Positions 1-64,000 of a DNA stretch of 64,000 nucleotides are shown here, piece after piece. The DNA is taken from contig NZ_CP046155.1 of the NCBI RefSeq assembly GCF_016403105.1, forward strand, positions 186,001 through 250,000, read 5' to 3'. The notes under the pieces are model-generated. The model saw only the letters and a program-made list of their open reading frames with translations, was not told the DNA's origin and did no database searches. The stretch is from Leptolyngbya sp. BL0902 (lineage in GTDB: Bacteria > Cyanobacteriota > Cyanobacteriia > Phormidesmidales > Phormidesmidaceae). The position numbers were made by a program, and so were the translations under genes. Each line of letters begins with the position of its first letter. Positions within the stretch are counted from its first letter, which is position 1.

Positions 1-1647
1 GAGTATCCCCGCATTTTCATCACCCGCAAGCGCTTGAGGCACAGCAAAGATCGGTATTACGGCCCCTATGTGGATGTGGGCCTGCTCCGCAGCACCCTGA
101 GCCTGGTGAAGCGGATTTTCCCGTTGCGCCAGCGGCCCCAGCCCGTCCACAAAAATCGCCCCTGCCTGAACTACGACATTGGCCGCTGCCCTGGGGTGTG
201 CCAACGGCTGATTTCCCCGGAGGAGTACCGCAAAACCCTGCAACGGGTGGTGATGGTGTTTCAGGGGCGCACCACGGAACTGGTGGATATTTTGACCGGG
301 CACATGGAAAAAGCCGCCGAGGACTTGAAGTTTGAGCAGGCCGCCCACCTGCGGGATCAGATTCGTGGGTTAGAACGGCTCTGCGCCGACCAAAAGGTGG
401 CTCTACCGGACGACACCGTTTCGCGGGATGCCATTGCCCTGGCGGCGGACGACAAACACGCCTGCGTACAAATCTTCCAGGTGCGGGCGGGGCGCTTAGT
501 GGGGCGGCTGGGCTTTGTGGCCGATGCCGAGGCGGGTGATCCCGGCACGATTTTGCAGCGGGTACTGGAAAACCACTATCAAACGGTGGATCCGGTGGAA
601 ATTCCCTCGGTGATTTTGGCCCAGCACGCCCTACCCGAAGCGGAAATTTTGGCGGACTACCTCACCCAGCGGCGGGGGCGCAAAGTCTCCATCGAAGTGC
701 CCCAGCGCCAGGTGAAGGCCGACCTGATCGACATGGTGGAGCGCAACGCCCAGTACGAACTGGCCCGCACCCAGGCCGTGGCCGACCGCACCTTGCAATC
801 CCTGCAAGATCTCGCCGTTGCCCTCGACCTGCCCGACCTGCCCAAACGCATCGAAGGCTACGACATTTCCCACATCCAGGGTTCCGATGCCGTCGCGTCC
901 CAAGTCGTATTTGTAGACGGACTACCCGCCAAGCAGCACTACCGCCACTACAAAATCAAAAACCCCGACGTGCGCCCCGGCCACTCCGACGACTTTGCCA
1001 GCATGGCCGAGGTGATCCGCCGCCGATTCCGTCGCTATGCCGCCGATCCCAACCTGCCCCGCATCGGCAATCCCGACTGGCCGGACTTGGTGATGATTGA
1101 CGGGGGCAAGGGCCAACTTTCTGCGGTGGTGGACGTTCTCAAAGACCTCAACCTGCTGCAAGACCTCAACGTGGTCAGCCTCGCCAAAAAGCGGGAGGAG
1201 ATTTTCTTACCCGGAGAATCCCAGCCCCTCACCACTGAGGCCGACCAACCGGGCGTCCAGCTTTTGCGCCGCCTGCGGGACGAAGCCCACCGCTTTGCTA
1301 TCAGCTTCCATCGCCAAAAACGCACGGAACGCATGCGCCGCTCCCGCCTGTCGGATATCCCTGGCCTGGGCCACCATCGCCAAAAGGAACTCCTCGCCGC
1401 CTTTCGCTCCATCGACTACATCCGAGAAGCCAGCCCCGAACAGTTGGCCACCGTCCCCGGCATTGGCCCCCAACTGGCCCAAACGATCTACACCTACTTC
1501 CATCCCCAGAGCGATCTCACCGGGGCCACGGACGATATCCCCCAAACACCCCTCACCAGGATTGACGAAGCCACCCCTGGGCCAGAGACACCGGGGGCCT
1601 TGCAGCTCACCCCAGGCCACAACGGCGACAGTGACCCACACCCATAA
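1..1647 (+). CDS. uvrC: UvrABC system protein C, 5'-truncated by window edge
   Basis: Nuclease subunit of nucleotide excision repair; with UvrB it cuts the damaged strand on both sides of the lesion. The frame is open from base 1, so the true start and most of the N-terminal GIY-YIG nuclease domain lie upstream of the window. Visible are the end of that domain (KDRYYGPY), the four-cysteine cluster ([15 protein letters not shown]), a UVR motif that contacts UvrB ([11 protein letters not shown]), the RNase H-like 5' nuclease domain ([19 protein letters not shown]) and a C-terminal tandem helix-hairpin-helix (IPGLG, VPGIG). About 548 codons of the usual 600 or more are present. A roughly 50-residue Pro/Thr-rich tail follows the last hairpin. 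No internal break is seen. Confidence 0.96.
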
Positions 1648-1851
1648 CGGCCCCAACCCGCCCGCCCGACAAGCACAGATGATTGATACGATAAGCAAAT
1701 CCTGTCGCTGGGGTGCCCTGCAATATGGGATAACAGTAGGGATGCCCGTCCGTCGATCCTCCTATCCGTAGGGTTATGAGTGGAAGTCAACGGGACAGGG
1801 CCAAGCGCCTTGGGCAAGGCATCACGTTATTGGGGACACAAGGAAAAACCA

Positions 1852-2640
1852 ATGGAAAAGCTGCTGCGGGGTTTGCGGGAGTTTCAGGAGCACTACATTC
1901 CTAGCCACCAAGAGCTGATGCAGGAATTGGCCAAGGGGCAGCATCCTAGGGTTCTCTTTATCGGCTGTTCCGATTCGCGGGTGGATCCCACCATCATCAC
2001 CCAGTCAGAAATTGGGGATTTGTTCATCATCCGCAACGCCGGGAACATTATCCCGCCCTACGAAGCCACCAACGGCGGCGAAGGAGCCACCATTGAGTAC
2101 GCCCTAGAAGCGCTCGACATCAAGCAGGTGATTATCTGCGGGCACACCCAATGCGGAGCCATGAAGGGGCTGTTGCAACTGGGGGAACTTGAGGAAAAAA
2201 TGCCCCTGGTTTATGACTGGCTGAGCTACACCGCCGCCACCCGCAAGCTGGTGTTCGATCACTACGGCGACCGCAGCAAAAAGGAAAAGCTGGATCTGCT
2301 GGTGGCCCAAAACGTCCTCACCCAAATTGATAACCTCCGCACCTATCCCTCCATCCACTCCAAGCTGCACACGGGCGAACTGTCCATCCACGGCTGGATC
2401 TACCACATCGAAAATGGTCAACTGCTGGCCTACGACGAAGAGGCTAACGACTTTTTGCCCCCCCACAGCAAAATTAACGCCTACACCGACAGCGCCAAGG
2501 TGGTGAAAGCTGGGGGGCTCTCGAAGGATCCGGAGGAGGTCAAAGCGGCCTTTAGCGAACCCGTGCAGCCCTACTGGCCGGGGGCCAACCGCCTCAGCCC
2601 CGAACAAGCGGCGCGGCTGTATCGAGGGGCCGTCGTCTAG
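1852..2640 (+). CDS. Beta-carbonic anhydrase
   Basis: Interconverts CO2 and bicarbonate. In cyanobacteria this class (IcfA/CcaA type) supplies CO2 to Rubisco in the carboxysome. Zinc ligands are visible: C39 within CSDSR, H98 and C101 within GHTQCGAM, and the D41/R43 dyad. I chose the ATG at 1852 (262 residues) because it follows an AAGGA-like site and begins with MEKLLRGLREFQ, which I take to be the family's typical beginning. An in-frame GTG at 1780 would add 24 unlikely residues. The C-terminal extension after the core (about residues 200-262) is of the kind carboxysomal CcaA uses for targeting, but no carboxysome genes are nearby, so the location is inferred. A VOC-family gene follows after 3 nt and may be co-transcribed. 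Confidence 0.93.
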   Translation: MEKLLRGLREFQEHYIPSHQELMQELAKGQHPRVLFIGCSDSRVDPTIITQSEIGDLFIIRNAGNIIPPYEATNGGEGATIEYALEALDIKQVIICGHTQCGAMKGLLQLGELEEKMPLVYDWLSYTAATRKLVFDHYGDRSKKEKLDLLVAQNVLTQIDNLRTYPSIHSKLHTGELSIHGWIYHIENGQLLAYDEEANDFLPPHSKINAYTDSAKVVKAGGLSKDPEEVKAAFSEPVQPYWPGANRLSPEQAARLYRGAVV

Positions 2641-2643
2641 ACT

Positions 2644-3069
2644 GTGACGGACTCCACCGCCGCCCAGCCCCTAGCCTGCTCCAGCGCCTACGTGGTGTTG
2701 GCCAGTCAGGCGTTTGAGCCACTGGTCGCCTTCTATCAAGCTTTCCTCGGCCAAGATCCCCATCCCCACTGGCCCCAGCGCTATGCCGAATTTACCTGGG
2801 GCGGGTTGCGGCTGGGCATTTTCTCTCCCCAGGCCAGCCACGCCGCCGAATTTCAGACCCACCAAGCCGGGGCCATGAGTTTGTGCCTGGAGGTCGCTGA
2901 CCTAGACCGGGCCATCGCCCACCTGACCCGCCTGGGCTATCCGCCCCCTGGCCCCATCCTCACCGCCTCCCACGGGCGCGAAATCTACGCCTACGACCCC
3001 GACGGTAATCGGCTGATCTTGCACCAGTCGCCCGCCACCGTAGGATCCCCCGCCGAATCGGAGGACTAG
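2644..3069 (+). CDS. VOC-superfamily (glyoxalase/bleomycin-resistance fold) protein
   Basis: A 141-residue protein with one vicinal-oxygen-chelate module pair. It shows the typical N-terminal strand (AYVVLASQAFEPLVAFYQAFLG), a central FTWGGLRLGIF segment and the C-terminal signature REIYAYDPDGNRLILHQ, in which the last strand usually carries a metal-binding Glu; here that position is not clearly Glu. The start is GTG, 3 nt after the carbonic anhydrase stop, so the two are probably translated from one message. Substrate cannot be deduced: members include glyoxalases, dioxygenases and antibiotic-binding proteins. The gene is followed by a palindromic repeat. Confidence 0.8.
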   Translation: MTDSTAAQPLACSSAYVVLASQAFEPLVAFYQAFLGQDPHPHWPQRYAEFTWGGLRLGIFSPQASHAAEFQTHQAGAMSLCLEVADLDRAIAHLTRLGYPPPGPILTASHGREIYAYDPDGNRLILHQSPATVGSPAESED

Positions 3070-3099
3070 AGGTTCATGAGATCGCCAAGCCCCCGCCGC

Positions 3100-3231
3100 C
3101 CTCATCCCCCACCCCCTTCTCCCAGGGCGGAAGAAGGGGAGCCGGAAAGCCTGGTCTGGCCTCCCCCTCGCCCATGTTTGGGAGAGGGGGACTGAGGGGG
3201 TGAGGGCCGAGATGGGTATACACGGTAGCCC
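3100..3231. repeat. Dispersed palindromic repeat, family R1, copy A
   Basis: Intergenic element between the convergent VOC and acyltransferase genes. It consists of two strong inverted repeats, CTTCTCCCAGGGCG..GGAAGAAGG and CCCCTCGCCCATG..GGGAGAGGG, bounded on the right by GTATACACGGTAGCCC. Read on the reverse strand it is nearly identical over long stretches to the copy at 39041-39160. It is non-coding. Confidence 0.8.
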
Positions 3232-3273
3232 ACAAGGAAAGGGGAGCCGGAAACGGCCTTTGATATTAGAAAA

Positions 3274-4707
3274 CTACGGCTGGGGAATCATCCGTTCTAG
3301 GGCCAGTTGCAGATCGCTGGTGAGGTCGGCGACGGCCTGTTTGCGTCCGGCTTTATAGGCGGGCCAGCGGTCGCTCACCGAAATCGGTTCGCCCACGGTG
3401 ATGGTGGCTACCTGGGGGCCAAGTTTGGGGCGCGGAAAGGGATTTTCGCCCTTAATCAGCCACACAATATCCCGCACAATCATCAGGGTTTCGGCAAAGC
3501 GTTCGGCGGTGGGGCGTTCTCGCACATACTGTCCGGTGACGGCCACAAAGTTTTCCACCAGGCGCATGTGCCACATTCGCAGGCTGGCTTCCTCGGCTTC
3601 CCGGTCGGCCAAACCACGGGCCACCGCCGAGAGGGGCTGATCTTCCCCCAACTCCTGCCGAAAAATCCGCTCCCAGCCCGCTTGCTCGATGCGGCGGCAG
3701 CGGTCGATCATGGTGCCACGGGGGGGCAGTTGAAAGTAGGTTTCGGCCACCTGCAAGGCCGTATCGCGCAACACCTCCAGCCGATCTGCAAAGGGGGCCG
3801 GAGGCGTGACTACGGGCATACGATACACCCGCTGATAGTAGTCCTCCATCACCCCTAGCAGGTGTTCTCCCAGGGCCAGCAGCCGTTGGTAGCGGCGCTG
3901 TAGGGCGGCATCCGTCAACCCCGCTGGGCTCGGACGCTCAGACAGGACAGAACTCGCCTCATCGGTAGCCCGCGTGGCTTGGGGCATGGCAACCAATCCG
4001 GTTTCTTGCTCTAGGCGGTCGAGCCATCCATCCAGTTTGTCCCACGGGGGCGGCGTGTATTGATAGGTGATCCCCACCGGAAGCAGGGACACCTGCTCCG
4101 AGCGTCCGGCCTGCTGCAGATCCTCCACGCACCAAAAGCCCATCTGGGCAATGCCCGGTTCTAGGGGGCTGACCAATTCCGTGTGGCCGTTGTTGCCGCC
4201 CTCTGGAGCCGCCGCCATGGGCCATGCTCCGTTGGCAAACAGGTGCCGAGCCGAGCGCAGCCCCTGGCGATCCAGTTTGCCCCGCTGGATCGGTGTGCCG
4301 CCCAGGCGCGAGTAGAACCCACCCACCCAAGCCCCCGCCCACAGGGGAATGCCTCGGTCGTAGATAAAGTGGGCATGAACTGGGTAATCCAGCGTCACTC
4401 CCAATTGCTTAGCCCGCCGAGGCACGTCGTACCACAGCAGATGGGCCAGACAAAAGGCATCCTGGGGGCTGGGGTGACGAAAGGCCAGCAGAAACCGATG
4501 CTGCTGAGCCTGGAAATCCCGCATCAGATACACCAGCGGATCTACATTGTGGGACTCCACCCGCTGCAAGTTTTCTCGCCAGCGAATCCAGGCGGGCATG
4601 AGCCATTGGGTCACCCTCAGCACAGTTCGATTCGGCTGGGGCGGCAAAAAACGCAGGGGCGGCTGGGCTTGCTGAAGAAACGACACGGCAGGATTCCCCC
4701 CGGACAA
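3274..4707 (-). CDS. 1-acyl-sn-glycerol-3-phosphate acyltransferase-like protein (PlsC superfamily)
   Basis: Predicted membrane-associated acyltransferase of phospholipid synthesis. The H-X4-D catalytic motif is visible as H78 to D83 (RHPSPQD) and the substrate-binding EGG motif at about residues 169-171 (APEGGNNGH). At 477 residues it is about twice the size of a minimal PlsC; the second half (250-477) is helical and of unknown role. Long PlsC proteins of this type exist in other cyanobacteria alongside the short one. The start used is a TTG at 4707; no strong ribosome site is seen and a GTG seven codons downstream is an alternative. It follows the glucan phosphorylase gene by 18 nt on the same strand, suggesting co-transcription. 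Confidence 0.8.
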   Translation of the reverse strand: MSGGNPAVSFLQQAQPPLRFLPPQPNRTVLRVTQWLMPAWIRWRENLQRVESHNVDPLVYLMRDFQAQQHRFLLAFRHPSPQDAFCLAHLLWYDVPRRAKQLGVTLDYPVHAHFIYDRGIPLWAGAWVGGFYSRLGGTPIQRGKLDRQGLRSARHLFANGAWPMAAAPEGGNNGHTELVSPLEPGIAQMGFWCVEDLQQAGRSEQVSLLPVGITYQYTPPPWDKLDGWLDRLEQETGLVAMPQATRATDEASSVLSERPSPAGLTDAALQRRYQRLLALGEHLLGVMEDYYQRVYRMPVVTPPAPFADRLEVLRDTALQVAETYFQLPPRGTMIDRCRRIEQAGWERIFRQELGEDQPLSAVARGLADREAEEASLRMWHMRLVENFVAVTGQYVRERPTAERFAETLMIVRDIVWLIKGENPFPRPKLGPQVATITVGEPISVSDRWPAYKAGRKQAVADLTSDLQLALERMIPQP

Positions 4708-4725
4708 CGGGAACAGGTAACAGAT

Positions 4726-7335
4726 CTACCCGATGGCAGAGGATGCGGTCACAATGGGCACCTGCTCCGGGTTGGCCCAGAGGATGAGCTTAGGATCGTA
4801 GGGGCTGCTGAGGGCGGGGTGCTGGGGCAAAATCCGCAGGGAAAGCCCCTGGAGGCCGCTAGAGGTATATTCCACCTCGGTGGCGTAGAGGCTGTGGCCC
4901 TGGTTGTCTTGGCCTTGATAGGTCATGGGGGTGGCGGTGCCGCTGTGGATTTCGCCATCGACGGCCACGCTGCCCCGGTATAGCTCTACCTGCACATCAT
5001 CGGGGGTGATGGCCCCCAGTTGCAGGCGGGTGGACACCTTGAGGAATTGATTCACTCGCAGGTCGGTGGCGTCGGAAATGGCGATTTCCGCAAACCGGAT
5101 GTCGTACCAGTGTTCGGCCAGGTGGGATAGCCACACTGCTAGTTCTTTGCCGGGGCCGTAGTGCTGGGCTGCGAGGGCATGGGCGCGGTCGCTGGCGACG
5201 AAGTAGCCCCGGTTGGCGTAGTCCTTCACCATGCGGGCGGTGTTGAACTGGGGCGTGTTCAGGTAGATGGCCTCCTTCATTTTGGCCACCCAGCCGCGAG
5301 GGATTTCGTCCTTGTCGCGGTCGTAGAACAGGGGCACGACTTCTTTTTCCAGGATTTCGTAGAGGGCGTTGGCTTCGACATCGTCTTGGTAGTCGGAATC
5401 TTCGTAGTCTTCGCCGTGGCCGATGGGCCATCCGGTGCGAATGTAGTCCGCCTCATCCCACCAGCCGTCGAGGACGCTGAGGTTGGGCAGGCCGTTCATC
5501 GCCGCCTTCATGCCGCTGGTGCCGCTGGCCTCGCGGGGGCGGCGGGGGGTGTTCAGCCACACATCGCAGCCCGCCACCATATCCCGCGATAGGTGGATGT
5601 CGTAATTCGGCACAAACACAATGGATCGATCCAGGCCGTGGTCACGGGTGAAGTGGATGATGCTGCGGATCAGCTCTTTGCCCGGAATGTCCTTGGGGTG
5701 GGCCTTTCCGGCGATCACAAACTGCACCCGACGGCCTGTACCGTTGCCGTTGATGATTTTTTGGATGCGGTCAAGATCTCGCAAAAACAGGGTGGCCCGT
5801 TTGTAGGTGGCAAAGCGGCGGGCAAAGCCAATGGTGAGCACAAAGGGGTCAAGGCGTTCCTGGGCTTCGGTCAGTTCCCGCGTGGAGCCGCCCCGCTCCA
5901 GCAGGTTTTTGGCCAGCCGTTCCCGCACCGCCATCACCAACTGGGATCGGCATTGCTCGTGGTTGCGCCACAGTTCCTCATCGGGAATCGTCCGCACCCG
6001 CTCCCACAGGGAGGCTCCGGGACTGGCCTGAGACCAGTTGGGGCCAAGGTAGCGGTCGTACAACGCCTGGGTAGACCGAGCCACACAACTGCGGGCATGG
6101 ACGCCGTTGGTAATGGCATGGATGGGCACCTCAGCTAGGGGAAGATCGGCCCAGAGGTCGCCAAACATCCCCTGGGACACCTGGCCATGGAGCTTACTGA
6201 CGCCATTCACAAAGGTGGCGGTTTTAATCGCCAGCACCGCCATGCTGAAGGGGGCGGAGAAATCCCCGGTATTGGTGCGGCCCAGGGCCAGAAATTCCGC
6301 TTCCCCCAGGCCAAAGCATTGGCGATAGTGGCCCAGGTAGTGCAGCACCTTATCCGGTGGAAACAGGTCAATCCCCGCCGGGACGGGGGTGTGGGTGGTA
6401 AACATTTGGCTGGCCTGGGCCACCTGAAGCGCCTCGGCAAAGGAGAGGCCATCCTCCGCCATCAGCACCCGAATCCGCTCTAGGGCCATAAAGGCCGAGT
6501 GGCCCTCGTTCATGTGGTAGGCCGTGGGCACAATGCCCAGCGCCTTCAGCATCCGAATGCCGCCGATCCCCAGCATGATTTCCTGGTGAATCCGCATATC
6601 AATGTCGCCGCCGTAGAGGCGATCACAAATATCCTGGTCGTACTGGCTGTTGGGTTCAATGTTGGTGTCCAGCAAATACAGCGGCACCGTGCCCACCTGC
6701 ACCCGCCACACCCGCGCATAGACCGTCCGGCCTGGATAGTCCACCTCAATGCGGATCTCGTTACCGTCGGCGTCCCGCTCCAAATGCAGGGGCATATTGT
6801 AAAAGTCGTTGATCGGGTAGCGCTCCTGCTGCCAGCCGTCGGCGTTCAAATACTGGGCAAAGTAGCCCTCCTGATACAGCAGCCCCACCCCCACCAGGGG
6901 CAAGCCAATGTCGCTGGCCGACTTGAGGTGATCCCCCGCCAGCACCCCCAACCCGCCGGAATACACGGGCATACAGGTGGTGAGGCCAAACTCCATGGAA
7001 AAGTAGGCGTAGCGCTCACCGGGCACCGGATTGGGCCGATGCTTGCCATACCAGGGCCGCTCCTTGAGGTAATCCTCTAGGCGCTGGGTTGCCCGATCCA
7101 TCTGGGCCAAAAAGCCTTCGTCCTCGGTAATTTCGTTCAGCCGCTCTTGGCCAATGGTGCCCAACATCAGCACCGGATTGTAGCGACTCGACTCCCACAG
7201 ATCCGCATCCAGCCGCCGAAACAGGTCGGCCATCTCCATATCCCAGTCCCAGTGGAGGTTATAGGCCAAGGTACGCAGAGCCTCTAGGCGCTGGGGGAGG
7301 GAGGGGGTGACGTTAAAGGTGCGAATTGGTCGCAT
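4726..7335 (-). CDS. glgP: Alpha-glucan (glycogen) phosphorylase
   Basis: Releases glucose 1-phosphate from glycogen-type alpha-1,4-glucans; cytosolic and pyridoxal-phosphate dependent. The GT35 fold is clear: N-terminal NLHWDWDMEMADLFRRLD, the active-site stretch FSMEFGLTTCMPVYSGGLGVLAGDHLK, HMNEGHSAFMALERIR, and the PLP-lysine region GTSGMKAAMNG with the lysine near residue 610. It belongs to the shorter alpha-glucan phosphorylase branch (869 residues from this start) rather than the muscle/GlgP branch with its regulatory N-terminus. I chose the ATG at 7335 (MRPIRTFNV), which I take to be the usual family start; an ATG at 7377 would add 14 residues. The acyltransferase gene follows 18 nt downstream. 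Confidence 0.93.
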   Translation of the reverse strand: MRPIRTFNVTPSLPQRLEALRTLAYNLHWDWDMEMADLFRRLDADLWESSRYNPVLMLGTIGQERLNEITEDEGFLAQMDRATQRLEDYLKERPWYGKHRPNPVPGERYAYFSMEFGLTTCMPVYSGGLGVLAGDHLKSASDIGLPLVGVGLLYQEGYFAQYLNADGWQQERYPINDFYNMPLHLERDADGNEIRIEVDYPGRTVYARVWRVQVGTVPLYLLDTNIEPNSQYDQDICDRLYGGDIDMRIHQEIMLGIGGIRMLKALGIVPTAYHMNEGHSAFMALERIRVLMAEDGLSFAEALQVAQASQMFTTHTPVPAGIDLFPPDKVLHYLGHYRQCFGLGEAEFLALGRTNTGDFSAPFSMAVLAIKTATFVNGVSKLHGQVSQGMFGDLWADLPLAEVPIHAITNGVHARSCVARSTQALYDRYLGPNWSQASPGASLWERVRTIPDEELWRNHEQCRSQLVMAVRERLAKNLLERGGSTRELTEAQERLDPFVLTIGFARRFATYKRATLFLRDLDRIQKIINGNGTGRRVQFVIAGKAHPKDIPGKELIRSIIHFTRDHGLDRSIVFVPNYDIHLSRDMVAGCDVWLNTPRRPREASGTSGMKAAMNGLPNLSVLDGWWDEADYIRTGWPIGHGEDYEDSDYQDDVEANALYEILEKEVVPLFYDRDKDEIPRGWVAKMKEAIYLNTPQFNTARMVKDYANRGYFVASDRAHALAAQHYGPGKELAVWLSHLAEHWYDIRFAEIAISDATDLRVNQFLKVSTRLQLGAITPDDVQVELYRGSVAVDGEIHSGTATPMTYQGQDNQGHSLYATEVEYTSSGLQGLSLRILPQHPALSSPYDPKLILWANPEQVPIVTASSAIG

Positions 7336-7696
7336 AGGAATCGAAGCCAAAGAATACAGATCAGAAACCAGCCCCATTGTGACCCCGATAGGGCAACAAT
7401 TTGGCAGGCTTAATACTGTTTTCGGAGATAGCAGGCCCGTAGGCCACCCCCCTAGGGTATACCTGCGGCAATCCGAGCATTCACGGATGCCACCCTGTCA
7501 TCGGGCGACAATCTGCCCATTTCGACGGATTGTCGTTGGGGATCAACATCAGCGATAATAAAAACTATTAGAAATGCATATTCTGCGTTACTGTGGTCAA
7601 CCGGGACTTTGTCGGACTTGCTATCGGAAAGCCCCTGGGCGGATCCCTGCCCTTGCCCTAGTAATGCCATAGACGCCGTTTAGAGGACTTTAAATC
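7336..7696. other. Intergenic region between divergent glgP and a small gene
   Basis: About 360 nt. It must hold the promoter of glgP (leftward) and of the 45-residue gene (rightward). A moderately AT-rich patch at 7550-7600 is the likeliest promoter area. I see no RNA gene, repeat or convincing longer coding frame. Confidence 0.5.
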
Positions 7697-7834
7697 ATGC
7701 AACGTTCTGCCACCAGTTCCGGCCTCACCACCCCTGTACACACCACCCAACCCCCCGAAGCCGAATTTGACCAATGGGCCAAAGCGGTTCGTCAGCAAAT
7801 GGTGGCCGCCCTCAAACGTCGCGGCAGAGCCTAG
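7697..7834 (+). CDS. Small protein of 45 residues, unknown function
   Basis: ATG preceded by GAGGA eight nt upstream, then 45 codons to TAG. The product has a Ser/Thr/Pro-rich first half and an amphipathic, basic C-terminal helix (FDQWAKAVRQQMVAALKRR) that looks like a real folded or membrane/nucleic-acid-binding helix. No signal peptide or cysteine is present. It stands alone, divergent from glgP and convergent with the methyltransferase gene. I do not recognise it. The ribosome site and the ordered helix argue for a real gene; its size argues for caution. Confidence 0.5.
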   Translation: MQRSATSSGLTTPVHTTQPPEAEFDQWAKAVRQQMVAALKRRGRA

Positions 7835-7972
7835 TTGGCATTGGGCAGCGCAGGGCCTAACCCGTCGCTCAACCAGGCCGCTTACTGATGGGACTAGGAC
7901 TGGATGCTATGGCCGCAGGGGCGGTGCCGCACCTGGGGCACAGTGCTATCGACAAAGGCGTTGGGATCAACG

Positions 7973-9097
7973 TTAGTACAACTCATACTTCATCCACTGG
8001 CAGGGGATAGACCCGTTATGCACGGCCCAGCGCTGGGCCGATTTGAGCCCAATGGTGCGGGCCAATTCCTTGTTGCCACTGAGGACAAAGGCGGTCCAGC
8101 CCTTGAAGCGCTGTTTAAGCACGTCTCCCAGCAGGCGATAAAAGGCCGCCAGATCCTCATCCTGGCCCAGACGCTCGCCGTAGGGTGGGTTGCAGAGCAG
8201 ATAGCCCTGATCGGCAGGAGCCGCCAGGTCTTCGAGTTCCTGCACAAAAAACTCGATCTGATCCGCCAAGCCACAGCGTTCGGCGTTGCCCTGGGCCTGT
8301 TGAATGACGGATTCATCCCGATCACAGCCCCAGATTAGGGGCTTGAGTTCCCCACCATGGCTGGCATCGGCCTCTTGGCAAAGGTCATCCCATAGGTCGG
8401 CGTCAAAATCCGGCCAGGTTTGGAAGCCAAAGGATTCGCGAAATAGTCCCGGCGCAATGCCCAAAGCCGCCAGACTCGCCTCCAGGGGCAACGTTCCTGA
8501 TCCACAGAGGGGATCAATCAGCGGCACATCGCCTGTCCAGCCCGTCCACTGCACCAAAGCCGCCGCTAGGGTTTCTTTGAGCGGAGCCGCCCCCACCGCC
8601 GCCCGATAGCCCCGCCGATGCAGGCTGTGACCAGAGCTATCCAGGCTCACCGTATAACGATCCCGTTCTAAATGCACATTCACCCGCACATCGGGCTGGT
8701 GGGCATCCACGCTAGACCGTTCGCCCCAGTGCTCTCGCTGCTGGTCAACAATGGCGTTTTTAACTTGCAGGGCAGTGAAGTGGCTGTGGTTGAGACGACG
8801 GTGCTGCCCTGACACATCCACCGCCAGGGTGCGATCGGGGGGTAGGTAGGGTCGCCAGTCGATCTTCTGGATGCCCTGGTACAAATCTTCGGCATCCACG
8901 CAGGGGCCATCCCCCAACCGCACCAGCACCCGAAAGGCCAGCCGCGACCACAGGTTGGCTCGATACAGCAGGCCCAAGTCCCCCTGAAAGGCCACCCCAC
9001 AGAACCCTTCCTCCACCGCCTGTGCCCCCAGAGACGCCAACTCCGCCGCCGCCAAAGCCTCTAGCCCACGGGCAACGGTGGCAAAATACTGGGACAT
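7973..9097 (-). CDS. THUMP-domain class I SAM-dependent RNA methyltransferase (RlmL N-terminal type)
   Basis: Predicted 23S rRNA guanine-N2 methyltransferase similar to the RlmL half of RlmKL. The 374 residues comprise an N-terminal ferredoxin-like/THUMP region (about 1-155; YFATVARGLEALAAAEL, RLAFRVLVRL) and a Rossmann methyltransferase domain. The SAM site DPLCGSGTLPLEAS and the catalytic NPPY motif (LLCNPPYGERLG, about residues 300-311) are intact. N2-guanine specificity is the family norm but the target base is inferred. ATG start. It is divergent from the IF-3 gene. Confidence 0.88.
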   Translation of the reverse strand: MSQYFATVARGLEALAAAELASLGAQAVEEGFCGVAFQGDLGLLYRANLWSRLAFRVLVRLGDGPCVDAEDLYQGIQKIDWRPYLPPDRTLAVDVSGQHRRLNHSHFTALQVKNAIVDQQREHWGERSSVDAHQPDVRVNVHLERDRYTVSLDSSGHSLHRRGYRAAVGAAPLKETLAAALVQWTGWTGDVPLIDPLCGSGTLPLEASLAALGIAPGLFRESFGFQTWPDFDADLWDDLCQEADASHGGELKPLIWGCDRDESVIQQAQGNAERCGLADQIEFFVQELEDLAAPADQGYLLCNPPYGERLGQDEDLAAFYRLLGDVLKQRFKGWTAFVLSGNKELARTIGLKSAQRWAVHNGSIPCQWMKYELY

Positions 9098-9287
9098 CGC
9101 ACAACAGCCAAAAACAGCAGGGGGATAGGGTCTAGTGTTTTGTTAAGACCCGTTCCTGGGATACAACCAGGGAACAAAACCTAGGTTATTCTAGTGATAA
9201 TCTTTAGCGGTGACTAGGACGGGTTTTCGTCCAGGTCACGGTATGGAGTGGGTACAGCTTACCCCACATTATCTCTGTCGAATTCTT

Positions 9288-9303
9288 GGAGGAACGACTT
9301 ATT
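9288..9303 (+). promoter_or_regulatory. Shine-Dalgarno site and probable AUU start codon of the IF-3 gene
   Basis: GGAGGA at 9288-9293 is followed after seven nt by ATT at 9301, the first codon of the sequence that aligns with IF-3. No ATG or GTG in this frame lies near the start. The only other candidate, TTG at 9286, overlaps the ribosome site itself and has none of its own. The famous AUU start of E. coli infC makes IF-3 repress its own translation, so this arrangement suggests the same control here. Confidence 0.6.
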
Positions 9304-9786
9304 TCTAAGACTCAACTGGTCAATCGGCAAATTCGGTCGCCTCAGGTGCTCCTGATCGACCATGAAAACCAAAATCAAGGTCTGGTAGATACCCGCGATG
9401 CGCTGAAGCTGGCGGAGGAACAGGGGCTTGATTTGGTGGTGGTCTCCAACGGCAAAGATGCCCCTGTCGCCAAAATTCTGGATTACGGCAAGCTTCAGTA
9501 TCAGCAGAGCAAGCGACAGAAGCAAAGCTCCAAGCCCTCGCTGAAGGAAGTCAAACTCCGTCCCAACGTGGGCGAGTCAGACTATCAACTTCGCATCAAG
9601 CGCACGGTGGAGTGGCTGTCTAAGGGAGACTCCGTGAAGTTTATTGTGCGGCTACGGGGCCGCGAGCACCAGCACCGTGACCGGGCTGGGGAACTCTTAG
9701 ATCGGATTGTGCAGGACATCGGCGATGCCGGAAAAGTCCAGGCCCTCGATAAGCGTGCCCTGGTGCTGATGATTACTCCGGCCTAG
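9301..9786 (+). CDS. infC: Translation initiation factor IF-3, divergent paralogue
   Basis: IF-3 binds the 30S subunit, blocks premature 50S joining and checks the start codon and initiator tRNA. The protein (about 161 residues) has the N-terminal domain with NRQIRSPQVLLID and the linker SLKEVKLRPNVGESDYQLRIK, then the C-terminal domain with LSKGDSVKFIVRLRGREHQHRD. It differs from what I remember of the standard cyanobacterial IF-3 (for example PVCRIMDYGK versus PVAKILDYGK here, and a different N-terminus), so it may be a second IF-3. Some cyanobacteria have two, and one was linked to light-colour responses in Fremyella. It has no ribosomal-protein neighbours (rpmI, rplT), unlike the common infC operon. 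The start is discussed under the ribosome site. Confidence 0.9.
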   Translation: MSKTQLVNRQIRSPQVLLIDHENQNQGLVDTRDALKLAEEQGLDLVVVSNGKDAPVAKILDYGKLQYQQSKRQKQSSKPSLKEVKLRPNVGESDYQLRIKRTVEWLSKGDSVKFIVRLRGREHQHRDRAGELLDRIVQDIGDAGKVQALDKRALVLMITPA

Positions 9787-9932
9787 AAACACCGCTGGCG
9801 CAAGACATGTCCCGGCGGGGGCTAGGGGTCGGTTGATCTAGGTCTGACGGGATTGATAGCACCCCAGCATAGCTGCCTGTTGCCTGGAAGTGTGTTGGCG
9901 CAGGCCCTAGCTGGCCGCTAGGTCGGGTGGGG

Positions 9933-10310
9933 TTAGGTATCCCAGCCAGCAATGGTGGCCACCTGCTGCCACACTTGTAGGGGGTCGAAGGGTTTGGCAA
10001 TGACCCCAGCTACCCCTAGCTGACCAAAGCGGGCTTGGTCGCTGGGGAGGACGCGGGCCGTCAGCAGAATCACCGGAATGTGGGAGGTGGCGGGGTTGGC
10101 CCGGAGGTTCTCCACGACGGTGACGCCATCGAGGTCGGGCATAGACACATCGAGGACAATGGCATCCCAGGGGTACTGCTGGGCTAGTTCCAGACCTGCG
10201 TGGCCAGAGTGGGCTCCGGCGGTGTGCCAGCCGCCAAATTCCTCCAGAGACAGGCAGACTACATCACGAATGTCGGCCTCGTCGTCAATGACGAGAATGT
10301 GTTTAGCCAT
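9933..10310 (-). CDS. Single-domain response regulator (CheY-like)
   Basis: A 125-residue receiver domain only, so it acts by protein contact or as a phosphorelay carrier. Acidic pocket DDEAD (D9/D10), phospho-acceptor D54 (AIVLDVSMPD), T84 (ILLTAR) and K106 (IAKPFD) are all present, so it should be phosphorylatable. The ATG at 10308-10310 lies inside the end of the upstream histidine-kinase gene, whose stop codon overlaps it (ATGGCTAA), a sign of translational coupling. An upstream in-frame ATG at 10382 would add 24 residues encoded within the kinase gene and is unlikely. The adjacent kinase is its obvious partner. Confidence 0.92.
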   Translation of the reverse strand: MAKHILVIDDEADIRDVVCLSLEEFGGWHTAGAHSGHAGLELAQQYPWDAIVLDVSMPDLDGVTVVENLRANPATSHIPVILLTARVLPSDQARFGQLGVAGVIAKPFDPLQVWQQVATIAGWDT

Positions 10311-13053
10311 GGGGGGGGATGGGTAGGGTGAAGTAGAAGGTACTCCCAGATCCAACGGTACTCTCCACCCAGATGTCTCCACCGTGCTGGGTGATGATAT
10401 TTTTGCAGATGGCTAATCCTAACCCGGTTCCCCCCCTCCGGCGTGAGTCGGACACGTCTATCTGGTGGAATCGATCAAAAATAGCTGTGTGTTGATCGGC
10501 TGGGATGCCGCGCCCTTGGTCGGCCACGGCAAAGAGGATAGTCTGGGGGGAGTGCCATTGGGCCCGTAACCAAATGTGGCTGTGGGGGGGAGAAAACTTG
10601 ATGGCATTACTGAGCAAATTCACCAGGGTTTGAACGATGGCGTCGGGGGCCGCCCAAACAGTGGCCTGGATGACATCGCAGTGGAGGATAACCTTGGCTC
10701 CCAGGGCAAGGGCCTCCACGCCTTCAATGGCAGGCTGCACCAGGTGGGTAATGTCGCAGCGCTCCTGCACCAGCTTAGCTTTGCCGGAGGCTAGCCGCTC
10801 TAGGTCGAGGATGTCGTTGACCAAGCGAATCAGGCGGTCGGTATTGACCAGCGACACATCAAGCATGTGTTGGGCCTTATCAGGGCGACGCTGGAGGACA
10901 CCGGAATCGAGAATACCCAGGGCTCCGCGAATGGCGGTGAGGGGGGTACGGAGTTCGTGGCTCACCATGGCAATGAACTCGTCCTTGAGGCGGTCAATTT
11001 TGTGCCGTTCGCTCATGTCTCGGACGACAACTAACACCTCATCGTCCGTCACCGGAACAATGCGGGCCTCTTCCCAGTAGGTTTGGCCATCCACCATAAT
11101 CTCGTACTCCTGGCGCTGGATGGTGCCTGTGGCGAGAGCCACCTGAATGGCGTGCTGGCGTTCAGCGGCCACAACAGGGGGCAGGCTATCGTGCAGGGGC
11201 TGGCGGCGGGCCATCGTGGCATCGTCCGCCCAGTGAGCGACATCTAGATTGTAGATTTCGCGGGGAATCCCATCTCTACCGAGGCGCATCAGGAGGTCGG
11301 GGATGGCATTAATGAGCGCCTGTTTGGTGGCGTTACCCTGGGCAATGGAGGCGGTTTGTTCTGCCACTTGCTGCTCCAGTTCTCGCTCATAGTTGACCCG
11401 CAGGGCCTCCGCTTGCCGCCGCTCGGTAATGTCTTGGAAGGCGGCAATGCAGTAGCGCACCTGCCCATGGTCATCAAAGACGGGAATACTATGCACTTCA
11501 ACGGGAATGCGTCGCTCCGGGCCAGCTATTTCGAGATCGTCGGCATAGGCGGCTTTTCCCCGCAGCCCTTGGGTAATGGGGAGATCCTCCACCGGATAGA
11601 GCGTCTCGGTGCCCGCTCGGTAGAGGCCGTAATCCTTGGATAACTCCGCGAGTTGGCTCGGCAAAATTCCCGCTGTCAGCAGTTTTTGGCCTTGGTAGTT
11701 GAGAAAGAGGATTTGGCCATCGGGGCCATGGACGCTAATGGCCACGGGCACCCCATCCAGGAAAATAGCGAGGGTGTCTTCGCGGTGGCGCAGGGTTTGC
11801 AGCGAGTTCACCAACTGCCTCACCATTTCGTCAAACCGCTGGCGCAGGGCATCGACTTCCTTGATCTGGCTGGGCTGACCGGGGGGTAGGAAGGTGGCTT
11901 CCTGGGCAAAGGCTTCCGTGGCTCGCTGGAGGGCCAGGATGGGCTTGGTGATGGCCTCCGCCGTCCAAACACCGAGGCTAACGGAACCGATCAGGGCCAA
12001 GCCACAAAACAGCAGCGTCCGGGTGAGGTTGGTGTGGATGGTGGCCATAAACTCTCGGCTGGGCATGGCCGTCACGATCAGCCAGTCGAGTTCCTCATCT
12101 AGGGGGCTGGCGTAGAGCAAATAGGGCCGCGTCTCAAACCAAAGGGTGGCCAAGGTGGGCGCTTTAATGTTGCTCAGGCGACTGTGATTATGGATCAGCC
12201 GCTCCACGGTGGCCCTCGTCAGGGCGTGGCTGCTGTCGTGCCAGGGCCGCAGACGATAGGGCGTTGAAGCTGGGGAGATCCCAGCCTCCCCGGCGAGCAG
12301 CAGGGTCGCTTCTCCAGCGGAGGTAGCCACCAGATCGCCATTCGTTTTGATCAAGATTATCTGCCCCTCGCGCTGATCCATCACCTGTTGCAATGTCTGG
12401 GTGAGATCTGGCAGTAAGACGCCAATGCTGGTGGTGCCTCGCAGTTCTCCCCGCTGGTCGTAGACGGGCTGAATGCGGGCCATCGCCAGGAGCGGCGCAT
12501 CGGAGTGTAGGGCCACCCTGAGTTGCCAAAACCCCCGGGTGGTGTTCCCAACCCTGCGATACCAAGATCCTTCTGCCCCCTCTAAATCAAGGTGATAGGC
12601 CGGGGGAGAACTCCCAGGGCGGATAGCGGTATCCCCAGCATCGTGCACGCGCCGATGGGCTGGGGTGGAGGGCTGCCGGAGGAGGCGGGCATCGCCGTTG
12701 GGCTGTCGTGACACCTCCAGAACGCTGCCAACGGGGGTCGTCATCGAGAGTTCAGTAATCTCCGAAAACCCCTGGATTTGCTGGAGGAAGTGATCCTCTA
12801 GGGAAGGGAGGACGGCGGCCTGGGGGGTGGCCGTGATCACTTGGGCATTCACGCGGGCTAGGGTGCGCGGAACTTGCAGATAGGCATCAAGACTAGCTGC
12901 CACCCGCTGATCCATCTCCCCCAGCAGTTGCAGCGCCATATCCTGCAACGCCCGCTGGCCGCTGCGGTAGGACAGATAGCCCACCAGCCCCGTCAGGCTA
13001 AATACCTGGAGCACAAAGGGAACAATCAATAGGGTGCGTAACGAAACCGCCAT
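10303..13053 (-). CDS. Membrane sensor histidine kinase with HAMP and PAS domains
   Basis: Two-component sensor of 916 residues. First membrane helix at about 7-27; a large extracytoplasmic sensor (about 30-345) probably of the Cache type; second helix at about 348-367 (LLFCGLALIGSVSLGVW); a HAMP region to about 420; a PAS domain at about 430-545 (AISVHGPDGQILFLN, CIAAFQDITERRQAEA); a further PAS-like segment at about 580-685 (VVRDMSERHK); HisKA with H699 (MVSHELRTPLTAIRG); and HATPase_c with DQGRGIPAD and GGTGLGLAICKN. All catalytic boxes are intact. The signal is unknown. It is the middle gene of three signalling genes on this strand, 146 nt after the large regulator and overlapping the small regulator. 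Confidence 0.93.
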   Translation of the reverse strand: MAVSLRTLLIVPFVLQVFSLTGLVGYLSYRSGQRALQDMALQLLGEMDQRVAASLDAYLQVPRTLARVNAQVITATPQAAVLPSLEDHFLQQIQGFSEITELSMTTPVGSVLEVSRQPNGDARLLRQPSTPAHRRVHDAGDTAIRPGSSPPAYHLDLEGAEGSWYRRVGNTTRGFWQLRVALHSDAPLLAMARIQPVYDQRGELRGTTSIGVLLPDLTQTLQQVMDQREGQIILIKTNGDLVATSAGEATLLLAGEAGISPASTPYRLRPWHDSSHALTRATVERLIHNHSRLSNIKAPTLATLWFETRPYLLYASPLDEELDWLIVTAMPSREFMATIHTNLTRTLLFCGLALIGSVSLGVWTAEAITKPILALQRATEAFAQEATFLPPGQPSQIKEVDALRQRFDEMVRQLVNSLQTLRHREDTLAIFLDGVPVAISVHGPDGQILFLNYQGQKLLTAGILPSQLAELSKDYGLYRAGTETLYPVEDLPITQGLRGKAAYADDLEIAGPERRIPVEVHSIPVFDDHGQVRYCIAAFQDITERRQAEALRVNYERELEQQVAEQTASIAQGNATKQALINAIPDLLMRLGRDGIPREIYNLDVAHWADDATMARRQPLHDSLPPVVAAERQHAIQVALATGTIQRQEYEIMVDGQTYWEEARIVPVTDDEVLVVVRDMSERHKIDRLKDEFIAMVSHELRTPLTAIRGALGILDSGVLQRRPDKAQHMLDVSLVNTDRLIRLVNDILDLERLASGKAKLVQERCDITHLVQPAIEGVEALALGAKVILHCDVIQATVWAAPDAIVQTLVNLLSNAIKFSPPHSHIWLRAQWHSPQTILFAVADQGRGIPADQHTAIFDRFHQIDVSDSRRRGGTGLGLAICKNIITQHGGDIWVESTVGSGSTFYFTLPIPPHG

Positions 13054-13199
13054 GGGGCCTCAACCAAAGGTGGGTGGCTGCGATGGATAAGCGCGATGGA
13101 TGATCGATCTAGACGGAGGAGTCAATCGCCCTGCCCCCGCAGCCCAGCCTGGCGGGTAGGCTAAACGTGGCAAAAGAGCGCGTTTGCGATCTTCTAAGC

Positions 13200-15683
13200 C
13201 TAGCGCGACACGGGATAGAGAGACAGGGTATTGCCTCCTCTCGCCTGGGCCTCTCCCAGGGCCTGTTCGGCGGCTACGATCAGGTGCCTAGGCTCTAGGG
13301 TAGCGCAGGGAACCGCTCCCCCAATGCCCAGGCTCAGGGTCATGGAGGGCCGATGTTGGATGGCCTGGGGAAGGTGCAGATGATCGATGGCCTGCTGAAT
13401 TCGGGTGGCCACCCGCAAGGCCCCATCGAGATTGGTGTTAGGCAGCAGGATGTTAAATTGGGCCTCGCCGGAACGCGCCACTAGGTCAATGTTGGGATTG
13501 ACTGTATGATGCAGGGTGCGAGCCACCCGACGCAGCACCCCATCGCTGGCCCCTGCCCCGTAGGTCTGCTGGTAGGCCGCGAAATCGTCTAGGGCACAAA
13601 GCAGCAGGGCCAGGGGGGCCTGATCCTGAACGTGGCGATCCCACTGCTGCTGGAGAAATCGCTCGAAATGGCCTATGGTAGCTACCTGGGTGAGGGGGTC
13701 GTGATCAGACTGATCCCATTGCAGCGACCGTTGCTGCCGCATCTGATCTAACTGCTGGCGCAGGCGAGATCGCTCTACCCGGCTCAGCACCCGCGTGACC
13801 AGTTCTGGCCCCACAATGGGTTTGCCTATGAGGTCATCGCCACCAGCCTCAAACACCTGCGTCACCGTTACGGTATCGGAGCGGGTGGCCAGCATGAGGG
13901 TGGGCAAATTGCCGTAGGTAGGGTCTTGGCGCACCACCTGGCACAGGTCAAAGCCGCTGAAGGTAGGAGTATCCAGGGCTAACATCAGCAAATCTGGCTG
14001 CACCTGCCGTAGTTGCTCCCAAAACTGGCGAGGGTCACTGAGGCCCACCACCTGTAAGCCCCAGGGAGACAGCAAATCCTGAATCGTGGCTAGGGTTGCG
14101 GTATCGTCATCCACCACCAGCACCCGTGATTCTGGCAAACGACCACAGGGCAAAACCTGTTCCAGGGCCTCAACCACTTGGCAGGGGCTGATCGGGGCTA
14201 CCAAATAGCGATTTCCCTGAAGCCGAGCCACCTGCACCCGTTCTTCCAGGCTGTCTTGGGAGGTAATCACCAAAACAGGCAGGTGGGGATACTGGTCGCG
14301 GATAGCTCGCAGGGGGGCCAGCTTAGTGGTGGGGGGCGCAGCGGGATCAAGGCCCAGTAGCACCGCTCCCACCTGGGGGTTGAGGGGAGTTGAGGCCACC
14401 TCAGGCAGGTTTGCCCAGACCTCCACCGGGTAGCCCTGCTGGGAGAAATATCGCTGGAACTGGGAGCTTAGGGTCGTTTCTAAGTTGATCAGCAGCAAAT
14501 TACATCGCTGGACAGGTAGGTTTGGCCTGCCTTGATGGGGGTTTACCTCAACCGAAACCATGGGTGGCAGCAGGTTGTTCGTGGCGGTAACGGTCTGCTT
14601 TAGGCGCTGAAAAACCTCGACTATCTGAGCGTTCTGATCAGGGCTTAGGGGGTCGGGCTGGCCCAGGAGTGCTTCTAGGGATCGGGCCTGGGCCGATCCC
14701 TCGGGATCGCCAAAGGTGCCTAATCCTCCGGCCAATCGGTGGGCCTCTGCCACAGCTTGGCGGCGGTCAGCGTCGGTGAGTCCCGTCGTTAGGAGGCGTT
14801 CCAGGGCATCCTCTAGGTGAGCCAGACGCCCTGGCAGCGACGACTGAAACTGCTGGGTGATGGTTGCGATTTTAGCGGCCACCGAGGAAGGCGGCACCGC
14901 TGTGGGGGTAGGCCCAAAGGCGGCCTCCGCCTCCCTCAGCGAGCTTGGAGACCTATCCCCTGACTCAGCCTTGCCGTCGCTGGGTGGGGCAAGTTCCGTG
15001 GGTTCTGTGGGTTCACCCAGACGATAGCCCAGGCCGTAGACGGTTTGAATCACAGTTTCGGCAATACCGCTGCGTTTGAGGCGATTTCGCAAGTCTTTGA
15101 CCAGGTTCGTTACGGCCCCCTCCGTGGGGGAGTCGTCCAGCGTCCACAGGTGATCAAGGATATTGCTACGGCTAAAAATACGCTGGGGATGGCGCAGAAA
15201 CAGCTCCAGCAGGCTATATTCCTTTGGCGTCAAGGGAATAATGTGCCCTCGATAGGTCACTTGAGCGAGGGCGGGCTCCAGCTGAATAGGCCCCCAGGTG
15301 AGGGAAGGGATCTCCGTCGCCACCGCCCCTCGCCGCAGCAGAGCCCGCACCCTGGCCAGCACGCTGGGAATGTCGAAGGGTTTCGTCACGTAGTCATCGG
15401 CCCCGGCATCGAGCCCGGTAATCACATGTTCGTCACCCGTTTGGGCCGTGAGGATGAGGATGGGGGTAGTGCTGCCGATCTGCCGCAGTTGCCGACAGAG
15501 ACTAAGGCCGTCTAGGTGGGGCAGGTTTAAGTCAAGGAGAATAAGGTCATAGTTCCACTGCGAGGCCAAATCCAAGGCCACCCGACCATCGGTGGCCTGT
15601 TCTACCGTGTAGCGCGCGGCAGTGAGGTGGAGAGCTAGGAGCTGACGAGTCGCCGGATCGTCTTCAACCAAAAGAATTTTCAT
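13200..15683 (-). CDS. Multi-domain response regulator: REC, winged helix, HPt, two further REC-like domains, degenerate GGDEF
   Basis: 827 residues from the ATG at 15683 (a TTG at 15695 is the alternative). Domain order: receiver 1 (1-115, phospho-acceptor D51 in LILLDLNLP); an OmpR-type winged helix (about 125-225, VTNLVKDLRNRLKR, IQTVYGLGYRLGE); a Pro/Ser-rich linker; an HPt-like domain with H315 (EAHRLAGGLGTFG); a weak receiver-like domain (VLLGLDPAAPP); a good receiver (VLVVDDDTATLATI, MLALDTPTFSG, IGKP); and a C-terminal diguanylate-cyclase-like domain. The GGDEF signature reads SGEAQ, so cyclase activity is doubtful. It could relay phosphate internally and regulate transcription. Its genes lie immediately upstream of the sensor kinase, the likely partner. 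Confidence 0.9.
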   Translation of the reverse strand: MKILLVEDDPATRQLLALHLTAARYTVEQATDGRVALDLASQWNYDLILLDLNLPHLDGLSLCRQLRQIGSTTPILILTAQTGDEHVITGLDAGADDYVTKPFDIPSVLARVRALLRRGAVATEIPSLTWGPIQLEPALAQVTYRGHIIPLTPKEYSLLELFLRHPQRIFSRSNILDHLWTLDDSPTEGAVTNLVKDLRNRLKRSGIAETVIQTVYGLGYRLGEPTEPTELAPPSDGKAESGDRSPSSLREAEAAFGPTPTAVPPSSVAAKIATITQQFQSSLPGRLAHLEDALERLLTTGLTDADRRQAVAEAHRLAGGLGTFGDPEGSAQARSLEALLGQPDPLSPDQNAQIVEVFQRLKQTVTATNNLLPPMVSVEVNPHQGRPNLPVQRCNLLLINLETTLSSQFQRYFSQQGYPVEVWANLPEVASTPLNPQVGAVLLGLDPAAPPTTKLAPLRAIRDQYPHLPVLVITSQDSLEERVQVARLQGNRYLVAPISPCQVVEALEQVLPCGRLPESRVLVVDDDTATLATIQDLLSPWGLQVVGLSDPRQFWEQLRQVQPDLLMLALDTPTFSGFDLCQVVRQDPTYGNLPTLMLATRSDTVTVTQVFEAGGDDLIGKPIVGPELVTRVLSRVERSRLRQQLDQMRQQRSLQWDQSDHDPLTQVATIGHFERFLQQQWDRHVQDQAPLALLLCALDDFAAYQQTYGAGASDGVLRRVARTLHHTVNPNIDLVARSGEAQFNILLPNTNLDGALRVATRIQQAIDHLHLPQAIQHRPSMTLSLGIGGAVPCATLEPRHLIVAAEQALGEAQARGGNTLSLYPVSR

Positions 15684-15857
15684 AGAACCAGCCAATACCG
15701 AGCCCTAAGCCCGAATACTGCAACCTCCAGAGTATCGCTAAAATCCTGGCCTTTCCCCCGCCAGCGAAGTAAGAAAGGCAGGTTTCTGGGCAAGGGCCAA
15801 GGGAAACGTAGTCGTCCAGGGATGCCCTGGATCCAGCGCTACCCAGCCTTGACCTTT

Positions 15858-16823
15858 CTAGGTGGGTTGTTCTAGGCGGCCATCGGCCAGAGGGCCATCG
15901 ACCTGGGAGACGTCAGCCTGGGGGCCATCGACCTGGGAGGCATCAGCCTGGGGGCCATCGACCTGGGGGGCGTCAGCTTCCGGGGGGCACAACAACTCGG
16001 CATTCTTCGTGAGGGCATTCTGCACCTGTTCAACCAGCCAGGTGTTGAAGAGTTCCTCCAACAGCCGCTGACGGGTGGCTTCGTCAAGCTTGGCGGGCAA
16101 GAACTTTTCTAACCGCACCACCACAAACCAATCTCCCACCTTCGTGGGGGGCCACAGTTGGCCGGGTTGGCTAATGGTGAGGATACGGCCCAGGGTGGGG
16201 TGGGGCACCGAGAGTTCTACCGGGCCAATGAGTCCTCCCGTTTGGGATTCCTGCCCTTCGGAGTATTGGCGGGCGAGATCCGCAAAGGGTTCGCCATCGT
16301 CCTGAATGCGGAAGTAAAGCTCCTGGGCAAGCCCAGCTTCGCGGGTGCGAATGAGGGAATACAACACCCGATCCATCTGGGTTTTGCGCTGGAGGAAGTA
16401 GGAGTCTACCTTGTTGCCCCAGGTATCGAGCTTAAACTTGTGCAGTCGCCGATCTCGCTGGGCCACCGCGTCTAGATCGGCCAGGGTAAGGCCCCGCTGC
16501 TCTAGGTAGGTTTGGCACTGCTCGGAGGAGGTGATCTGGTTGGCCTGTGCGAACTGATCTACCGCCGAGGCGATTTCTTCCTCGGTGAGAGAAAAGGGGG
16601 CAATGGCCTGGTCAATCACGACTTCTCGCAGAAAGGCGGGCAGCAGACCATAGCGGCGCAACCGGGGCAGCAGATCCGTGGCCGCGAGGGCCTGTTCCCC
16701 CACCCGCAAGGATCCATCACCCTCTGGTTCCAGGGGGATCGCCTCCGGTTCCGGGGGTATGACCTCTGGTTCTAGGGGTATGGGTTGATCACGGAATCCA
16801 TCAGCAGCGGCTAGCCCAGACAC
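15858..16823 (-). CDS. Parvulin-type (PpiC) peptidylprolyl isomerase, cytoplasmic
   Basis: Predicted proline isomerase or chaperone of 321 residues. There is no signal peptide; the N-terminus is a Pro/Glu-rich segment (PIPLEPEVIPPEPEAIPLEP). A SurA-like helical part (about 45-150) precedes the parvulin domain (about 150-240: FADLARQYSEGQESQTGGLIGPVEL, GQLWPPTKVGDWFVVVRLE). The C-terminus is made of ten-residue repeats (QVDGPQADAS type) encoded by a 30-bp tandem repeat. Cyanobacterial PpiC proteins of this type often accompany secretion systems, but none is here. The start is GTG at 16823. It follows gdhA on the same strand after 179 nt. Confidence 0.82.
   Translation of the reverse strand: MSGLAAADGFRDQPIPLEPEVIPPEPEAIPLEPEGDGSLRVGEQALAATDLLPRLRRYGLLPAFLREVVIDQAIAPFSLTEEEIASAVDQFAQANQITSSEQCQTYLEQRGLTLADLDAVAQRDRRLHKFKLDTWGNKVDSYFLQRKTQMDRVLYSLIRTREAGLAQELYFRIQDDGEPFADLARQYSEGQESQTGGLIGPVELSVPHPTLGRILTISQPGQLWPPTKVGDWFVVVRLEKFLPAKLDEATRQRLLEELFNTWLVEQVQNALTKNAELLCPPEADAPQVDGPQADASQVDGPQADVSQVDGPLADGRLEQPT
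15893..15982. repeat. 30-bp tandem repeat inside the PpiC gene
   Basis: Three consecutive 30-bp units beginning GGCCATCGACCTGGG; the third is diverged at its end. They encode the QVDGPQAD-type repeats of the isomerase tail. Copy number may vary between strains by slippage. Confidence 0.85.
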
Positions 16824-17002
16824 AACTTGCTTCCTTCGGCAAAACTCCCCAGCCCAACCTTAGCGTAATCCCTTTCCCTTGCCGCCGTTTGTTGCCAGAT
16901 TCTCATGGTTTCCCCCCGGCAAGGGTGGCCCCAGATCGCAAGGTGCAGACATCATCCGTTCAACGGGGAGACTACCACCAGGCCCTGGGGATCTGGACTG
17001 GG

Positions 17003-18295
17003 TTAGTGGGGATCAACGTAGTCATCGCGGATGCCCTTGGCGTTGAGGGCGTCGCCGAGGCGAGACAGGGCATGGACGTAGGCGGCGGTGCGGCCAGAAA
17101 TGGCCTTGTCTTGGGCAATTTGCCAAATGCGTTCGGCTTCGGCCACCATCATGCCCTGCAAGCGACGGTTCACCTCCTCCCGCGACCAGTAGAGCCCGCT
17201 GCGGTTTTGCACCCATTCAAAGTAGCTGACGGTAACGCCCCCAGCATTCACCAAAATGTCGGGGAAGACGGTGATGCCCTTATCCTCCAGAATGTCATCG
17301 GCATCGGCGGTGATGGGGCCGTTGGCGACTTCAAAAATGTAGCGGGCCTGAATGTGGGCAGCATTGTCGGCGGTAATTTGGTTTTCCAGCGCCGCCGGAA
17401 TCAACACATCCACCTCCAGGGTCAGCAGGTCTTCGTTGGTGAGGGTGGTGTGGGCTTGGTCAATATTGCAAACACTGTCTTGGCAGTAGATGGCTTGCAG
17501 GCTGCGGTGCTCGGCCTTAAACCGCTGGACGCTGGGAATATCCAGTCCCTGGGGCGAAAACACACCGCCCTGGGAGTCGCTGACCGCCACCACCTTATAC
17601 CCCGCATCAAACAGCAGCCGCGCCACGGTGCTGCCCGCATTGCCAAACCCCTGCACCGCCACCGTGGTCATTTGGGGGCGTTTGCCCACCTTGGCCATCA
17701 TCGCCTCAATCACGTAGAATGCGCCCATGCCCGTGGCGGTGTCGCGTCCTTCGCTGCCGCCCATACTCAGGGGTTTGCCCGTAATCACCGCCGGACTGTG
17801 CTTGCGCTGAATGATGCTGTACTGATCCACCATCCAGCCCATGATCAGGGCATTGGTATAGACATCGGGGGCAGGAATATCCACATCGGGGCCAATAAAA
17901 TCAGCGATGGCGTCAATGTAGCCCCGGCTCAGCCGCTCCAGTTCAAACTTGGACAGTTCCTTGGGGTTGACGGTAATGCCGCCCTTGCCGCCGCCCAGGG
18001 GCAGGTTCAACGCCGCACATTTAAAGGTCATCCAAAAGGCGAGGGACTGCACCTCATCCAGGGTGACGCTGGGATGGTAGCGAATGCCGCCCTTGGCGGG
18101 GCCACGGGTATCGTCGTAGCGCACCCGATAGCCCTGAAACACCCGCAGATGGCCATTGTCCATCCGCACCGGAATCGACACCGTGAGACTAGCTTTGGGA
18201 TAGCGCAACCGCTCCGAGGCATCGTCAGAGATGGTGACATACTTGAGGGCGCGTTCGAGACGGCGGTTAGCATCGGACAGGATAGAGGTGGTCAT
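17003..18295 (-). CDS. gdhA: Glutamate dehydrogenase (Glu/Leu/Phe/Val dehydrogenase family)
   Basis: Reversible oxidative deamination of glutamate to 2-oxoglutarate and ammonium. 430 residues from the ATG at 18295 (MTTSILSDANRRLE); an in-frame ATG at 18352 would add 19 unlikely residues. Substrate-binding and catalytic motifs are intact: GGIRYHP, FKCAALNLPLGGGKGGI with the catalytic lysine, and a PAPDVYTN segment. The nucleotide-binding domain has VQGFGNAGS. In cyanobacteria this enzyme is an accessory to the GS-GOGAT route. No operon partner is clear; ppiC follows at 179 nt. Cofactor preference (NAD or NADP) is not decided from sequence. Confidence 0.94.
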   Translation of the reverse strand: MTTSILSDANRRLERALKYVTISDDASERLRYPKASLTVSIPVRMDNGHLRVFQGYRVRYDDTRGPAKGGIRYHPSVTLDEVQSLAFWMTFKCAALNLPLGGGKGGITVNPKELSKFELERLSRGYIDAIADFIGPDVDIPAPDVYTNALIMGWMVDQYSIIQRKHSPAVITGKPLSMGGSEGRDTATGMGAFYVIEAMMAKVGKRPQMTTVAVQGFGNAGSTVARLLFDAGYKVVAVSDSQGGVFSPQGLDIPSVQRFKAEHRSLQAIYCQDSVCNIDQAHTTLTNEDLLTLEVDVLIPAALENQITADNAAHIQARYIFEVANGPITADADDILEDKGITVFPDILVNAGGVTVSYFEWVQNRSGLYWSREEVNRRLQGMMVAEAERIWQIAQDKAISGRTAAYVHALSRLGDALNAKGIRDDYVDPH

Positions 18296-18518
18296 AAAAT
18301 CCCCAGAATGCAGTCGATGGCGGCCCTGGGACATACCCCCACACTCGGCCACGATCTACCCTCAACATTCCGCGAAACGATGACCGCCGCTGCAATCGGC
18401 AATAATTTGTATCACAGGTTACGGCTTCGCGGGGGTTAGGCGACGGCAACTAGCCTAGGATGGCCGTCATGCCCACGCCTAGCCTGCCCAATCGTCCAAT
18501 CTCGTTGGCCCATACCAA

Positions 18519-18591
18519 TCCAGGGTGCAGGAGTTGAACCTGCCTGAGGCGAATTATGAGTTCGCTGCCTAATCCGCTCGGCCAACCCTGG
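18519..18591 (-). tRNA. tRNA-Ile with CAU anticodon (lysidine type)
   Basis: Cloverleaf on the reverse strand: acceptor CCAGGGT pairs with ACCCTGG and A is the discriminator. The anticodon arm is GCGAA-CTCATAA-TTCGC, the T arm GCAGG-TTCAACT-CCTGC. CCA is not encoded. The CAU anticodon could mean Met. However, position 1 pairs normally and the stem lacks the three GC pairs of an initiator, and the anticodon loop ACTCATAATT matches plastid trnI-CAU. I therefore call it the AUA-reading tRNA-Ile modified by TilS. Confidence 0.85.
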
Positions 18592-18844
18592 GGTTTTATC
18601 CTATTCTAAAGCCTTGCTCCGGGAAGCGTTCAAGTTTTTTAGGATTGGGGAGCGCGGCTAGGGTGGGCCAGCCATCGCCGATGGTTGAAGCAGAAGGCGG
18701 CACAATGGGCGTTCTCCCTCGATAAGATGTTGCTAGAATTAGGCATCCTTGACCTAGCCCCAGGGCGGGGCTGAGGGTCAAGCCTAGGTTCTATAGCTGT
18801 TTTCTCCCGTTCGCTTTCCCCTCGTTTCCCTCACAAGACACCCC

Positions 18845-19087
18845 ATGAATCCCGCTGTTGCCTTTACGCTCATTCTGTTGTCGCTCATGATGGGAGCTGG
18901 CGTGGTCAGTGCATCCTGGGGGTTTACCCTAGGGCGACAGGCGCTTACGGGTATTCGGCAACCGGAGGCGCGTCCCACCAGCGGCACCCCCGTGGCCAAT
19001 GCCAATACCCCCAGCGCAGCCACGTTTGCCAATGAGGCCGAAATTTTGGAGCAGGTGAAGGCCCGAATCAACGGTGGCGTTCAGTAG
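18845..19087 (+). CDS. Small single-pass membrane protein, unknown function
   Basis: 80 residues with one N-terminal hydrophobic helix (about 5-27, VAFTLILLSLMMGAGVVSASWGF), a Gly/Ala/Pro/Thr-rich linker and a short C-terminal helix (ANEAEILEQVKARIN). It ends 50 nt before a larger membrane-protein gene on the same strand, so the two may share a transcript. No recognised domain. It looks like one of the short cyanobacterial membrane proteins of unknown role; the orientation is probably N-out or N-in with a cytosolic tail, which the sequence does not decide. Confidence 0.65.
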   Translation: MNPAVAFTLILLSLMMGAGVVSASWGFTLGRQALTGIRQPEARPTSGTPVANANTPSAATFANEAEILEQVKARINGGVQ

Positions 19088-19137
19088 GCCCGTAGGCCAA
19101 AGCTCCCGATGGGGGCGTCCTGGGGCACTGTTACCCT

Positions 19138-20562
19138 ATGCAGCTTTCTCTTTTTCTGCTAAGCCTAGTCGTTCCTGACGCGCTGCCCGTTGCCGCTGTG
19201 CTGTCTCGGCTGATGGCGGTGTTCTTGCTGATTGGCATTAATGCCTTCTTTGTGGCTGCCGAGTTTTCCATGGTGTCGGTGCGGCGGTCGCGGATTAGCC
19301 AACTGGTGGCCCAGGGCGATGTCCAGGCCAAAACCGTGCAGCAGCTTCAGCGCAGTTTAGATCGGCTGCTGTCTACCACCCAGCTTGGTATTACCCTCTC
19401 CAGCTTGGCCCTGGGCTGGATTGGCGAAAGCACCATGGCGGTGATTGTGGCCTACGGCTTGGCTCAAACGCCCCTAGCCCAAGGGCATCGGGTAGCCCTA
19501 GCTCACACCATTGCCATCCCCGTGGCCTTCTTTGGGGTGGCCTATCTGCAAATTGTGCTGGGGGAACTGTGCCCTAAGTCTGTGGCGATGCTCTACCCGG
19601 AGCAACTGGCGCGGTTTTTGGGGCCACCCAGCCTCACCATTGCCCGATTCTTCAACCCGTTCATCTGGATTTTGAATCAGTCTACCCGGTGGCTGCTGCG
19701 CCTAGTGCGGATTGAGTATAGCGATCAGTTTGGCTATAGCCGCCTGACGCCGGAGGAATTGCAGCTCATTATCCGCACCACCACCGAAACCCCTGGACTG
19801 GAGGCCGAGGAGCGGGAACTGCTGAACAATGTGTTTGAATTTCGGGATGTGACCGCCGGGGAAATCATGGTGCCCCGCACCCAGATCCACGCCCTGCCCC
19901 GGTCTGCTTGCTTTAGGGACTTGCTGGATGCGATGGCCTCCACCGAGCATTCCCGCTACCCGGTGATGGGCGATTCCCTCGACGATATTCAGGGCACGGT
20001 GGATCTGAAGCAGCTTTTCCAGCCCCTTGCCCAGCAGGCGATTACCGCCGAAACCGAGCTTCAGCCCTGGATTAAACCTGCCCGCTTTGTGCCCGAACAC
20101 ACCCCCCTGCACGAAATTTTGGCCACCATGCAGCGCACCGGACAGGAAATGGTGATTGTGGTCGATGAGTTTGGCGGCACCGCCGGACTGCTCACCCTGC
20201 GAGACTTGACCACAGAAATCATTGGCGATGTCCACTCCCCAGGGGACGAAGACGACGCCTGGGTACAGCGCCTAGACGATCAGTCCTACCGCATCAAAGC
20301 CCAGGCCGATCTCTACGACGTGAACGAACACCTCGGTCTAGACCTGCCCTACAGCGATGACTACCAAACCCTCGGCGGCTTTTTGATCTACCAAATGCAA
20401 AAAATCCCCCAGGCCGGGGAAAGCCTGATCTACGCCGGACGGGAGTGGAGCATTCTCTCCACCCAAGGGCCAAGGCTGGAGGAGATCCTCATGCGAACCC
20501 TAGACCCGCTGCCGATCTCTACCACCGAAGAACCGCCGCCTAGGATCCAGCCCAAAAACTGA
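19138..20562 (+). CDS. CNNM/CorC-type membrane protein (hemolysin-related family)
   Basis: 474 residues. An N-terminal DUF21/CNNM transmembrane domain (about 20-200; FLLIGINAFFVAAEFSMVSVR, GITLSSLALGWIGE, ILGELCPKSVAM-like segment VLGELCPKS) is followed by a CBS-domain pair (about 220-350; EIMVPRTQIHALPR, RTGQEMVIVVDEFGGTAGLLTLRDLTTEIIGDV) and a C-terminal CorC_HlyC domain (about 365-450). This family is linked to Mg2+/Co2+ or Na+-coupled Mg2+ efflux; the old hemolysin label is not functional evidence. ATG start, directly after the 80-residue membrane-protein gene. Confidence 0.9.
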   Translation: MQLSLFLLSLVVPDALPVAAVLSRLMAVFLLIGINAFFVAAEFSMVSVRRSRISQLVAQGDVQAKTVQQLQRSLDRLLSTTQLGITLSSLALGWIGESTMAVIVAYGLAQTPLAQGHRVALAHTIAIPVAFFGVAYLQIVLGELCPKSVAMLYPEQLARFLGPPSLTIARFFNPFIWILNQSTRWLLRLVRIEYSDQFGYSRLTPEELQLIIRTTTETPGLEAEERELLNNVFEFRDVTAGEIMVPRTQIHALPRSACFRDLLDAMASTEHSRYPVMGDSLDDIQGTVDLKQLFQPLAQQAITAETELQPWIKPARFVPEHTPLHEILATMQRTGQEMVIVVDEFGGTAGLLTLRDLTTEIIGDVHSPGDEDDAWVQRLDDQSYRIKAQADLYDVNEHLGLDLPYSDDYQTLGGFLIYQMQKIPQAGESLIYAGREWSILSTQGPRLEEILMRTLDPLPISTTEEPPPRIQPKN

Positions 20563-20853
20563 CACATTCCGTTACCAACAGGCGTCGCACCTGCCTAGGC
20601 TAGGGTCACTGCTCCCTAGAACTACCTAGCTGTCCTAGAACGGTTGAAACATCCAAATCCAATGGGCCAGGGTTTTCCAAGGTTTGTCATTAATCTTCAC
20701 GAGTTGAAGCATTGTGATAGTATCTGGATGATTTCGCCCCGGCCCGAAATGATTCTTGTTGGGCGTTCCATTAGCCCTCTAGGGCCGTGGTTCCCTGGCT
20801 CACTGGCCGCATTGCCTAGGACTGCTTAACCCACTCTCATCCCCGCCCTAGCT

Positions 20854-21927
20854 ATGATCTTACCCCGCAATCTACCGGATCCGATTCGTGTTGGCGTTAT
20901 TGGTGTGGGCAACATGGGCCAGCACCACACCCGCGTCCTCAGCCGCTTTAAAGATGTGGAACTGGTCGGTATTTCCGATGTGAATGTGGAGCGGGGGCTG
21001 GATACCGCTGGCAAGTATCGGGTGCGTTTTTTTGAGGACTACCACGATCTGATTCAGCATGTGGATGCGGTGTGTGTGGCGGTGCCCACCCGGCTGCACC
21101 ATGCGGTGGGGATGGCCTGCCTTCAGGCGGGGGTGCATGTGCTGATCGAGAAGCCCATTGCCGCCAGCATTGCCGAGGCAGAGTCCTTAGTCAATGCCGC
21201 CGCCGAAGCCAATTGTATTTTACAGGTGGGCCACATCGAGCGCTTCAACCCCGCCTTCCAAGAACTGCACAAAGTGCTCAAGACCGAGTCTTTGCTGGCC
21301 CTAGAGGCTCGCCGCATGAGCCCCTACTCCCAGCGGGCGAACGATGTGTCGGTGGTGCTCGATCTGATGATCCACGACATTGACCTACTGCTAGAACTGG
21401 CTAACTCTGAGGTGTCTACCCTCACCGCCAGCGGCGGGCGCGTCGCCCATTCCGACTATCTCGACTACGTCACCGCCACCCTCGGCTTCAGTAACGGCAT
21501 TGTGGCCACCCTCACCGCCAGCAAGGTGACGCACCGCAAAATCCGCACCATCATGGCCCACTGCAAAAATTCCCTCACCGAGGCGGATTTTCTCAACAAC
21601 GAGATTTTGATTCACCGCCAAACTACCGCCGATTGCTCCGCCGACTATGGCCAGGTGCTCTACCGCCAAGACGGGCTGATCGAAAAGGTCTACACCAGCA
21701 ACATCGAACCCCTCCACGCCGAACTAGAGCATTTCATCAACTGCGTGCGCGGTGGCGAACAGCCCTCCGTGGGTGGCGAACAGGCCCTCAAAGCCCTGCG
21801 CTTGGCCAGCATGATTGAACAAATGGCCCTCGATGGCAAACCCTGGCAGGCGATGAGTGGCGCGGCGTTGAATGGTGTGGCGGTGAATGGTGCCATGCCC
21901 GATGTTGAAGTTGGGGTTTCCGCCTAG
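20854..21927 (+). CDS. Gfo/Idh/MocA-family oxidoreductase
   Basis: NAD(P)-dependent sugar or tetrapyrrole-related oxidoreductase fold of 357 residues. The Rossmann motif GVIGVGNMGQHHTRVL is near residue 13-28 and the family EKP signature (LIEKPIAAS) near residue 100. The region HIERFNPAF and a central VLDLMIHDIDLLLEL are typical of UDP-sugar-type members. The substrate is unknown. The last four nt overlap the end of the convergent L,D-transpeptidase gene. The ATG is the first in a frame following a roughly 290-nt gap with no visible feature. Confidence 0.85.
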   Translation: MILPRNLPDPIRVGVIGVGNMGQHHTRVLSRFKDVELVGISDVNVERGLDTAGKYRVRFFEDYHDLIQHVDAVCVAVPTRLHHAVGMACLQAGVHVLIEKPIAASIAEAESLVNAAAEANCILQVGHIERFNPAFQELHKVLKTESLLALEARRMSPYSQRANDVSVVLDLMIHDIDLLLELANSEVSTLTASGGRVAHSDYLDYVTATLGFSNGIVATLTASKVTHRKIRTIMAHCKNSLTEADFLNNEILIHRQTTADCSADYGQVLYRQDGLIEKVYTSNIEPLHAELEHFINCVRGGEQPSVGGEQALKALRLASMIEQMALDGKPWQAMSGAALNGVAVNGAMPDVEVGVSA

Positions 21928-22502
21928 GGTTTGACGACCACTGGGGTACCCAGTTGGATGTGGCCGTAGAGGGCTTGGATGTCCTTTTCCAGCATCCTCA
22001 CACAGCCGTGGGACACGGCTTCGCCGATCAGGTTCTCCTGGTTGGTGCCGTGGATGCCGATGTGGTAGCCTCCCTCCACCAAAAAGCCAATCCAGCGGGA
22101 GCCGAGGGGATTGCTCGGCCCTGGGCCAACGGGTTCTTGGGTGATGGGGTGTCGCCACACAGGGTTAATCCGCATATCGCGCACCGCAAACTCGCCAATG
22201 GGGGTTTGCCAGCCATCCTGGCCCACCGCCACCGGGGCTTGCAGGATCACCTGTTCGTTTTGGTACAGCCGAATTTCGCGGGCCTGCAAATGTACTTCAA
22301 TGCGAGTGTTTGCGGTCAACAAGCTCTCTGGAGCCTGACGTAACGGCAAGGTCAGACGAGCCAGACGCATGGGCTGAAAGGGAGCATCGGGGTGCCAGCC
22401 GTTGGGGTAGTAGTAGTCGCGCCATGCCCCGGCCGCCAGCAGCCCCGCCGCTCCGTAGCAAATTAAGATTCCACACCGACGTACCGCAGATGGCTTTTCC
22501 AT
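21924..22502 (-). CDS. L,D-transpeptidase (YkuD domain), secreted or membrane-anchored
   Basis: Predicted peptidoglycan cross-linking or lipoprotein-attaching enzyme in the periplasm. 192 residues: an N-terminal hydrophobic segment (about 9-27) acts as signal or anchor, then a YkuD catalytic domain. Active-site motifs are intact: HIGIHGTN near residue 147 and SHGCVRM near 165 with the nucleophilic cysteine. ATG start preceded by a weak ribosome site. It converges with the Gfo/Idh/MocA gene (4-nt overlap). Confidence 0.9.
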   Translation of the reverse strand: MEKPSAVRRCGILICYGAAGLLAAGAWRDYYYPNGWHPDAPFQPMRLARLTLPLRQAPESLLTANTRIEVHLQAREIRLYQNEQVILQAPVAVGQDGWQTPIGEFAVRDMRINPVWRHPITQEPVGPGPSNPLGSRWIGFLVEGGYHIGIHGTNQENLIGEAVSHGCVRMLEKDIQALYGHIQLGTPVVVKP

Positions 22503-22633
22503 CTTGCCCTAAACCCACCCCCGCGCTTGTTTTTAGGATACTCCGATCCCCCAGATCCGTATCGGTGGATTGCGCTTCGAGGGCTTGCTATGATGAAACT
22601 CCAAGTTCAGCATCGGGTATCTAGGGAAACGCT

Positions 22634-23503
22634 GTGGCAGTAAAACCAGACTGGTTACGGGTAAAGGCTCCCCAGTGGGAGCGGGTAGGAGCGGTTAAGG
22701 CCATTCTGCAAGATTTGGGCCTCAATACCGTGTGCGAAGAAGCCTCCTGCCCCAACATTGGCGAGTGCTTTCAGGCGGGAACGGCCACGTTTTTGATTAT
22801 GGGGCCAGCCTGCACCCGTGCTTGCCCCTACTGCGATATTGACTTTGAAAAGAAACCCCAGGCCTTGGATCCCACCGAACCCCTGCGGCTGGCAGAATCG
22901 GTGCGGCGCATGGGCCTCAGCCATGTGGTGATTACCTCCGTCAACCGGGACGATTTGGCCGACGGCGGAGCCAGCCAGTTTGTCGCCTGCATCGAAGCGG
23001 TGCGGCGAGAATCGCCCAAGACCACCATTGAGGTGCTAATCCCTGACCTTTGCGGCAACTGGGATGCCTTGGCCACCATCCTGTCCGCCCAGCCCGAAGT
23101 GCTGAACCACAACACCGAAACCGTGCCCCGGCTCTATCGTCGGGTTCGGCCCCAGGGCGACTACCAGCGGTCGTTAGAACTGCTGCGCCGCACCCGTGAA
23201 CTCGCCCCCTCGGTCTATACCAAGTCGGGCCTGATGGCGGGCCTGGGTGAAACCGACGTCGAAGTGCAGCAAGTCATGGACGACCTGCGGGCGGTGGATT
23301 GCGACATCCTCACCCTGGGGCAATATCTGCAACCCGGCCCCAAGCACCTGCCCGTGGTGGATTTCATCACGCCGGATCAGTTCAACACCTGGCGCGAGGT
23401 AGGCGAGGCCAAGGGCTTTTTGCAGGTGGTGTCGTCTCCCCTCACCCGCAGTTCCTACCACGCCGGGGAAGTGCAGCGGCTGATGGCCCAGTATCCTCGC
23501 TAG
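22634..23503 (+). CDS. lipA: Lipoyl synthase
   Basis: Radical-SAM enzyme inserting two sulfurs into protein-bound octanoate. Both iron-sulfur cluster motifs are present: the auxiliary cluster [12 protein letters not shown] (C-X4-C-X5-C) and the SAM cluster CTRACPYC (C-X3-C-X2-C). The C-terminal RSSYHAGE motif, which supplies the serine ligand, is intact. 289 residues, a normal length. Start GTG at 22634. No lipB is adjacent. A gap of about 210 nt follows before the BMP transporter genes. Confidence 0.96.
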
Positions 23504-23717
23504 GGGCAGCGATGGGGCCGACCGGATCTCCGGTTGCTCCGTCGCTAGGGGCCGAGGCTGGGGAAAATTTCCCAGGAAGCGAACAAAAAGTGGCCTGGGA
23601 TACAACTGCACCCTGGGAATTTACCAATTCTTAAGGGAGCGGGGTGGGGGAAACTCTACCTCGGAGACGCTTCACTGTTCTGCGCCCGCCATCCTACCCC
23701 TGTAGAGAAGATTCCCT

Positions 23718-24908
23718 ATGACTGATCGTCGTCGTTCCCTCGTTTTTTCCCGCCGTCAGGTCGTCCGTGGGCTGTTGGCCACTTCAGCCTTTGGCCTGAC
23801 CGCCAAGTTGAGTACCAGTTGCGCCTCCTCCCCCAATACCGGAACCACCGGAGGGGGAGGAACTTCGGGAGAAGAACTGGTAGTAGGATTTCTGTACGTT
23901 GGCCCCAGGGATGATTTTGGCTATAACCAGGCCCACGCCGAAGGGGCAGCGGCCATGGCCGCCAATGTGCCCGGTATTCGGATTGTAGAGGAGGCTAGCG
24001 TCCCCGAAACCACCGCCGTGGCCGAGGCCATGCGCAGTATGATCGAAATTGACGGGGCCAAGGTGCTGTTCCCTACCTCCTTCGGCTACTTCGACCCCCA
24101 CATTTTGGAGCTGGCGCGGGAGTTCCCAGAGGTGCAGTTTTTCCACGCTGGTGGGCTGTATCAGGAGGGCGTTCATCCCAACAATGTGGGCAGCTACTTT
24201 GGCTACATCGACGAAGCCCAGTACGTCGCAGGCGTGGTGGCAGGGCATATGTCTAGATCGGGTCGCCTGGGTTTCGTGGCGGCCAAACCCATTCCCCAGG
24301 TGCTTCGCAACATCAACAGCTTTACTCTGGGAGCGCGTTCGGTGAACCCAGAGGCGACCACCCAGGTGATCTTCACGGGAGACTGGGCCTCTCCGGTGAA
24401 GGAGGCCGAGGCTACCAACAGCATGGCCGACCAGGGCATCGACGTGATCACCTGCCACGTAGACAGCCCCAAGGTGGTGATTGAAACCGCCGAACGTCGA
24501 GGCATTTTTTCCTCCGGCTACCACGCCAACCAGGCATCCCTCGCCCCCAACGGCTATCTCACGGGGGCCGAGTGGGATTGGTCGAGCATCTACACTTCCC
24601 TAGGCCAGCAGTTCATGGAAGGCAAAACCCTGATGGCGGGGGATATTCCCCACATTCTGCGGGGTGGCCTTGCGGACAACTTCTGCCGCCTCTCCCCCTA
24701 CGGTGAGGCCGTCACCGCCGAAGCCCAGGCCGCTGGGGATGCCGCCATGGCCGGGGTGAAAAGCGGCGACCTCATCATCTATGATGGCCCCCTCAAAACC
24801 AACAGCGGCCAGGAATTTTTGCCAGAGGGCAAGGGTCTTCCTATCGATGATGTTGAGCTGGAGAAGATGAATTTCCTGATCGAAGGCGTCAACGGTTCTG
24901 TTAGCTAG
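23718..24908 (+). CDS. BMP-family ABC transporter substrate-binding protein
   Basis: Extracytoplasmic ligand-binding protein of the basic-membrane-protein/PnrA family, which binds purine nucleosides in characterised bacteria. 396 residues. The N-terminus carries twin arginines in SRRQVVRGLL, fitting Tat export, followed by a hydrophobic stretch and a Cys at residue 35 before a Gly/Thr-rich linker, suggesting a possible lipoprotein. The core has GFLYVGPRDDFGYNQAH, LFPTSFGYFDPHI and GFVAAKPIPQVLRNIN. It heads a run of three genes (binding protein, permease, permease) 11 nt before the first permease. No ATPase gene lies next to it. Confidence 0.88.
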   Translation: MTDRRRSLVFSRRQVVRGLLATSAFGLTAKLSTSCASSPNTGTTGGGGTSGEELVVGFLYVGPRDDFGYNQAHAEGAAAMAANVPGIRIVEEASVPETTAVAEAMRSMIEIDGAKVLFPTSFGYFDPHILELAREFPEVQFFHAGGLYQEGVHPNNVGSYFGYIDEAQYVAGVVAGHMSRSGRLGFVAAKPIPQVLRNINSFTLGARSVNPEATTQVIFTGDWASPVKEAEATNSMADQGIDVITCHVDSPKVVIETAERRGIFSSGYHANQASLAPNGYLTGAEWDWSSIYTSLGQQFMEGKTLMAGDIPHILRGGLADNFCRLSPYGEAVTAEAQAAGDAAMAGVKSGDLIIYDGPLKTNSGQEFLPEGKGLPIDDVELEKMNFLIEGVNGSVS

Positions 24909-24919
24909 GGGAGACTGCC

Positions 24920-26008
24920 ATGATCTCTACCCAACCCTGGCGGCGTTCCCTCGAAGCCGTCGTGATTCCAGCGGGGGCGGTGCTGGCAGCGCTGATCATC
25001 TTTGGGATGTTCTGCGCCCTGGCCGGAGCCAATCCCTTTCAAGTTTATGGATCGATCTTTCGAGCCGCCTTTGGCAGTTGGAGTGCTTGGCAAAACACCC
25101 TGCTGCGGGCCTCGCCGCTGATGCTCACCGCCCTCTGTACCGCCCTGCCTGCCCGGTTGGGCCTGGTGGTGATTGGCAACGAGGGAGCCTTAGTCATCGG
25201 TGCCCTAGCGGCGACCCTGACTGGGTTGGGGCTGGGCACAGCTCTACCGGGGTTTGTGGTACTGGTGGTCATGGCCCTAGCGGCGATTGTAGCCGGGGGG
25301 CTGTGGATTATGGCCGTCGGTGCCCTGCGGCACTATCGCGGCGTCAACGAAACCATCAGCAGCCTGTTGATGAACTACATCGCCATTGCCCTGCTCAACC
25401 ACCTGGTACAGGGGCCCATGCGAGATCCCAGCTTTGTCGCCAAGCCCTCCAGCTTTGAGATTGCTCAGTCGGCTTGGCTGGGCAACCTGCCCACCACCCG
25501 TATCCACTACGGCCTCGTCTACGGCGTCATCGCCTGTATTCTGGCCTACCTACTCATCCAGCGCACTACCTTCGGCTTTGCCGCCCGCACCGCCGGAGGC
25601 AACGTCCGCGCTGCCCGCATGGCCGGGTTGCCCGTGGGTAAACTCACCCTGGCCATCTGCTTTTTGGGGGGTTCCTGTGCGGGGCTGGCGGGCATGGTGG
25701 AAATTGCGGCGGTTCAGCGACGGCTGAACGAGTCCGTTGTCTCCAACTACGGCTATGCCGGAATTTTGGTGGCCTTTGTCTCCAAGCACAATCCCCTGGC
25801 GATGGTGGTGGTATCGGTGCTGTTGGGGGGCATTTTGGCCAGCGGCGGCATTCTGCAACGCTCCCACAACCTACCCGACGCCACGGTGATGGTATTCCAG
25901 GGCATTGTCTTCCTCTGTGTGCTGTTCAGCGACTCCCTCTACGGACGGTTTCCCATCTTCCAGGATCGTCCGGCCCAGATTATCCCGGAATCCAGCGTAT
26001 CGGCCTAG
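24920..26008 (+). CDS. ABC transporter permease, nucleoside (BMP-associated) type
   Basis: Membrane subunit of the importer of 362 residues with about nine or ten hydrophobic segments (for example VVIPAGAVLAALIIFGMFCAL, LVVIGNEGALVIGALAAT). The BPD_transp_2 signature GNEGALVIGA and the cytoplasmic-loop stretch FAARTAGGNVRAARMAGLPVG are visible. It resembles NupB/YufP-like subunits. It follows the binding-protein gene after 11 nt. The next permease is separated by a palindromic repeat. Confidence 0.88.
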   Translation: MISTQPWRRSLEAVVIPAGAVLAALIIFGMFCALAGANPFQVYGSIFRAAFGSWSAWQNTLLRASPLMLTALCTALPARLGLVVIGNEGALVIGALAATLTGLGLGTALPGFVVLVVMALAAIVAGGLWIMAVGALRHYRGVNETISSLLMNYIAIALLNHLVQGPMRDPSFVAKPSSFEIAQSAWLGNLPTTRIHYGLVYGVIACILAYLLIQRTTFGFAARTAGGNVRAARMAGLPVGKLTLAICFLGGSCAGLAGMVEIAAVQRRLNESVVSNYGYAGILVAFVSKHNPLAMVVVSVLLGGILASGGILQRSHNLPDATVMVFQGIVFLCVLFSDSLYGRFPIFQDRPAQIIPESSVSA

Positions 26009-26036
26009 GGCTTATCGCCATGAGCCACATCCTGGG

Positions 26037-26111
26037 GATCCCCCTAAATCCCCCTTAGAAAGGGGGACTTTGAATCCGGGTTCCCCCTTCCTAAGGGGGC
26101 CAGGGGGAATC
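26037..26111. repeat. MITE-like palindromic element, family R2, copy 1
   Basis: A roughly 75-bp inverted-repeat element, GATCCCCCTAAATCCCCC at one end and its near complement at the other. It lies between the two permease genes. A second copy is at 61425-61502 in inverse orientation. It is non-coding and may form a strong hairpin in the message. Confidence 0.85.
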
Positions 26112-26160
26112 CACCCACCCTACGGTGAGTCCTATTGTTCCATCCTCAAGAGGTTTATCC

Positions 26161-27108
26161 ATGGCAGCAGAAGCATTGGGTTGGTGGGGGGTTCCCCTGG
26201 GCATTTTGGCCGGAACCCTGCGGGGGAGTGTGCCCTTTTTGTTTGTCAGCTTGGGGGAGTGCCTGACCGAAAAAAGCGGCAAGATTAACCTTGGCCTAGA
26301 GGGCACCCTGCTGATGGGGGCGATGAGTGCCTACGCCATCTCTTTTCTGACAGCGGATCTCGTGGGGCCTGCCCTGTCGCCGTGGTTGGGGGTGCTGGCG
26401 GCGGGCGTCGCGGGGATGGGGCTGGGAGCCATCCACGGTTGGCTTTCCCAGCAGCCCAGGGTGAACGATGTGGCCACGGGCATCGCCATGATTATCTTTG
26501 GCGGTGGGTTAGCCAATTTCCTCGGCAAGCCCTTTATTCAGCCCCAAGCGCCCCAGTTGCCCACCCTAGGGGCCGGAAGTTGGAGCAGTCTGCCCCAGGT
26601 GCAGTCGGCCCTGCAAATTAGCCCGCTGTTTTTGCTGGGGGTGGCGGTGGTGCCGCTGATGAGTTGGTTCTTCAAGTCCACCCGCTGGGGGCTGTATGTG
26701 CGGGCGGTGGGCGACAGCCCCGAAGCGGCCAAGGCCATGGGAATTTCGATTTTTAAGGTGCGGATGGCCAGCATTGTCATGGGCAGCTTTCTGGCGGGCA
26801 TTGGCGGCGCGTCATTGTCCCTCTATTTTCCTGGGGTATGGACAGAGCGCATCTCCAGCGGCCAAGGTTTGATGGCGGTGGCCCTGGTGATTTTTGCCCG
26901 CTGGCAACCCTGGCAATGCCTGTGGGCATCGCTGCTGTTTGGGGGAGCCCAAGCCCTCGGCCCCGCGTTTCAGTCCGTGGGCATCAATGCCTACTACTAC
27001 CTGTTCAACGCCGCTCCCTATATCCTCACCCTGGCGATTATGGTGCTCACCTGTTCGCCGCAGCAAACCCTGGCCGGATCCCCCGGTTCCCTCGGTCAGG
27101 AAGACTAG
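26161..27108 (+). CDS. ABC transporter permease, second subunit (BMP-associated)
   Basis: 315 residues, about nine hydrophobic segments, with the conserved SLGECLTEKSGKINLGLEG motif characteristic of the NupC/YufQ half of the nucleoside importer and the cytoplasmic-loop stretch LYVRAVGDSPEAAKAMGIS. I chose the ATG at 26161, eight nt after AGAGG; a GTG at 26125 in the same frame has no ribosome site. It completes a permease pair. The ATPase, normally encoded beside these genes, is not in this cluster. Confidence 0.88.
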   Translation: MAAEALGWWGVPLGILAGTLRGSVPFLFVSLGECLTEKSGKINLGLEGTLLMGAMSAYAISFLTADLVGPALSPWLGVLAAGVAGMGLGAIHGWLSQQPRVNDVATGIAMIIFGGGLANFLGKPFIQPQAPQLPTLGAGSWSSLPQVQSALQISPLFLLGVAVVPLMSWFFKSTRWGLYVRAVGDSPEAAKAMGISIFKVRMASIVMGSFLAGIGGASLSLYFPGVWTERISSGQGLMAVALVIFARWQPWQCLWASLLFGGAQALGPAFQSVGINAYYYLFNAAPYILTLAIMVLTCSPQQTLAGSPGSLGQED

Positions 27109-27176
27109 CGCCGCCGAGCGCCGCCTCTGATCTTCCAAGCACCGTGCCGATGGGTGGGGGATTCCTGTGGGAGGGC

Positions 27177-28334
27177 CTAGGGGCTGGCCTCGGCCATAGC
27201 TTCGCGAGGGTCTTCTAGGGCAAAGACATGACCGTCGATCAGAAGACGGGTGATTCCTTTGGCCTGGAGGTAGGGCCGGGTGGTTTCTAGCAGACTGCCA
27301 TCGGGAACCTTGATCACCCGCTGGTTGCGGCGAGAAAAACGACGGGCCACCCGCTGGTTGTCAAACACGGGCAGGGTGCGGTGGTCGCCTTCCTCATCGG
27401 GAATTTGACCCAGGCTGGCAAAGGTTTTCAGCGGCAGCACCACCAGCTCCGACGAAGCCCGCTCGACCACAAGGTAGCACTGGGGCGGCAGGTCGCTGGG
27501 GGTGAGGGGGGAGATTTCTACAACATCCAAACGGGGCGCGACCTCTGAGGCATCGCCATCCCAGTCGTCCTCGTCGTCGTCGTCGTCCTCATCCTCGGCA
27601 TAGTCATCATCTAGGGTGGGGCTGTCCTCAGCCCAGTCGTCCTGGGGGGAAGCAGCCTTGGCCGCCGCTTTTTTGACTGGGGCAGGGCGAGAGGGCTTAG
27701 CGTCTAGCGTCGGTTCGGCGGCGGGGGCGGGTTCGGTAGGCTCGGTCTCTGCGAGATTGGTCAGGGTGAGTTGGGCGGCATCCTCCGGGGCGGTGGGTGC
27801 CGAAGCGGGATCGGCACTCGCCCCACGAGACCGCTTCCGACGACCTCCCCCAGCGCGGCTGGCCACCTTATCCTCGCTGGAGGAGGACGAGGTGGCGGGC
27901 TCGGCGGTGGCGATAACCTCCGCCGCTACTTCCGGGGCGGCGGCGGGATCGGCGGTGGCCCCTCGTTTTTTGAGGATGGGCGGAGCTTTGCTGCCCTCTG
28001 GCTTGATCTCCGGGTTGGTCTCCGGCTCTGGTGTGGAGTCAGGTTTCAGGGAAACCTCAGCCACAGCAGCCTCGATGGCGGCAGCCTCTACAGATGGTTC
28101 TGGCCTTGCCTCCCCAGCGGCGGATCCAGCGGCTAGGTCTCGATCTCCGGTGCCGCGTTTTTGCTGAATCAGCGTTTTGTACTCGGCTTCCGGCAGACTG
28201 GCCTTCAATAGGCGGCTAATGGTGCTATTGCTCACCCCGTATCGCTCGGCCAAGGTGGAGGTAGTCTCTTCGGGTTGGCGATATAGCCCCAAGATAGCGG
28301 CTTTGTCGGCCTCGGTTAGCTTTTTGGGTGCCAT
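27177..28334 (-). CDS. HTH-domain protein with a long disordered linker and conserved C-terminal domain
   Basis: 385 residues. The N-terminal 50 (EADKAAILGLYRQPEETTSTLAERYGVSNSTISRLLK) are a transposase-like or homeodomain-like helix-turn-helix, suggesting nucleic-acid binding. Residues about 60-275 are Ala/Pro/Glu-rich and lack order; they contain a basic patch (GGGRRKRSRG) and a strongly acidic run (about 15 Asp/Glu around residue 245). The last 110 residues look folded (CYLVVERASSELVVLPLKTFASLG, VFDNQRVARRF, KGITRLLIDGHVFALED). I do not know its function. Architecture suggests a nucleoid or transcription factor particular to cyanobacteria. It stands alone on this strand. Confidence 0.75.
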   Translation of the reverse strand: MAPKKLTEADKAAILGLYRQPEETTSTLAERYGVSNSTISRLLKASLPEAEYKTLIQQKRGTGDRDLAAGSAAGEARPEPSVEAAAIEAAVAEVSLKPDSTPEPETNPEIKPEGSKAPPILKKRGATADPAAAPEVAAEVIATAEPATSSSSSEDKVASRAGGGRRKRSRGASADPASAPTAPEDAAQLTLTNLAETEPTEPAPAAEPTLDAKPSRPAPVKKAAAKAASPQDDWAEDSPTLDDDYAEDEDDDDDEDDWDGDASEVAPRLDVVEISPLTPSDLPPQCYLVVERASSELVVLPLKTFASLGQIPDEEGDHRTLPVFDNQRVARRFSRRNQRVIKVPDGSLLETTRPYLQAKGITRLLIDGHVFALEDPREAMAEASP

Positions 28335-28377
28335 AGACGGGTTCTCGCAATCATGCCATCTAATATCTTAAGCCGCG

Positions 28378-29382
28378 CTATCCCCTTCGGCGGCGAGAAC
28401 TACGGCGAGAATTTACAGAAACCGCGTGCTCCACCACAGCCCCCAGCCAGAAAAAGACGGCGGCCAAGGTCCAAAACACCTCCCACACGGCACTGCCTTC
28501 GAGGTAGGTATCGGTGCTGCCTGCGTAGAGGAAAAACATATCCGCTACGTAGAGAAAGAACGACGCTACCGCAATCAGTTTCCAGGATTGGGAAAACCGC
28601 CCCCCCCAAAAGGCCACGAGTAGGGTGCCCGCAATGATCAGCAGCACAATATCTCCCAGCAGGTAGAGGAGTTTCACAATACCCTCAAAGGGCTCTAGGA
28701 GGTTGTCGATGGCTACCGCCCAACTAGGAGCCGAGGGAGGCGGATCAACCGCTGGAGCCGTGGCGGGGACGGGTTCGCCAGGAATCGCCTCTGGGGCCAC
28801 CTCTGGGACGGCAGGGGCCTGGGCTAGGAGATAGGCATTGGGCGTCGTGGACGCCGTGGGCAAGGTTTCAGCGTTGGCGGCTTGAAGGCTGACAAACACC
28901 GAGAGCAGAATTCCTCCTAGACCAATCCCTAGCACGATTAGCCATTGGGATAGCTCTAGGTTAAGCCGCCGAGGCAACACGGCCTGGAACATCCCCACCG
29001 AGAGAAACACATAGCAGAGGATGTAGAAAAAGTCCGCAAAAGACACTACCGGATCCAATCCCCAAAGGTTTCCCCAGAGGAAGAAGAAAATATTGCCCAG
29101 GGCGTACATCATTAGCCCCAGGCCAATCCAAAACCAAACCGTGCGGCCACTAACGATCTGGGGGCTGCGCCAATTGCGAAAACAAAGCAGCGAGGCAATG
29201 AGAAAGGCTCCCGTTTCTAGGAGGTTAATCCCCAACACAAACCACTCTGCGGGTTCATTGCCACCGGAGGGCACAAATAAGAGGGAAAACAGCAGGCTGA
29301 CGACGCCCCAGGCAATACCGGATCCTATCAGCACCGGGGTTGAGAGTAGCGACTTGGAGGAAGGAGTTGATGACTGGCTCAA
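28378..29382 (-). CDS. Multi-pass membrane protein, unknown function
   Basis: 334 residues from the TTG at 29382, which has AGGAG seven nt upstream; the frame extends further upstream but without a ribosome site. About seven or eight hydrophobic helices. Helices 3-5 (FWIGLGLMMYALGNIFFFLWG, FADFFYILCYVFLSVGMFQA) resemble the 7-helix sensory domains found in front of GGDEF and kinase domains, but no signalling domain follows here. A Pro/Ala-rich loop (about 200-245) separates the first five helices from the last three. The C-terminus is basic (RRSSRRRRG). Adjacent to the HTH gene (43 nt) on the same strand. Confidence 0.7.
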   Translation of the reverse strand: MSQSSTPSSKSLLSTPVLIGSGIAWGVVSLLFSLLFVPSGGNEPAEWFVLGINLLETGAFLIASLLCFRNWRSPQIVSGRTVWFWIGLGLMMYALGNIFFFLWGNLWGLDPVVSFADFFYILCYVFLSVGMFQAVLPRRLNLELSQWLIVLGIGLGGILLSVFVSLQAANAETLPTASTTPNAYLLAQAPAVPEVAPEAIPGEPVPATAPAVDPPPSAPSWAVAIDNLLEPFEGIVKLLYLLGDIVLLIIAGTLLVAFWGGRFSQSWKLIAVASFFLYVADMFFLYAGSTDTYLEGSAVWEVFWTLAAVFFWLGAVVEHAVSVNSRRSSRRRRG

Positions 29383-29639
29383 CGGTACGCTCCTGGGGTG
29401 ACGACACAACACAGTAATCAGTGGCCCCGCCGTTGCACCCGTTGGGATTAAAGCTGGCGATACCCCTGAACGCCTGAATTGTAGCGACTTCGGGCTCAAA
29501 AGTCTGGGATCCGGCCATTATTTTAGCAATCTAGGGCGAAACGCAATACTTGTTCATGGCTCGGTGAGGGAGGCCCCAGCGACTTGTGGCCCCACGTTGC
29601 CGCCCCACCTAAACCCACCCAAGCCGGAGTCATAGGGGT

Positions 29640-30308
29640 CTAGAGCCAAACCTTGCCCGTGGGCGAGTTTTTCAACCAGGCCAGGAAGTCTTGACGCTCA
29701 CCCTTGGGCAAGTCCTCTAGGGCATCGAGGGAGCGGGCCGCAAAGGTGGTGTTGCCAAAGTAAGTCTTCCCCATGTGGTAGGTCGCTTCTAGCAGGCGGT
29801 GCAGGTGGTGTTCGGCCCAGGGAGGCAGCGGGGCCATAGCCAACGGATCGACCGTTAGCAGATGCCTAACGGCCTGGGGCGTACCCGTTTGGGGAAATTT
29901 CCATTGGGCAAACACCGTGCTCAGCTCCGTCTCAAACTGCCGAGCCTGCTTTGGCCCCAGCAAGTCCTCCACATCCATATACAACACCTGCACCAACAGC
30001 AGACAGGCTTTAATGTGGGCCGCCGCTGCCGCCGCTGCCGCCGCTGCCCCGTCATCGAGATCGGGCTGATCCAGGCGAATTTTGCCCCAAATACTGAAGC
30101 GTTCCGGCTCCTCTAGCAGCACACAGGCTTTACCTCGGTTGTCGGTCAAATCGCGCCACAGAGCACGGGCATCCTCCTCCTGGGCCGCATTGAATACGCT
30201 CAAGAGCCGAAAGGTTTGCCCCTGGTAGGTCAGGATGGGGATCGGCTGATCCTTACCGGGATGCTGCATGGTTTTAATGTCAACATCCTGCCGCTTGAGG
30301 ATAAACAT
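29640..30308 (-). CDS. Conserved cyanobacterial protein (Npun_F0813-like), unknown function
   Basis: 222 residues with no signal peptide or membrane helix. The beginning MFILKRQDVDIKTM and PIPILTYQGQTFRL are features I associate with the cyanobacterial Npun_F0813 family; function unknown. An alanine run of ten (residues about 87-96), encoded by an imperfect GCC/GCT repeat, interrupts the middle. The C-terminus (AARSLDALEDLPKGERQDFLAWLKN) is charged and helical. It stands alone; the downstream gap is about 250 nt. Confidence 0.7.
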   Translation of the reverse strand: MFILKRQDVDIKTMQHPGKDQPIPILTYQGQTFRLLSVFNAAQEEDARALWRDLTDNRGKACVLLEEPERFSIWGKIRLDQPDLDDGAAAAAAAAAAHIKACLLLVQVLYMDVEDLLGPKQARQFETELSTVFAQWKFPQTGTPQAVRHLLTVDPLAMAPLPPWAEHHLHRLLEATYHMGKTYFGNTTFAARSLDALEDLPKGERQDFLAWLKNSPTGKVWL

Positions 30309-30613
30309 GGTGTGCCCTGCTGGTGTCTGGCGAAACGGAGAGACCTTGCAGTCGGAGGTAGGTCGAAGTCAACCGTCACACCAAGCCCTAGTGAGCCCTG
30401 TCACGGCTGTCCCACCCACCATTCTGCCCTGGGGATTTGAAAAGGTCGTGTGATAGCGATGACTTATTGTAGCGGCCCTCGCTCAGATCACATCATCTCC
30501 CCCCCTGGCGACCCCATTGCTCAGTGAGATAGAGTGGGTAGAGGTTCGTCGTCCTCGTTTAAGATGGGGAGGGAGTCAGGAAGTGAATCATGTCTTGGCT
30601 TCAGCCTACATCG

Positions 30614-30686
<73 letters not shown>

Positions 30687-30759
30687 TTTCCAGCGTACCC
30701 CTTCCACCTGAGATTCCTGGTTGCTTGGAGAAATTGGGGCTCTGGTAGCCGCTACAATT

Positions 30760-31437
30760 TCACCGAGAGCCAGCGCGTTTAGATACAGCAGGGGAGTCAT
30801 CGACGTACCAGCGCCAGGGTAGATCGGTGCCCTGGGTAAGGCCGATGCGAGTAGTTTGAAAGCGGTTCTGGGGTTGGGCTACGCGCTGCCGCCAAGCTGG
30901 GGTAGGCGGGGCCAGCCAGAGCCCGCTATCGGGCACTAGGGGCTGCTCGGTGAGGCGACGGTCGATCTCCAAAAGCTGGCAGGTTTTGCCGGGGCCAGCC
31001 CCCCAGCGAGTGGGCTTTTCTGGACGCTTGCCGGGGCGGCTGTCCTCGCGGCATTGGGCCAGCCAGGGAGGCACGATCTCCAACTCCACCGCCCGAATGA
31101 GTACGGCACTGGGCACCCGATCTTGGTCTGTCACCACGTTAAAACAGTGGTAGATGCCGTAGATCAGGTACACGTAGCTGTAGCCCGCTGGGCCAAACAT
31201 CACCCGGTTGCGCGGCGTTTCGCGGCGGTAGGCATGGCAGGCTGGATCACCCTCGGTATAGGCTTCGGTTTCCACAATCACCGCCTCCAGGTGCCGACCA
31301 TCGGGCCATTGGCGCATTAGCCGACAGCCCAACAACTCCGGGGCCACCTCCACCGCTGGCCGACTCAGCCAGTCGGAAGAAATCACCCCATCAGCGGGCC
31401 TCTTGGTGGACATTGTGTGGTCTTGCCCTAGAACCAT
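30760..31437 (-). CDS. 3-methyladenine DNA glycosylase (AAG/MPG family)
   Basis: Removes alkylated or deaminated purines from DNA. 225 residues with the family landmarks: RPAVEVAPELLGCRL, the catalytic glutamate stretch VIVETEAYTEGDPACHAYRR, VMFGPAGYSYVYLIYGIYHCFNVV, and PVSAVLIRA-like PSAVLIRAVE plus RWGAGPGKTCQ. The ATG at 31437 overlaps the end of the upstream DUF4912 gene by 10 nt; another ATG at 31413 (8 codons in) is equally possible. Co-transcription with the DUF4912 gene is likely. Confidence 0.92.
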   Translation of the reverse strand: MVLGQDHTMSTKRPADGVISSDWLSRPAVEVAPELLGCRLMRQWPDGRHLEAVIVETEAYTEGDPACHAYRRETPRNRVMFGPAGYSYVYLIYGIYHCFNVVTDQDRVPSAVLIRAVELEIVPPWLAQCREDSRPGKRPEKPTRWGAGPGKTCQLLEIDRRLTEQPLVPDSGLWLAPPTPAWRQRVAQPQNRFQTTRIGLTQGTDLPWRWYVDDSPAVSKRAGSR

Positions 31438-33710
31438 TCGTCCTGGGCTTCTTCCTTGGTGTTGGTTTGGCGGTCGGGGGTTTGGCGATCAAAGGTCATG
31501 TGAATCGACCGATTTTGTTCGCCATCCGCCGCCACGGCCATGATCGGGTAGTCGATGTTGCCATCGGGGAAGCTAGTGTGGACGCGGAAGGTGCCTTCTA
31601 GGGTGAGATGGATGGGCTGGCCAGAAAGGGTAACGGAGGCATCGGGTTCGGTGGCTCCGTAGACAATCAGCTCCGCATCGGCCACCAGCCAGAATTTGCG
31701 GGGGCGGGCCGGGGGCATGGAGGCCGAGAAGCCTACCCCAGACATGGTTAACCCCGAAATGCCGGACATATTCAGGCCGGACACATTCAGGCCAGACATC
31801 CCAACGCCAGACATCCCAACGCCAGACATATTCAGGCCGGACATGCCAACGCCAGACATCCCAACGCCAGACATATTCAGGCCCATGCCCACCCCAGACA
31901 TGCCGCTAATCCCAGACATGGTAGGCACCATGCTTCCTGGCCCTGGCATTCCATGGAGCAACCCAGCCCCAGAGGCTCCCCAGGCATAGGAACTTTCTGC
32001 GGACTGGTAGGGTGCCACGGATCCAGCAACGTGCTGAATTGACCCCGCGATGTGCGGAATGGAACCTGGCAGCGACTGGATCGACCCAGCAACATGCTGC
32101 ACCGATCCAGCGACGTGCTGAATCGACCCGGCCACCTGTTGCGCTGACCCAGGGATGTGCTGAATTGACCCCGCCACCTGCTGCGCCGATCCCGGTACGT
32201 GGGGCACCGATCCGGGTACGTGCTGCATGGAACCATAGATTGAGCCATCCACCCGATCTGCCTCGCCCGCCTGGGAAATGGCATACATTTGCTCGTGCAG
32301 GCTACGGGCTTTCTGGCTGGGGTCTACCAGGGTCATTAGGGTTTTGCCCCGCAGGTCTTCCTCCCAGGTCACGGTTTTAAAGTGGTCTTCGCTCCAGTCG
32401 GAGGGATAGATAGGGGGGATGCGAATGGTGTTGGATTGGGCCAGCAACAGCCAGCGGCCATCGCGGGCAATGTAGCCGATTTCAACCTGGTAATCGCGGT
32501 CGCTGACGGGAATTTGCAGATACCAATCCCGCGCCAGTTCATCACAGTCGCACTGCTGCATTCCGTGGGGGACTTGATGGTTGCGGTCAATATCGGTCAC
32601 ATCGTAGAGCCGCAGGGCCAGCCGTTCGCCCCCTTGGCGGCGCAATTCTTCCTTGTGGGTGTGGGGTGTATCCCAATAGGCATAGGCCCACTGGGGATCG
32701 CGGGGCATCAGCACAATGCGGCTTTCGCCATAGCCATCGGGTAGGGGCGGCAGGCCATCGTCAATGGTGGATAGATCGAGGCTGCCATCGGTGGGTTGCC
32801 CCACGATGTCAAACTTGCTGGCCTCGATATCAGTCTGGTCTTCGGTGCTGGCCATCGCCGCCGCTGCCCCTGCGGCCAAGCCCGCTGCCCCTGCGGCCAA
32901 ACCAGCCATCCCCGTTGCCACCGCCATCACCGGAACGGCACTGGGTTGAGGCACGGGTGTTTCTTCTATCGCCGGGGCCGCTGGTGGTTCAGAGGTTTCG
33001 ACAGCAGGAACAGGGGGGATTTCCTCGACTACGCCAGGTTCAGGGGTTTCAGCGATTATGGGCTCAGGAACTTCAGCCGCCACAGGTTCAGGAATTTCAG
33101 CCGCGATGGGCTCAGGAATTTCAGCCGCGATGGGCTCAGGAATATCGGCGACCACGGGTTCAGGTACCGCCGCTGCTGCGGGGGATGGATCAAGCCAGGG
33201 ATCAGGCTCTAAGGATGATGCGGCTGCGAGTTCTGAAGACACTGGAGGCACCGTCGCCTCTGAAGGCTCAACAACAGAAGGCTCAGCAGGTACGGGTTCT
33301 GGAGAGACATCCGCCAGGGAAGTGGGGGGCACCGTTTGAGTGGGCTCAGGGGCAGGCGTGGGGGAAGCCGCCGCTAATTCCTCTGGACTCACCCCCTCGG
33401 AGGTCGTGGATCCTCGGCGACTAGCGGCCCAGCCCAGGGCACCGACCCCAGCCGCGATAGGCAACAGCCACCACCAGGCAAACCCGCCCTGGGGTGGCGG
33501 CGTTGGTGCATTGGGAGTGGTGGGGACTTGGGCCAAGGGAAACGCCGTCACCATGGGCTGAATGGCCGCTGGTAGGGGGGCAGGTGCCGGAAACGTCGTT
33601 GAGGGTTGGGTGGCTGGAGAGGGTAACGGCAAGGCAAGAGCCTTCAAGCCAACTTGCGCCGTGCTAAGGAGCAGCAGCGCCGCAACGAGGGTTCTGGAGG
33701 AATACGGCAT
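31428..33710 (-). CDS. DUF4912-domain protein with signal peptide, PEP repeats, His-rich heptads and Met-rich repeats
   Basis: 760 residues. A signal peptide (1-27) and a second hydrophobic segment near 75-95 (FAWWWLLPIAAGVGALGWAA) suggest membrane anchoring. Then comes a Pro/Glu/Ala-rich region with PEPIAAEI repeats (about 180-230). A folded DUF4912 domain follows at about 326-448 (SRIVLMPRDPQWAYAYWDTP, DWYLQIPVSDRDYQVEIGY). Next are ten seven-residue repeats of the type GSIQHVA (about 493-564), Met/Ser/Gly repeats of the type MSGVG (about 594-659) and a conserved C-terminal domain (about 668-745; KFWLVADAELIVYGATEPDASVTL). The function is unknown; the DUF4912 fold may bind carbohydrates. 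The glycosylase gene overlaps its end. Confidence 0.8.
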   Translation of the reverse strand: MPYSSRTLVAALLLLSTAQVGLKALALPLPSPATQPSTTFPAPAPLPAAIQPMVTAFPLAQVPTTPNAPTPPPQGGFAWWWLLPIAAGVGALGWAASRRGSTTSEGVSPEELAAASPTPAPEPTQTVPPTSLADVSPEPVPAEPSVVEPSEATVPPVSSELAAASSLEPDPWLDPSPAAAAVPEPVVADIPEPIAAEIPEPIAAEIPEPVAAEVPEPIIAETPEPGVVEEIPPVPAVETSEPPAAPAIEETPVPQPSAVPVMAVATGMAGLAAGAAGLAAGAAAAMASTEDQTDIEASKFDIVGQPTDGSLDLSTIDDGLPPLPDGYGESRIVLMPRDPQWAYAYWDTPHTHKEELRRQGGERLALRLYDVTDIDRNHQVPHGMQQCDCDELARDWYLQIPVSDRDYQVEIGYIARDGRWLLLAQSNTIRIPPIYPSDWSEDHFKTVTWEEDLRGKTLMTLVDPSQKARSLHEQMYAISQAGEADRVDGSIYGSMQHVPGSVPHVPGSAQQVAGSIQHIPGSAQQVAGSIQHVAGSVQHVAGSIQSLPGSIPHIAGSIQHVAGSVAPYQSAESSYAWGASGAGLLHGMPGPGSMVPTMSGISGMSGVGMGLNMSGVGMSGVGMSGLNMSGVGMSGVGMSGLNVSGLNMSGISGLTMSGVGFSASMPPARPRKFWLVADAELIVYGATEPDASVTLSGQPIHLTLEGTFRVHTSFPDGNIDYPIMAVAADGEQNRSIHMTFDRQTPDRQTNTKEEAQDEWF
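31735..31930. repeat. Tandem 15-bp-based repeats coding the MSGVG/MSGLN array
   Basis: Iterated units such as CCAACGCCAGACAT and ATTCAGGCCGGACAT, arranged in higher-order 45-60 bp blocks, within the DUF4912 gene. They encode the Met-rich array of the protein. Confidence 0.85.
32020..32233. repeat. Tandem 21-bp repeats coding the His-rich heptads
   Basis: About ten degenerate 21-bp units of the type GATCCAGCAACGTGCTGAAT in the DUF4912 gene. The third position of most heptads is His (seven of ten). Divergence between units points to an old array. Confidence 0.85.
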
Positions 33711-34046
33711 CGTGACGAGGGGGTCAGAGTACTCTAACTGCGAAGGTGGTGTCAGACTGAGCCAATCTAACCGGGCAAACGCCGCCTAGGGTGAACCCGG
33801 TTAAGCGAGATTGAGAAGGATAGGTTTCCCCTCAAGTCATCGAGTTTTAGGCTCAGACCCAAGAATTACGCACAACTATCGCAGCATTCGCCAGGGGAGT
33901 CAATGGGAATTGGCGACATGGGAAAGCAGGGCCAAAAACTGGCCAAAACCAGAGGATTTGTCCCATCGACTGGGGCTATGCCACCCATCGCCATCGTCTT
34001 GCTTGGGACTCGATTGGGAATTGATTGGGGATCAATCGCGGATTGA
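33711..34046. other. Intergenic region upstream of the DUF4912 gene
   Basis: 336 nt. It should hold the promoter of the DUF4912 gene. Short TTGATTGGGGAT/ATTGATTAGG direct repeats occur near 34010-34045. I see no RNA gene, and the frames present look non-coding. Confidence 0.4.
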
Positions 34047-34346
34047 TTAGGAATCTAAATAGAGTTCGGCCTGCCAAACCCGCTCCTGAAGCTGTCGAAA
34101 TAGGGCACATTTGGCCGTACTAAACGCCTCTCCCGCCACCAAGGCCGACAAAATGGCCTCTTCATCCTGACGGGCCAAACGACCATCCGCCGTTAGATGC
34201 TCGATTAGGTGCTGGAAGTCCGAAAGTTCCTGCTGGCGGGCGTCATTGCCGCCCATGCAATTGGGGCCATCTCCCTGACTATGGGAGGACACATACCCCT
34301 GTCCCCGATTCCTAGACAGCATCGGGGTTTCTCTGACCATGACCAT
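34047..34346 (-). CDS. Small protein of 99 residues, unknown function
   Basis: The ATG at 34346 has a strong ribosome site AGGAGG five nt upstream, which supports a real gene. A second ATG two codons on is possible. The N-terminal 35 residues are Gly/Ser/Asn-rich with one Cys; the rest forms helices (LSDFQHLIEHLTADGRLARQDEEAILSALVAGEAFSTAKCALFRQLQERV). No signal peptide or membrane segment. It may be one of the small helical cyanobacterial proteins of unknown role. No operon partner. Confidence 0.6.
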   Translation of the reverse strand: MVMVRETPMLSRNRGQGYVSSHSQGDGPNCMGGNDARQQELSDFQHLIEHLTADGRLARQDEEAILSALVAGEAFSTAKCALFRQLQERVWQAELYLDS

Positions 34347-34536
34347 GGCAACCTCCTAGTGAGGCGAGGGTTACTGGAATGCCATCCACCATTGAACGCC
34401 AAAGCACCCCGCACCAATGTTCACCGGGGCACAACCTCCAAAAGGTTTAAGAATTGCCTGGGCTTAGGGGTTTGGGGGGCAGCAGAAATCCGGTTTTTGC
34501 CAGAAACTGGGCTTCTACACTGGGCTACTGGGAGAG

Positions 34537-35934
34537 CTACGGCTGGGTCATGCGGCGGGGGTTGATGGCCCGGTCAAAGTCCTCGGCGCTGATGTAGCCC
34601 AGGGAGAGGGCGGCGTCTTTGAGGGTGAGGTCGTGCTCGAAGGCGTGGTGGGCAATTTGGGAGGCTTTGTCGTAGCCAATCACCGGGCTGAGGGCCGTCA
34701 CCAGCATCAGAGAATTGTCTACGTACTGGCTGATTTTCTTGCGGTTGGGGGTCATGCCTTCTACCAAAAATTCGGTGAAGTTGTGGCTGCTGTCGGTCAT
34801 CAACCGCGCCGATTGCAGAATGTTGAAAATCATCAGCGGTTTATAGACGTTCATTTCTAGGTAGCCGCTGGCTCCGGCAAAGGCGACGGCGGCATCGTAG
34901 CCCATCACCTGCACCGCCACCATGGCCAGGGCTTCGCATTGGGTGGGGTTCACCTTCCCCGGCATGATGGAGGAACCGGGCTCGTTTTCGGGCAGATGAA
35001 GTTCGCCAAAGCCCGCCCTGGGGCCGCAGCTCAGCAGGCGAATGTCGTTAGCAATTTTGTACAGCGACACCGCCAGGGTTTTCAGCACACCGCTAGTCAT
35101 CACCAGGGCATCGTGAGCCCCCATCACCGTGAACTTGTTGGGGGCCGTGACGAAGGGCATCCCGGTAAATTGGGCGATGTATTGGGCGGCGGTTTCGGCA
35201 AAGCCAGCCCCGGCATTCAGCCCTGTGCCCACGGCGGTGCCCCCCAGAGCCAGGGGATAGAGTTCCGGCAGCACCGATTCCAACCGAGCGAGATTATCGT
35301 CCAGCATCCCCACATAGCCAGAGAATTCTTGCCCTAGGGTGAGGGGAACGGCATCCTGCATGTGGGTGCGGCCAATTTTGACGATATCGGCCCAGGCGTT
35401 GGCTTTTTCGTGGAGGGCGTGGCGCAGACGGTTGATGCTGGGGATCAGCGAGTGGTGCAGGGCTTGGGCCGCCGCAATGTGCATCGCCGCCGGAAACACA
35501 TCGTTGGACGACTGGGACATATTCACATGGTCGTTGGGGTGAATCGGCGTTTTGCTGCCCAGTTCGCCCCCGGCCCGCTCGATGGCGCGGTTGGCAATCA
35601 CCTCGTTGACGTTCATGTTGCACTGGGTGCCGCTGCCCGTCATCCACACCCGCAACGGGAAGTGATCGTTAAGTTGCCCCGCCAAAATTTCATCCGCCGC
35701 CTGGGCAATCATTTGGGCCTTCTCGCGGGGAAGTTTGCCCAAATCCGCATTGGCTAGGGCCGACGCTTTTTTAATCGTGGCAATGGCATGCACCACCGCC
35801 AGGGGCATGTGGTCTTGGCCAATGGAAAAATAGCGGATGGAACGCTGGGTTTGTGCTCCCCAGTAGCGATCATTGGGTACGGCAATGGCCCCCATGCTGT
35901 CGGTTTCTTGGCGGGTGGTGGGTTGTTCCGGCAT
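34537..35934 (-). CDS. fumC: Fumarate hydratase class II
   Basis: Interconverts fumarate and malate in the (incomplete or branched) TCA cycle of cyanobacteria; iron-free homotetramer. 465 residues with the family signatures [39 protein letters not shown], and the catalytic loop [19 protein letters not shown] start at 35934. The order of signatures and length are normal. It has no operon partner; a roughly 190-nt gap follows to the small gene on the same strand. Confidence 0.96.
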
Positions 35935-36372
35935 GGGGCGTCTCCATCGAGTTCACGAACCGATCCAACTATACCGACTCAACCTCGGATTCTAGTCGTT
36001 CAGTTCTTCATCCCCACGGCCCATCTCCGCCGATCAAGCCATTGGGCTAGGCATTGGCAGGAGTAAAGACAGCGCCCCCAGAGCAGCGGCCAGAGAGACC
36101 ACGGCAGAGGCAAATAATGATGAAGATTTTGCCGTGTTTCTGCCTGATGCTGGGGCCGTCGATAGTTCCTCGAAAAGAAACGCTAAAATAGATTCGCCAT
36201 CTTTTTAATCCTTAAAACTCGCACCTTCCCCATCCGGTGAGATAAGGCTGTTCCCAGATCGCGTTGGCCTTCGCTACGGGCGGGTTTGTGACCCGTGGGT
36301 CATGCGTTTACCAGGGCATCGAAGGAGGATGGAAAACCAAGATTTGTGGTTCGTTACGTAAGGGTTTGCCCG
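35935..36372. other. Intergenic region between divergent fumC and M16 peptidase genes
   Basis: About 440 nt. An AT-rich stretch at about 36170-36240 is the likeliest promoter area. AAGGAGG at about 36323-36330 directly abuts an ATG that opens a 10-codon frame (ending TAA) ahead of the peptidase, a possible leader peptide, but the zero spacing makes translation doubtful. Nothing else is recognised. Confidence 0.4.
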
Positions 36373-37626
36373 TTGAAATTGGTAGAGTTTCCCGCCAGCG
36401 TCATTCAGTTAGAGAACGGGTTAACGCTCATTCATCAAGAGATTGCGGCAACCCCTGTGGTAGTGGCCGATGTGTGGGTAAAGGCTGGGGCCTTGGCGGA
36501 ACCTGCGGAGTGGGCGGGGATGGCCCATTTCCTGGAGCACATGATTTTTAAGGGCACCGATCATCTGCTGCCCGGAATGTTTGATTACGCTATCGAAACC
36601 CAGGGCGGCATGACCAACGCCGCCACCAGCCACGACTACGCCCACTTTTTTATCACCATTGCCGCCGAGATGCTGCCCGCCACCCTGCCCTACCTGGCGG
36701 AACTGCTGCTCCACGCGGCCATCCCCGCCGATGAGTTTGGGCGCGAGCGGCAGGTGGTCTTAGAAGAAATTCGCCAAGCCCAGGACGATCCCGACTGGCT
36801 GGGGTTTCAGGCCATGTCTGAGCAGGTGTATCAAGGTCATCCCTACGGTCGTCCAGTGCTGGGCACCTCGGCCATTTTGCAGCAGCGATCCCCCGAAGAA
36901 ATGCGCTGCTTTCACCAGGCCCACTACCAGCCCCACAACATGACCGTGGTGATTACCGGAGGCATTCCCCTAGAGCCCACCGTGGAGATGGTGCGCCATG
37001 CCTTTCGGGCCTTCCCCAGTCCGGCCCCTTGCCCACCGCCCACCGCCGCGCCCCTCCCGCAACTTCAGGGCGTCCACCGCGACATCCTCACCCTGCCCCG
37101 CCTCGAACAAGGACGGCTATCCATGGCATGGCTTGGCCCCGGCATCGAAGACCTGCCCACTGCCTTTGGCCTCGACCTGATCTCGGCCCTGCTGGCCCAG
37201 GGGCGCAGCTCGCGGCTGGTGCGAGAACTGCGGGAAGAACGCCAACTGGTGCAGGACGTTGCCGCCAGTTTCTCCCTCCAGCGAGATTGCAGCCTGTTTA
37301 CCATCCAGGCGTGGCTCGACGCCGATCAGGTGGATCGGGTAGAGGCCATCATCTGCGACCGCCTCAGCGAACTGGCCAGCCAGCCCATCCCAGAGGCCGA
37401 ACTCGCCAGGGCCAAACGCCTGCTCTGCAACGACTACGCCTTTTCCACCGAAGCCCCCGGCCAAATTGCCGGACTCTACGGCTACTACGGCACCATCGCC
37501 GCCCCCGACCGCTGCCTCACCTACGTCCCCACCATCCAAAGCTACACCGAAGCCCACCTCCGCCAAATTGCCGCCCAGTACCTCACCCCCCTGCGCTATG
37601 CTTCCACCATCCTGCGCCCCGCCTAG
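36373..37626 (+). CDS. M16-family zinc metallopeptidase, active subunit
   Basis: Processing-peptidase-like protein of about 417 residues. The inverted zinc motif HFLEH (H52, E55, H56) and a downstream glutamate (VVLEEIRQAQDD) are present, so it should be catalytic. C-terminal M16 domain with RSSRLVRELREERQLVQDV. The start is uncertain: the TTG at 36373 follows AAGGG and begins KLVEFPASVIQLENGL, like the family; an ATG at 36295 would add 26 residues. The next gene encodes the inactive partner, so together they should form a heterodimer as in other bacterial M16B pairs. Confidence 0.88.
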   Translation: MKLVEFPASVIQLENGLTLIHQEIAATPVVVADVWVKAGALAEPAEWAGMAHFLEHMIFKGTDHLLPGMFDYAIETQGGMTNAATSHDYAHFFITIAAEMLPATLPYLAELLLHAAIPADEFGRERQVVLEEIRQAQDDPDWLGFQAMSEQVYQGHPYGRPVLGTSAILQQRSPEEMRCFHQAHYQPHNMTVVITGGIPLEPTVEMVRHAFRAFPSPAPCPPPTAAPLPQLQGVHRDILTLPRLEQGRLSMAWLGPGIEDLPTAFGLDLISALLAQGRSSRLVRELREERQLVQDVAASFSLQRDCSLFTIQAWLDADQVDRVEAIICDRLSELASQPIPEAELARAKRLLCNDYAFSTEAPGQIAGLYGYYGTIAAPDRCLTYVPTIQSYTEAHLRQIAAQYLTPLRYASTILRPA

Positions 37627-37648
37627 GCCATCCCCATTACACGATCCC

Positions 37649-37716
37649 TAACTCCCGACTCCCCACTTCCGACTCCCCACTTCCCACTCCCGACTTCCCA
37701 CTTCCCACTCCCCCCG
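37649..37716. repeat. C-rich heptamer tandem repeat (STRR type), copy 1
   Basis: Iterated heptamers such as ACTCCCG and ACTTCCC between the two M16 genes. Short tandem heptanucleotide repeats of this kind are known from cyanobacteria. A second array with ACTCCCG/ATTCCCG units is at 62656-62693, also between two codirectional genes. Confidence 0.85.
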
Positions 37717-37739
37717 TCCCCTATCCCTACATCCTGCCT

Positions 37740-39014
37740 GTGACCGCATCTCTCCTACACGCACCCCGCCTGCATCGCACCGTCTTGGCCAATGGGCTAA
37801 CGCTCCTCGTGCTCGAAAACCCCGTGGCGGATATTATTTCGGCCCGCATTTTTATTCGAGCGGGTAGCGCCTTTGAAACCCCAGCCGATGCGGGTTTAGT
37901 CAGTTTTCTGATGGGCCTGCTGACCAAGGGCACCGAGAGCCTATCGTCGATGGACATTGCCGAAGCGGTGGAATCCGTCGGGGCCAGCCTGGGCACCGAT
38001 GCCACCACCGACTACAGCGTCATCAGCCTCAAAACCGTCGCCGCCGACTTTGAGGACATCTTTTCCCTCGCCGCCGACCTGCTGCGCCGCCCCAGCTTTC
38101 CAGAGGCCGAAATTGACCTCGAACAACGGCTCACCCTCCAGCAAATTCGATCCATGCAGGAGCAGCCCTTCACGGTGGCCTTCAACGAGCTGCGGCAGGC
38201 CATGTATGGATCCCACCCCTACGCCCTCTCCAGCGTTGGCACCGAAGCCAGCGTGGCCGCCTTCACCCAAGACAGCCTGCGGGCGTTCCATCGCCAGCAC
38301 TTCCGCCCCGATAACCTGGTGGTCACGGTGGTGGGCCGCATCAGCCCCGAAGCCGCCGTCGCCCAAGTAGAGCGCACCCTGGGCGATTGGGCCGTGCCTA
38401 CCACGCCGCCCCCCACGCTGCAATTTCCCACCGTAACGCCCCCCCATACCCGGCTTCCCCTCTTTCAAGACACCAACCAGGCCATTGTGATGGTGGGCTA
38501 CGACGGAGCCTCGGTGCAGCATCCCGCCTATGCCGCCCTCAAGCTGCTGAACACCTACCTGGGCAACGGGCTGTCTAGCCGCCTGTTTGTGGAACTACGG
38601 GAAAAACGCGGCCTCGCCTACGATGTGTCCGCCTTCTACCCCACGCGCCTGGGCCAGTCGCAGTTTGTGGCCTACATTGGCACCGCCCCCGGCAACGCCG
38701 CCACCGCCCTAGAGGGTCTGCGGTTTGAGGTCGAGCGCCTGCGGGAGACCCTGCTCACCGAAGACGAACTGCAAGCCGCCAAAAATAAACTGCTGGGCCA
38801 ATACGCCCTCGGCAAGCAGACCAATGCCCAACTGGCCCAACTGCTGGGCTGGTACGAAATTTTGGGCCTAGGGGTGGAATTTGATCAGCAATTCCCCGAC
38901 TTGATCAACGCCGTCACCGCCCTGGATGCCGAAGCCGTGGCCCAAGCTTTCTTCCGCGATCCCACCATCGTCCTCCTAGGGCCAGAGGCCACCATCGCCC
39001 CCCTAGTGCCCTAG
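37740..39014 (+). CDS. M16-family peptidase homologue lacking the zinc motif
   Basis: 424 residues from GTG at 37740. The position of HXXEH is replaced by GLVSFLMGLL, so it is not a zinc peptidase itself. It keeps the C-terminal M16 signature (SSRLFVELREKRGLAYDVSAF). In bacterial and mitochondrial M16B pairs one subunit is active and the other contributes to the cavity; the preceding gene is the active one. No ribosome site is visible before the start, and the leader is the C-rich heptamer array. A read-through frame upstream is open for over 700 nt but is noise from the neighbour gene. Confidence 0.87.
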   Translation: MTASLLHAPRLHRTVLANGLTLLVLENPVADIISARIFIRAGSAFETPADAGLVSFLMGLLTKGTESLSSMDIAEAVESVGASLGTDATTDYSVISLKTVAADFEDIFSLAADLLRRPSFPEAEIDLEQRLTLQQIRSMQEQPFTVAFNELRQAMYGSHPYALSSVGTEASVAAFTQDSLRAFHRQHFRPDNLVVTVVGRISPEAAVAQVERTLGDWAVPTTPPPTLQFPTVTPPHTRLPLFQDTNQAIVMVGYDGASVQHPAYAALKLLNTYLGNGLSSRLFVELREKRGLAYDVSAFYPTRLGQSQFVAYIGTAPGNAATALEGLRFEVERLRETLLTEDELQAAKNKLLGQYALGKQTNAQLAQLLGWYEILGLGVEFDQQFPDLINAVTALDAEAVAQAFFRDPTIVLLGPEATIAPLVP

Positions 39015-39040
39015 CCCTCACCCCCAGCCCCTATCCCTAT

Positions 39041-39160
39041 GGGCTACTGTGACACACATCTCAGCCCTCACCCCCTCAGTCCCCCTCTCCCAAAAATGGG
39101 AGAGGGGGAAGCAAGACAAGCGTTTCCGGCTGCATCTGGCTCCCCTTCTCCCGTCCTGGG
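39041..39160. repeat. Dispersed palindromic repeat R1, copy B (left part, broken by IS insertion)
   Basis: Begins GGGCTACTGTGACACA and contains the palindromes CCCTCTCCCAAAAATGGGAG and the left half of CTTCTCCCGTCCTGGGAGAAG. The second palindrome is cut by an insertion sequence; its right half, GGGAGAAGG, resumes at 40655. Apart from the insertion it follows copy A (3100-3231, reverse strand) closely. Confidence 0.85.
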
Positions 39161-40646
39161 CTACTAAGTACACACAACTGAGCTTTGGGCGAGTGACCAT
39201 CCCTCAAAGATGGCCTCAAATTTTCTAAGTCCTTGGCTCAAGGTACGAATGCCGGGTGGCGGTTGGGAGCGATAGCCCGACCATCCCCCCAGGCGTGCAA
39301 TGAGCCAAGTGGCCCAAGGTAGGGAGCCTGGGGAGAAGGGATTCTGCTGTTTTCGGGTTCGCCCCTGCAACGTCGGCATCAACTGCTCCAGGCATTGCTG
39401 TTGCGGTTCGCTAAAGGTCACCGAGGCGGAGAGAGATTCATCGGCTCGACCGGTTTTCAGTTGGAGCAGCCTCAAGGTCACCATTAAGGCCAGGATGGTG
39501 AGGCGTTCAATGGCCTTAACCGACTCCAGGCGGGTGGATTCAAGGTCAAGGCCGACTCGCTTAAGCAACGCAAAGAACTGTTCAATCTGCCAGCGCCACC
39601 GATACCACTGAATCACTTGTAACGCTTGCTCCACGGTCGTGACGGGATGGGTCGTCAGTAAGCGCCAATGAATGGGCTTGACTCCGGCAGGTGGCGTGAC
39701 CTCTTTGGCCTCCACGGCATAGAGGGAAACCAATTCGGGATAGTCGTGGGCATCGACCTTCCGGGGGCGGCGAAGGGTAACGGGCGTAAAGCGCACCGCT
39801 AGCCAAGCTTCACGGGACTCTCGGTGACCACGAGGGTCGGCCAGCACCTCAACGGCATAGGTGCCCTCAACGGGTTGCTGAGCCAGTGTCTCGTAGAGCA
39901 TCGTGGACTTATCGTGCAGTCGTCGGTTACGGCAAGCGCGCACTAACAGGTGCGTGTGGGCATCAGGCACCCGAACCCACTCTTCGTAGATATCGCTCTC
40001 ACGGTCACCCACATGGGTCACACACACAGCATCCCCAGCCATCAAGGGGACTCGACTGTCCTCGGCAGAGCGCAGCCACTTATAGGATTCTTTCTCCTCA
40101 ATCGGCAACTGAGGATAGTGCCGCTGATGTTTGTCGGGTCGTTTCGGGTCACGATGCCATCGTTGAATCGCACTCAAGCCCAAGGGAAAGCCACTCTCCG
40201 CATCGGCCACTAGGGTCGGATGGACGAAAAACCCGATATCACGATGATTGCCGACCACCCCGACGTCCTCAGGCTTGAGATGCTTCGCCTGAGCCTGCAA
40301 GTTAATTTCGCTACTGTCGCTGATAGCCAACACATGACGCCCCGCCACCTGTTGCTGGCAGTGGTCTGCGGCACTCCTGACCAGTTCTGAGACGCTCACA
40401 TTCTGATTCTCCAGAAAGCGATAGTACCCTACCTGTTCCGCTCGGTTGCGGCTCATCGCCCGGATGTTCACCGATAGCGACTCACGCATAGAGTCATACA
40501 GCGCCGCCCCCTTTTTTCCAGGCGGCGATCCCCAAAAGCACTGCCCTGTGATACTTCAGCGTGAATTAGGATAGGATTTTCCACCGCAATTCCCCCACGA
40601 TTACTAACCGCATCCTACTCCAACCTGACTTGTGTGTACTTAGTAG
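39161..40646 (-). mobile_element. IS4-family insertion sequence, complete
   Basis: 1486 bp. Terminal inverted repeats CTACTAAGTACACACAA at the left end and its complement at the right end are identical over 17 bp. An 11-bp direct repeat CCCGTCCTGGG flanks it (39150-39160 and 40647-40657), the 10-12 bp duplication expected of IS4. The transposase is intact with the YREK signature. Identical target copies suggest recent insertion. Confidence 0.92.
39164..40489 (-). CDS. IS4-family transposase, intact
   Basis: DDE transposase of 441 residues that moves the surrounding element. Catalytic residues are recognisable: first Asp in LAISDSSEINL, second Asp in VTHVGDRESDIYE, and the YREK block YRWRWQIEQFFALLK with exact Y-2-R-3-E-6-K spacing. 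The ATG at 40489 is preceded by an A6G5 homopolymer run that is a potential slippage site but opens no extra domain. The stop lies 3 nt from the left end of the element. No frameshift is seen, so it may be active. Confidence 0.92.
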   Translation of the reverse strand: MRESLSVNIRAMSRNRAEQVGYYRFLENQNVSVSELVRSAADHCQQQVAGRHVLAISDSSEINLQAQAKHLKPEDVGVVGNHRDIGFFVHPTLVADAESGFPLGLSAIQRWHRDPKRPDKHQRHYPQLPIEEKESYKWLRSAEDSRVPLMAGDAVCVTHVGDRESDIYEEWVRVPDAHTHLLVRACRNRRLHDKSTMLYETLAQQPVEGTYAVEVLADPRGHRESREAWLAVRFTPVTLRRPRKVDAHDYPELVSLYAVEAKEVTPPAGVKPIHWRLLTTHPVTTVEQALQVIQWYRWRWQIEQFFALLKRVGLDLESTRLESVKAIERLTILALMVTLRLLQLKTGRADESLSASVTFSEPQQQCLEQLMPTLQGRTRKQQNPFSPGSLPWATWLIARLGGWSGYRSQPPPGIRTLSQGLRKFEAIFEGWSLAQSSVVCT

Positions 40647-40657
40647 CCCGTCCTGGG

Positions 40658-40775
40658 AGAAGGGGTTGGGGGATGTAGCTTGCTTCCCGTAGGGTGGGGA
40701 AAGCCCCGGCAGCAGGGGTTTCAGGACTTATGTATACGCAGTAGCCCCATGGGAGAGGAATTTAGGGTGAGGTCA
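40658..40775. repeat. Right part of R1 copy B and a second, partial R1 element
   Basis: Continues AGAAGGGGTTGGGGGATG from the interrupted palindrome. It then has TGTATACGCAGTAGCCCC (40731-40748) followed by GGGAGAGGAATTTAGGGTGAGG, the end of another R1 element. It separates the insertion sequence from the glutathione transferase gene. Confidence 0.7.
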
Positions 40776-40798
40776 GTCAGGGCATAGGATGGCTGAGC

Positions 40799-41764
40799 TT
40801 AACCTAGACTGAGGTAGGGCAACTCTGGCCCAGCGGGGATGATGCCCCCCGGATTGAGGGGAAACAGGTTGCCGTAGTAGTCGCGCTTGACCGCCGCCAG
40901 ATCGCAGGTAGCGGCCACTCCCGGCTGCTGGTATAGAGCTTGGACGTAGCGGCAGAGGGCGGGATAGTCTTGAATGCGGCGGCGGTTGCATTTGAACAGG
41001 CTGTAGTACACTGCATCGAAGCGAAACAGCGTCGGGAAAAGGCGCACATCTGCCAAGGTGAGGGCCTCGCCACAGAGGTAGGGCTGGGTGGATAAGGTTT
41101 GCTCGATGGCGTCCAGGGTGTCGAACAGTTCCCCACAGGCGCGGTCGTAGGCGGCCTGGGTTTGGGCAAAGCCGCAGCGATATACGCCATTGTTCACGCT
41201 GGCGTAGATGCGCTCGTTCCAGGTATCAATCTCGGTTTTGAGGGCGGCGGGATAGAGGTCGAGATCGGGATTGGTCGCAAACTCGTTGAGCGATTGGTTG
41301 AGGATTTGGATGATCTCACCGCTGTCGTTGTTGACGATGGCTTTGGCGTCAAAATCCCACAGCACAGGCACCGTCGCCCGTCCGCCAATGCCCGCCTGTC
41401 GGTAGAGTTCCGGCAGGGTGCGGCAATTCTGGAAGGGCGTCGGAAACACCCAGCAGCCCTCATCCGGCGAGGGTTCTACCACCACCACCGCCACCGCATC
41501 CTCCAACCCCTTCAGGGCGCGGGCGATCAACGTGCGGTGCGCCCAAGGACAGCCCATCCCCACCATCAACCCATAGCGCTGATCCGCCGGAGGATGGGGG
41601 CCATTGGCGGAAAGCTCGCCCCGGCACTGGCTGGGGGGCCGCTGATAGTCGCCGCCCTCGTTGCTGGGGGCCATTTGGGCCATCATCCGCTGCCAGAGGG
41701 TTGTCCACACCCATTTGCCCGTGCGGATTAGCAGGCCGGGGGGAAGGGATGCCGTCTTAGTCAT
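40799..41764 (-). CDS. Xi-class glutathione transferase (glutathionyl-hydroquinone reductase-like)
   Basis: 321 residues. The N-terminal thioredoxin fold has the active-site motif GMGCPWAHRTLI with the catalytic Cys, diagnostic of the YqjG/ECM4-like Xi class, and the C-terminal helical domain has RIYASVNNGVYRCGFAQTQ and LTLADVRLFPTLFRFD. The reaction known for the family is reduction of glutathionyl-hydroquinones. The ATG overlaps the stop codon of the Uma2-family gene by four nt (ATGA), implying translational coupling although the two have no evident functional link. Confidence 0.92.
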   Translation of the reverse strand: MTKTASLPPGLLIRTGKWVWTTLWQRMMAQMAPSNEGGDYQRPPSQCRGELSANGPHPPADQRYGLMVGMGCPWAHRTLIARALKGLEDAVAVVVVEPSPDEGCWVFPTPFQNCRTLPELYRQAGIGGRATVPVLWDFDAKAIVNNDSGEIIQILNQSLNEFATNPDLDLYPAALKTEIDTWNERIYASVNNGVYRCGFAQTQAAYDRACGELFDTLDAIEQTLSTQPYLCGEALTLADVRLFPTLFRFDAVYYSLFKCNRRRIQDYPALCRYVQALYQQPGVAATCDLAAVKRDYYGNLFPLNPGGIIPAGPELPYLSLG

Positions 41765-42354
41765 GCCATCTCCAGCGGTAACAAAGCATGGAGGTTGAGT
41801 TCAAATCCCGGCAAGACGGATTCCCCGGAGAGCGTCACCGTAAAAGGCACGACTTCCGGGGCCACATCGGGACGATACACCGCCACCGTGCGGGTTTTGG
41901 GGTTCACTAGCCAGCCCAGCCGACAGCCGTTGTCCATATATTCCTGCATCTTGGCTTGCAGCGTTGCCCCATCATCAGTGGCCGACAGCAGTTCCATCAC
42001 AAAATCAGGACAGAGGGGCGCAAATCCCTGGCGTTGGTCGGGGCTGAGGGCCGTCCAGCGTTCCATCGCCACCCAGACCACATCCGGGGAACGAATCGCC
42101 CCATTGGGCAACCGAAACCCGCTAGAGGAATCAAACACCTTGCCCAGCCTAATGCGTCGATTCCAGAGCGCGACATCAGCGATGAGTTCAGAGTTGTAGC
42201 TACCACTCTCGCTACCCGTTGGCGACATGGCGATTAGTTCTCCTGTGGCCGTCCGTTCTAGGCGCAGGTCGGGATTGGCCTGGACGATGGCGACAAACTG
42301 CTCTTCGCTGACCCGCAAGGTCTGCGGCAGATGAACGGCAACGGTGGCTGGCAT
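41761..42354 (-). CDS. Uma2-family (DUF820) putative endonuclease, first copy
   Basis: About 197 residues from the ATG at 42354; the frame stays open to 42498 but that extension is not expected of the family. PD-(D/E)XK-like fold: ALNRRIRLGKVFDSSSGFRLPNGAIRSPDVVWV supplies the central acidic residue, and CPDFVMELLSATD and DNGCRLGWLVNPKTRTVAVYRP the rest. Uma2 genes are very numerous in cyanobacteria; their function is undemonstrated. It precedes and overlaps the glutathione transferase gene. A second, distinct copy is at 50380-50991. Confidence 0.85.
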   Translation of the reverse strand: MPATVAVHLPQTLRVSEEQFVAIVQANPDLRLERTATGELIAMSPTGSESGSYNSELIADVALWNRRIRLGKVFDSSSGFRLPNGAIRSPDVVWVAMERWTALSPDQRQGFAPLCPDFVMELLSATDDGATLQAKMQEYMDNGCRLGWLVNPKTRTVAVYRPDVAPEVVPFTVTLSGESVLPGFELNLHALLPLEMA

Positions 42355-42572
42355 AAACAAACCTGCGAAACGCCATGGCCCTATTCTATCTGGCTCTATT
42401 CCGACTCTCGCATCCCTAAGCCGAGCGGCAATGCTCTCAATTAAATCCCCTTCACGCTTAGGCAAACTGGTGACACCGCTGCTGTGGCCCATCTCCAACT
42501 TCAGCCGACCGCCTGGGAGGGATCATTTCGGAGGAAGAATTAGAATAGGACGTATAACTCTGCGGTACAGGT

Positions 42573-43172
42573 ATGGCTGATCCCGTCACCATCGAAGATA
42601 TTTATGAGCTATTTCGTCGATCCCAAGCAGAAGCAGATCGGCGATCAGCAGAGGCGGATCGGCGGGCAGCGGAGGCGGATCAGCGGGCAGCGGAGGCGGA
42701 TCGGCGGTTGAAGCGGCTGGAGCAAATTGCTGCCAACACCAGCCGCGAGGTGGCTGGGCTAACGACTCGATGGGGCCAGTTTGTCGAAAACCTGGTGGAA
42801 CCTGCGGTGGTGCGGTTGTTCCAAGAGCGGGGCATTGAGGTACAGGAAACCTCTCGTCGGCTCAAGTCTCAGCGCCCTGGGGCCGAAATGGAGATTGATA
42901 TTCTGGCGGTGAATGGGGATGTGGCCGTGGCGATTGAGGTCAAATCTCGTCTTTCTCGTCAGGATGTAGAGGATTTTTTGACCCGATTGCCCAAGTTTAA
43001 GCAGGCTTTTCCCCAATACGGTACTTACCATATCCACGGTGCGGTAGCGGGGATTGAAATTGATGCAGGGGTAGACCGCTATGCCTATCAACGAGGGCTA
43101 TTTGTAATTAAGCAAGCTGGAGATACGGTTACTGTGGCTAATGACCTCAGGTTTCAGCCGACTGCGTGGTAG
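42573..43172 (+). CDS. Coiled-coil protein with PD-(D/E)XK nuclease-like domain (DUF3782-like)
   Basis: 199 residues. The N-terminal 60 form a coiled coil built from seven-residue repeats (AEADRRA type) encoded by 21-bp DNA repeats. The C-terminal 110 contain the nuclease-like motif EMEIDILAVNGDVAVAIEVKSR, with D and E-x-K in the right order. Such genes resemble Uma2 genes in being abundant in cyanobacterial accessory regions. ATG start. The nuclease activity is inferred and no partner gene is evident. Confidence 0.75.
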   Translation: MADPVTIEDIYELFRRSQAEADRRSAEADRRAAEADQRAAEADRRLKRLEQIAANTSREVAGLTTRWGQFVENLVEPAVVRLFQERGIEVQETSRRLKSQRPGAEMEIDILAVNGDVAVAIEVKSRLSRQDVEDFLTRLPKFKQAFPQYGTYHIHGAVAGIEIDAGVDRYAYQRGLFVIKQAGDTVTVANDLRFQPTAW

Positions 43173-43209
43173 AAATCGCTTAGGAGAGAGGATTAGAATA
43201 GCAAGACCA

Positions 43210-43281
43210 TAGGATGGGTGAGCGATAGCGTAATGTATCAAATTCTTGCCCATCATGGATTACGCTTTGCCAATCCATCCA
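43210..43281. repeat. Imperfect palindromic element
   Basis: Arms AGGATGGGTGAGCGATAGCG and, inverted, TACGCTTTGCCAATCCATCC. About 70 bp, intergenic, overlapping the end of a decayed reading frame. Confidence 0.6.
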
Positions 43282-43472
43282 ACACTTCTTTGTCAATAGA
43301 ACCAAGGTCGCCTAAGTTAAAGTCGCTAGGGCTTTCTGGTAGACTGATTTTGAGATCTCTGAGCTTCTTGAGGTCTTCTTGCCGTTGTAGGATTGGACGG
43401 CATATTTAGTTGACGCGCCAACATGAGAACATTATTCCCAAACTGCTCATAAATCCCTGTTTCCAGGGTAAG
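43253..43472 (-). pseudogene. Remnant of an unidentified gene, frameshifted and cut by an insertion sequence
   Basis: On the reverse strand one frame reads LTLETGIYEQFGNNVLMLAR from the IS border, and after a shift near 43390 another reads QEDLKKLRDLKISLPESP and continues to a stop at 43253. Both halves look like real protein with hydrophilic helical character. The missing 5' part would lie beyond the IS1634-type remnant but no clear continuation is seen there. I cannot name the family. Confidence 0.35.
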
Positions 43473-44512
43473 AACCGACATTCCGCAGGTTGACAGGAGT
43501 TAATTTAGGAGGTAGTACTGGCAGGCCGAAAAGCCCATGAGGCGAATGATCTTGCGGCGTTCATCCGAGAGGTTGCTGACCTGCTGAGCGTTTCCCGTGG
43601 AGACCAGATGAATGGCCTGAAACTTCTGCAAAATCCAGCGAAAGGTGGGCGTGCGAGTGGGGCGTTGCTTTTGGTCGAGCACGGTGTCATCGGCTTGGGC
43701 GAGTTGGGCTCTGAGTTGACGCTGCCCCAAACTATAGACCAGCAGGGTCAAGGCCATGATGAGGGCGAGGGCTTCCACCCGTTGGGGCTTTTTGACAAAG
43801 ACACTGCTGGTGAAGAAGAGGGGGGCTTTGAGGAAGCGAAAGCCACGCTCGACCTGCTGCTGGGCCTTGTACTCGCGCAGGAGGCGCTCGGCGGGGTAGG
43901 CGTCTTCATCCAGGACATTGGTGGCTAGAATGAAGCGACGATGGCGCTGTTGGTACTGGGCCTCGTACTCAGCGGTGCGTTCCAGCGTCGCCTGCCATTG
44001 GTAGCCCAACTCAGTCCCGCTCTCAGAGGCATACTCCCCGTCGAGAGCAAAGGAGGTCGAGTCTAGATGGCACTGAGACACCCTCACCCCAAAACGCCTC
44101 ACCGCCTGCATCGCCGCTTTGAGAAAAAACAGCGTCGTCCCGTACTCAAACAACTGATCTAGCAACCGACCCAACCGGTCATCGTTCAGGTGCCCTGCCG
44201 TAATCCCCTCCCCCAGCAGGTGCTCCACCGGCTTGCCCTCAAAAAACTGACTAAATAGGTACAGCGGCGCGCTGACAAATCCCAACCCGTTCAGAATCAT
44301 CGCTTTCACCACTTGCCCGGGGCTGATGTGGTTTAGCGGATGGGGGCCAGAACTTCATTGGTGAGCTCGACCAGGCCGATCTCATCCACTAACGCCGCCA
44401 CTAAGCCCAAGTGATCCAGGTTTTCTATCTCCAAGGCACAATCCCCATTCTTGCCCTGAGCTTACCTTAGTTACCCCAAATATTCTTTTTGTCAACCTGC
44501 GGAATGTCGGTT
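43473..44512 (-). mobile_element. Decayed IS1634-type insertion sequence with intact inverted repeats
   Basis: Perfect 23-bp terminal inverted repeats beginning AACCGACATTCCGCAGGTTG (43473-43495 and complement at 44490-44512) enclose about 1040 bp. The transposase is broken. No clear target duplication is found. With intact ends it could still be moved in trans by a full-length relative. Confidence 0.85.
43500..44434 (-). pseudogene. IS1634-type transposase, frameshifted and internally deleted
   Basis: An N-terminal part, LEIENLDHLGLVAALVDEIG to VLAP, is followed near 44343 by a one-base loss in a C run (APHPLNHIS would need one more C). The frame then continues as VVKAMILNGLGFVSAPLYLF to the end (270 residues from 44312). 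A segment of roughly 200 or more residues is missing between DGEYAS and GTELGYQWQATLERT, judged from my memory of full-length relatives; the DDE core is therefore incomplete. Not functional. Confidence 0.85.
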
Positions 44513-44602
44513 TTCAAAGGATCTACTTGGATTTAAGGACATGGCCTTGACTAAAATTAGTGCAGTATGGATGCTAATTCTAGCAAGTTGACGGAGTCAG
44601 CC

Positions 44603-44947
44603 ATGGTTCAAGATGTGCGCTACGTAACGGATGAACTAGGGGAGCGGGTGGCGGTCTTGTTGGATTTAGCCACCTACCAGCGGCTCATGGCTACTCATAA
44701 TGACCCTGAGTTGCTGACGGGGCTAAACCACGAGGAACTGGTTGTATTGGCAGAAAGCGCCCTATCGATAGACGCTCAAAGCCAGCTCCATAACTTATTG
44801 AGCCAAAATGCCGAGGGAGAACTCGTCGCAGAAGACTTAGCTACCCTCAATCAACTCTTGGCGCGGGTGGATGATCTCAACCTACTCAAAGCCAGAGCTC
44901 GCTACACCCTACAACAGTTAAACTCGGCAGGGTCGATAGCCTCGTGA
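44603..44947 (+). CDS. Antitoxin-like small protein, partner of the HNH gene
   Basis: 114 residues from the ATG at 44603 (an ATG at 44567 would add 12). The first 25 residues (VQDVRYVTDELGERVAVLLDLATYQRL) resemble the DNA-binding N-terminus of Phd/YefM-type antitoxins; the remainder is helical and acidic (LTGLNHEELVVLAESALS, LATLNQLLARVDDLNLLKARARYTLQQL). Its stop overlaps the GTG start of an HNH endonuclease gene by four nt, which is the gene order of a toxin-antitoxin pair. The toxin role of the partner is inferred. Confidence 0.65.
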   Translation: MVQDVRYVTDELGERVAVLLDLATYQRLMATHNDPELLTGLNHEELVVLAESALSIDAQSQLHNLLSQNAEGELVAEDLATLNQLLARVDDLNLLKARARYTLQQLNSAGSIAS

Positions 44948-45363
44948 GTGTCTATATCCCCAGCGTTCTACAGCGTCAGCTTCGGGAACGCTTTGCTAAC
45001 TGCTGTGCCTATTGTCATACCGCAGAGTCTTTGACTGTCACAACCTTTGAACTCGAGCACATCGTGCCACGTTCCGCAGGGGGCGTTACCGCCTTTGAGA
45101 ATCTTTGCCTATCGTGCCCTAGCTGTAATCGTCATAAGGCCAGTCGTCAAACAGCCGTCGATCCAGAAACGCAGGCAGCTACGCCCCTGTTTCATCCGCA
45201 ACAACAGCGCTGGAGTGACCATTTTGTCTGGAATGCTGATGCCACCGAGGTGGTTGGATTAACCCCTACCGGGCGTGCCACCATAGCTGCCCTCCAGATG
45301 AATCGCCCGCAAATGACTCGGGTGAGAAAATTATGGGTCAAGCTGGGGGAACATCCCCCTTAA
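44944..45363 (+). CDS. HNH endonuclease
   Basis: 139 residues with a complete zinc-HNH core: CAYC, FELEHIVPRSAGG (catalytic His), NLCLSCPSCNRHKASR. The C-terminal 60 residues (FHPQQQRWSDHFVWNADATEVVGLTPTGRATI) are the tail often seen in cyanobacterial HNH proteins of this kind. GTG start overlapping the preceding gene by four nt (translational coupling). The 3' end overlaps the convergent DUF2442 gene by 26 nt. It may be a nuclease toxin or a free-standing nicking enzyme. Confidence 0.88.
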   Translation: MSVYIPSVLQRQLRERFANCCAYCHTAESLTVTTFELEHIVPRSAGGVTAFENLCLSCPSCNRHKASRQTAVDPETQAATPLFHPQQQRWSDHFVWNADATEVVGLTPTGRATIAALQMNRPQMTRVRKLWVKLGEHPP

Positions 45364-45622
45364 AACAAGATGAAACCGCTGCTTCTGGGGCAGGGGCACC
45401 GCGCAGCATTCCTTCGGTGCTCAGATCTTCGTCGAGGGCTTCCCAGTGGATGCCGTAGCCGCCGCCGCAGACTTCCCATTGGGCAAGCTGTTCTGGTGTC
45501 GCATTCAGCAGGCGTGGATACCATACCAACGGCACCGTGATCGAACGCCCATCCATTAGATCGACACTGATGGTGTCTTCCGTAAAGTGGACATCTTTCA
45601 CTCGCGCATCCTGCAGGATCAT
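45338..45622 (-). CDS. DUF2442-domain protein
   Basis: 94 residues with the DUF2442 pattern: VKDVHFTEDTISVDLMDGRSITVPLVWYPRLLNATPEQLAQWEVCGGGYGIHWEALDEDLS. Such proteins are small and often sit beside DUF4160 proteins in toxin-antitoxin-like pairs; no DUF4160 gene is here. The C-terminus runs into the end of the HNH gene from the other strand. It lies 5 nt after the coiled-coil gene on the same strand, so both are likely one transcript. Function unknown. Confidence 0.85.
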   Translation of the reverse strand: MILQDARVKDVHFTEDTISVDLMDGRSITVPLVWYPRLLNATPEQLAQWEVCGGGYGIHWEALDEDLSTEGMLRGAPAPEAAVSSCFKGDVPPA

Positions 45623-45627
45623 GGAGA

Positions 45628-45900
45628 CTAAGCATCCAATAGGTGATCTACTTTGTTGTCGATGCTGGTGAGCTTGCGTAGAACCGTGGGGCGATCTTCA
45701 TCGAGAGACGCTAAAAGCTGGACTATGCCTGCTTGCAAGGTGGTCAGGCGCTGAATCGCTTCCTCTAGCCGCTGCATACCTGCCTGAAACTCGCCACGGG
45801 CTTCTTCCCGCTCTAGCCGTGCTTCGGCCATTGTATCCAGCATGGCTTGGGCGGTGCGGGCATTGCTTTCAACGAGTTGGCGCAGTTCTGGATCTGTCAT
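45628..45900 (-). CDS. Small coiled-coil protein, unknown function
   Basis: 90 residues, almost wholly a predicted coiled coil (LRQLVESNARTAQAMLDTMAEARLEREEARGEFQAGM, LTTLQAGIVQLLASLDEDRPTVLRKLTSIDNKVDHLL). No Cys and no hydrophobic segment. It precedes the DUF2442 gene by 5 nt and the two are probably co-transcribed. Similar short coiled-coil genes are common in cyanobacterial accessory regions. Function not known. Confidence 0.7.
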   Translation of the reverse strand: MTDPELRQLVESNARTAQAMLDTMAEARLEREEARGEFQAGMQRLEEAIQRLTTLQAGIVQLLASLDEDRPTVLRKLTSIDNKVDHLLDA

Positions 45901-45942
45901 TGGTGTTGGGCTGGCTTTAGTGGCGGTTGATATTGCGCATTG

Positions 45943-46035
45943 TATAGCAGTCCTAAATGATTTATGAGTGATGACAGGCGTGGAGCCCTTGATGAGTCTG
46001 GCTCTTGTTCTTACGAATGACCTAGGACTGCTATA
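45943..46035. repeat. MITE-like element with inverted ends TATAGCAGTCCTA
   Basis: 93 bp. Terminal inverted repeats TATAGCAGTCCTA are exact over 13 bp and imperfect for another dozen bases. No coding capacity. It lies between the coiled-coil gene and the putative membrane-partner gene, close to the border of the AT-rich operon. Confidence 0.75.
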
Positions 46036-46139
46036 GCAAAGGAAATGGAGTCTAGTTGGATGCCTAGATTTCGTGTGAGCAATTACAATTGTCTTGCAGC
46101 CAATGACAATGGGGCCAGGACAAATTAGCGTTAATTTCT

Positions 46140-47468
46140 TTAATTAGAATTCGCCATTTCGACATCTTCCTCTTCAGACTCAAGAGATTCATCGCGTATG
46201 ATGAAATAGTAATCTAAGTTAGAGATTGTCAGCGGAGTAGCTTTCTGCAAATTCTCTATGGTGAGCGCTGACAAATTTTCCAAAGCGGCTCTTTCAACAA
46301 TGTAGTCTTGAGCCTTTGATCTTTGATCGGAATCTATGAGTATCAGAAGACTGTCTCGTATCGCGCTGAAGTGGGATTGCTCCTGAGCTTTTTCGTAGTA
46401 AACATACTCAGGGGGCTTTGTTAACTCAATTTTCGACTCATCTCTAACTGTCTCCAAGACTGTTTCATCTACGGCGGGCAAGGCTGCAAGCTGTTGCAGT
46501 TCTTTGACATCCAATGTCTGATACCAGTCTACATGTGATTGCCAAGCAGAAATAGTTGCTAAATCATGATCATGAATCCGTAGAATTTCTGGGAAAATAA
46601 AATCTAGTTCATCAGCCTCCTGTATATCTGAGATGATGTTAGTGGCATCTTGTCGAATTATCTGCTCTAGTTCAACAAGACGACTGCCAACCGCAGGAAA
46701 ATCACTTTGTATCTGAAATGTCATGGCAATGGCCTGCTCAATAGCCCACACACATTCTCTACGACGTAGATAGGCTGCTGGCGAAATCCCCTCTAGCAAC
46801 TGATCATTGCTGTAGTCAGCTAGGGCATCGAAGAGCATATTTCTAGAAGCTGTTATTTCATCATTACGACGACCAATATCTTTGATGGTTAAGGCTGTCT
46901 GAAGCCGACTTAATGCCTTCTTAAATTTTCCATAGGCTTGCACGAGGATCGTGCGATGATGGCTAAATTCAACATCTTTTGCTACTCGATCAACGTGTTT
47001 CAGGATTTCTTCTCCCTGATCGGCTAAAGCTTCATGGAGATTCAGAAATCCATTGTTAATCTCTAATCTCATCTGTTTGATATCCTTTCGGAGTTTTAAA
47101 GTTTGCCAAAGGTTTACTGCTGCAAGAACTCCAGTGGCAGCAACTCCAACTCCAAGAACTGCTGTTGTAGCTTGTAACGTTGCTACTGATGCTGACAGGG
47201 CTTTAACCGCATTCAAGGTAATCTGTCCTTGATAAAGTTGTCCAGCACTCATCGCCATGGGAACTACAGCCGTAAGAGGGTTTAAACCCATGGCTGCTAT
47301 TCCAGCACTATTACTAGCTACTCCTATAGCATGAGCTGCAATTTGACCCGCCTGAGGGCCAGTAGCATAGCGCACCATACTCAGTGGTACACCTGACTTG
47401 GACATTACCACAGCATATTTGCCAGCCTCTATGCCAGCTTGAATGATGGGAGAAAACTGATATAACAT
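46140..47468 (-). CDS. Uncharacterised protein, putative membrane partner of the dynamin-like GTPase
   Basis: 442 residues, not recognised. Residues about 40-125 are glycine/alanine-rich and hydrophobic (IAAHAIGVASNSAGIAAMGLNPLTAVVP, ATTAVLGVGVAATGVLAAVNLW), enough for one or two membrane or pore-like hairpins. The rest is helical, with a coiled-coil-like stretch (LRKDIKQMRLEINNGFLNLHEALADQGEEIL) and an acidic C-terminus (LESEEEDVEMANSN). Base composition is visibly poorer in G+C than the surroundings. It starts 50 nt after the stop of the GTPase gene on the same strand, so the two probably form one operon and complex. Confidence 0.7.
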   Translation of the reverse strand: MLYQFSPIIQAGIEAGKYAVVMSKSGVPLSMVRYATGPQAGQIAAHAIGVASNSAGIAAMGLNPLTAVVPMAMSAGQLYQGQITLNAVKALSASVATLQATTAVLGVGVAATGVLAAVNLWQTLKLRKDIKQMRLEINNGFLNLHEALADQGEEILKHVDRVAKDVEFSHHRTILVQAYGKFKKALSRLQTALTIKDIGRRNDEITASRNMLFDALADYSNDQLLEGISPAAYLRRRECVWAIEQAIAMTFQIQSDFPAVGSRLVELEQIIRQDATNIISDIQEADELDFIFPEILRIHDHDLATISAWQSHVDWYQTLDVKELQQLAALPAVDETVLETVRDESKIELTKPPEYVYYEKAQEQSHFSAIRDSLLILIDSDQRSKAQDYIVERAALENLSALTIENLQKATPLTISNLDYYFIIRDESLESEEEDVEMANSN

Positions 47469-47518
47469 TTCGGAGATGGCTCACAACTGAACTGATAAAG
47501 ACGCTGATTATTTCCAAC

Positions 47519-50116
47519 TCAACTGCTGGAGGATGGCAAGCTATTAAGACTAGATTCAATACTAGAAAGACTTGATAGCTTGTCAGAAGCAAAAGCTTTT
47601 TTTGCTCTTTTAGAGTCAATGGTCTCCTGATGAATAGCGCTTTGCCTACTCAAGATTCCATCGAGAAGAGAAATCGAATGCTGAATAGCCTTGATAGCAT
47701 TTTCGTATTGAGAATCAATAGCTTTTACTACGCCTTCGCCAATATTATCTCCGATTTCTTCTAAGGAATTTGAAAATTTCTCAAAGCCTTTATTGTATAC
47801 CTCTTGCTTCATTTGCAAGATGATTTTTTCTGAGTCAGAGCCAAAAAACCACCCTACAACTGCTGATGTTGCCATTCCAGCTAATAGAATTGGCAGAAAT
47901 CCTACACCAAGGAAAGCTAATCCTCCGGCTACTCCCCCACCAAGTAATCCGCCACTACCTAGAGTTTTAAAAACGCCGAATATACCATCGCCGTTAATTG
48001 AACTTGGATTTAAGTTTGACTCAAATTGTATATTAACTCCGAAATGCGACAACGATAATCTGAACTGTTGACTTAAGCTCGAACTAGATACTAAGTCGAT
48101 TGACTTAAGATTTTCGTAGATTGAGTTGAGATTCTCAAAAATCTCCTTATCAAACTCTTTAAGTTTAGGTATCAAGAGTTTATCTTTTACTGTTTTGTCT
48201 AGCCAATTATCCAAATCTTCTGACAAGTCATTGAGAAATTGATTTGCAAAATCTCTAAGGATTTTCTCCTTGCCTTCTGCTTCAGAAATCCATTCAGCGC
48301 TCTTTTCCGCAATTCGATCTTCTACACCATCAAGCCATTCCTTCCACGCCTCATTGACATCATCTAGAACCTCATTAACTAAATCATCTCGTAAGAGTCG
48401 GAGCTTGATCTCACGACCACTAGCAGCACCAATTTGCTCAATAATTTGACTGCGCTCAGATTCAGATAAGCTAATTTCACCTTCCAAAATTTGGATACTT
48501 TGCCTTAATCCAAGCTGTGCTTCCTCAATGATTCGAGTAAGAGAATTTTTCAGTTTTTCTATGACTAAAGAGCCGCGCTCTTCTGTCAAGAAGACTTGAA
48601 TTGATTGAGTGAACTGCTGAAAACCTTTCAGATATTCATTGTCATTCCCTTCTAATATCGCGTCTAAAGCCGCTTGTGCAGAAATAAAATGCACCCTATC
48701 TTTGCCTGTAATGATAGGCTTTGAACCCAGCAGAAAGTTATTAGCTCTCTGTTTGACCTGCTCTCTATCCTCTTCACGGCGCAACAGATCTATAAAATTA
48801 ACTGCAACGAATAGACTTTCACTTGGGCCTTGAGAATCTCCATCATTTAGCTGTTTTCGTAGAAACTCAAGTAGCTCCATTTCAGTCTGCGTAAAAGAGC
48901 GTGAAGCATTAGCCATGAAAATCACTGCGTCAGTATTTTTTAAGAGCTGATGAGTGATAGCTGTTCGTTCAGGGTGCTCATTCAATCCAGGAGAGTCAAT
49001 AATTTCAACTTGATGCCGACACAACTCCAGATCTGGATGTTCAAATACTATTTCCTGGATGTCTGATTTGGATAACTCCTCAGCAATATTTAGCAAAGCC
49101 GCTTCTTGAGAGATTGAGGCCAGTTCCTTATATTTTTCCAGTGGAACCTCTTCTTCTTCTCCATTTTTGTATCGGCAGATTACACGATATTTTTCACCAT
49201 GCCTTAAAACTGTCACAGTACCACTGCATGGAATAGCCCTAACAGGCTGAATTTCCGATCCTAATAAAGCATTGAGCAGCGTTGATTTACCCTGACTAAA
49301 TTCACCTATGACTGCTAGTCGAAAATACTGAGACTGAGCTTTATCCAATACTTGAGCAGCTTCATTCTTCAGGGCTTCAGATATCAATTCTCGATCAGCA
49401 CCTTGCTTAATTAAATCAAATAGTTCAGATGCGATTTGGGCTAATCGGCCTTTAACTTTGCTGAATTTCTCAAGCTCATCATATGAAATCTTCAAGTCTG
49501 AACTTGTATTTCTTTCTATCTCCTTTTCGCCAAGCTTAGTCCTCAGAATCTCTGCTGCATTCATAAACGCAGGATCAAGCGCCTGAAAGTGATGTGGATC
49601 TAGCAGTGTATAAATTTCAGAGACTGCTTCCCCGTCTTCAGGCTTATCATTTATTGTGCCATAAAAGAATAAACGGTATTTAGCATCTACTCCAAGAATT
49701 CTTGCAACAATTTCAATATATTTATCTTCTTTTTCAGCTAGATCTTCGTCAGCAGATGCAACTTCACAGCATAGTCCTAGAATGAGGATTTTCTCGGAAT
49801 CAGTCAGCTGACCAGCAAATTTCTTAAAAACTTCTTTCTTGGAGTATAACTTGTGCTTCTGAATACCTTGAAAAATAGGCTTGACAAGTTTTCCTATATA
49901 GCTTTGAGGAGGCAGAAATTGACCCAGTGCAGACTTGATTACCTGCTTCTCAGCTTCCGTAACCTGATTATCTGCATACATCACTCCTATTAGTGGAATT
50001 GCCAACGCCATAATAAATACTAGACGGTGACTTACCTGCTCTTCTTGAACATTTTGCTCAGTAACTTGAGAAATCAACCCTGCGAATTCTTTTTTTGCGA
50101 CTGACTCTTTAACCAT
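47519..50116 (-). CDS. Dynamin-like GTPase with N-terminal TerB domain
   Basis: 865 residues. A TerB-like acidic helical domain (about 30-150; FIMALAIPLIGVMYADNQVTEAEK, LILGLCCEVASADEDLAEKEDKYIEIVARILGV) precedes a dynamin GTPase domain: P-loop GEFSQGKSTLLNALLG near residue 270, a Thr switch region (RAIPCSGTVTVL), DSPGLNEHPERT near 375, and VAVNFIDLL. Then come long helical stalk segments, a hydrophobic hairpin at about 720-758 (LLGGGVAGGLAFLGVGFLPILLAGM) able to enter membranes, and a helical tail. This is the bacterial dynamin plan for membrane remodelling. The gene is AT-rich, suggesting acquisition from elsewhere. The 442-residue gene follows directly. Confidence 0.85.
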   Translation of the reverse strand: MVKESVAKKEFAGLISQVTEQNVQEEQVSHRLVFIMALAIPLIGVMYADNQVTEAEKQVIKSALGQFLPPQSYIGKLVKPIFQGIQKHKLYSKKEVFKKFAGQLTDSEKILILGLCCEVASADEDLAEKEDKYIEIVARILGVDAKYRLFFYGTINDKPEDGEAVSEIYTLLDPHHFQALDPAFMNAAEILRTKLGEKEIERNTSSDLKISYDELEKFSKVKGRLAQIASELFDLIKQGADRELISEALKNEAAQVLDKAQSQYFRLAVIGEFSQGKSTLLNALLGSEIQPVRAIPCSGTVTVLRHGEKYRVICRYKNGEEEEVPLEKYKELASISQEAALLNIAEELSKSDIQEIVFEHPDLELCRHQVEIIDSPGLNEHPERTAITHQLLKNTDAVIFMANASRSFTQTEMELLEFLRKQLNDGDSQGPSESLFVAVNFIDLLRREEDREQVKQRANNFLLGSKPIITGKDRVHFISAQAALDAILEGNDNEYLKGFQQFTQSIQVFLTEERGSLVIEKLKNSLTRIIEEAQLGLRQSIQILEGEISLSESERSQIIEQIGAASGREIKLRLLRDDLVNEVLDDVNEAWKEWLDGVEDRIAEKSAEWISEAEGKEKILRDFANQFLNDLSEDLDNWLDKTVKDKLLIPKLKEFDKEIFENLNSIYENLKSIDLVSSSSLSQQFRLSLSHFGVNIQFESNLNPSSINGDGIFGVFKTLGSGGLLGGGVAGGLAFLGVGFLPILLAGMATSAVVGWFFGSDSEKIILQMKQEVYNKGFEKFSNSLEEIGDNIGEGVVKAIDSQYENAIKAIQHSISLLDGILSRQSAIHQETIDSKRAKKAFASDKLSSLSSIESSLNSLPSSSS

Positions 50117-50379
50117 TTATAACTTACCTTTCAACAGTGAGAGACATGTATGCTAGAGGTACAAGATACTAGACAATGAGCATAGGTCATTTGAACATTC
50201 TCTACTAAGATTCCCCAAAGACTACGCAAGATCAACATCGGCACATCAAGATCGCAACTTAGTTACATTTCTTTAGATTATTGAATGACTGTGATACATT
50301 TAGACTATCGCAACTCATGAGGTTGCTACATCATGGAAGCTATCCCCTAGCGAGTGATTTTCTGGCTTGGTCTCACCCT

Positions 50380-50991
50380 ATGGTTCAACTTCAGCCCCAA
50401 CTCCTGACCGTCCGTGACTTCATTGATCACTATGGCGACAACCCCCAGTACGAACTCATCGATGGAGAGCTAACCGACTTGGAACCCACAGGCATCCATG
50501 AGCAGGTTGCAGGCTTTGTGGGGCGAAAGCTCAATGTTGCTATCGATCAACAAAACGCGCCCTACGTGATTCCCTACCGCTGCCTGATCAAACTGCTGGG
50601 CACCGAAACCGCCTTTCGGCCCGATGTGGTGGTGCTAGACCAGACCCAGTTGGCTCAAGAACCGCTGTGGCAGCAGGAACCCGTCATTTGTCGGGGAACA
50701 TCCGTCAAACTCGTGGTGGAAGTGGTGAGCACCAACTGGCAAAACGACTATGCCCGCAAAACCGAAGACTACGCCCTGCTAGGTGTGCCTGAATACTGGA
50801 TTGTGGACTACCTAGGGCTAGGGGGGCGCGACTACATTGGCACCCCCAAACAGCCCACGGTAACGCTGTGTGTATTGGAGGGTGATCGCTATCAAAAACA
50901 GGTGCTTCATGGGGATGATTGGCTGCAATCTCCAACCTTTCCTGGCCTCAATTTGACGGTTAGCCAGATCTGCGCGGCTGGAGTTATTTAA
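50380..50991 (+). CDS. Uma2-family (DUF820) putative endonuclease, second copy
   Basis: 203 residues from the ATG at 50380; the frame extends to 50281 but the extra 33 residues look non-family. Landmarks: DFIDHYGDNPQYELIDGELTDLEP, RPDVVVLDQTQ with the acidic residue, LVVEVVSTNWQNDYARKTEDYALLGVPEYWIVDYLG. The E-V-S and K residues of the PD-(D/E)XK centre are in place. Borders the AT-rich dynamin operon and the chl cluster. Terminated by a clear stem-loop at 50994. Activity unproven. Confidence 0.9.
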   Translation: MVQLQPQLLTVRDFIDHYGDNPQYELIDGELTDLEPTGIHEQVAGFVGRKLNVAIDQQNAPYVIPYRCLIKLLGTETAFRPDVVVLDQTQLAQEPLWQQEPVICRGTSVKLVVEVVSTNWQNDYARKTEDYALLGVPEYWIVDYLGLGGRDYIGTPKQPTVTLCVLEGDRYQKQVLHGDDWLQSPTFPGLNLTVSQICAAGVI

Positions 50992-50993
50992 GG

Positions 50994-51027
50994 AACCCAG
51001 GGTTCTGGAGTAAGAACCCTGGGTTTT
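50994..51027 (+). terminator. Stem-loop terminator between convergent Uma2 and chlN genes
   Basis: Twelve-bp perfect inverted repeat AACCCAGGGTTC / GAACCCTGGGTT with an 8-nt loop, followed by a short T run on the + strand. Could end transcription from both sides. Confidence 0.75.
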
Positions 51028-51035
51028 GGGGCCGC

Positions 51036-52944
<1,909 letters not shown>

Positions 52945-53049
52945 AAATCCTCGGGGCGGAGTTCGCCGATCTCAGGGTCGAGATGGATTAAACCAGAAAA
53001 CCGCGCTCGGAGTCAGTGATATACAGGTCGGGTACGCAAGGGACGTTCG

Positions 53050-53397
53050 CTAGAGATCAGAGCCATCGGACAAAAGGGGATGATCTTCGTTGGCATCGAT
53101 GGTGGTCGTTTCTTCGCCATTGTCCAAAATCATCTCTGGGTCGAAATTGAGACCCAACACCTGCACCAGCGCATCTTCATCAGGGTTGAGCTGGTAGAAG
53201 GGCACCATCAGGTTCGAGAGCTTGGGTTCCAAGGCATTGACCACCCCCAAAATGAGGAAAGAGGACGGTCGGCGACCCCCATCGGGCGTGCGGACAGAGG
53301 TTTGCTGCATTTGCAGGGTCAACCAGCCGCGATTGGCTTGCACATAGTCCAACCACTTTTGGCGGATGACCTGGGTAAAGTTCTCAAAAAAGGCCAT
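53050..53397 (-). CDS. DUF5331 protein, copy linked to chlL
   Basis: 115 residues: FTQVIRQKWLDYVQANRGWLTLQMQ, RRPSSFLILGVVNALEPKLSNLMVPFYQL, LVQVLGLNFDPEMIL, then an acidic tail. It parallels the next gene over about 90 residues (RRPSS.ILGV...LEP.L.NL), so the two are probably paralogues from a local duplication. Located 98 nt after chlL on the same strand. Function unknown. Confidence 0.8.
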   Translation of the reverse strand: MAFFENFTQVIRQKWLDYVQANRGWLTLQMQQTSVRTPDGGRRPSSFLILGVVNALEPKLSNLMVPFYQLNPDEDALVQVLGLNFDPEMILDNGEETTTIDANEDHPLLSDGSDL

Positions 53398-53494
53398 AAT
53401 CCTGACTCTTTTGCTAATTTGAATGGCTGCGTACCGATGATAATGCAGCCCTCCAAAATCAGAACTTCATCCGGTGAGATCTTTGCAGCGGGGA

Positions 53495-54376
53495 TTAAAC
53501 CATCATCAGATCCATTTCCTCCGCCTCTTGTTTGGGGGCATCGGCGGGTGGGTTGAGATAAAAGTCCGACAGCAGGCTGAATAGGTCGCGGTCGGGGGTT
53601 TCCGTGGGCACCACGCCTTCGGGACGGGAGAGAATTTGGTCGGCGATGTTGAGGTAATACTGGCAGACGGGTTCCAGAGAAGGATCGCTCTCCGCCATTT
53701 CAAACACCGTTTTGCCCTTCACGCGGGAAATGCGGATGTCCTCAATCAGCGGCAGAATTTCCAGTACGGGCATGGGCACATGCTCGACGTACTTGTCGAT
53801 CAAATCGCGCTTAGAGGTGCGGTTGCCGATCAGCCCCGCCAGCCGCAGGGGGTGGGTTCGCGCTTTCTCCCGTACCGAAGCGGCGATGCGATTGGCGGCA
53901 AACAGGGCGTCAAAACCGTTGTCGGTGACGATCATGCAGTAGTCGGAATAGTTTAACGGGGCCGCAAACCCGCCGCAGACCACGTCGCCCAACACATCAA
54001 ACAAAATCACGTCGAACTCGTCGAAGGCGTTCAGTTCCTTCAGCAGCTTCACGGTTTCGCCCACCACATAGCCGCCGCAGCCCGCCCCCGCTGGAGGGCC
54101 ACCCGCTTCCACGCAATGCACGCCGCCATAGCCCTTGTAGATCACGTCCTCGGCCCATACGTCTTCGTAGTGGAAGGACTTTTCTTGCAGGGTGTCGATG
54201 ATGGTGGGAATCAGAAACCCGGTGAGGGTAAAGGTGCTGTCGTGCTTGGGGTCGCAGCCAATTTGCAACACCTTACGACCCCGTTTGGCCAGGGCCACCG
54301 AAATATTGCAACTGGTGGTGGACTTGCCAATGCCCCCTTTTCCATAAACAGAGAGCTTGAGTGTCTGGTTGTCCAT
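53495..54376 (-). CDS. chlL: Light-independent protochlorophyllide reductase iron-sulfur ATP-binding protein
   Basis: NifH-like electron donor of the dark protochlorophyllide reductase. 293 residues from the ATG at 54376 ([20 protein letters not shown]); an upstream ATG at 54403 adds nine residues and lies nearer the repeat. P-loop [14 protein letters not shown], cluster cysteines in [17 protein letters not shown] and [15 protein letters not shown] are intact. First gene of the chl run. Upstream is a repeat and a long gene-free stretch that must hold the promoter. Confidence 0.97.
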
Positions 54377-54418
54377 AGGGATGACGCGATGTAGGTAGGG
54401 CAAACGAGAAGTGGGAAG

Positions 54419-54515
54419 CCCTCACCCCCGGCCCCTCTCCCAGGAAGGAGAGGGGAGCAAGAGGTTTTCTTCAAAGTCCCTCTCCCAACATGGGAGAGGG
54501 ATTTAGGGTGAGGGC
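54419..54515. repeat. Dispersed palindromic repeat R1, partial copy C
   Basis: Two palindromes: CCCCTCTCCCAGGAAGGAGA and CCCTCTCCCAACATGGGAGA, ending TTTAGGGTGAGGG. Lies just upstream of chlL, between its start and the AT-rich stretch. It shares the CCCTCTCCCAnnnTGGGAGA core with the other R1 copies but lacks the GGGCTAC end. Confidence 0.75.
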
Positions 54516-55208
54516 CACAAAACCTTGGGGTAACAGTTCACCCAGGGGCACCTTGCGGTGAGGGAATAGGCGACCCGCCCTTGGCAAGGCATCCCCAGAG
54601 GAGCTGTTTTCAAACTTGGTCTACGTCGATGGGGTCTGACGCAGCCCAGGGTGTTTCGGCTGTTTGGATTATGCGCACAGCCCACGGGTGATGAGAAGGG
54701 GCGTGGGGAATGGCAGAGGGCTTAAATTGGCCTATAGCAGCCGATAAAGCTGTTGGAGTACCCCTGATATCTCAGAATCTTTTTTAAGGCATTTTTATGC
54801 GCTAAAACAAATTTTGTGTTTTATATAAAATTAAATTAATGCAATAACAAAATTATAATCCTTAAATCTTCTAGCGCAGAATATTCACCGCTAGTCCCTA
54901 ACCGCAGTGCCAGTTTGCCCACTCCAGCCCCTAAGAAAAGTACGCAAAGACGGGAGATTGCCTGAACAGTCAACCAGGCAACGCAAAGGCCAAGACTGGG
55001 TTAGGTGCGGCCATAGCGCCGTCTGCACCGTCTACCCTGCCGCGAAATTGGCTCAGCCAGAGCGTGTCTTGAGCAAGCAGGCCAGCTTGAACCTAGGGAA
55101 TGTTCGCTCGTCCTTGCGCTGGTAGCCCTAGACGTAACCCAGGGCCGCCCATCAAAAAGGTTGGGGGTTTCTATAGATTTGCAACGATTTTGCGGCTGCT
55201 ACGAACTG
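54516..55208. other. Gene-free stretch with AT-rich segment and possible structured RNA
   Basis: About 690 nt without a convincing gene. 54771-54880 is strongly AT-rich (TTTATATAAAATTAAATTAA). From 54930 the composition becomes mixed with paired elements: TTGCCTG at 54958-54964 pairs with CAGGCAA at 54975-54981, ACGCAAAG occurs twice (54942 and 54981), and GGTGC/GCACC pair near 55000-55030. No tRNA, RNase P, tmRNA, SRP or standard riboswitch consensus is matched. An uncharacterised non-coding RNA or chlL leader is possible; nothing proves it. Confidence 0.35.
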
Positions 55209-55862
55209 TTAAGGGCGCTTCAGCCACACACCCCAAACGCCAGCGGCCTTGGCTCCGTGGAAGTCGTCCGCTTCGCTATCGCCAAGGTGCCATGCTTGGG
55301 CCGGATCGCAGCGGTGCTTTTGTAGGGCAGCTTGAAAAATCAGTGGATCAGGTTTGGCGGCTCCGGTCTCAGAGGAGATGGTGACGGACTGGAAAAAGTC
55401 GGCTAGGTGCAGGGCTTCCAGAACCTTATAGAGGCGGGAATCAAAATTGGAGATAATGCCCAACTCGATGCCGCGCCGCTGCCAGCGTTGCAAGGCTACG
55501 GGCACATCGGCATAGACTTTCCAGGGGGCGGCAGTGGCAAAGTGGGCGTAGAGGTCGGCAAAGAAGCTATCGAAATCCACAAATTGGTCGATTACCCCGG
55601 CGCTGCTGAAGGTTTGTTGGGCCAGCACCCGCCACCAGTGGTATTCCCGCTGGGGAATGGTGGCGGGATCGCAGCCGGGGAAAGCCATGGTGGGGGCGGC
55701 ATTGAAGGTGCGGAAGAAGGACTGGTTAAGGGCTTTGGGATCGACCGTAACGCCATGGCGCTGGGCAATGTCGGCATAGATGTCGCCCACCGTGCCCGCC
55801 ACCCCAAACAGGGTGCCAACGGCATCAAGAAAGATAACTTGGGGCAGGGGCGTGTAGGTCAT
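55209..55862 (-). CDS. HAD-superfamily hydrolase
   Basis: 217 residues of a haloacid-dehalogenase-like phosphatase fold. Motif I is FLDAVGTLFG (nucleophilic Asp), then motif II GIISNFDSR, motif III KPDPLIFQAAL and motif IV HLGDSEADDFHGAKAAG. The first motif has D-A-V-G-T rather than DxDGT, as in HDHD3-like members, where a second Asp is lacking, so phosphatase versus other activity is open. ATG at 55862. It precedes the long non-coding stretch; its 3' end is the first gene boundary after it. Substrate unknown. Confidence 0.88.
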   Translation of the reverse strand: MTYTPLPQVIFLDAVGTLFGVAGTVGDIYADIAQRHGVTVDPKALNQSFFRTFNAAPTMAFPGCDPATIPQREYHWWRVLAQQTFSSAGVIDQFVDFDSFFADLYAHFATAAPWKVYADVPVALQRWQRRGIELGIISNFDSRLYKVLEALHLADFFQSVTISSETGAAKPDPLIFQAALQKHRCDPAQAWHLGDSEADDFHGAKAAGVWGVWLKRP

Positions 55863-55935
55863 GGCTGGAGTGGCCGATCAGAACATCGGCAAACTTGGGA
55901 AATCAGTTTAGGAAATCGGTTTAGGAAATCGAGGA

Positions 55936-57132
55936 TTAGGCAATTGAGGACAGCACATCCCGTAGGGGTTGGGTCATCCAGTTTAGCCCGACGCGGATTT
56001 GGTGGGAGAGGGTGGGCATCCGGTACAGATAGGCTAAACGGCGTGCCACATGGGCCAGTTCGCCCTCCAGTTCAATGCCCAGTCCGGTGAGGGTAGCACG
56101 GTGGGTGCCGAGGGTGATCATTTCGCCAAGGTGGCGGTAGCGGAAGGGCAGTGGGGGCCGATCCGTCATGGTGGCCCAGATGTTCCAACCCACAAAATCG
56201 GCCTGCTGGAGTGCCACTTGGGCGGTGGTGGGCATTTGCTGGCCGTCGGCATCGCGGCAGTCGGCCAAATCACCTAGGGCATAGATGCCGGGGTGATCCA
56301 CCGCTTCTAGGGTGGGCTGCACAACGATTTGTCGCCGTTCGTTGTGCTTGAGGGACAGGTTTGCAACTATATCGTTGACGCGGGTGCCCACCGTCCACAG
56401 CACCACATCCACGGGCAGAATGTCGGTTTGGTCACGGAAGGTGAGGCTAATGGTGTCGGCGGTGACGTTCTCCACGGCGGTTTCTAAATCTACCCAAACC
56501 CCTAGGTCGGCCAGCACCTTTTGGGCTACCTGGCGGTTGTGCTCTGGGGAGGTACGCAGCAGGGTATCCGTGCGTTCTACCAGGCGCACTCGGCCCCGGT
56601 TGCCCAGGTGTTCGGCCACTTTGCAGGCCACTTCAACGCCGCTATAGCCACCGCCCACCACCGCCACGCGAATCTTTTCGGCCTCGGAGGCTTGCAAAAT
56701 CCGCAGCCGTTCCTTGAGTTGATAGGCGTCTTGCAGGGTGCGAAAGGCTAGGGCGTGGTCGGCCACACCGGGGGCCATATCCATCGGCGTGGTGCCCCCC
56801 AGGGCCAGCACCAGGTAATCATAGGTCAGGGGTGAGCCTTGGCTGAGGCTGACCTGTTTTTGGTCGAGATCAACGCCTGTGACCTCCGCCTGCCGAAAGC
56901 GAATTTGGGTGCCTGCCAGCAGTTCCTCGTAGGGGGGGGCCACTTCCCAAGTTTCTAGCTCCCCCGTCACCAGTTCGTAGAGCAGCGGCAAAAAGAGGAA
57001 GCGATCCCGATGATCCACCAGGGTGATGATTGGCGGCTGATCCTCCCAGGGCAGTTGGCCTAGCCGCAGCGCCGTATACAGGCCACCAAAGCCACCGCCC
57101 AGGATGCAAATGTGTCGGGGAGCGTCTGTCAT
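55936..57132 (-). CDS. ndbB: Type II NAD(P)H:quinone oxidoreductase, NdbB-like
   Basis: FAD-dependent quinone reductase of 398 residues from the ATG at 57132; the frame stays open upstream to 57222 without a plausible start. First Rossmann motif HICILGGGFGGLYTALRL (FAD), second RVAVVGGGYSGVEVACKVAE (NAD(P)H), and the FAD-binding GIYALGDLADC near residue 295. In Synechocystis the NdbB-sized paralogue reduces demethylphylloquinone in vitamin K1 synthesis; NdbA and NdbC are longer. The size fits NdbB but the paralogue assignment is inferred. The HAD gene follows on the same strand after 73 nt. Confidence 0.75.
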   Translation of the reverse strand: MTDAPRHICILGGGFGGLYTALRLGQLPWEDQPPIITLVDHRDRFLFLPLLYELVTGELETWEVAPPYEELLAGTQIRFRQAEVTGVDLDQKQVSLSQGSPLTYDYLVLALGGTTPMDMAPGVADHALAFRTLQDAYQLKERLRILQASEAEKIRVAVVGGGYSGVEVACKVAEHLGNRGRVRLVERTDTLLRTSPEHNRQVAQKVLADLGVWVDLETAVENVTADTISLTFRDQTDILPVDVVLWTVGTRVNDIVANLSLKHNERRQIVVQPTLEAVDHPGIYALGDLADCRDADGQQMPTTAQVALQQADFVGWNIWATMTDRPPLPFRYRHLGEMITLGTHRATLTGLGIELEGELAHVARRLAYLYRMPTLSHQIRVGLNWMTQPLRDVLSSIA

Positions 57133-57349
57133 GGGAAAAACTCGGATACCTCCTCTCTCTTCTAACGCAAAATCGGCGTTGCACGCGATCTCGTGTCTGC
57201 TGATGGGGCCTGAACCTGTCAAGATTCAAGAACCTAGGGATCAGCAGGGATAGGCCGATCCGTTACAGTGGCTAAGCGGCGGCTTTTAATCTAAAACAAC
57301 CATAGATTAACCCTGCATCCTTCCTACACCTCGCTGTGGCTTTTCCCCT

Positions 57350-58675
57350 ATGAAAAAAGTCTTTGTCCTCGACACCAACGTATTGCTGCACGATCCGATG
57401 GCAATGTTTAGGTTTGAGGATAACGATGTCATCTTACCGATCACCATCATTGAAGAACTGGATCGCTTCAAGAAAGGTACCGAAGACACGGCCCGCAATG
57501 CCCGCCATGTGTCGCGCACCCTGGATGATCTGCGGCGTCAAGGATCCCTCGTTGAGGGCATTCCCCTAGAGCGGGGGGGAATTCTCAAGGTGGCCCTGTG
57601 TCATCGGGAAACCCTGATGCAACTGCCGCCCGAACTGGAGGGCGACAAGGGCGACAATGCCATCCTGGCCGTGGCCATGGAGTATCGCCATCACCGCGAT
57701 CTGCCCGTGGTGTTGGTGAGCAAAGACACCAACCTGCGCATCAAGGCCGACGCCCTGGGCGTGGTTGCAGAGGACTACGAAACCGACAAGGTAGACATCG
57801 ACGACCTCTATACGGGCACCGTTGAGGTCATGGTATCTGGCGAGACCATGGGCCAACTATTTAGCGAAGGGCATGTGCGCCTCGATCAAGCCCTCTGCCC
57901 CAACCAAGCCGTCACCCTGGTAGACGAGTTCAATCCCGGCCACACTGCCCTCGGCTTCGTGCAGGGCGACAGCGGCAGAGTTATCCCCCTGGGCAAGTTG
58001 CCCCACGCCGGAGTCTCGCGGGTGCAGCCTCGCAACCGAGAACAGCGCTTTGCCTTTGAACTACTGCTGCAAGATTCCATTTCCCTGGTGACGCTGGTAG
58101 GCCGCGCTGGCACGGGCAAAACCCTGCTCGCCATTGCCGCCGGGGTGCAAAAAGTGGCCGATGAACGGCTTTATTCACGGCTGCTGATTGCCCGCCCCAT
58201 CATTCCCATGGGCCGCGACATCGGCTACCTACCGGGGGATATGACCGAAAAGCTCAACCCCTGGATGCAGCCCCTCTACGACAACTTTGACCTGATTTTT
58301 GGTACCCAAGACAGCCGAGGCAAACCCGAACACTGGCGGCGCGGCCACGAGGAAATGATCAGCCAGGGCCTCCTACAAATCGAGCCGCTCACCTTCATCC
58401 GGGGCCGATCTATCCCCAAGCAATTCCTGATTGTGGATGAAGCCCAAAACCTGACGCCCCACGAGGTCAAAACCATCCTCACCCGCGCCGGGGAAGGCAC
58501 CAAGGTCGTGCTCACGGGCGACCCCGACCAAATCGACAACCCCTACGTCGATGCCGCCAGCAACGGCCTCACCTACGTGGTAGAGCGCTTCAAAAACGAG
58601 CCCATCGCTGGACACATCACCCTCACCAAGGGCGAACGGTCTGACCTCGCAGAACGATCCGCCATGCTGCTCTAA
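57350..58675 (+). CDS. PIN-PhoH family protein (PhoH2-type)
   Basis: 441 residues. An N-terminal PIN RNase domain (about 1-140; FVLDTNVLLHDPMAMFRFEDNDVILPITIIEELDRFK, GDNAILAVAMEYR, LVSKDTNLRIKADALG) with conserved acidic residues is joined to a PhoH ATPase/helicase domain (about 230-440; TLVGRAGTGKTLLAIAAGVQ Walker A, LIVDEAQNLTPHEVKTILTRAGEGTKVVLTGDPDQID Walker B and switch). Such fusions are RNA helicase-ribonucleases in characterised bacteria. ATG at 57350, no operon partner. The promoter lies in the 217-nt gap to ndbB. Confidence 0.92.
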   Translation: MKKVFVLDTNVLLHDPMAMFRFEDNDVILPITIIEELDRFKKGTEDTARNARHVSRTLDDLRRQGSLVEGIPLERGGILKVALCHRETLMQLPPELEGDKGDNAILAVAMEYRHHRDLPVVLVSKDTNLRIKADALGVVAEDYETDKVDIDDLYTGTVEVMVSGETMGQLFSEGHVRLDQALCPNQAVTLVDEFNPGHTALGFVQGDSGRVIPLGKLPHAGVSRVQPRNREQRFAFELLLQDSISLVTLVGRAGTGKTLLAIAAGVQKVADERLYSRLLIARPIIPMGRDIGYLPGDMTEKLNPWMQPLYDNFDLIFGTQDSRGKPEHWRRGHEEMISQGLLQIEPLTFIRGRSIPKQFLIVDEAQNLTPHEVKTILTRAGEGTKVVLTGDPDQIDNPYVDAASNGLTYVVERFKNEPIAGHITLTKGERSDLAERSAMLL

Positions 58676-58891
58676 TGTATCGAAACGTTACGGGATCAAG
58701 CCTGTTTCTCATGCATTTCAATCGACGCTGAGGCACCCTTATTCTTTGTCTGGCAAGGCTTCTAGGGCTTAGCAGTCGATTTCTCTGCTGTCAGAAATCT
58801 AGGCTAAATCATGGCCCGATAACTTTCCCTGACGCCCTCAAGTCGTTACACTATCAGAGATAAAAGAGTCATCCCCAGTCATTAATTAACT

Positions 58892-59377
58892 ATGTCTGTC
58901 GTTAGCCAAGTCATTTTGAACGCTGATGATGAGCTGCGCTACCCGACTAGCGGTGAGCTGAAGGCCATCGAAGACTTTTTGAAAACGGGTGAGCAGCGGA
59001 TGCGCATCGCCAGCACCCTGTCCGAAAATGAGAAGAAAATCGTGGAGCAGGCCAGCCGCGAACTGTGGCGTCGTCGGCCCGACTTCATCGCCCCCGGCGG
59101 CAATGCCTTTGGCCAAAAGCAGCGTGCTCTCTGCCTACGCGACTATGGCTGGTATCTGCGGCTGATCACCTACGGCGTGATCGCAGGCGATAAGGCCCCC
59201 ATCGAAAGCATTGGCCTGATTGGCGTGCGCGAAATGTATAACGCCCTGAACGTGCCCGTTCCCGGCATGGCCGAAGCGGTGCGCTGCCTGAAGGAAGCTT
59301 CCCTCAACCTGCTGTCTGACGAAGACGCTGCTGAAGCCGCCCCCTACTTCGACTACATCATTCAAGCGATGTCCTAG
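58892..59377 (+). CDS. apcD: Allophycocyanin B alpha chain (ApcD)
   Basis: Low-energy core phycobiliprotein that passes excitation to photosystem I and II. 161 residues beginning [24 protein letters not shown], which is ApcD-like rather than ApcA-like (MSIVTKSIVNADAEARY). Chromophore-binding Cys in [32 protein letters not shown]-type C-terminus. ATG with a weak ribosome site. It is monocistronic and closed by a perfect stem-loop terminator about 80 nt downstream, as is usual for apcD away from the apcABC operon. Confidence 0.94.
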
Positions 59378-59458
59378 GGCCAGATGGGGTTCTGGGCAGG
59401 GCTGAGGCCCTCAACCTGGAAAGCCTCACCCTAAACTGAAGGTTAGCCATGCAGATTG

Positions 59459-59489
59459 AAGAGGTACAGCCAGCCTGTACCTCTTTTTT
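59459..59489 (+). terminator. Rho-independent terminator of apcD
   Basis: Perfect 11-bp stem AAGAGGTACAG / CTGTACCTCTT with a short loop, followed by TTTT. Located 82 nt after the apcD stop, before the convergent 2TM gene. On the reverse strand it also ends with an A-rich run that would read as T-rich, so it may serve both genes. Confidence 0.9.
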
Positions 59490-59508
59490 GTCGGGTTGTA
59501 CTGTGCCG

Positions 59509-60036
59509 CTAAAAAGACCCCATCAGCCGCCGCACCGCCCCACCCACGGCCCGCCGCATCTGCTGCTTCCGCCGCCAGCGCTGAAATTCTTTCGTGTAGC
59601 TGTACTCGTTGGGGCGGTAGATTCGCCATGCATCCCAGGCCAGTTTCAGCCCCCAAGGAGCACCAGGCAAGAACAGCAGAAAGTTCGCCAGCCCAGCCCA
59701 GCCTCCCGATCCCCCCGCCAGAATCAGGAGAACGAAGAGGAATCCGATGAAAAAGCAAAACCGGGACAAGCTGTGCTGAAAACGCTGCTTGCGTTCCCGG
59801 TCAAACTGGCGCTGGTCGGCGAGTTCGTATTTCTTCACGTCCCATTCCCGTTCGGCCTCGGCCAGGGTTTCGGCAGAAATGCCTAGTTCTTCGGCAATTT
59901 CCAGCAACTGGGCGCGGGATAAGTCGCCGGATTCTGTCTGGCAGGCCATGGCGATACTCAAGATTTGCTGAGCATCCTCGGCAGGGTAGAGAAATGTGCT
60001 GTCTTGATTCGTTGGATGCTGATTTGGATGTGTCAT
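59509..60036 (-). CDS. 2TM-domain membrane protein
   Basis: 175 residues from the ATG at 60036 with AAGGGT upstream; the frame extends to 60156 without family-like sequence. Soluble N-terminus with an EELGIS-type helix (AEDAQQILSIAMACQTESGDLSRAQLLEIAEELGISAETLAEAEREW), then two hydrophobic helices (FCFFIGFLFVLLILAGG, GWAGLANFLLFLPGAPWGLKLAWDAW) linked by a short loop, and a basic C-terminus. The 2TM family is widespread and of unknown function. Convergent with apcD. Confidence 0.75.
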   Translation of the reverse strand: MTHPNQHPTNQDSTFLYPAEDAQQILSIAMACQTESGDLSRAQLLEIAEELGISAETLAEAEREWDVKKYELADQRQFDRERKQRFQHSLSRFCFFIGFLFVLLILAGGSGGWAGLANFLLFLPGAPWGLKLAWDAWRIYRPNEYSYTKEFQRWRRKQQMRRAVGGAVRRLMGSF

Positions 60037-60259
60037 ACCCTTACCCCAGAACGGCCCGACCGCCACAACAACGCCTATCCCCTTATAGACAAAATTTCGC
60101 CCAATGGGGGGAGGGTTCGGGTACGGAAAATACCGTACGGTGGATCGCGCCGTCATCTAGCCTCAATTTGGCCGGGGGGATTTTGATTGCCCCTAGGGCC
60201 GCAGCGGCTAGGGGGCTGGCGTCAGCGGTGGCTAGCTGCCCAGGGTGAACGAAGAACGC

Positions 60260-60622
60260 CTATTTCTCAACGGTCAGATCCGTAAATAGGTGAGCCTCGG
60301 TGAGGCGGTTGCTGGTGAGGATAGCGCTAGTTACTAGGCCGTGGCGCAGACGGCTAGAGGCTAGGTTTTCGAGGTCGAAGTCGGGGGCGGGGATGGGGTC
60401 AGATTGGGGCTCAACCATCATTACCATGGGCGCAGCGTAATAGGCCGGACTGGCAAGATCAGCGGCTTCGGCGGCGTTTCCAGCGGAGTCTAGGCTGACG
60501 GCGAAGACAAAGGCCAATAGCCCCATGGCCAAGGCTAGACGCAGACCAATCACCTGGCTAGCAATTTGGCCCCACGCCTGAATCCGTTGCCCGATAGAAA
60601 GGGAAGATGTGTGATCCGCCAA
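60260..60622 (-). CDS. Membrane-anchored or secreted protein, unknown function
   Basis: 120 residues. Hydrophobic segment at about 28-46 (LRLALAMGLLAFVFAVSL) serves as anchor or uncleaved signal; a short soluble part follows (YYAAPMVMMVEPQSDPIPAPDFDLENLASSRLRHGLV). No known domain. ATG at 60622. A near-perfect palindrome lies 114-138 nt upstream. It stands alone between the 2TM gene and psb28. Function not known. Confidence 0.6.
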   Translation of the reverse strand: MADHTSSLSIGQRIQAWGQIASQVIGLRLALAMGLLAFVFAVSLDSAGNAAEAADLASPAYYAAPMVMMVEPQSDPIPAPDFDLENLASSRLRHGLVTSAILTSNRLTEAHLFTDLTVEK

Positions 60623-60729
60623 ACCAATTACCCTCGTTAGGTCTACCCTGACTCGGTGATGGAGTCAGCCCTCACCCTAGAAATGGGACAGAATATCCCG
60701 GTGTTTTTCTATGGCTAGGATTAACGTTA

Positions 60730-60760
60730 TACACATAACTTTACAAAGTTACAACGTGTA
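60730..60760. promoter_or_regulatory. Nested palindrome, possible operator
   Basis: TAACTTT-AC-AAAGTTA (60736-60751) is a perfect inverted repeat with a 2-nt centre, flanked by TACAC and GTGTA, which also pair. It lies between two divergent genes in an AT-rich, promoter-like context. Fits a dimeric regulator site; no known consensus is matched. Confidence 0.45.
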
Positions 60761-61024
60761 ATGTGGGCCTTAGAGCCTGCCTAGGGCTGGAATCCCTGAT
60801 GAGTTAAGGCTTTTGCTGTTGGGCTGATTTTTCCCTAGCCAAACAGCTCTTTTCATAAAAGAATCTCTATGGTGAGGTTGAAACCTTAGATTTCCCCGCT
60901 GCTGAGGCAACCCAAGCCCCCAGAGCGGTAGACCGGAGGCGCTGTCGCTGCTGTTTCGGGAGAATTACGCCGATGGAGCCAAGGACGGTCGATATAATGG
61001 AGTTACGGCTATCTGGTGCGACCT

Positions 61025-61402
61025 ATGACGGCACAGCTTCCCACCGTACAGTTTTACGAAGGCATTCTAGAATCCATCGATAACGTCAGCCTGCGGCGCA
61101 ATAGCGATACGGGCGAACGTATGGTGCTGCTGATGTTTAAGCAGCTCAAGGCCATCGAAGCCTTCCAAAGCTTTCGCAGCCAGTTTTCCAAAGCCCTTAA
61201 ACTCACCGATGAGGAGGGCGTCATCACCATTGAACCCTCCGGCATTCGGTTTATCTTTGGCGGCGACGATGGCGACGACCTAGAGCGGGTAGAATGCACC
61301 CTCACCATCGACCGGGAAGACCACTGGGAGCGGTTCATGCGCTTCATGCATCGCTACGCCGAGGCGAATGGCATGGCCTACGGCGAACGACCCTCAGTCT
61401 AA
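61025..61402 (+). CDS. Photosystem II assembly protein Psb28 family (Psb28-2-like)
   Basis: 125 residues from the ATG at 61025; a GTG at 61016 would add three. Pattern of Psb28 is clear at the C-terminus (DREDHWERFMRFMHRYAEANGMAYGE). The N-terminus (VQFYEGILESIDNVSLRRNSDTGERMVLLMFKQLKAIEAFQSFRSQF) and the middle IIRFIFGG-type segment match the longer Psb28-2 branch better than classical Psb28. Psb28 proteins bind PSII assembly intermediates (RC47) and help in repair. Alone with no partner; R1 and R2 repeats follow. Confidence 0.82.
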   Translation: MTAQLPTVQFYEGILESIDNVSLRRNSDTGERMVLLMFKQLKAIEAFQSFRSQFSKALKLTDEEGVITIEPSGIRFIFGGDDGDDLERVECTLTIDREDHWERFMRFMHRYAEANGMAYGERPSV

Positions 61403-61424
61403 TGGTCATTACTAAGGAAGCTAA

Positions 61425-61502
61425 AGATCCCCCCTAACCCCCCTTAAAAAGGGGGGAACCGGAGTCAAAGTCCCCCTTTCCAAGGGGGATTTAGGGGGAT
61501 CT
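61425..61502. repeat. MITE-like palindromic element, family R2, copy 2
   Basis: Inverted orientation relative to copy 1 (26037-26111) and highly similar to it. Begins GATCCCCCCTAACCCCCC and ends with the near complement GGATTTAGGGGGATC. Immediately follows psb28 and could stop its transcript. Confidence 0.85.
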
Positions 61503-61531
61503 CCCAGGATTTTGCGCCTAGTGGCAAGGTC

Positions 61532-61612
61532 TGTGTACGTAGTAGCCCCGGAGGAGAAAGGGAGCCAAATTCAGAACCCCTCTCCATCAGGGAGAGGGGC
61601 AGAGATGAGGGC
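61532..61612. repeat. Dispersed palindromic repeat R1, partial copy D
   Basis: Starts TGTGTACGTAGTAGCCCC and contains CCCCTCTCCATCAGGGAGAG, ending GAGATGAGGGCG. The first bases resemble the right end of the IS4-family element at 39161-40646. Confidence 0.7.
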
Positions 61613-61734
61613 GAACACTCGATAGATCCTGTGCCTGCCGCTGGGATGGTTTATCCTAGAATCCGGTTTGGTGCTGCGTCTTGGCCGATCCGCAGGGACG
61701 CCGCCATCGAGACGCCGCAGTCAATAGGTATCTA

Positions 61735-62655
61735 ATGAAAATTGCAATCACCGGAGCCACAGGGTTTGTCGGCAGTCGTTTGGTAGAGCGGCTGCAAGAG
61801 GAAGGCCACGACATTGTGGTGCTCACCCGCAGCGCCGATCTGGGGCGTAAAACCTTCCCCGCCGAGAGTTTTCCCAAGGTGGCCATCGTGGAATATACCC
61901 CGCTGGCATCGGGGGCGTGGCAGGGGGCGCTGTCGGGCTGCGATGGGGTGGTGAATCTGGCCGGAGCACCGATTTCTGAACGCTGGAGCGATGAACACAA
62001 GCAGGCCATCGTAGACAGCCGCGTGGCAGGCACCGAGAAACTGGTGGAAGCCCTGTCCCAGACCAACCCCAAGCCGACGGTGTGGGTGAATGCCTCCGCC
62101 ATCGGCTACTACGGCACCAGCGAAACCGCCACCTTCGACGAAACCAGCCCCGCCGCCGAGGATTTTCTGGCCCAGGTGTGCCAAGGCTGGGAAGCAGCGG
62201 CCCAAAAGGTGAAGGACTACGGCCCCCGGCTGGTGATTTTGCGGTTGGGCATTGTGCTGGGCATGGGCGGCGCGGTTGCCAAAATGCTGACCCCCTTTCG
62301 GATGTTTGCGGGTGGCCCCATTGGCAGCGGACGGCAGTGGTTTTCCTGGATTCACCTGGAAGATGTGGTGAATTTGATCATCAAAGCCCTGACGGATTCC
62401 ACGATGGAAGGCACCTACAACGCCACCGCCCCCAACCCGGTACGCATGGCGGACTTTTGCAAGGTGCTGGGCAAGGTGTTGAAGCGGCCCTCTTGGTTGC
62501 CCGTGCCGGACTTTGTGCTGGAAGCCATCCTCGGCGATGGGGCGCAGGTCGTCTTGGAAGGTCAGCAAGTGCTACCTACCCGCGCCGTCGCCACGGGGTT
62601 TCAATACCAATACACCGAGGTGAAAGACGCCCTGATCGACATTGTTAAGCCCTAG
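61735..62655 (+). CDS. TIGR01777-family NAD-dependent epimerase/dehydratase-like protein
   Basis: 306 residues from ATG at 61735 (an in-frame start further upstream is implausible). SDR Rossmann start MKIAITGATGFVGSRLVERL, active-site YYG region with NASAIGYYGTSET, then GIVLGMGGAVAKMLTPFRMFAGGPIGSGRQWFSWIHLEDVV and a C-terminal LPTRAVATGFQYQY typical of the TIGR01777 family. These proteins (SulA-like in older annotation, YfcH) have unknown substrates. Preceded by repeats R1 and R2; followed by a heptamer array and pdxH in the same direction. Confidence 0.88.
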   Translation: MKIAITGATGFVGSRLVERLQEEGHDIVVLTRSADLGRKTFPAESFPKVAIVEYTPLASGAWQGALSGCDGVVNLAGAPISERWSDEHKQAIVDSRVAGTEKLVEALSQTNPKPTVWVNASAIGYYGTSETATFDETSPAAEDFLAQVCQGWEAAAQKVKDYGPRLVILRLGIVLGMGGAVAKMLTPFRMFAGGPIGSGRQWFSWIHLEDVVNLIIKALTDSTMEGTYNATAPNPVRMADFCKVLGKVLKRPSWLPVPDFVLEAILGDGAQVVLEGQQVLPTRAVATGFQYQYTEVKDALIDIVKP

Positions 62656-62693
62656 CCCCGACTCCCGACTCCCGATTCCCGACTCCCGATTTT
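62656..62693. repeat. C-rich heptamer tandem repeat (STRR type), copy 2
   Basis: About five heptamers of the type ACTCCCG/ATTCCCG directly between the TIGR01777 and pdxH genes. Same family as 37649-37716. No ribosome site is visible in the 40 nt before pdxH. Confidence 0.85.
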
Positions 62694-62697
62694 CCCC

Positions 62698-63342
62698 ATG
62701 GACATTAGCGATTTCCGCCGCGACTACACCCAGCGGGGGCTGGATCTGCCCGATCTCGCCCCCGACCCCTACGACCAGTTCACCCAGTGGTTTCAGCAAG
62801 CCTGTGAGGCGGATTTGCTGGAGCCCAATGCCTTGGTGTTGTCTACGGTGTCCCCCGAAGGCCATCCCTATCAGCGCACGGTGCTATTGAAATACTTTGA
62901 CCGGGACGGCTTTGTGTTTTTCACCAACTACGGCAGTCGCAAGGCCCAGCACATCGAGCAACACCCCCAGGTGTCGCTGCTGTTTCCCTGGTATGCCCTG
63001 GAGCGGCAGTTGGCGATTACGGGCACGGCCCACAAAATTTCCGCCGCCGAATCCTTCAAATACTTCACCTCTCGGCCTAGGGGCAGTCAGTTGGGGGCGT
63101 GGGTGTCTCAGCAAAGCCAGATTATTTCCTCCCGGCAACTGCTGGAAATGCAGTTCGAGAAAATGAAACAGCGCTTTCTGAACCAAGACATCCCCCTGCC
63201 AGACTTTTGGGGAGGGTATCGGGTGAAGCCTTCCAGCTTCGAGTTTTGGCAAGGTCGGCCCAGCCGCCTACACGACCGTTTTCTCTATAGCCCTTCCTCT
63301 GAGATGGAATCGGGCTGGCAGGTGGTGCGGCTGTCGCCCTAG
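62698..63342 (+). CDS. pdxH: Pyridoxamine 5'-phosphate oxidase
   Basis: FMN enzyme that oxidises pyridoxamine or pyridoxine 5'-phosphate to pyridoxal phosphate. 214 residues of normal length. Landmarks: EPNALVLSTVSPEGHPYQRTVLLKYFDRDGFVFFTNYGSRKAQHIEQHP (FMN binding), SRPRGSQLGAWVSQQSQ and the C-terminal WGGYRVKPSSFEFWQGRPSRLHDR. ATG start at 62698, preceded only by the heptamer array. Its end overlaps the end of the convergent secreted-protein gene by four nt. Confidence 0.95.
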   Translation: MDISDFRRDYTQRGLDLPDLAPDPYDQFTQWFQQACEADLLEPNALVLSTVSPEGHPYQRTVLLKYFDRDGFVFFTNYGSRKAQHIEQHPQVSLLFPWYALERQLAITGTAHKISAAESFKYFTSRPRGSQLGAWVSQQSQIISSRQLLEMQFEKMKQRFLNQDIPLPDFWGGYRVKPSSFEFWQGRPSRLHDRFLYSPSSEMESGWQVVRLSP

Positions 63343-63953
63343 CGGGTGGGGACGAGGCGTTCCCGCAACATGGGCAAGTCTTCCTTTAAAAACACCGCCA
63401 TGCGGCCTAGGTAGGGGGTGCCGCTTTCGCCGTAGGCCAGTTCATACCAGTAGGCAAAGCGTTCTCCAGATCGCACCGCTCCCACGAGGACGAGGTTGGG
63501 GTTCTCGGGGGCTTGGCTGGTGGGGTATTCAAACAGGATTTGCCCCTGGCGGTAGTCGTTGAAAATTTGGGGGCCGTAGATCAGCCGCAGGGATTCCTCT
63601 AGGCGGTCTACCGTGATGTCGTTGGCGTGGTCTACCAGGGTGAAGCGCTCGGTGCGGATGATGCGGCGGGCATTGTCGGGCATCCCACCCGCCACCGGAA
63701 ACAGGCTGGACTGGAAGGAAAACCGTTGCCCAGGGCTGGGAGTGCGGTTAATGCTGAGACGCTCGTTGGGGGCGGGGCTGAGGGTGGGGTTGTTGCGAAT
63801 CCAGGATTCGGCCACGCGAACGGATTGCCCCGGAATGGCCAGACTGGGCAGGGCCACACCCCCTACGGCGGCGAGGGCCATCCCCCAACCCAGGGCCGCC
63901 TGTGCCCCCCGCTTCGGAATTGCGCGTAACCCTAGGGATAATGCGGCCATCAC
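63339..63953 (-). CDS. Secreted protein of unknown function
   Basis: 204 residues. Signal peptide-like N-terminus (LGWGMALAAVGGVALPSLAIPG) then a soluble domain with IIRTERFTLVDHANDITVDRLEESLRLIYGPQIFNDYRQGQILFEYPTSQAPENPNLVLVGAVRSGERFAYWYELAYGESGTPYLGRMAVFLKEDLPMLRERL. The pattern looks like a conserved cyanobacterial exported protein; I do not recognise it. ATG at 63953 (a second ATG one codon later). Its end converges with pdxH. Confidence 0.7.
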   Translation of the reverse strand: MMAALSLGLRAIPKRGAQAALGWGMALAAVGGVALPSLAIPGQSVRVAESWIRNNPTLSPAPNERLSINRTPSPGQRFSFQSSLFPVAGGMPDNARRIIRTERFTLVDHANDITVDRLEESLRLIYGPQIFNDYRQGQILFEYPTSQAPENPNLVLVGAVRSGERFAYWYELAYGESGTPYLGRMAVFLKEDLPMLRERLVPTR

Positions 63954-64000
63954 GTCACCTCACAACGGCGGGCACCCCAGCGCGGATGCTCAGGAACCCG

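Follow-up and report, generated by a model that had tools for sequence, protein, structure and literature searches.

We consider it just about probable that two adjacent cyanobacterial genes, one encoding a dynamin with a TerB domain (TerB-dynamin) and the other a partner protein, form a diversifying two-protein membrane (conflict) module that is probably mobile and in which the partner is kept constant. The stalk of the dynamin probably meets something variable and, judged from the sequences, an anti-phage function of the pair is plausible. Within the 64,000 nucleotides of DNA analysed here (the window, to which all positions refer), the pair lies on the minus strand: the TerB-dynamin ORF (47519-50116, 865 aa) is the upstream gene and the partner ORF (46140-47468, 442 aa) follows downstream in the same orientation, after a spacer of 50 nt (47469-47518). 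This arrangement and the low G+C content of both genes had been pointed out in an initial annotation of the window and both are borne out. A promoter and terminator scan returned no matches above chance.

The GC content is 0.391 for the TerB-dynamin gene and 0.432 for the partner gene, with GC3 values of 0.32 and 0.35, respectively. The 40 other window ORFs of at least 150 aa, which served as the reference (excluding the pair), have a mean GC of 0.597 (sd 0.024, minimum 0.530) and a mean GC3 of 0.70. The codon-usage scores of the pair are the two lowest among the 42 window ORFs. The comparison of GC and codon usage, which had been proposed with the initial annotation, thus gave a strong difference from the neighbouring genes, and the pair was probably acquired horizontally, from elsewhere. 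Relatives of the partner are absent from the plasmid and phage collections searched and also from a viral-contig collection, which returned 40 pattern matches.

The TerB-dynamin has a TerB domain at residues 37-145 (49682-50008, minus strand; PF05099, E 2.3e-12, 47.7 bits at a cut-off of 24.4) and a dynamin GTPase core at residues 267-417 (48866-49318, minus strand; PF00350 (Dynamin_N), E 7.2e-28, also above cut-off), as expected from its first description as a TerB-dynamin GTPase. TerB domains have been associated with membrane remodelling and stress. The P-loop and switch-2 motif described earlier are intact: in an alignment of 45 sequences that includes the window protein, G271, S274, G276-T279, D374, P376, G377, N440 and D443 show no variation. 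The stalk (neck and trunk helices, residues 494-865; 47522-48637, minus strand) was defined by helices of the AlphaFold model (494-544, 552-606, 616-677, 762-783, 785-830 and 833-858) and by hhalign to a stalk-only homologue (p340, see below); it is the part in common with the stalk-only proteins, which have no GTPase. Between the trunk helices lies the predicted paddle, a hydrophobic membrane tip (residues 697-760; 47837-48028, minus strand) modelled with low confidence (pLDDT <50 at residues 697-747 and 749-760); its hydrophobic segment (residues 728-746, hydropathy 2.07) agrees with the membrane-insertable hairpin that had been noticed next to the long stalk helices, and a hydrophobic paddle is present in all 44 complete full-length relatives. 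A profile match to the Nostoc punctiforme BDLP (2j68, profile positions 213-847, E 1.3e-46), a Foldseek match to BDLP 2j69 (E 1.4e-18) and a structural match to mitofusin-1 (Z 30 over 354 residues) agree in placing the protein with the Nostoc BDLP/mitofusin type.

The partner belongs to no named family in the searched copies of Pfam, NCBIfam and PADLOC: Pfam gave only a sub-threshold match to Senescence (E 0.008), and there were zero matches to PADLOC models and NCBIfam up to E 1. It starts with a small strand-rich domain (residues 1-50; 47319-47468, minus strand; strands 18-22, 28-34 and 43-46, block mean pLDDT 82-94) with F5, G16, G26 and A47 invariant in 54 sequences, and ends with an all-helical domain in the model (residues 165-442; 46143-46976, minus strand) with invariant R235, E238, C239 and W241. 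Between the two, the membrane helix expected from the initial annotation was found at residues 98-116 (47121-47177, minus strand); its strength is just moderate (mean hydropathy 1.60). A comparable segment (hydropathy at least 1.4) is present in 66 of 67 complete partner relatives. The partner is not a diverged dynamin (hhalign probabilities of 0.3% to the TerB-dynamin and 0.6% to p340), nor could it be assigned to a known fold: Foldseek against the PDB and viral models returned nothing at E 0.001 or better, and a search of the partner profile against PDB chains returned a single chain up to E 1, at E 0.1.

The constant membrane helix and two weak fold matches, to JukB (Z 9.8, 3.5 Å over 173 residues) and to ClyA (Foldseek E 0.26), would fit an alpha-helical pore-forming effector of the ClyA/HBL/JukB kind that is restrained by the stalk protein. 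We regard this as doubtful, as no Foldseek match reaches E 0.001 and Z scores below about 13 between helical bundles may reflect a common arrangement only; unrelated proteins reach equal scores. Of the membrane defence module with a pore that had been suggested earlier, the membrane-acting nature and the probable horizontal acquisition fit; the defence role and the pore are conjectural, given a partner fold without significant match and no partner relative in the plasmid, viral-contig and phage collections searched.

Partner and TerB-dynamin travel together in many cyanobacteria, which answers the question of co-conservation raised with the initial annotation. The module was found in 26 of 292 genomes, and all 17 genomes holding a close full or partial dynamin (the window's own genome counted) also have the partner. 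Out of 179 relatives, 80 named cyanobacterial loci were kept and the remaining 99 left out; a stalk, GTPase or TerB module adjoins the partner in 77 of the 80 loci and the contig ends at the other three. The pairing persists through changes in gene orientation: among 15 adjoining pairs besides the window, one is co-oriented and 14 are divergent. The mirror-tree correlation between partner and stalk is 0.85 (0 of 999 permutations as high), a value confounded by shared ancestry.

The architectures of the 80 loci differ: 51 have TerB, GTPase and stalk, 14 the stalk only (nine of these intact), six TerB and stalk, three GTPase and stalk, three are partly visible and three have none. The stalk-only homologue p340 (about 340 aa) corresponds to the stalk of the TerB-dynamin (hhalign, profile columns 495-852, E 1.4e-38) and its dN/dS is about 0.2-0.5 (seven pairs). 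A search of p340 against solved chains returned 194 chains up to E 1, the best at 0.011; the 60 listed are influenza hemagglutinin coils and were taken as chance matches. A tree requires 11 architecture changes, the minimum being three. Partner and stalk are thus the constant core, to which GTPase, membrane paddle and TerB are added as modules; the window pair carries all three. Some dynamins look interrupted (two of 15 genomic ones, L068 and L069, and several from the named loci, among them L112, L145 and L170), and six partner remnants have no recognised stalk gene. Two stand-alone TerB ORFs (L098, L099) are situated away from the pair and look like strays.

Close relatives exchange GTPase and stalk as discrete types, with partner and TerB constant. 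In two close pairs, synonymous divergence is up three- to fourfold over residues ~540-780, and the paddle matches the middle of the exchanged segment. Among 62 close pairs, which are not mutually independent, an excess of more than 0.2 over the synonymous divergence of the partner was found in 0 pairs for TerB, 25 for the GTPase, 32 for the stalk and 13 for the C-terminal end; counting any dynamin module, such an excess occurs in 36 pairs, and every one of these belongs to one of two groups, Nostoc-type and Microcoleus/Tychonema with allies. The window lineage stands outside this comparison because its nearest relative is too far. Stalk types are common to different partner lineages: the stalks of L118 and L147 are 95% alike, and between L118 and L121 the partners are 98% and the stalks 69% alike. 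A control dynamin of the same genomes has no stalk peak (three pairs), and the three stalk-only pairs with both values available have no excess stalk divergence. Loss, gain and swap of dynamin parts are what biological arms races typically produce.

These types, traded between lineages on a constant partner and TerB, tentatively suggest a polymorphic dynamin-based recognition system, with the stalk therefore as specificity determinant, partner plus stalk as core, and optional control by GTPase, paddle and TerB modules; such a stalk would resemble that of the Mx proteins in recognition, or allorecognition loci. Allorecognition or kin discrimination between filaments, with stalk and GTPase types as incompatibility alleles, would itself fit the discrete types common to lineages with near-identical partner genes, and most hosts carry names of genera that we take to be filamentous; we think it quite improbable, as phage pressure would yield the same pattern. 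Somewhat less improbable, but still unlikely, is a role in ordinary membrane upkeep, namely repair of the thylakoid or plasma membrane, for a BDLP and its accessory protein: the BDLP fold and the links of BDLPs to membrane remodelling and stress (review) agree with it, but the module occurs in just 26 of 292 genomes, is absent from seven congeners, changes its architecture and swaps stalks in a way not seen in the control dynamin.

None of the seven congeneric genomes searched holds the partner; this absence could also mean loss. The left flank of the pair is an ORF (45628-45900, minus strand) that is orthologous in congener G292; between it and the pair, repeat analysis identified a 93-bp stretch (45943-46035) whose two ends form a 13-bp exact inverted repeat. 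Its reading as a MITE was dropped because the repeat arm is found nowhere else in the genome. On the right are a Uma2 gene (50281-50991, plus strand) and, as synteny anchor, an ORF on the minus strand (51036-52565) that we recognised from its sequence as presumably chlN; congeners G293 and G297 have the Uma2 gene near chlN without the pair. In one congener, NACHT and SPFH genes occupy the slot held by the pair in the window. The earlier picture of the surroundings held in part: of two Uma2 genes, one was confirmed and the second was not found among the seven flanking ORFs scanned; of an HNH pair, one is an HNH gene and the second ORF has sub-threshold RelB/Phd matches instead; and of the insertion-sequence remnants, there is one at 43500-44312 with DUF4277 above cut-off and DDE_Tnp_1 just below it. 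The Pfam scan of the seven flanking ORFs found no further dynamin.

Neighbourhoods were sampled as 137 neighbour proteins from 14 loci (38 were fetched), with 123 proteins of these genomes as controls; before sampling, genes of <90 or >650 aa were removed, as were those truncated at the end of a region, and 13 of 14 control regions count, as one (L205) yielded none. At E 1e-8, 134 PADLOC models match near the pairs and 21 in the controls (models are counted, not proteins). Among the 25 models listed of the 134, mad3 and mad8 match five proteins each and two PDC-S03 and two AriA models three each; 14 are Cas models, most of them matching a single protein, ascribed to one Planktothrix locus (L080) whose Cas-like ORFs were judged by eye. 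In the controls, every model matches at most one protein. Pfam domains near the pairs include Uma2 (5), ABC_tran (5) and AAA_21 (3), none of them among the 25 families listed for the controls. The PADLOC counts lean towards defence but fall short of demonstrating it.

It is quite possible, if somewhat short of probable, that the pair is an anti-phage defence like Eleos/LeoA or DynA, in which the dynamin senses a membrane change linked to infection and either postpones lysis or kills the cell, with the partner as membrane anchor. The TerB-dynamin matches the PADLOC models LeoA (E 8e-19) and LeoBC (E 6.5e-13), which presumably belong to Eleos; the distribution is patchy and diversifying, the slot of the pair holds NACHT and SPFH genes in a congener, and DynA delays phage lysis (PMC9950537). 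However, the second dynamin gene of LeoABC is missing, the partner is unrelated to dynamins, and GTPase-less forms occur.

In the diversifying two-protein module that we favour, the partner would be a constant membrane-bound effector or anchor on which the dynamin may assemble via its stalk. The exchanged stalk, or its tip, could recognise or escape a variable counterpart, for which a phage factor or a non-self allele is most likely, and in the full form GTP hydrolysis would then remodel, seal or breach the membrane. Bacterial dynamins are common in cyanobacteria and their roles mostly obscure; a dynamin whose non-dynamin partner stays constant, which has natural forms without the GTPase and whose stalk types pass between strains offers a direct handle through stalk exchange. 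Should the stalk determine specificity, recognition would involve the same dynamin part in bacteria as in vertebrates; should pairs without a GTPase be functional, the stalk of dynamins would have a role beyond GTP-driven remodelling.

Among the listed open-licence papers on bacterial dynamins, TerB and conflict systems, we recognised none as describing this pair. Jilly et al. 2018 sort cyanobacterial BDLPs by sequence and neighbour genes into KGK, HSR1, chaperone, Tandem A/B and unclassified clades (PMC5827413); the accessible part of that paper has no clade with TerB or this partner, and 'TerB' occurs zero times in its main text. The pair falls outside the KGK, HSR1 and chaperone clades, as a Pfam scan of the partner and the seven flanking ORFs found no KGK, HSR1 or DnaK domain, and it lacks the tandem dynamin arrangement of Tandem A/B and LeoABC/Eleos, the adjacent gene being unrelated. 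The TerB-dynamin has the layout of GTPase, neck, trunk and paddle in common with the Nostoc punctiforme BDLP and mitofusins; in contrast to BDLP, it has an N-terminal TerB, a non-dynamin partner replaces the tandem dynamin, and its family has GTPase-less homologues and a stalk exchanged between strains. LeoABC have been described as dynamin-like proteins, with LeoA acting together with LeoB and LeoC (PMC4159319); the dynamin-like GTPase is alike, but the window has one dynamin, an unrelated partner and TerB. Juk also consists of two proteins, the sensor JukA and the pore protein JukB, one of them membrane-acting (PMC13282480). It has no dynamin, and the likeness of JukB to the partner, compared by fold, is middling and too low to be relied on between helical bundles. 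In the antiviral Mx dynamins (MxA, MxB), stalk loop L4 bears a fast-evolving recognition surface. There, single sites vary under positive selection, whereas in the window family recombination replaces an entire segment of the stalk, and the window system has in addition a paddle for the membrane and a partner protein.

The gene of the TerB-dynamin (positions 50116 to 47519 of the window, 865 aa) and the gene of its partner, a membrane-helix protein (47468 to 46140, 442 aa), follow each other in this order on the minus strand with 50 nucleotides between them, in agreement with the two co-oriented genes of the initial annotation. The identification of the first gene product as a TerB-dynamin GTPase was also correct (TerB E 2.3e-12, Dynamin_N E 7.2e-28); Pfam, NCBIfam and PADLOC offer no named family for the partner.

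The co-occurrence of the two genes, which the initial annotation had proposed to check, was examined in 292 genomes drawn evenly from the phylum, the window's own among them, and the partner and a close dynamin (E 1.1e-96 or better; next best genome 9.4e-39) proved to be co-conserved. Some dynamin hit is present in 73 genomes and a close dynamin in only 17, every one of which belongs to the 26 genomes that have the partner (fragments counted). In 15 of the 17, the window apart, both genes are adjacent on one contig, co-oriented in G170 and divergent in the other 14 genomes, with an interrupted dynamin in two cases (L068, L069); in the remaining genome (G030) they are located on different contigs, each at an end. 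A wider scan, with each bacterial and archaeal species represented by one genome, yielded 179 partner relatives, and the best 80, which were analysed, all carry cyanobacterial record titles. In 77 of these 80 loci (8 co-oriented, 69 divergent), one or more dynamin modules lie no further than 4.5 kb from the partner, and in the other three (L124, L144, L156) the contig stops less than 250 bases from the partner. As the pairing outlasts the reversal of gene order, hitch-hiking within an operon explains it poorly. Pairing between the partner and a dynamin-stalk protein is near-invariable.

The GTPase and TerB domains are, by comparison, optional. Next to the partner, 51 of the 80 loci encode TerB, GTPase and stalk (the post-GTPase half of the dynamin), 14 the stalk only (9 intact, the others cut or degraded), six TerB and stalk without GTPase and three GTPase and stalk without TerB; the module is partly visible in three loci (two cut by contig ends, one GTPase fragment), and none is seen in three. 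In the 292-genome draw, ten partner copies without adjacent dynamin face a protein of about 340 aa (split in one case), one faces a 406-aa stalk protein (L092) and one a 128-aa stalk remnant; next to six further partner remnants no stalk gene was recognised by eye. Homology of the 340-aa protein extends over the entire post-GTPase half (profile E 1.4e-38, 316 columns versus dynamin columns 495-852), and dN/dS values of about 0.2-0.5 in seven pairs show purifying selection on it. A partner tree of 77 rows, with an uncertain root and with probable truncations in two of its stalk-only rows (L134 and L146), needs 11 architecture changes (minimum 3), and its well-supported branches force at least eight changes of the full form.

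The GTPase and the membrane paddle, a hydrophobic tip in the stalk, occur together: the paddle is found in all 44 complete full-length dynamins and all three TerB-less ones, while in the nine intact stalk-only and six TerB-stalk proteins it is missing or borderline (stalk maximum 1.57). Exceptions are L100, which is cut off where its contig ends, and the incomplete L134, both with a strong paddle and no GTPase seen, and the 406-aa protein of L092, with a strongly hydrophobic stretch but no GTPase. Of the 67 complete relatives of the partner, 66 have in turn kept a moderately hydrophobic membrane helix. One partner with a stalk-only gene (L080:5172-7042) adjoins ORFs that by eye resemble Cas4, Cas1 and Cas2, and models of Cas5d, Cas6d and Cas7d also match in a sample of proteins neighbouring the pairs.

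Stalk and GTPase types have been exchanged among relatives of the window pair; the evidence comes from the relatives' loci, and synonymous sites are already saturated in the nearest relative of the window pair. The 41 loci in which both genes are complete give 62 pairs (25 loci; not mutually independent) with close partners (synonymous difference below 0.30), and here the synonymous difference exceeds that of the partner by more than 0.2 for TerB in no pair, for the GTPase in 25, for the stalk in 32 and for the C-terminal end in 13. All 36 pairs with any such module belong to the Nostoc-type group or to that of Microcoleus/Tychonema with allies. Between L147 and L150 the difference stays at 0.08-0.24 as far as residue 540, rises to 0.48-0.61 over residues 542-781 and then falls to 0.29; between L118 and L121 it runs along the dynamin from 0.02-0.26 to 0.37-0.63 and finally 0.23. 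In L106/L107 the swap affects the GTPase (0.31-0.61 over residues 181-480) and spares the stalk (0.08-0.12 over 541-780). Relaxed protein constraint would leave synonymous divergence unraised, which favours recombination with diverged alleles as the simplest account of these sharp jumps. Another dynamin of the same genomes (811-823 aa), used as control, lacked a peak over the stalk in all three pairs examined (values of 0.11-0.41 per sequence interval, the highest in the last interval of one pair), and there was no stalk excess in three stalk-only pairs (pS of the 340-aa protein/partner 0.22/0.19, 0.29/0.28 and 0.53/0.49).

The types are discrete and common to several lineages. L118 and L121 have partners of 98% and stalks of 69% identity; L147 and L150 are mutually nearest by partner (91%), yet their stalks are 65% identical, and across lineages the stalks of L118 and L147 share 95% identity, those of L121 and L150 92%. 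Ten loci of the Nostoc group, with partners 87-95% alike, have three GTPase and three stalk types in mixed combinations. Orphan stalk or partner fragments lie just past intact pairs at L115:6676-6858 and L106:6149-6274; possibly, these are silent cassettes that supply the swapping.

Horizontal arrival of the pair in a variable slot is strongly indicated. Both genes were described as poorer in G+C than their neighbours, and the numbers bear this out: GC is 0.391 for the dynamin and 0.432 for the partner, whereas the remaining 40 ORFs of at least 150 aa in the window average 0.597 (sd 0.024, minimum 0.530), and in the proposed comparison of codon usage, with these 40 as reference, the pair has the two lowest scores of all 42 ORFs. 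The partner was not found in any of the seven same-genus genomes searched (five with completeness of at least 90% and contamination of at most 5%); the genes flanking the pair, which adjoins chlN and chlL (named from sequence and in keeping with a cyanobacterial genome), do occur there. In the congener G292 the left-flank ORF and chlN enclose other cargo (L187:9665-13668): a small ORF, HTH-like by eye, a 729-aa NACHT protein (NACHT E 1.3e-11, NCH2 E 1.3e-7; GC 0.36) and a 352-aa SPFH/Band 7 protein (E 1.6e-20; GC 0.37), a possible NLR-plus-membrane module of its own. In G293 three AT-rich coiled-coil-like ORFs (L186:11859-13579, GC 0.35-0.36) lie directly past Uma2/chlN, near the contig end; for two of them Pfam gives nothing up to E 0.01, and for the third a sub-threshold hit alone (DUF3826, E 0.0066). 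G297 has about 0.5 kb between Uma2 and the next gene, with no ORF of 80 aa, and the left flank seen in the window could not be located on its short contig. The slot thus takes AT-rich foreign cargo, once including an NLR-type gene. The absence of the partner from the congeners would also follow if they had lost the pair; transfer is the best reading. The closest related pair found belongs to another genus of the same family (G170; partner 71-72%, dynamin 59-60% identical), with a GC of 0.433 versus 0.52-0.56 in its flanks. At the left edge of the insert lies a 93-bp stretch (45943-46035) bounded by a perfect 13-bp inverted repeat, the arm of which has no other copy anywhere in the genome. At 44567-45363 an ORF with sub-threshold RelB/Phd hits overlaps an HNH endonuclease ORF, and similar DNA is also present in G292.

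Several partners have additional parts. A C-terminal acyl-carrier-like domain is present on 11 of 67 complete partners (L117, L122, L123, L124, L127, L135, L136, L139, L143, L147 and L157; PP-binding E 4.9e-15 in the one checked), with the attachment serine motif (DSL) kept in ten, an unusual link of a membrane module to acyl-carrier chemistry. Two partners (L134:6001-7758 and L146:6001-7779) are fused to the tetrapyrrole-binding GUN4 (E 1.6e-38 and 2e-27), with a stalk gene that looks truncated in both loci, and one has an extension without Pfam hit. GUN4 is reported as an add-on in cyanobacterial conflict systems and perhaps a sensor of photosynthetic status (PMC7159879).

In the predicted structure of the partner (pLDDT 79, pTM 0.78), a small N-terminal domain rich in strands is followed by an uncertain region with the membrane helix and by a C-terminal domain made of helices only; this structure matched no PDB or viral model at E 0.001, and the best rows of a second look were helical bundles of middling similarity, the pore protein JukB included. 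The partner may be the constant membrane part on which the dynamin would polymerise via its stalk; the variable stalk would meet a variable target and GTP would drive the membrane outcome. The likeliest putative use of such a pair is anti-phage defence; recognition of kin from non-kin (allorecognition) and maintenance of the membrane are both less likely. No description of this pair was found in the open-licence papers searched.

The dynamin model (mean pLDDT 79, pTM 0.58) resembles BDLP, with a Foldseek E of 1.4e-18 and a Z of 24.5 (579 residues, rmsd 5.3), and also mitofusins, with a Z of about 30 across roughly 350 residues. Defining neighbours of the tandem-dynamin and LeoABC systems and of the KGK, HSR1 and chaperone clades were looked for beside the window dynamin, in the partner and seven flanking ORFs, and not found, and for this reason it falls outside all of these cases: it belongs to the BDLP-type dynamins and carries a TerB domain.
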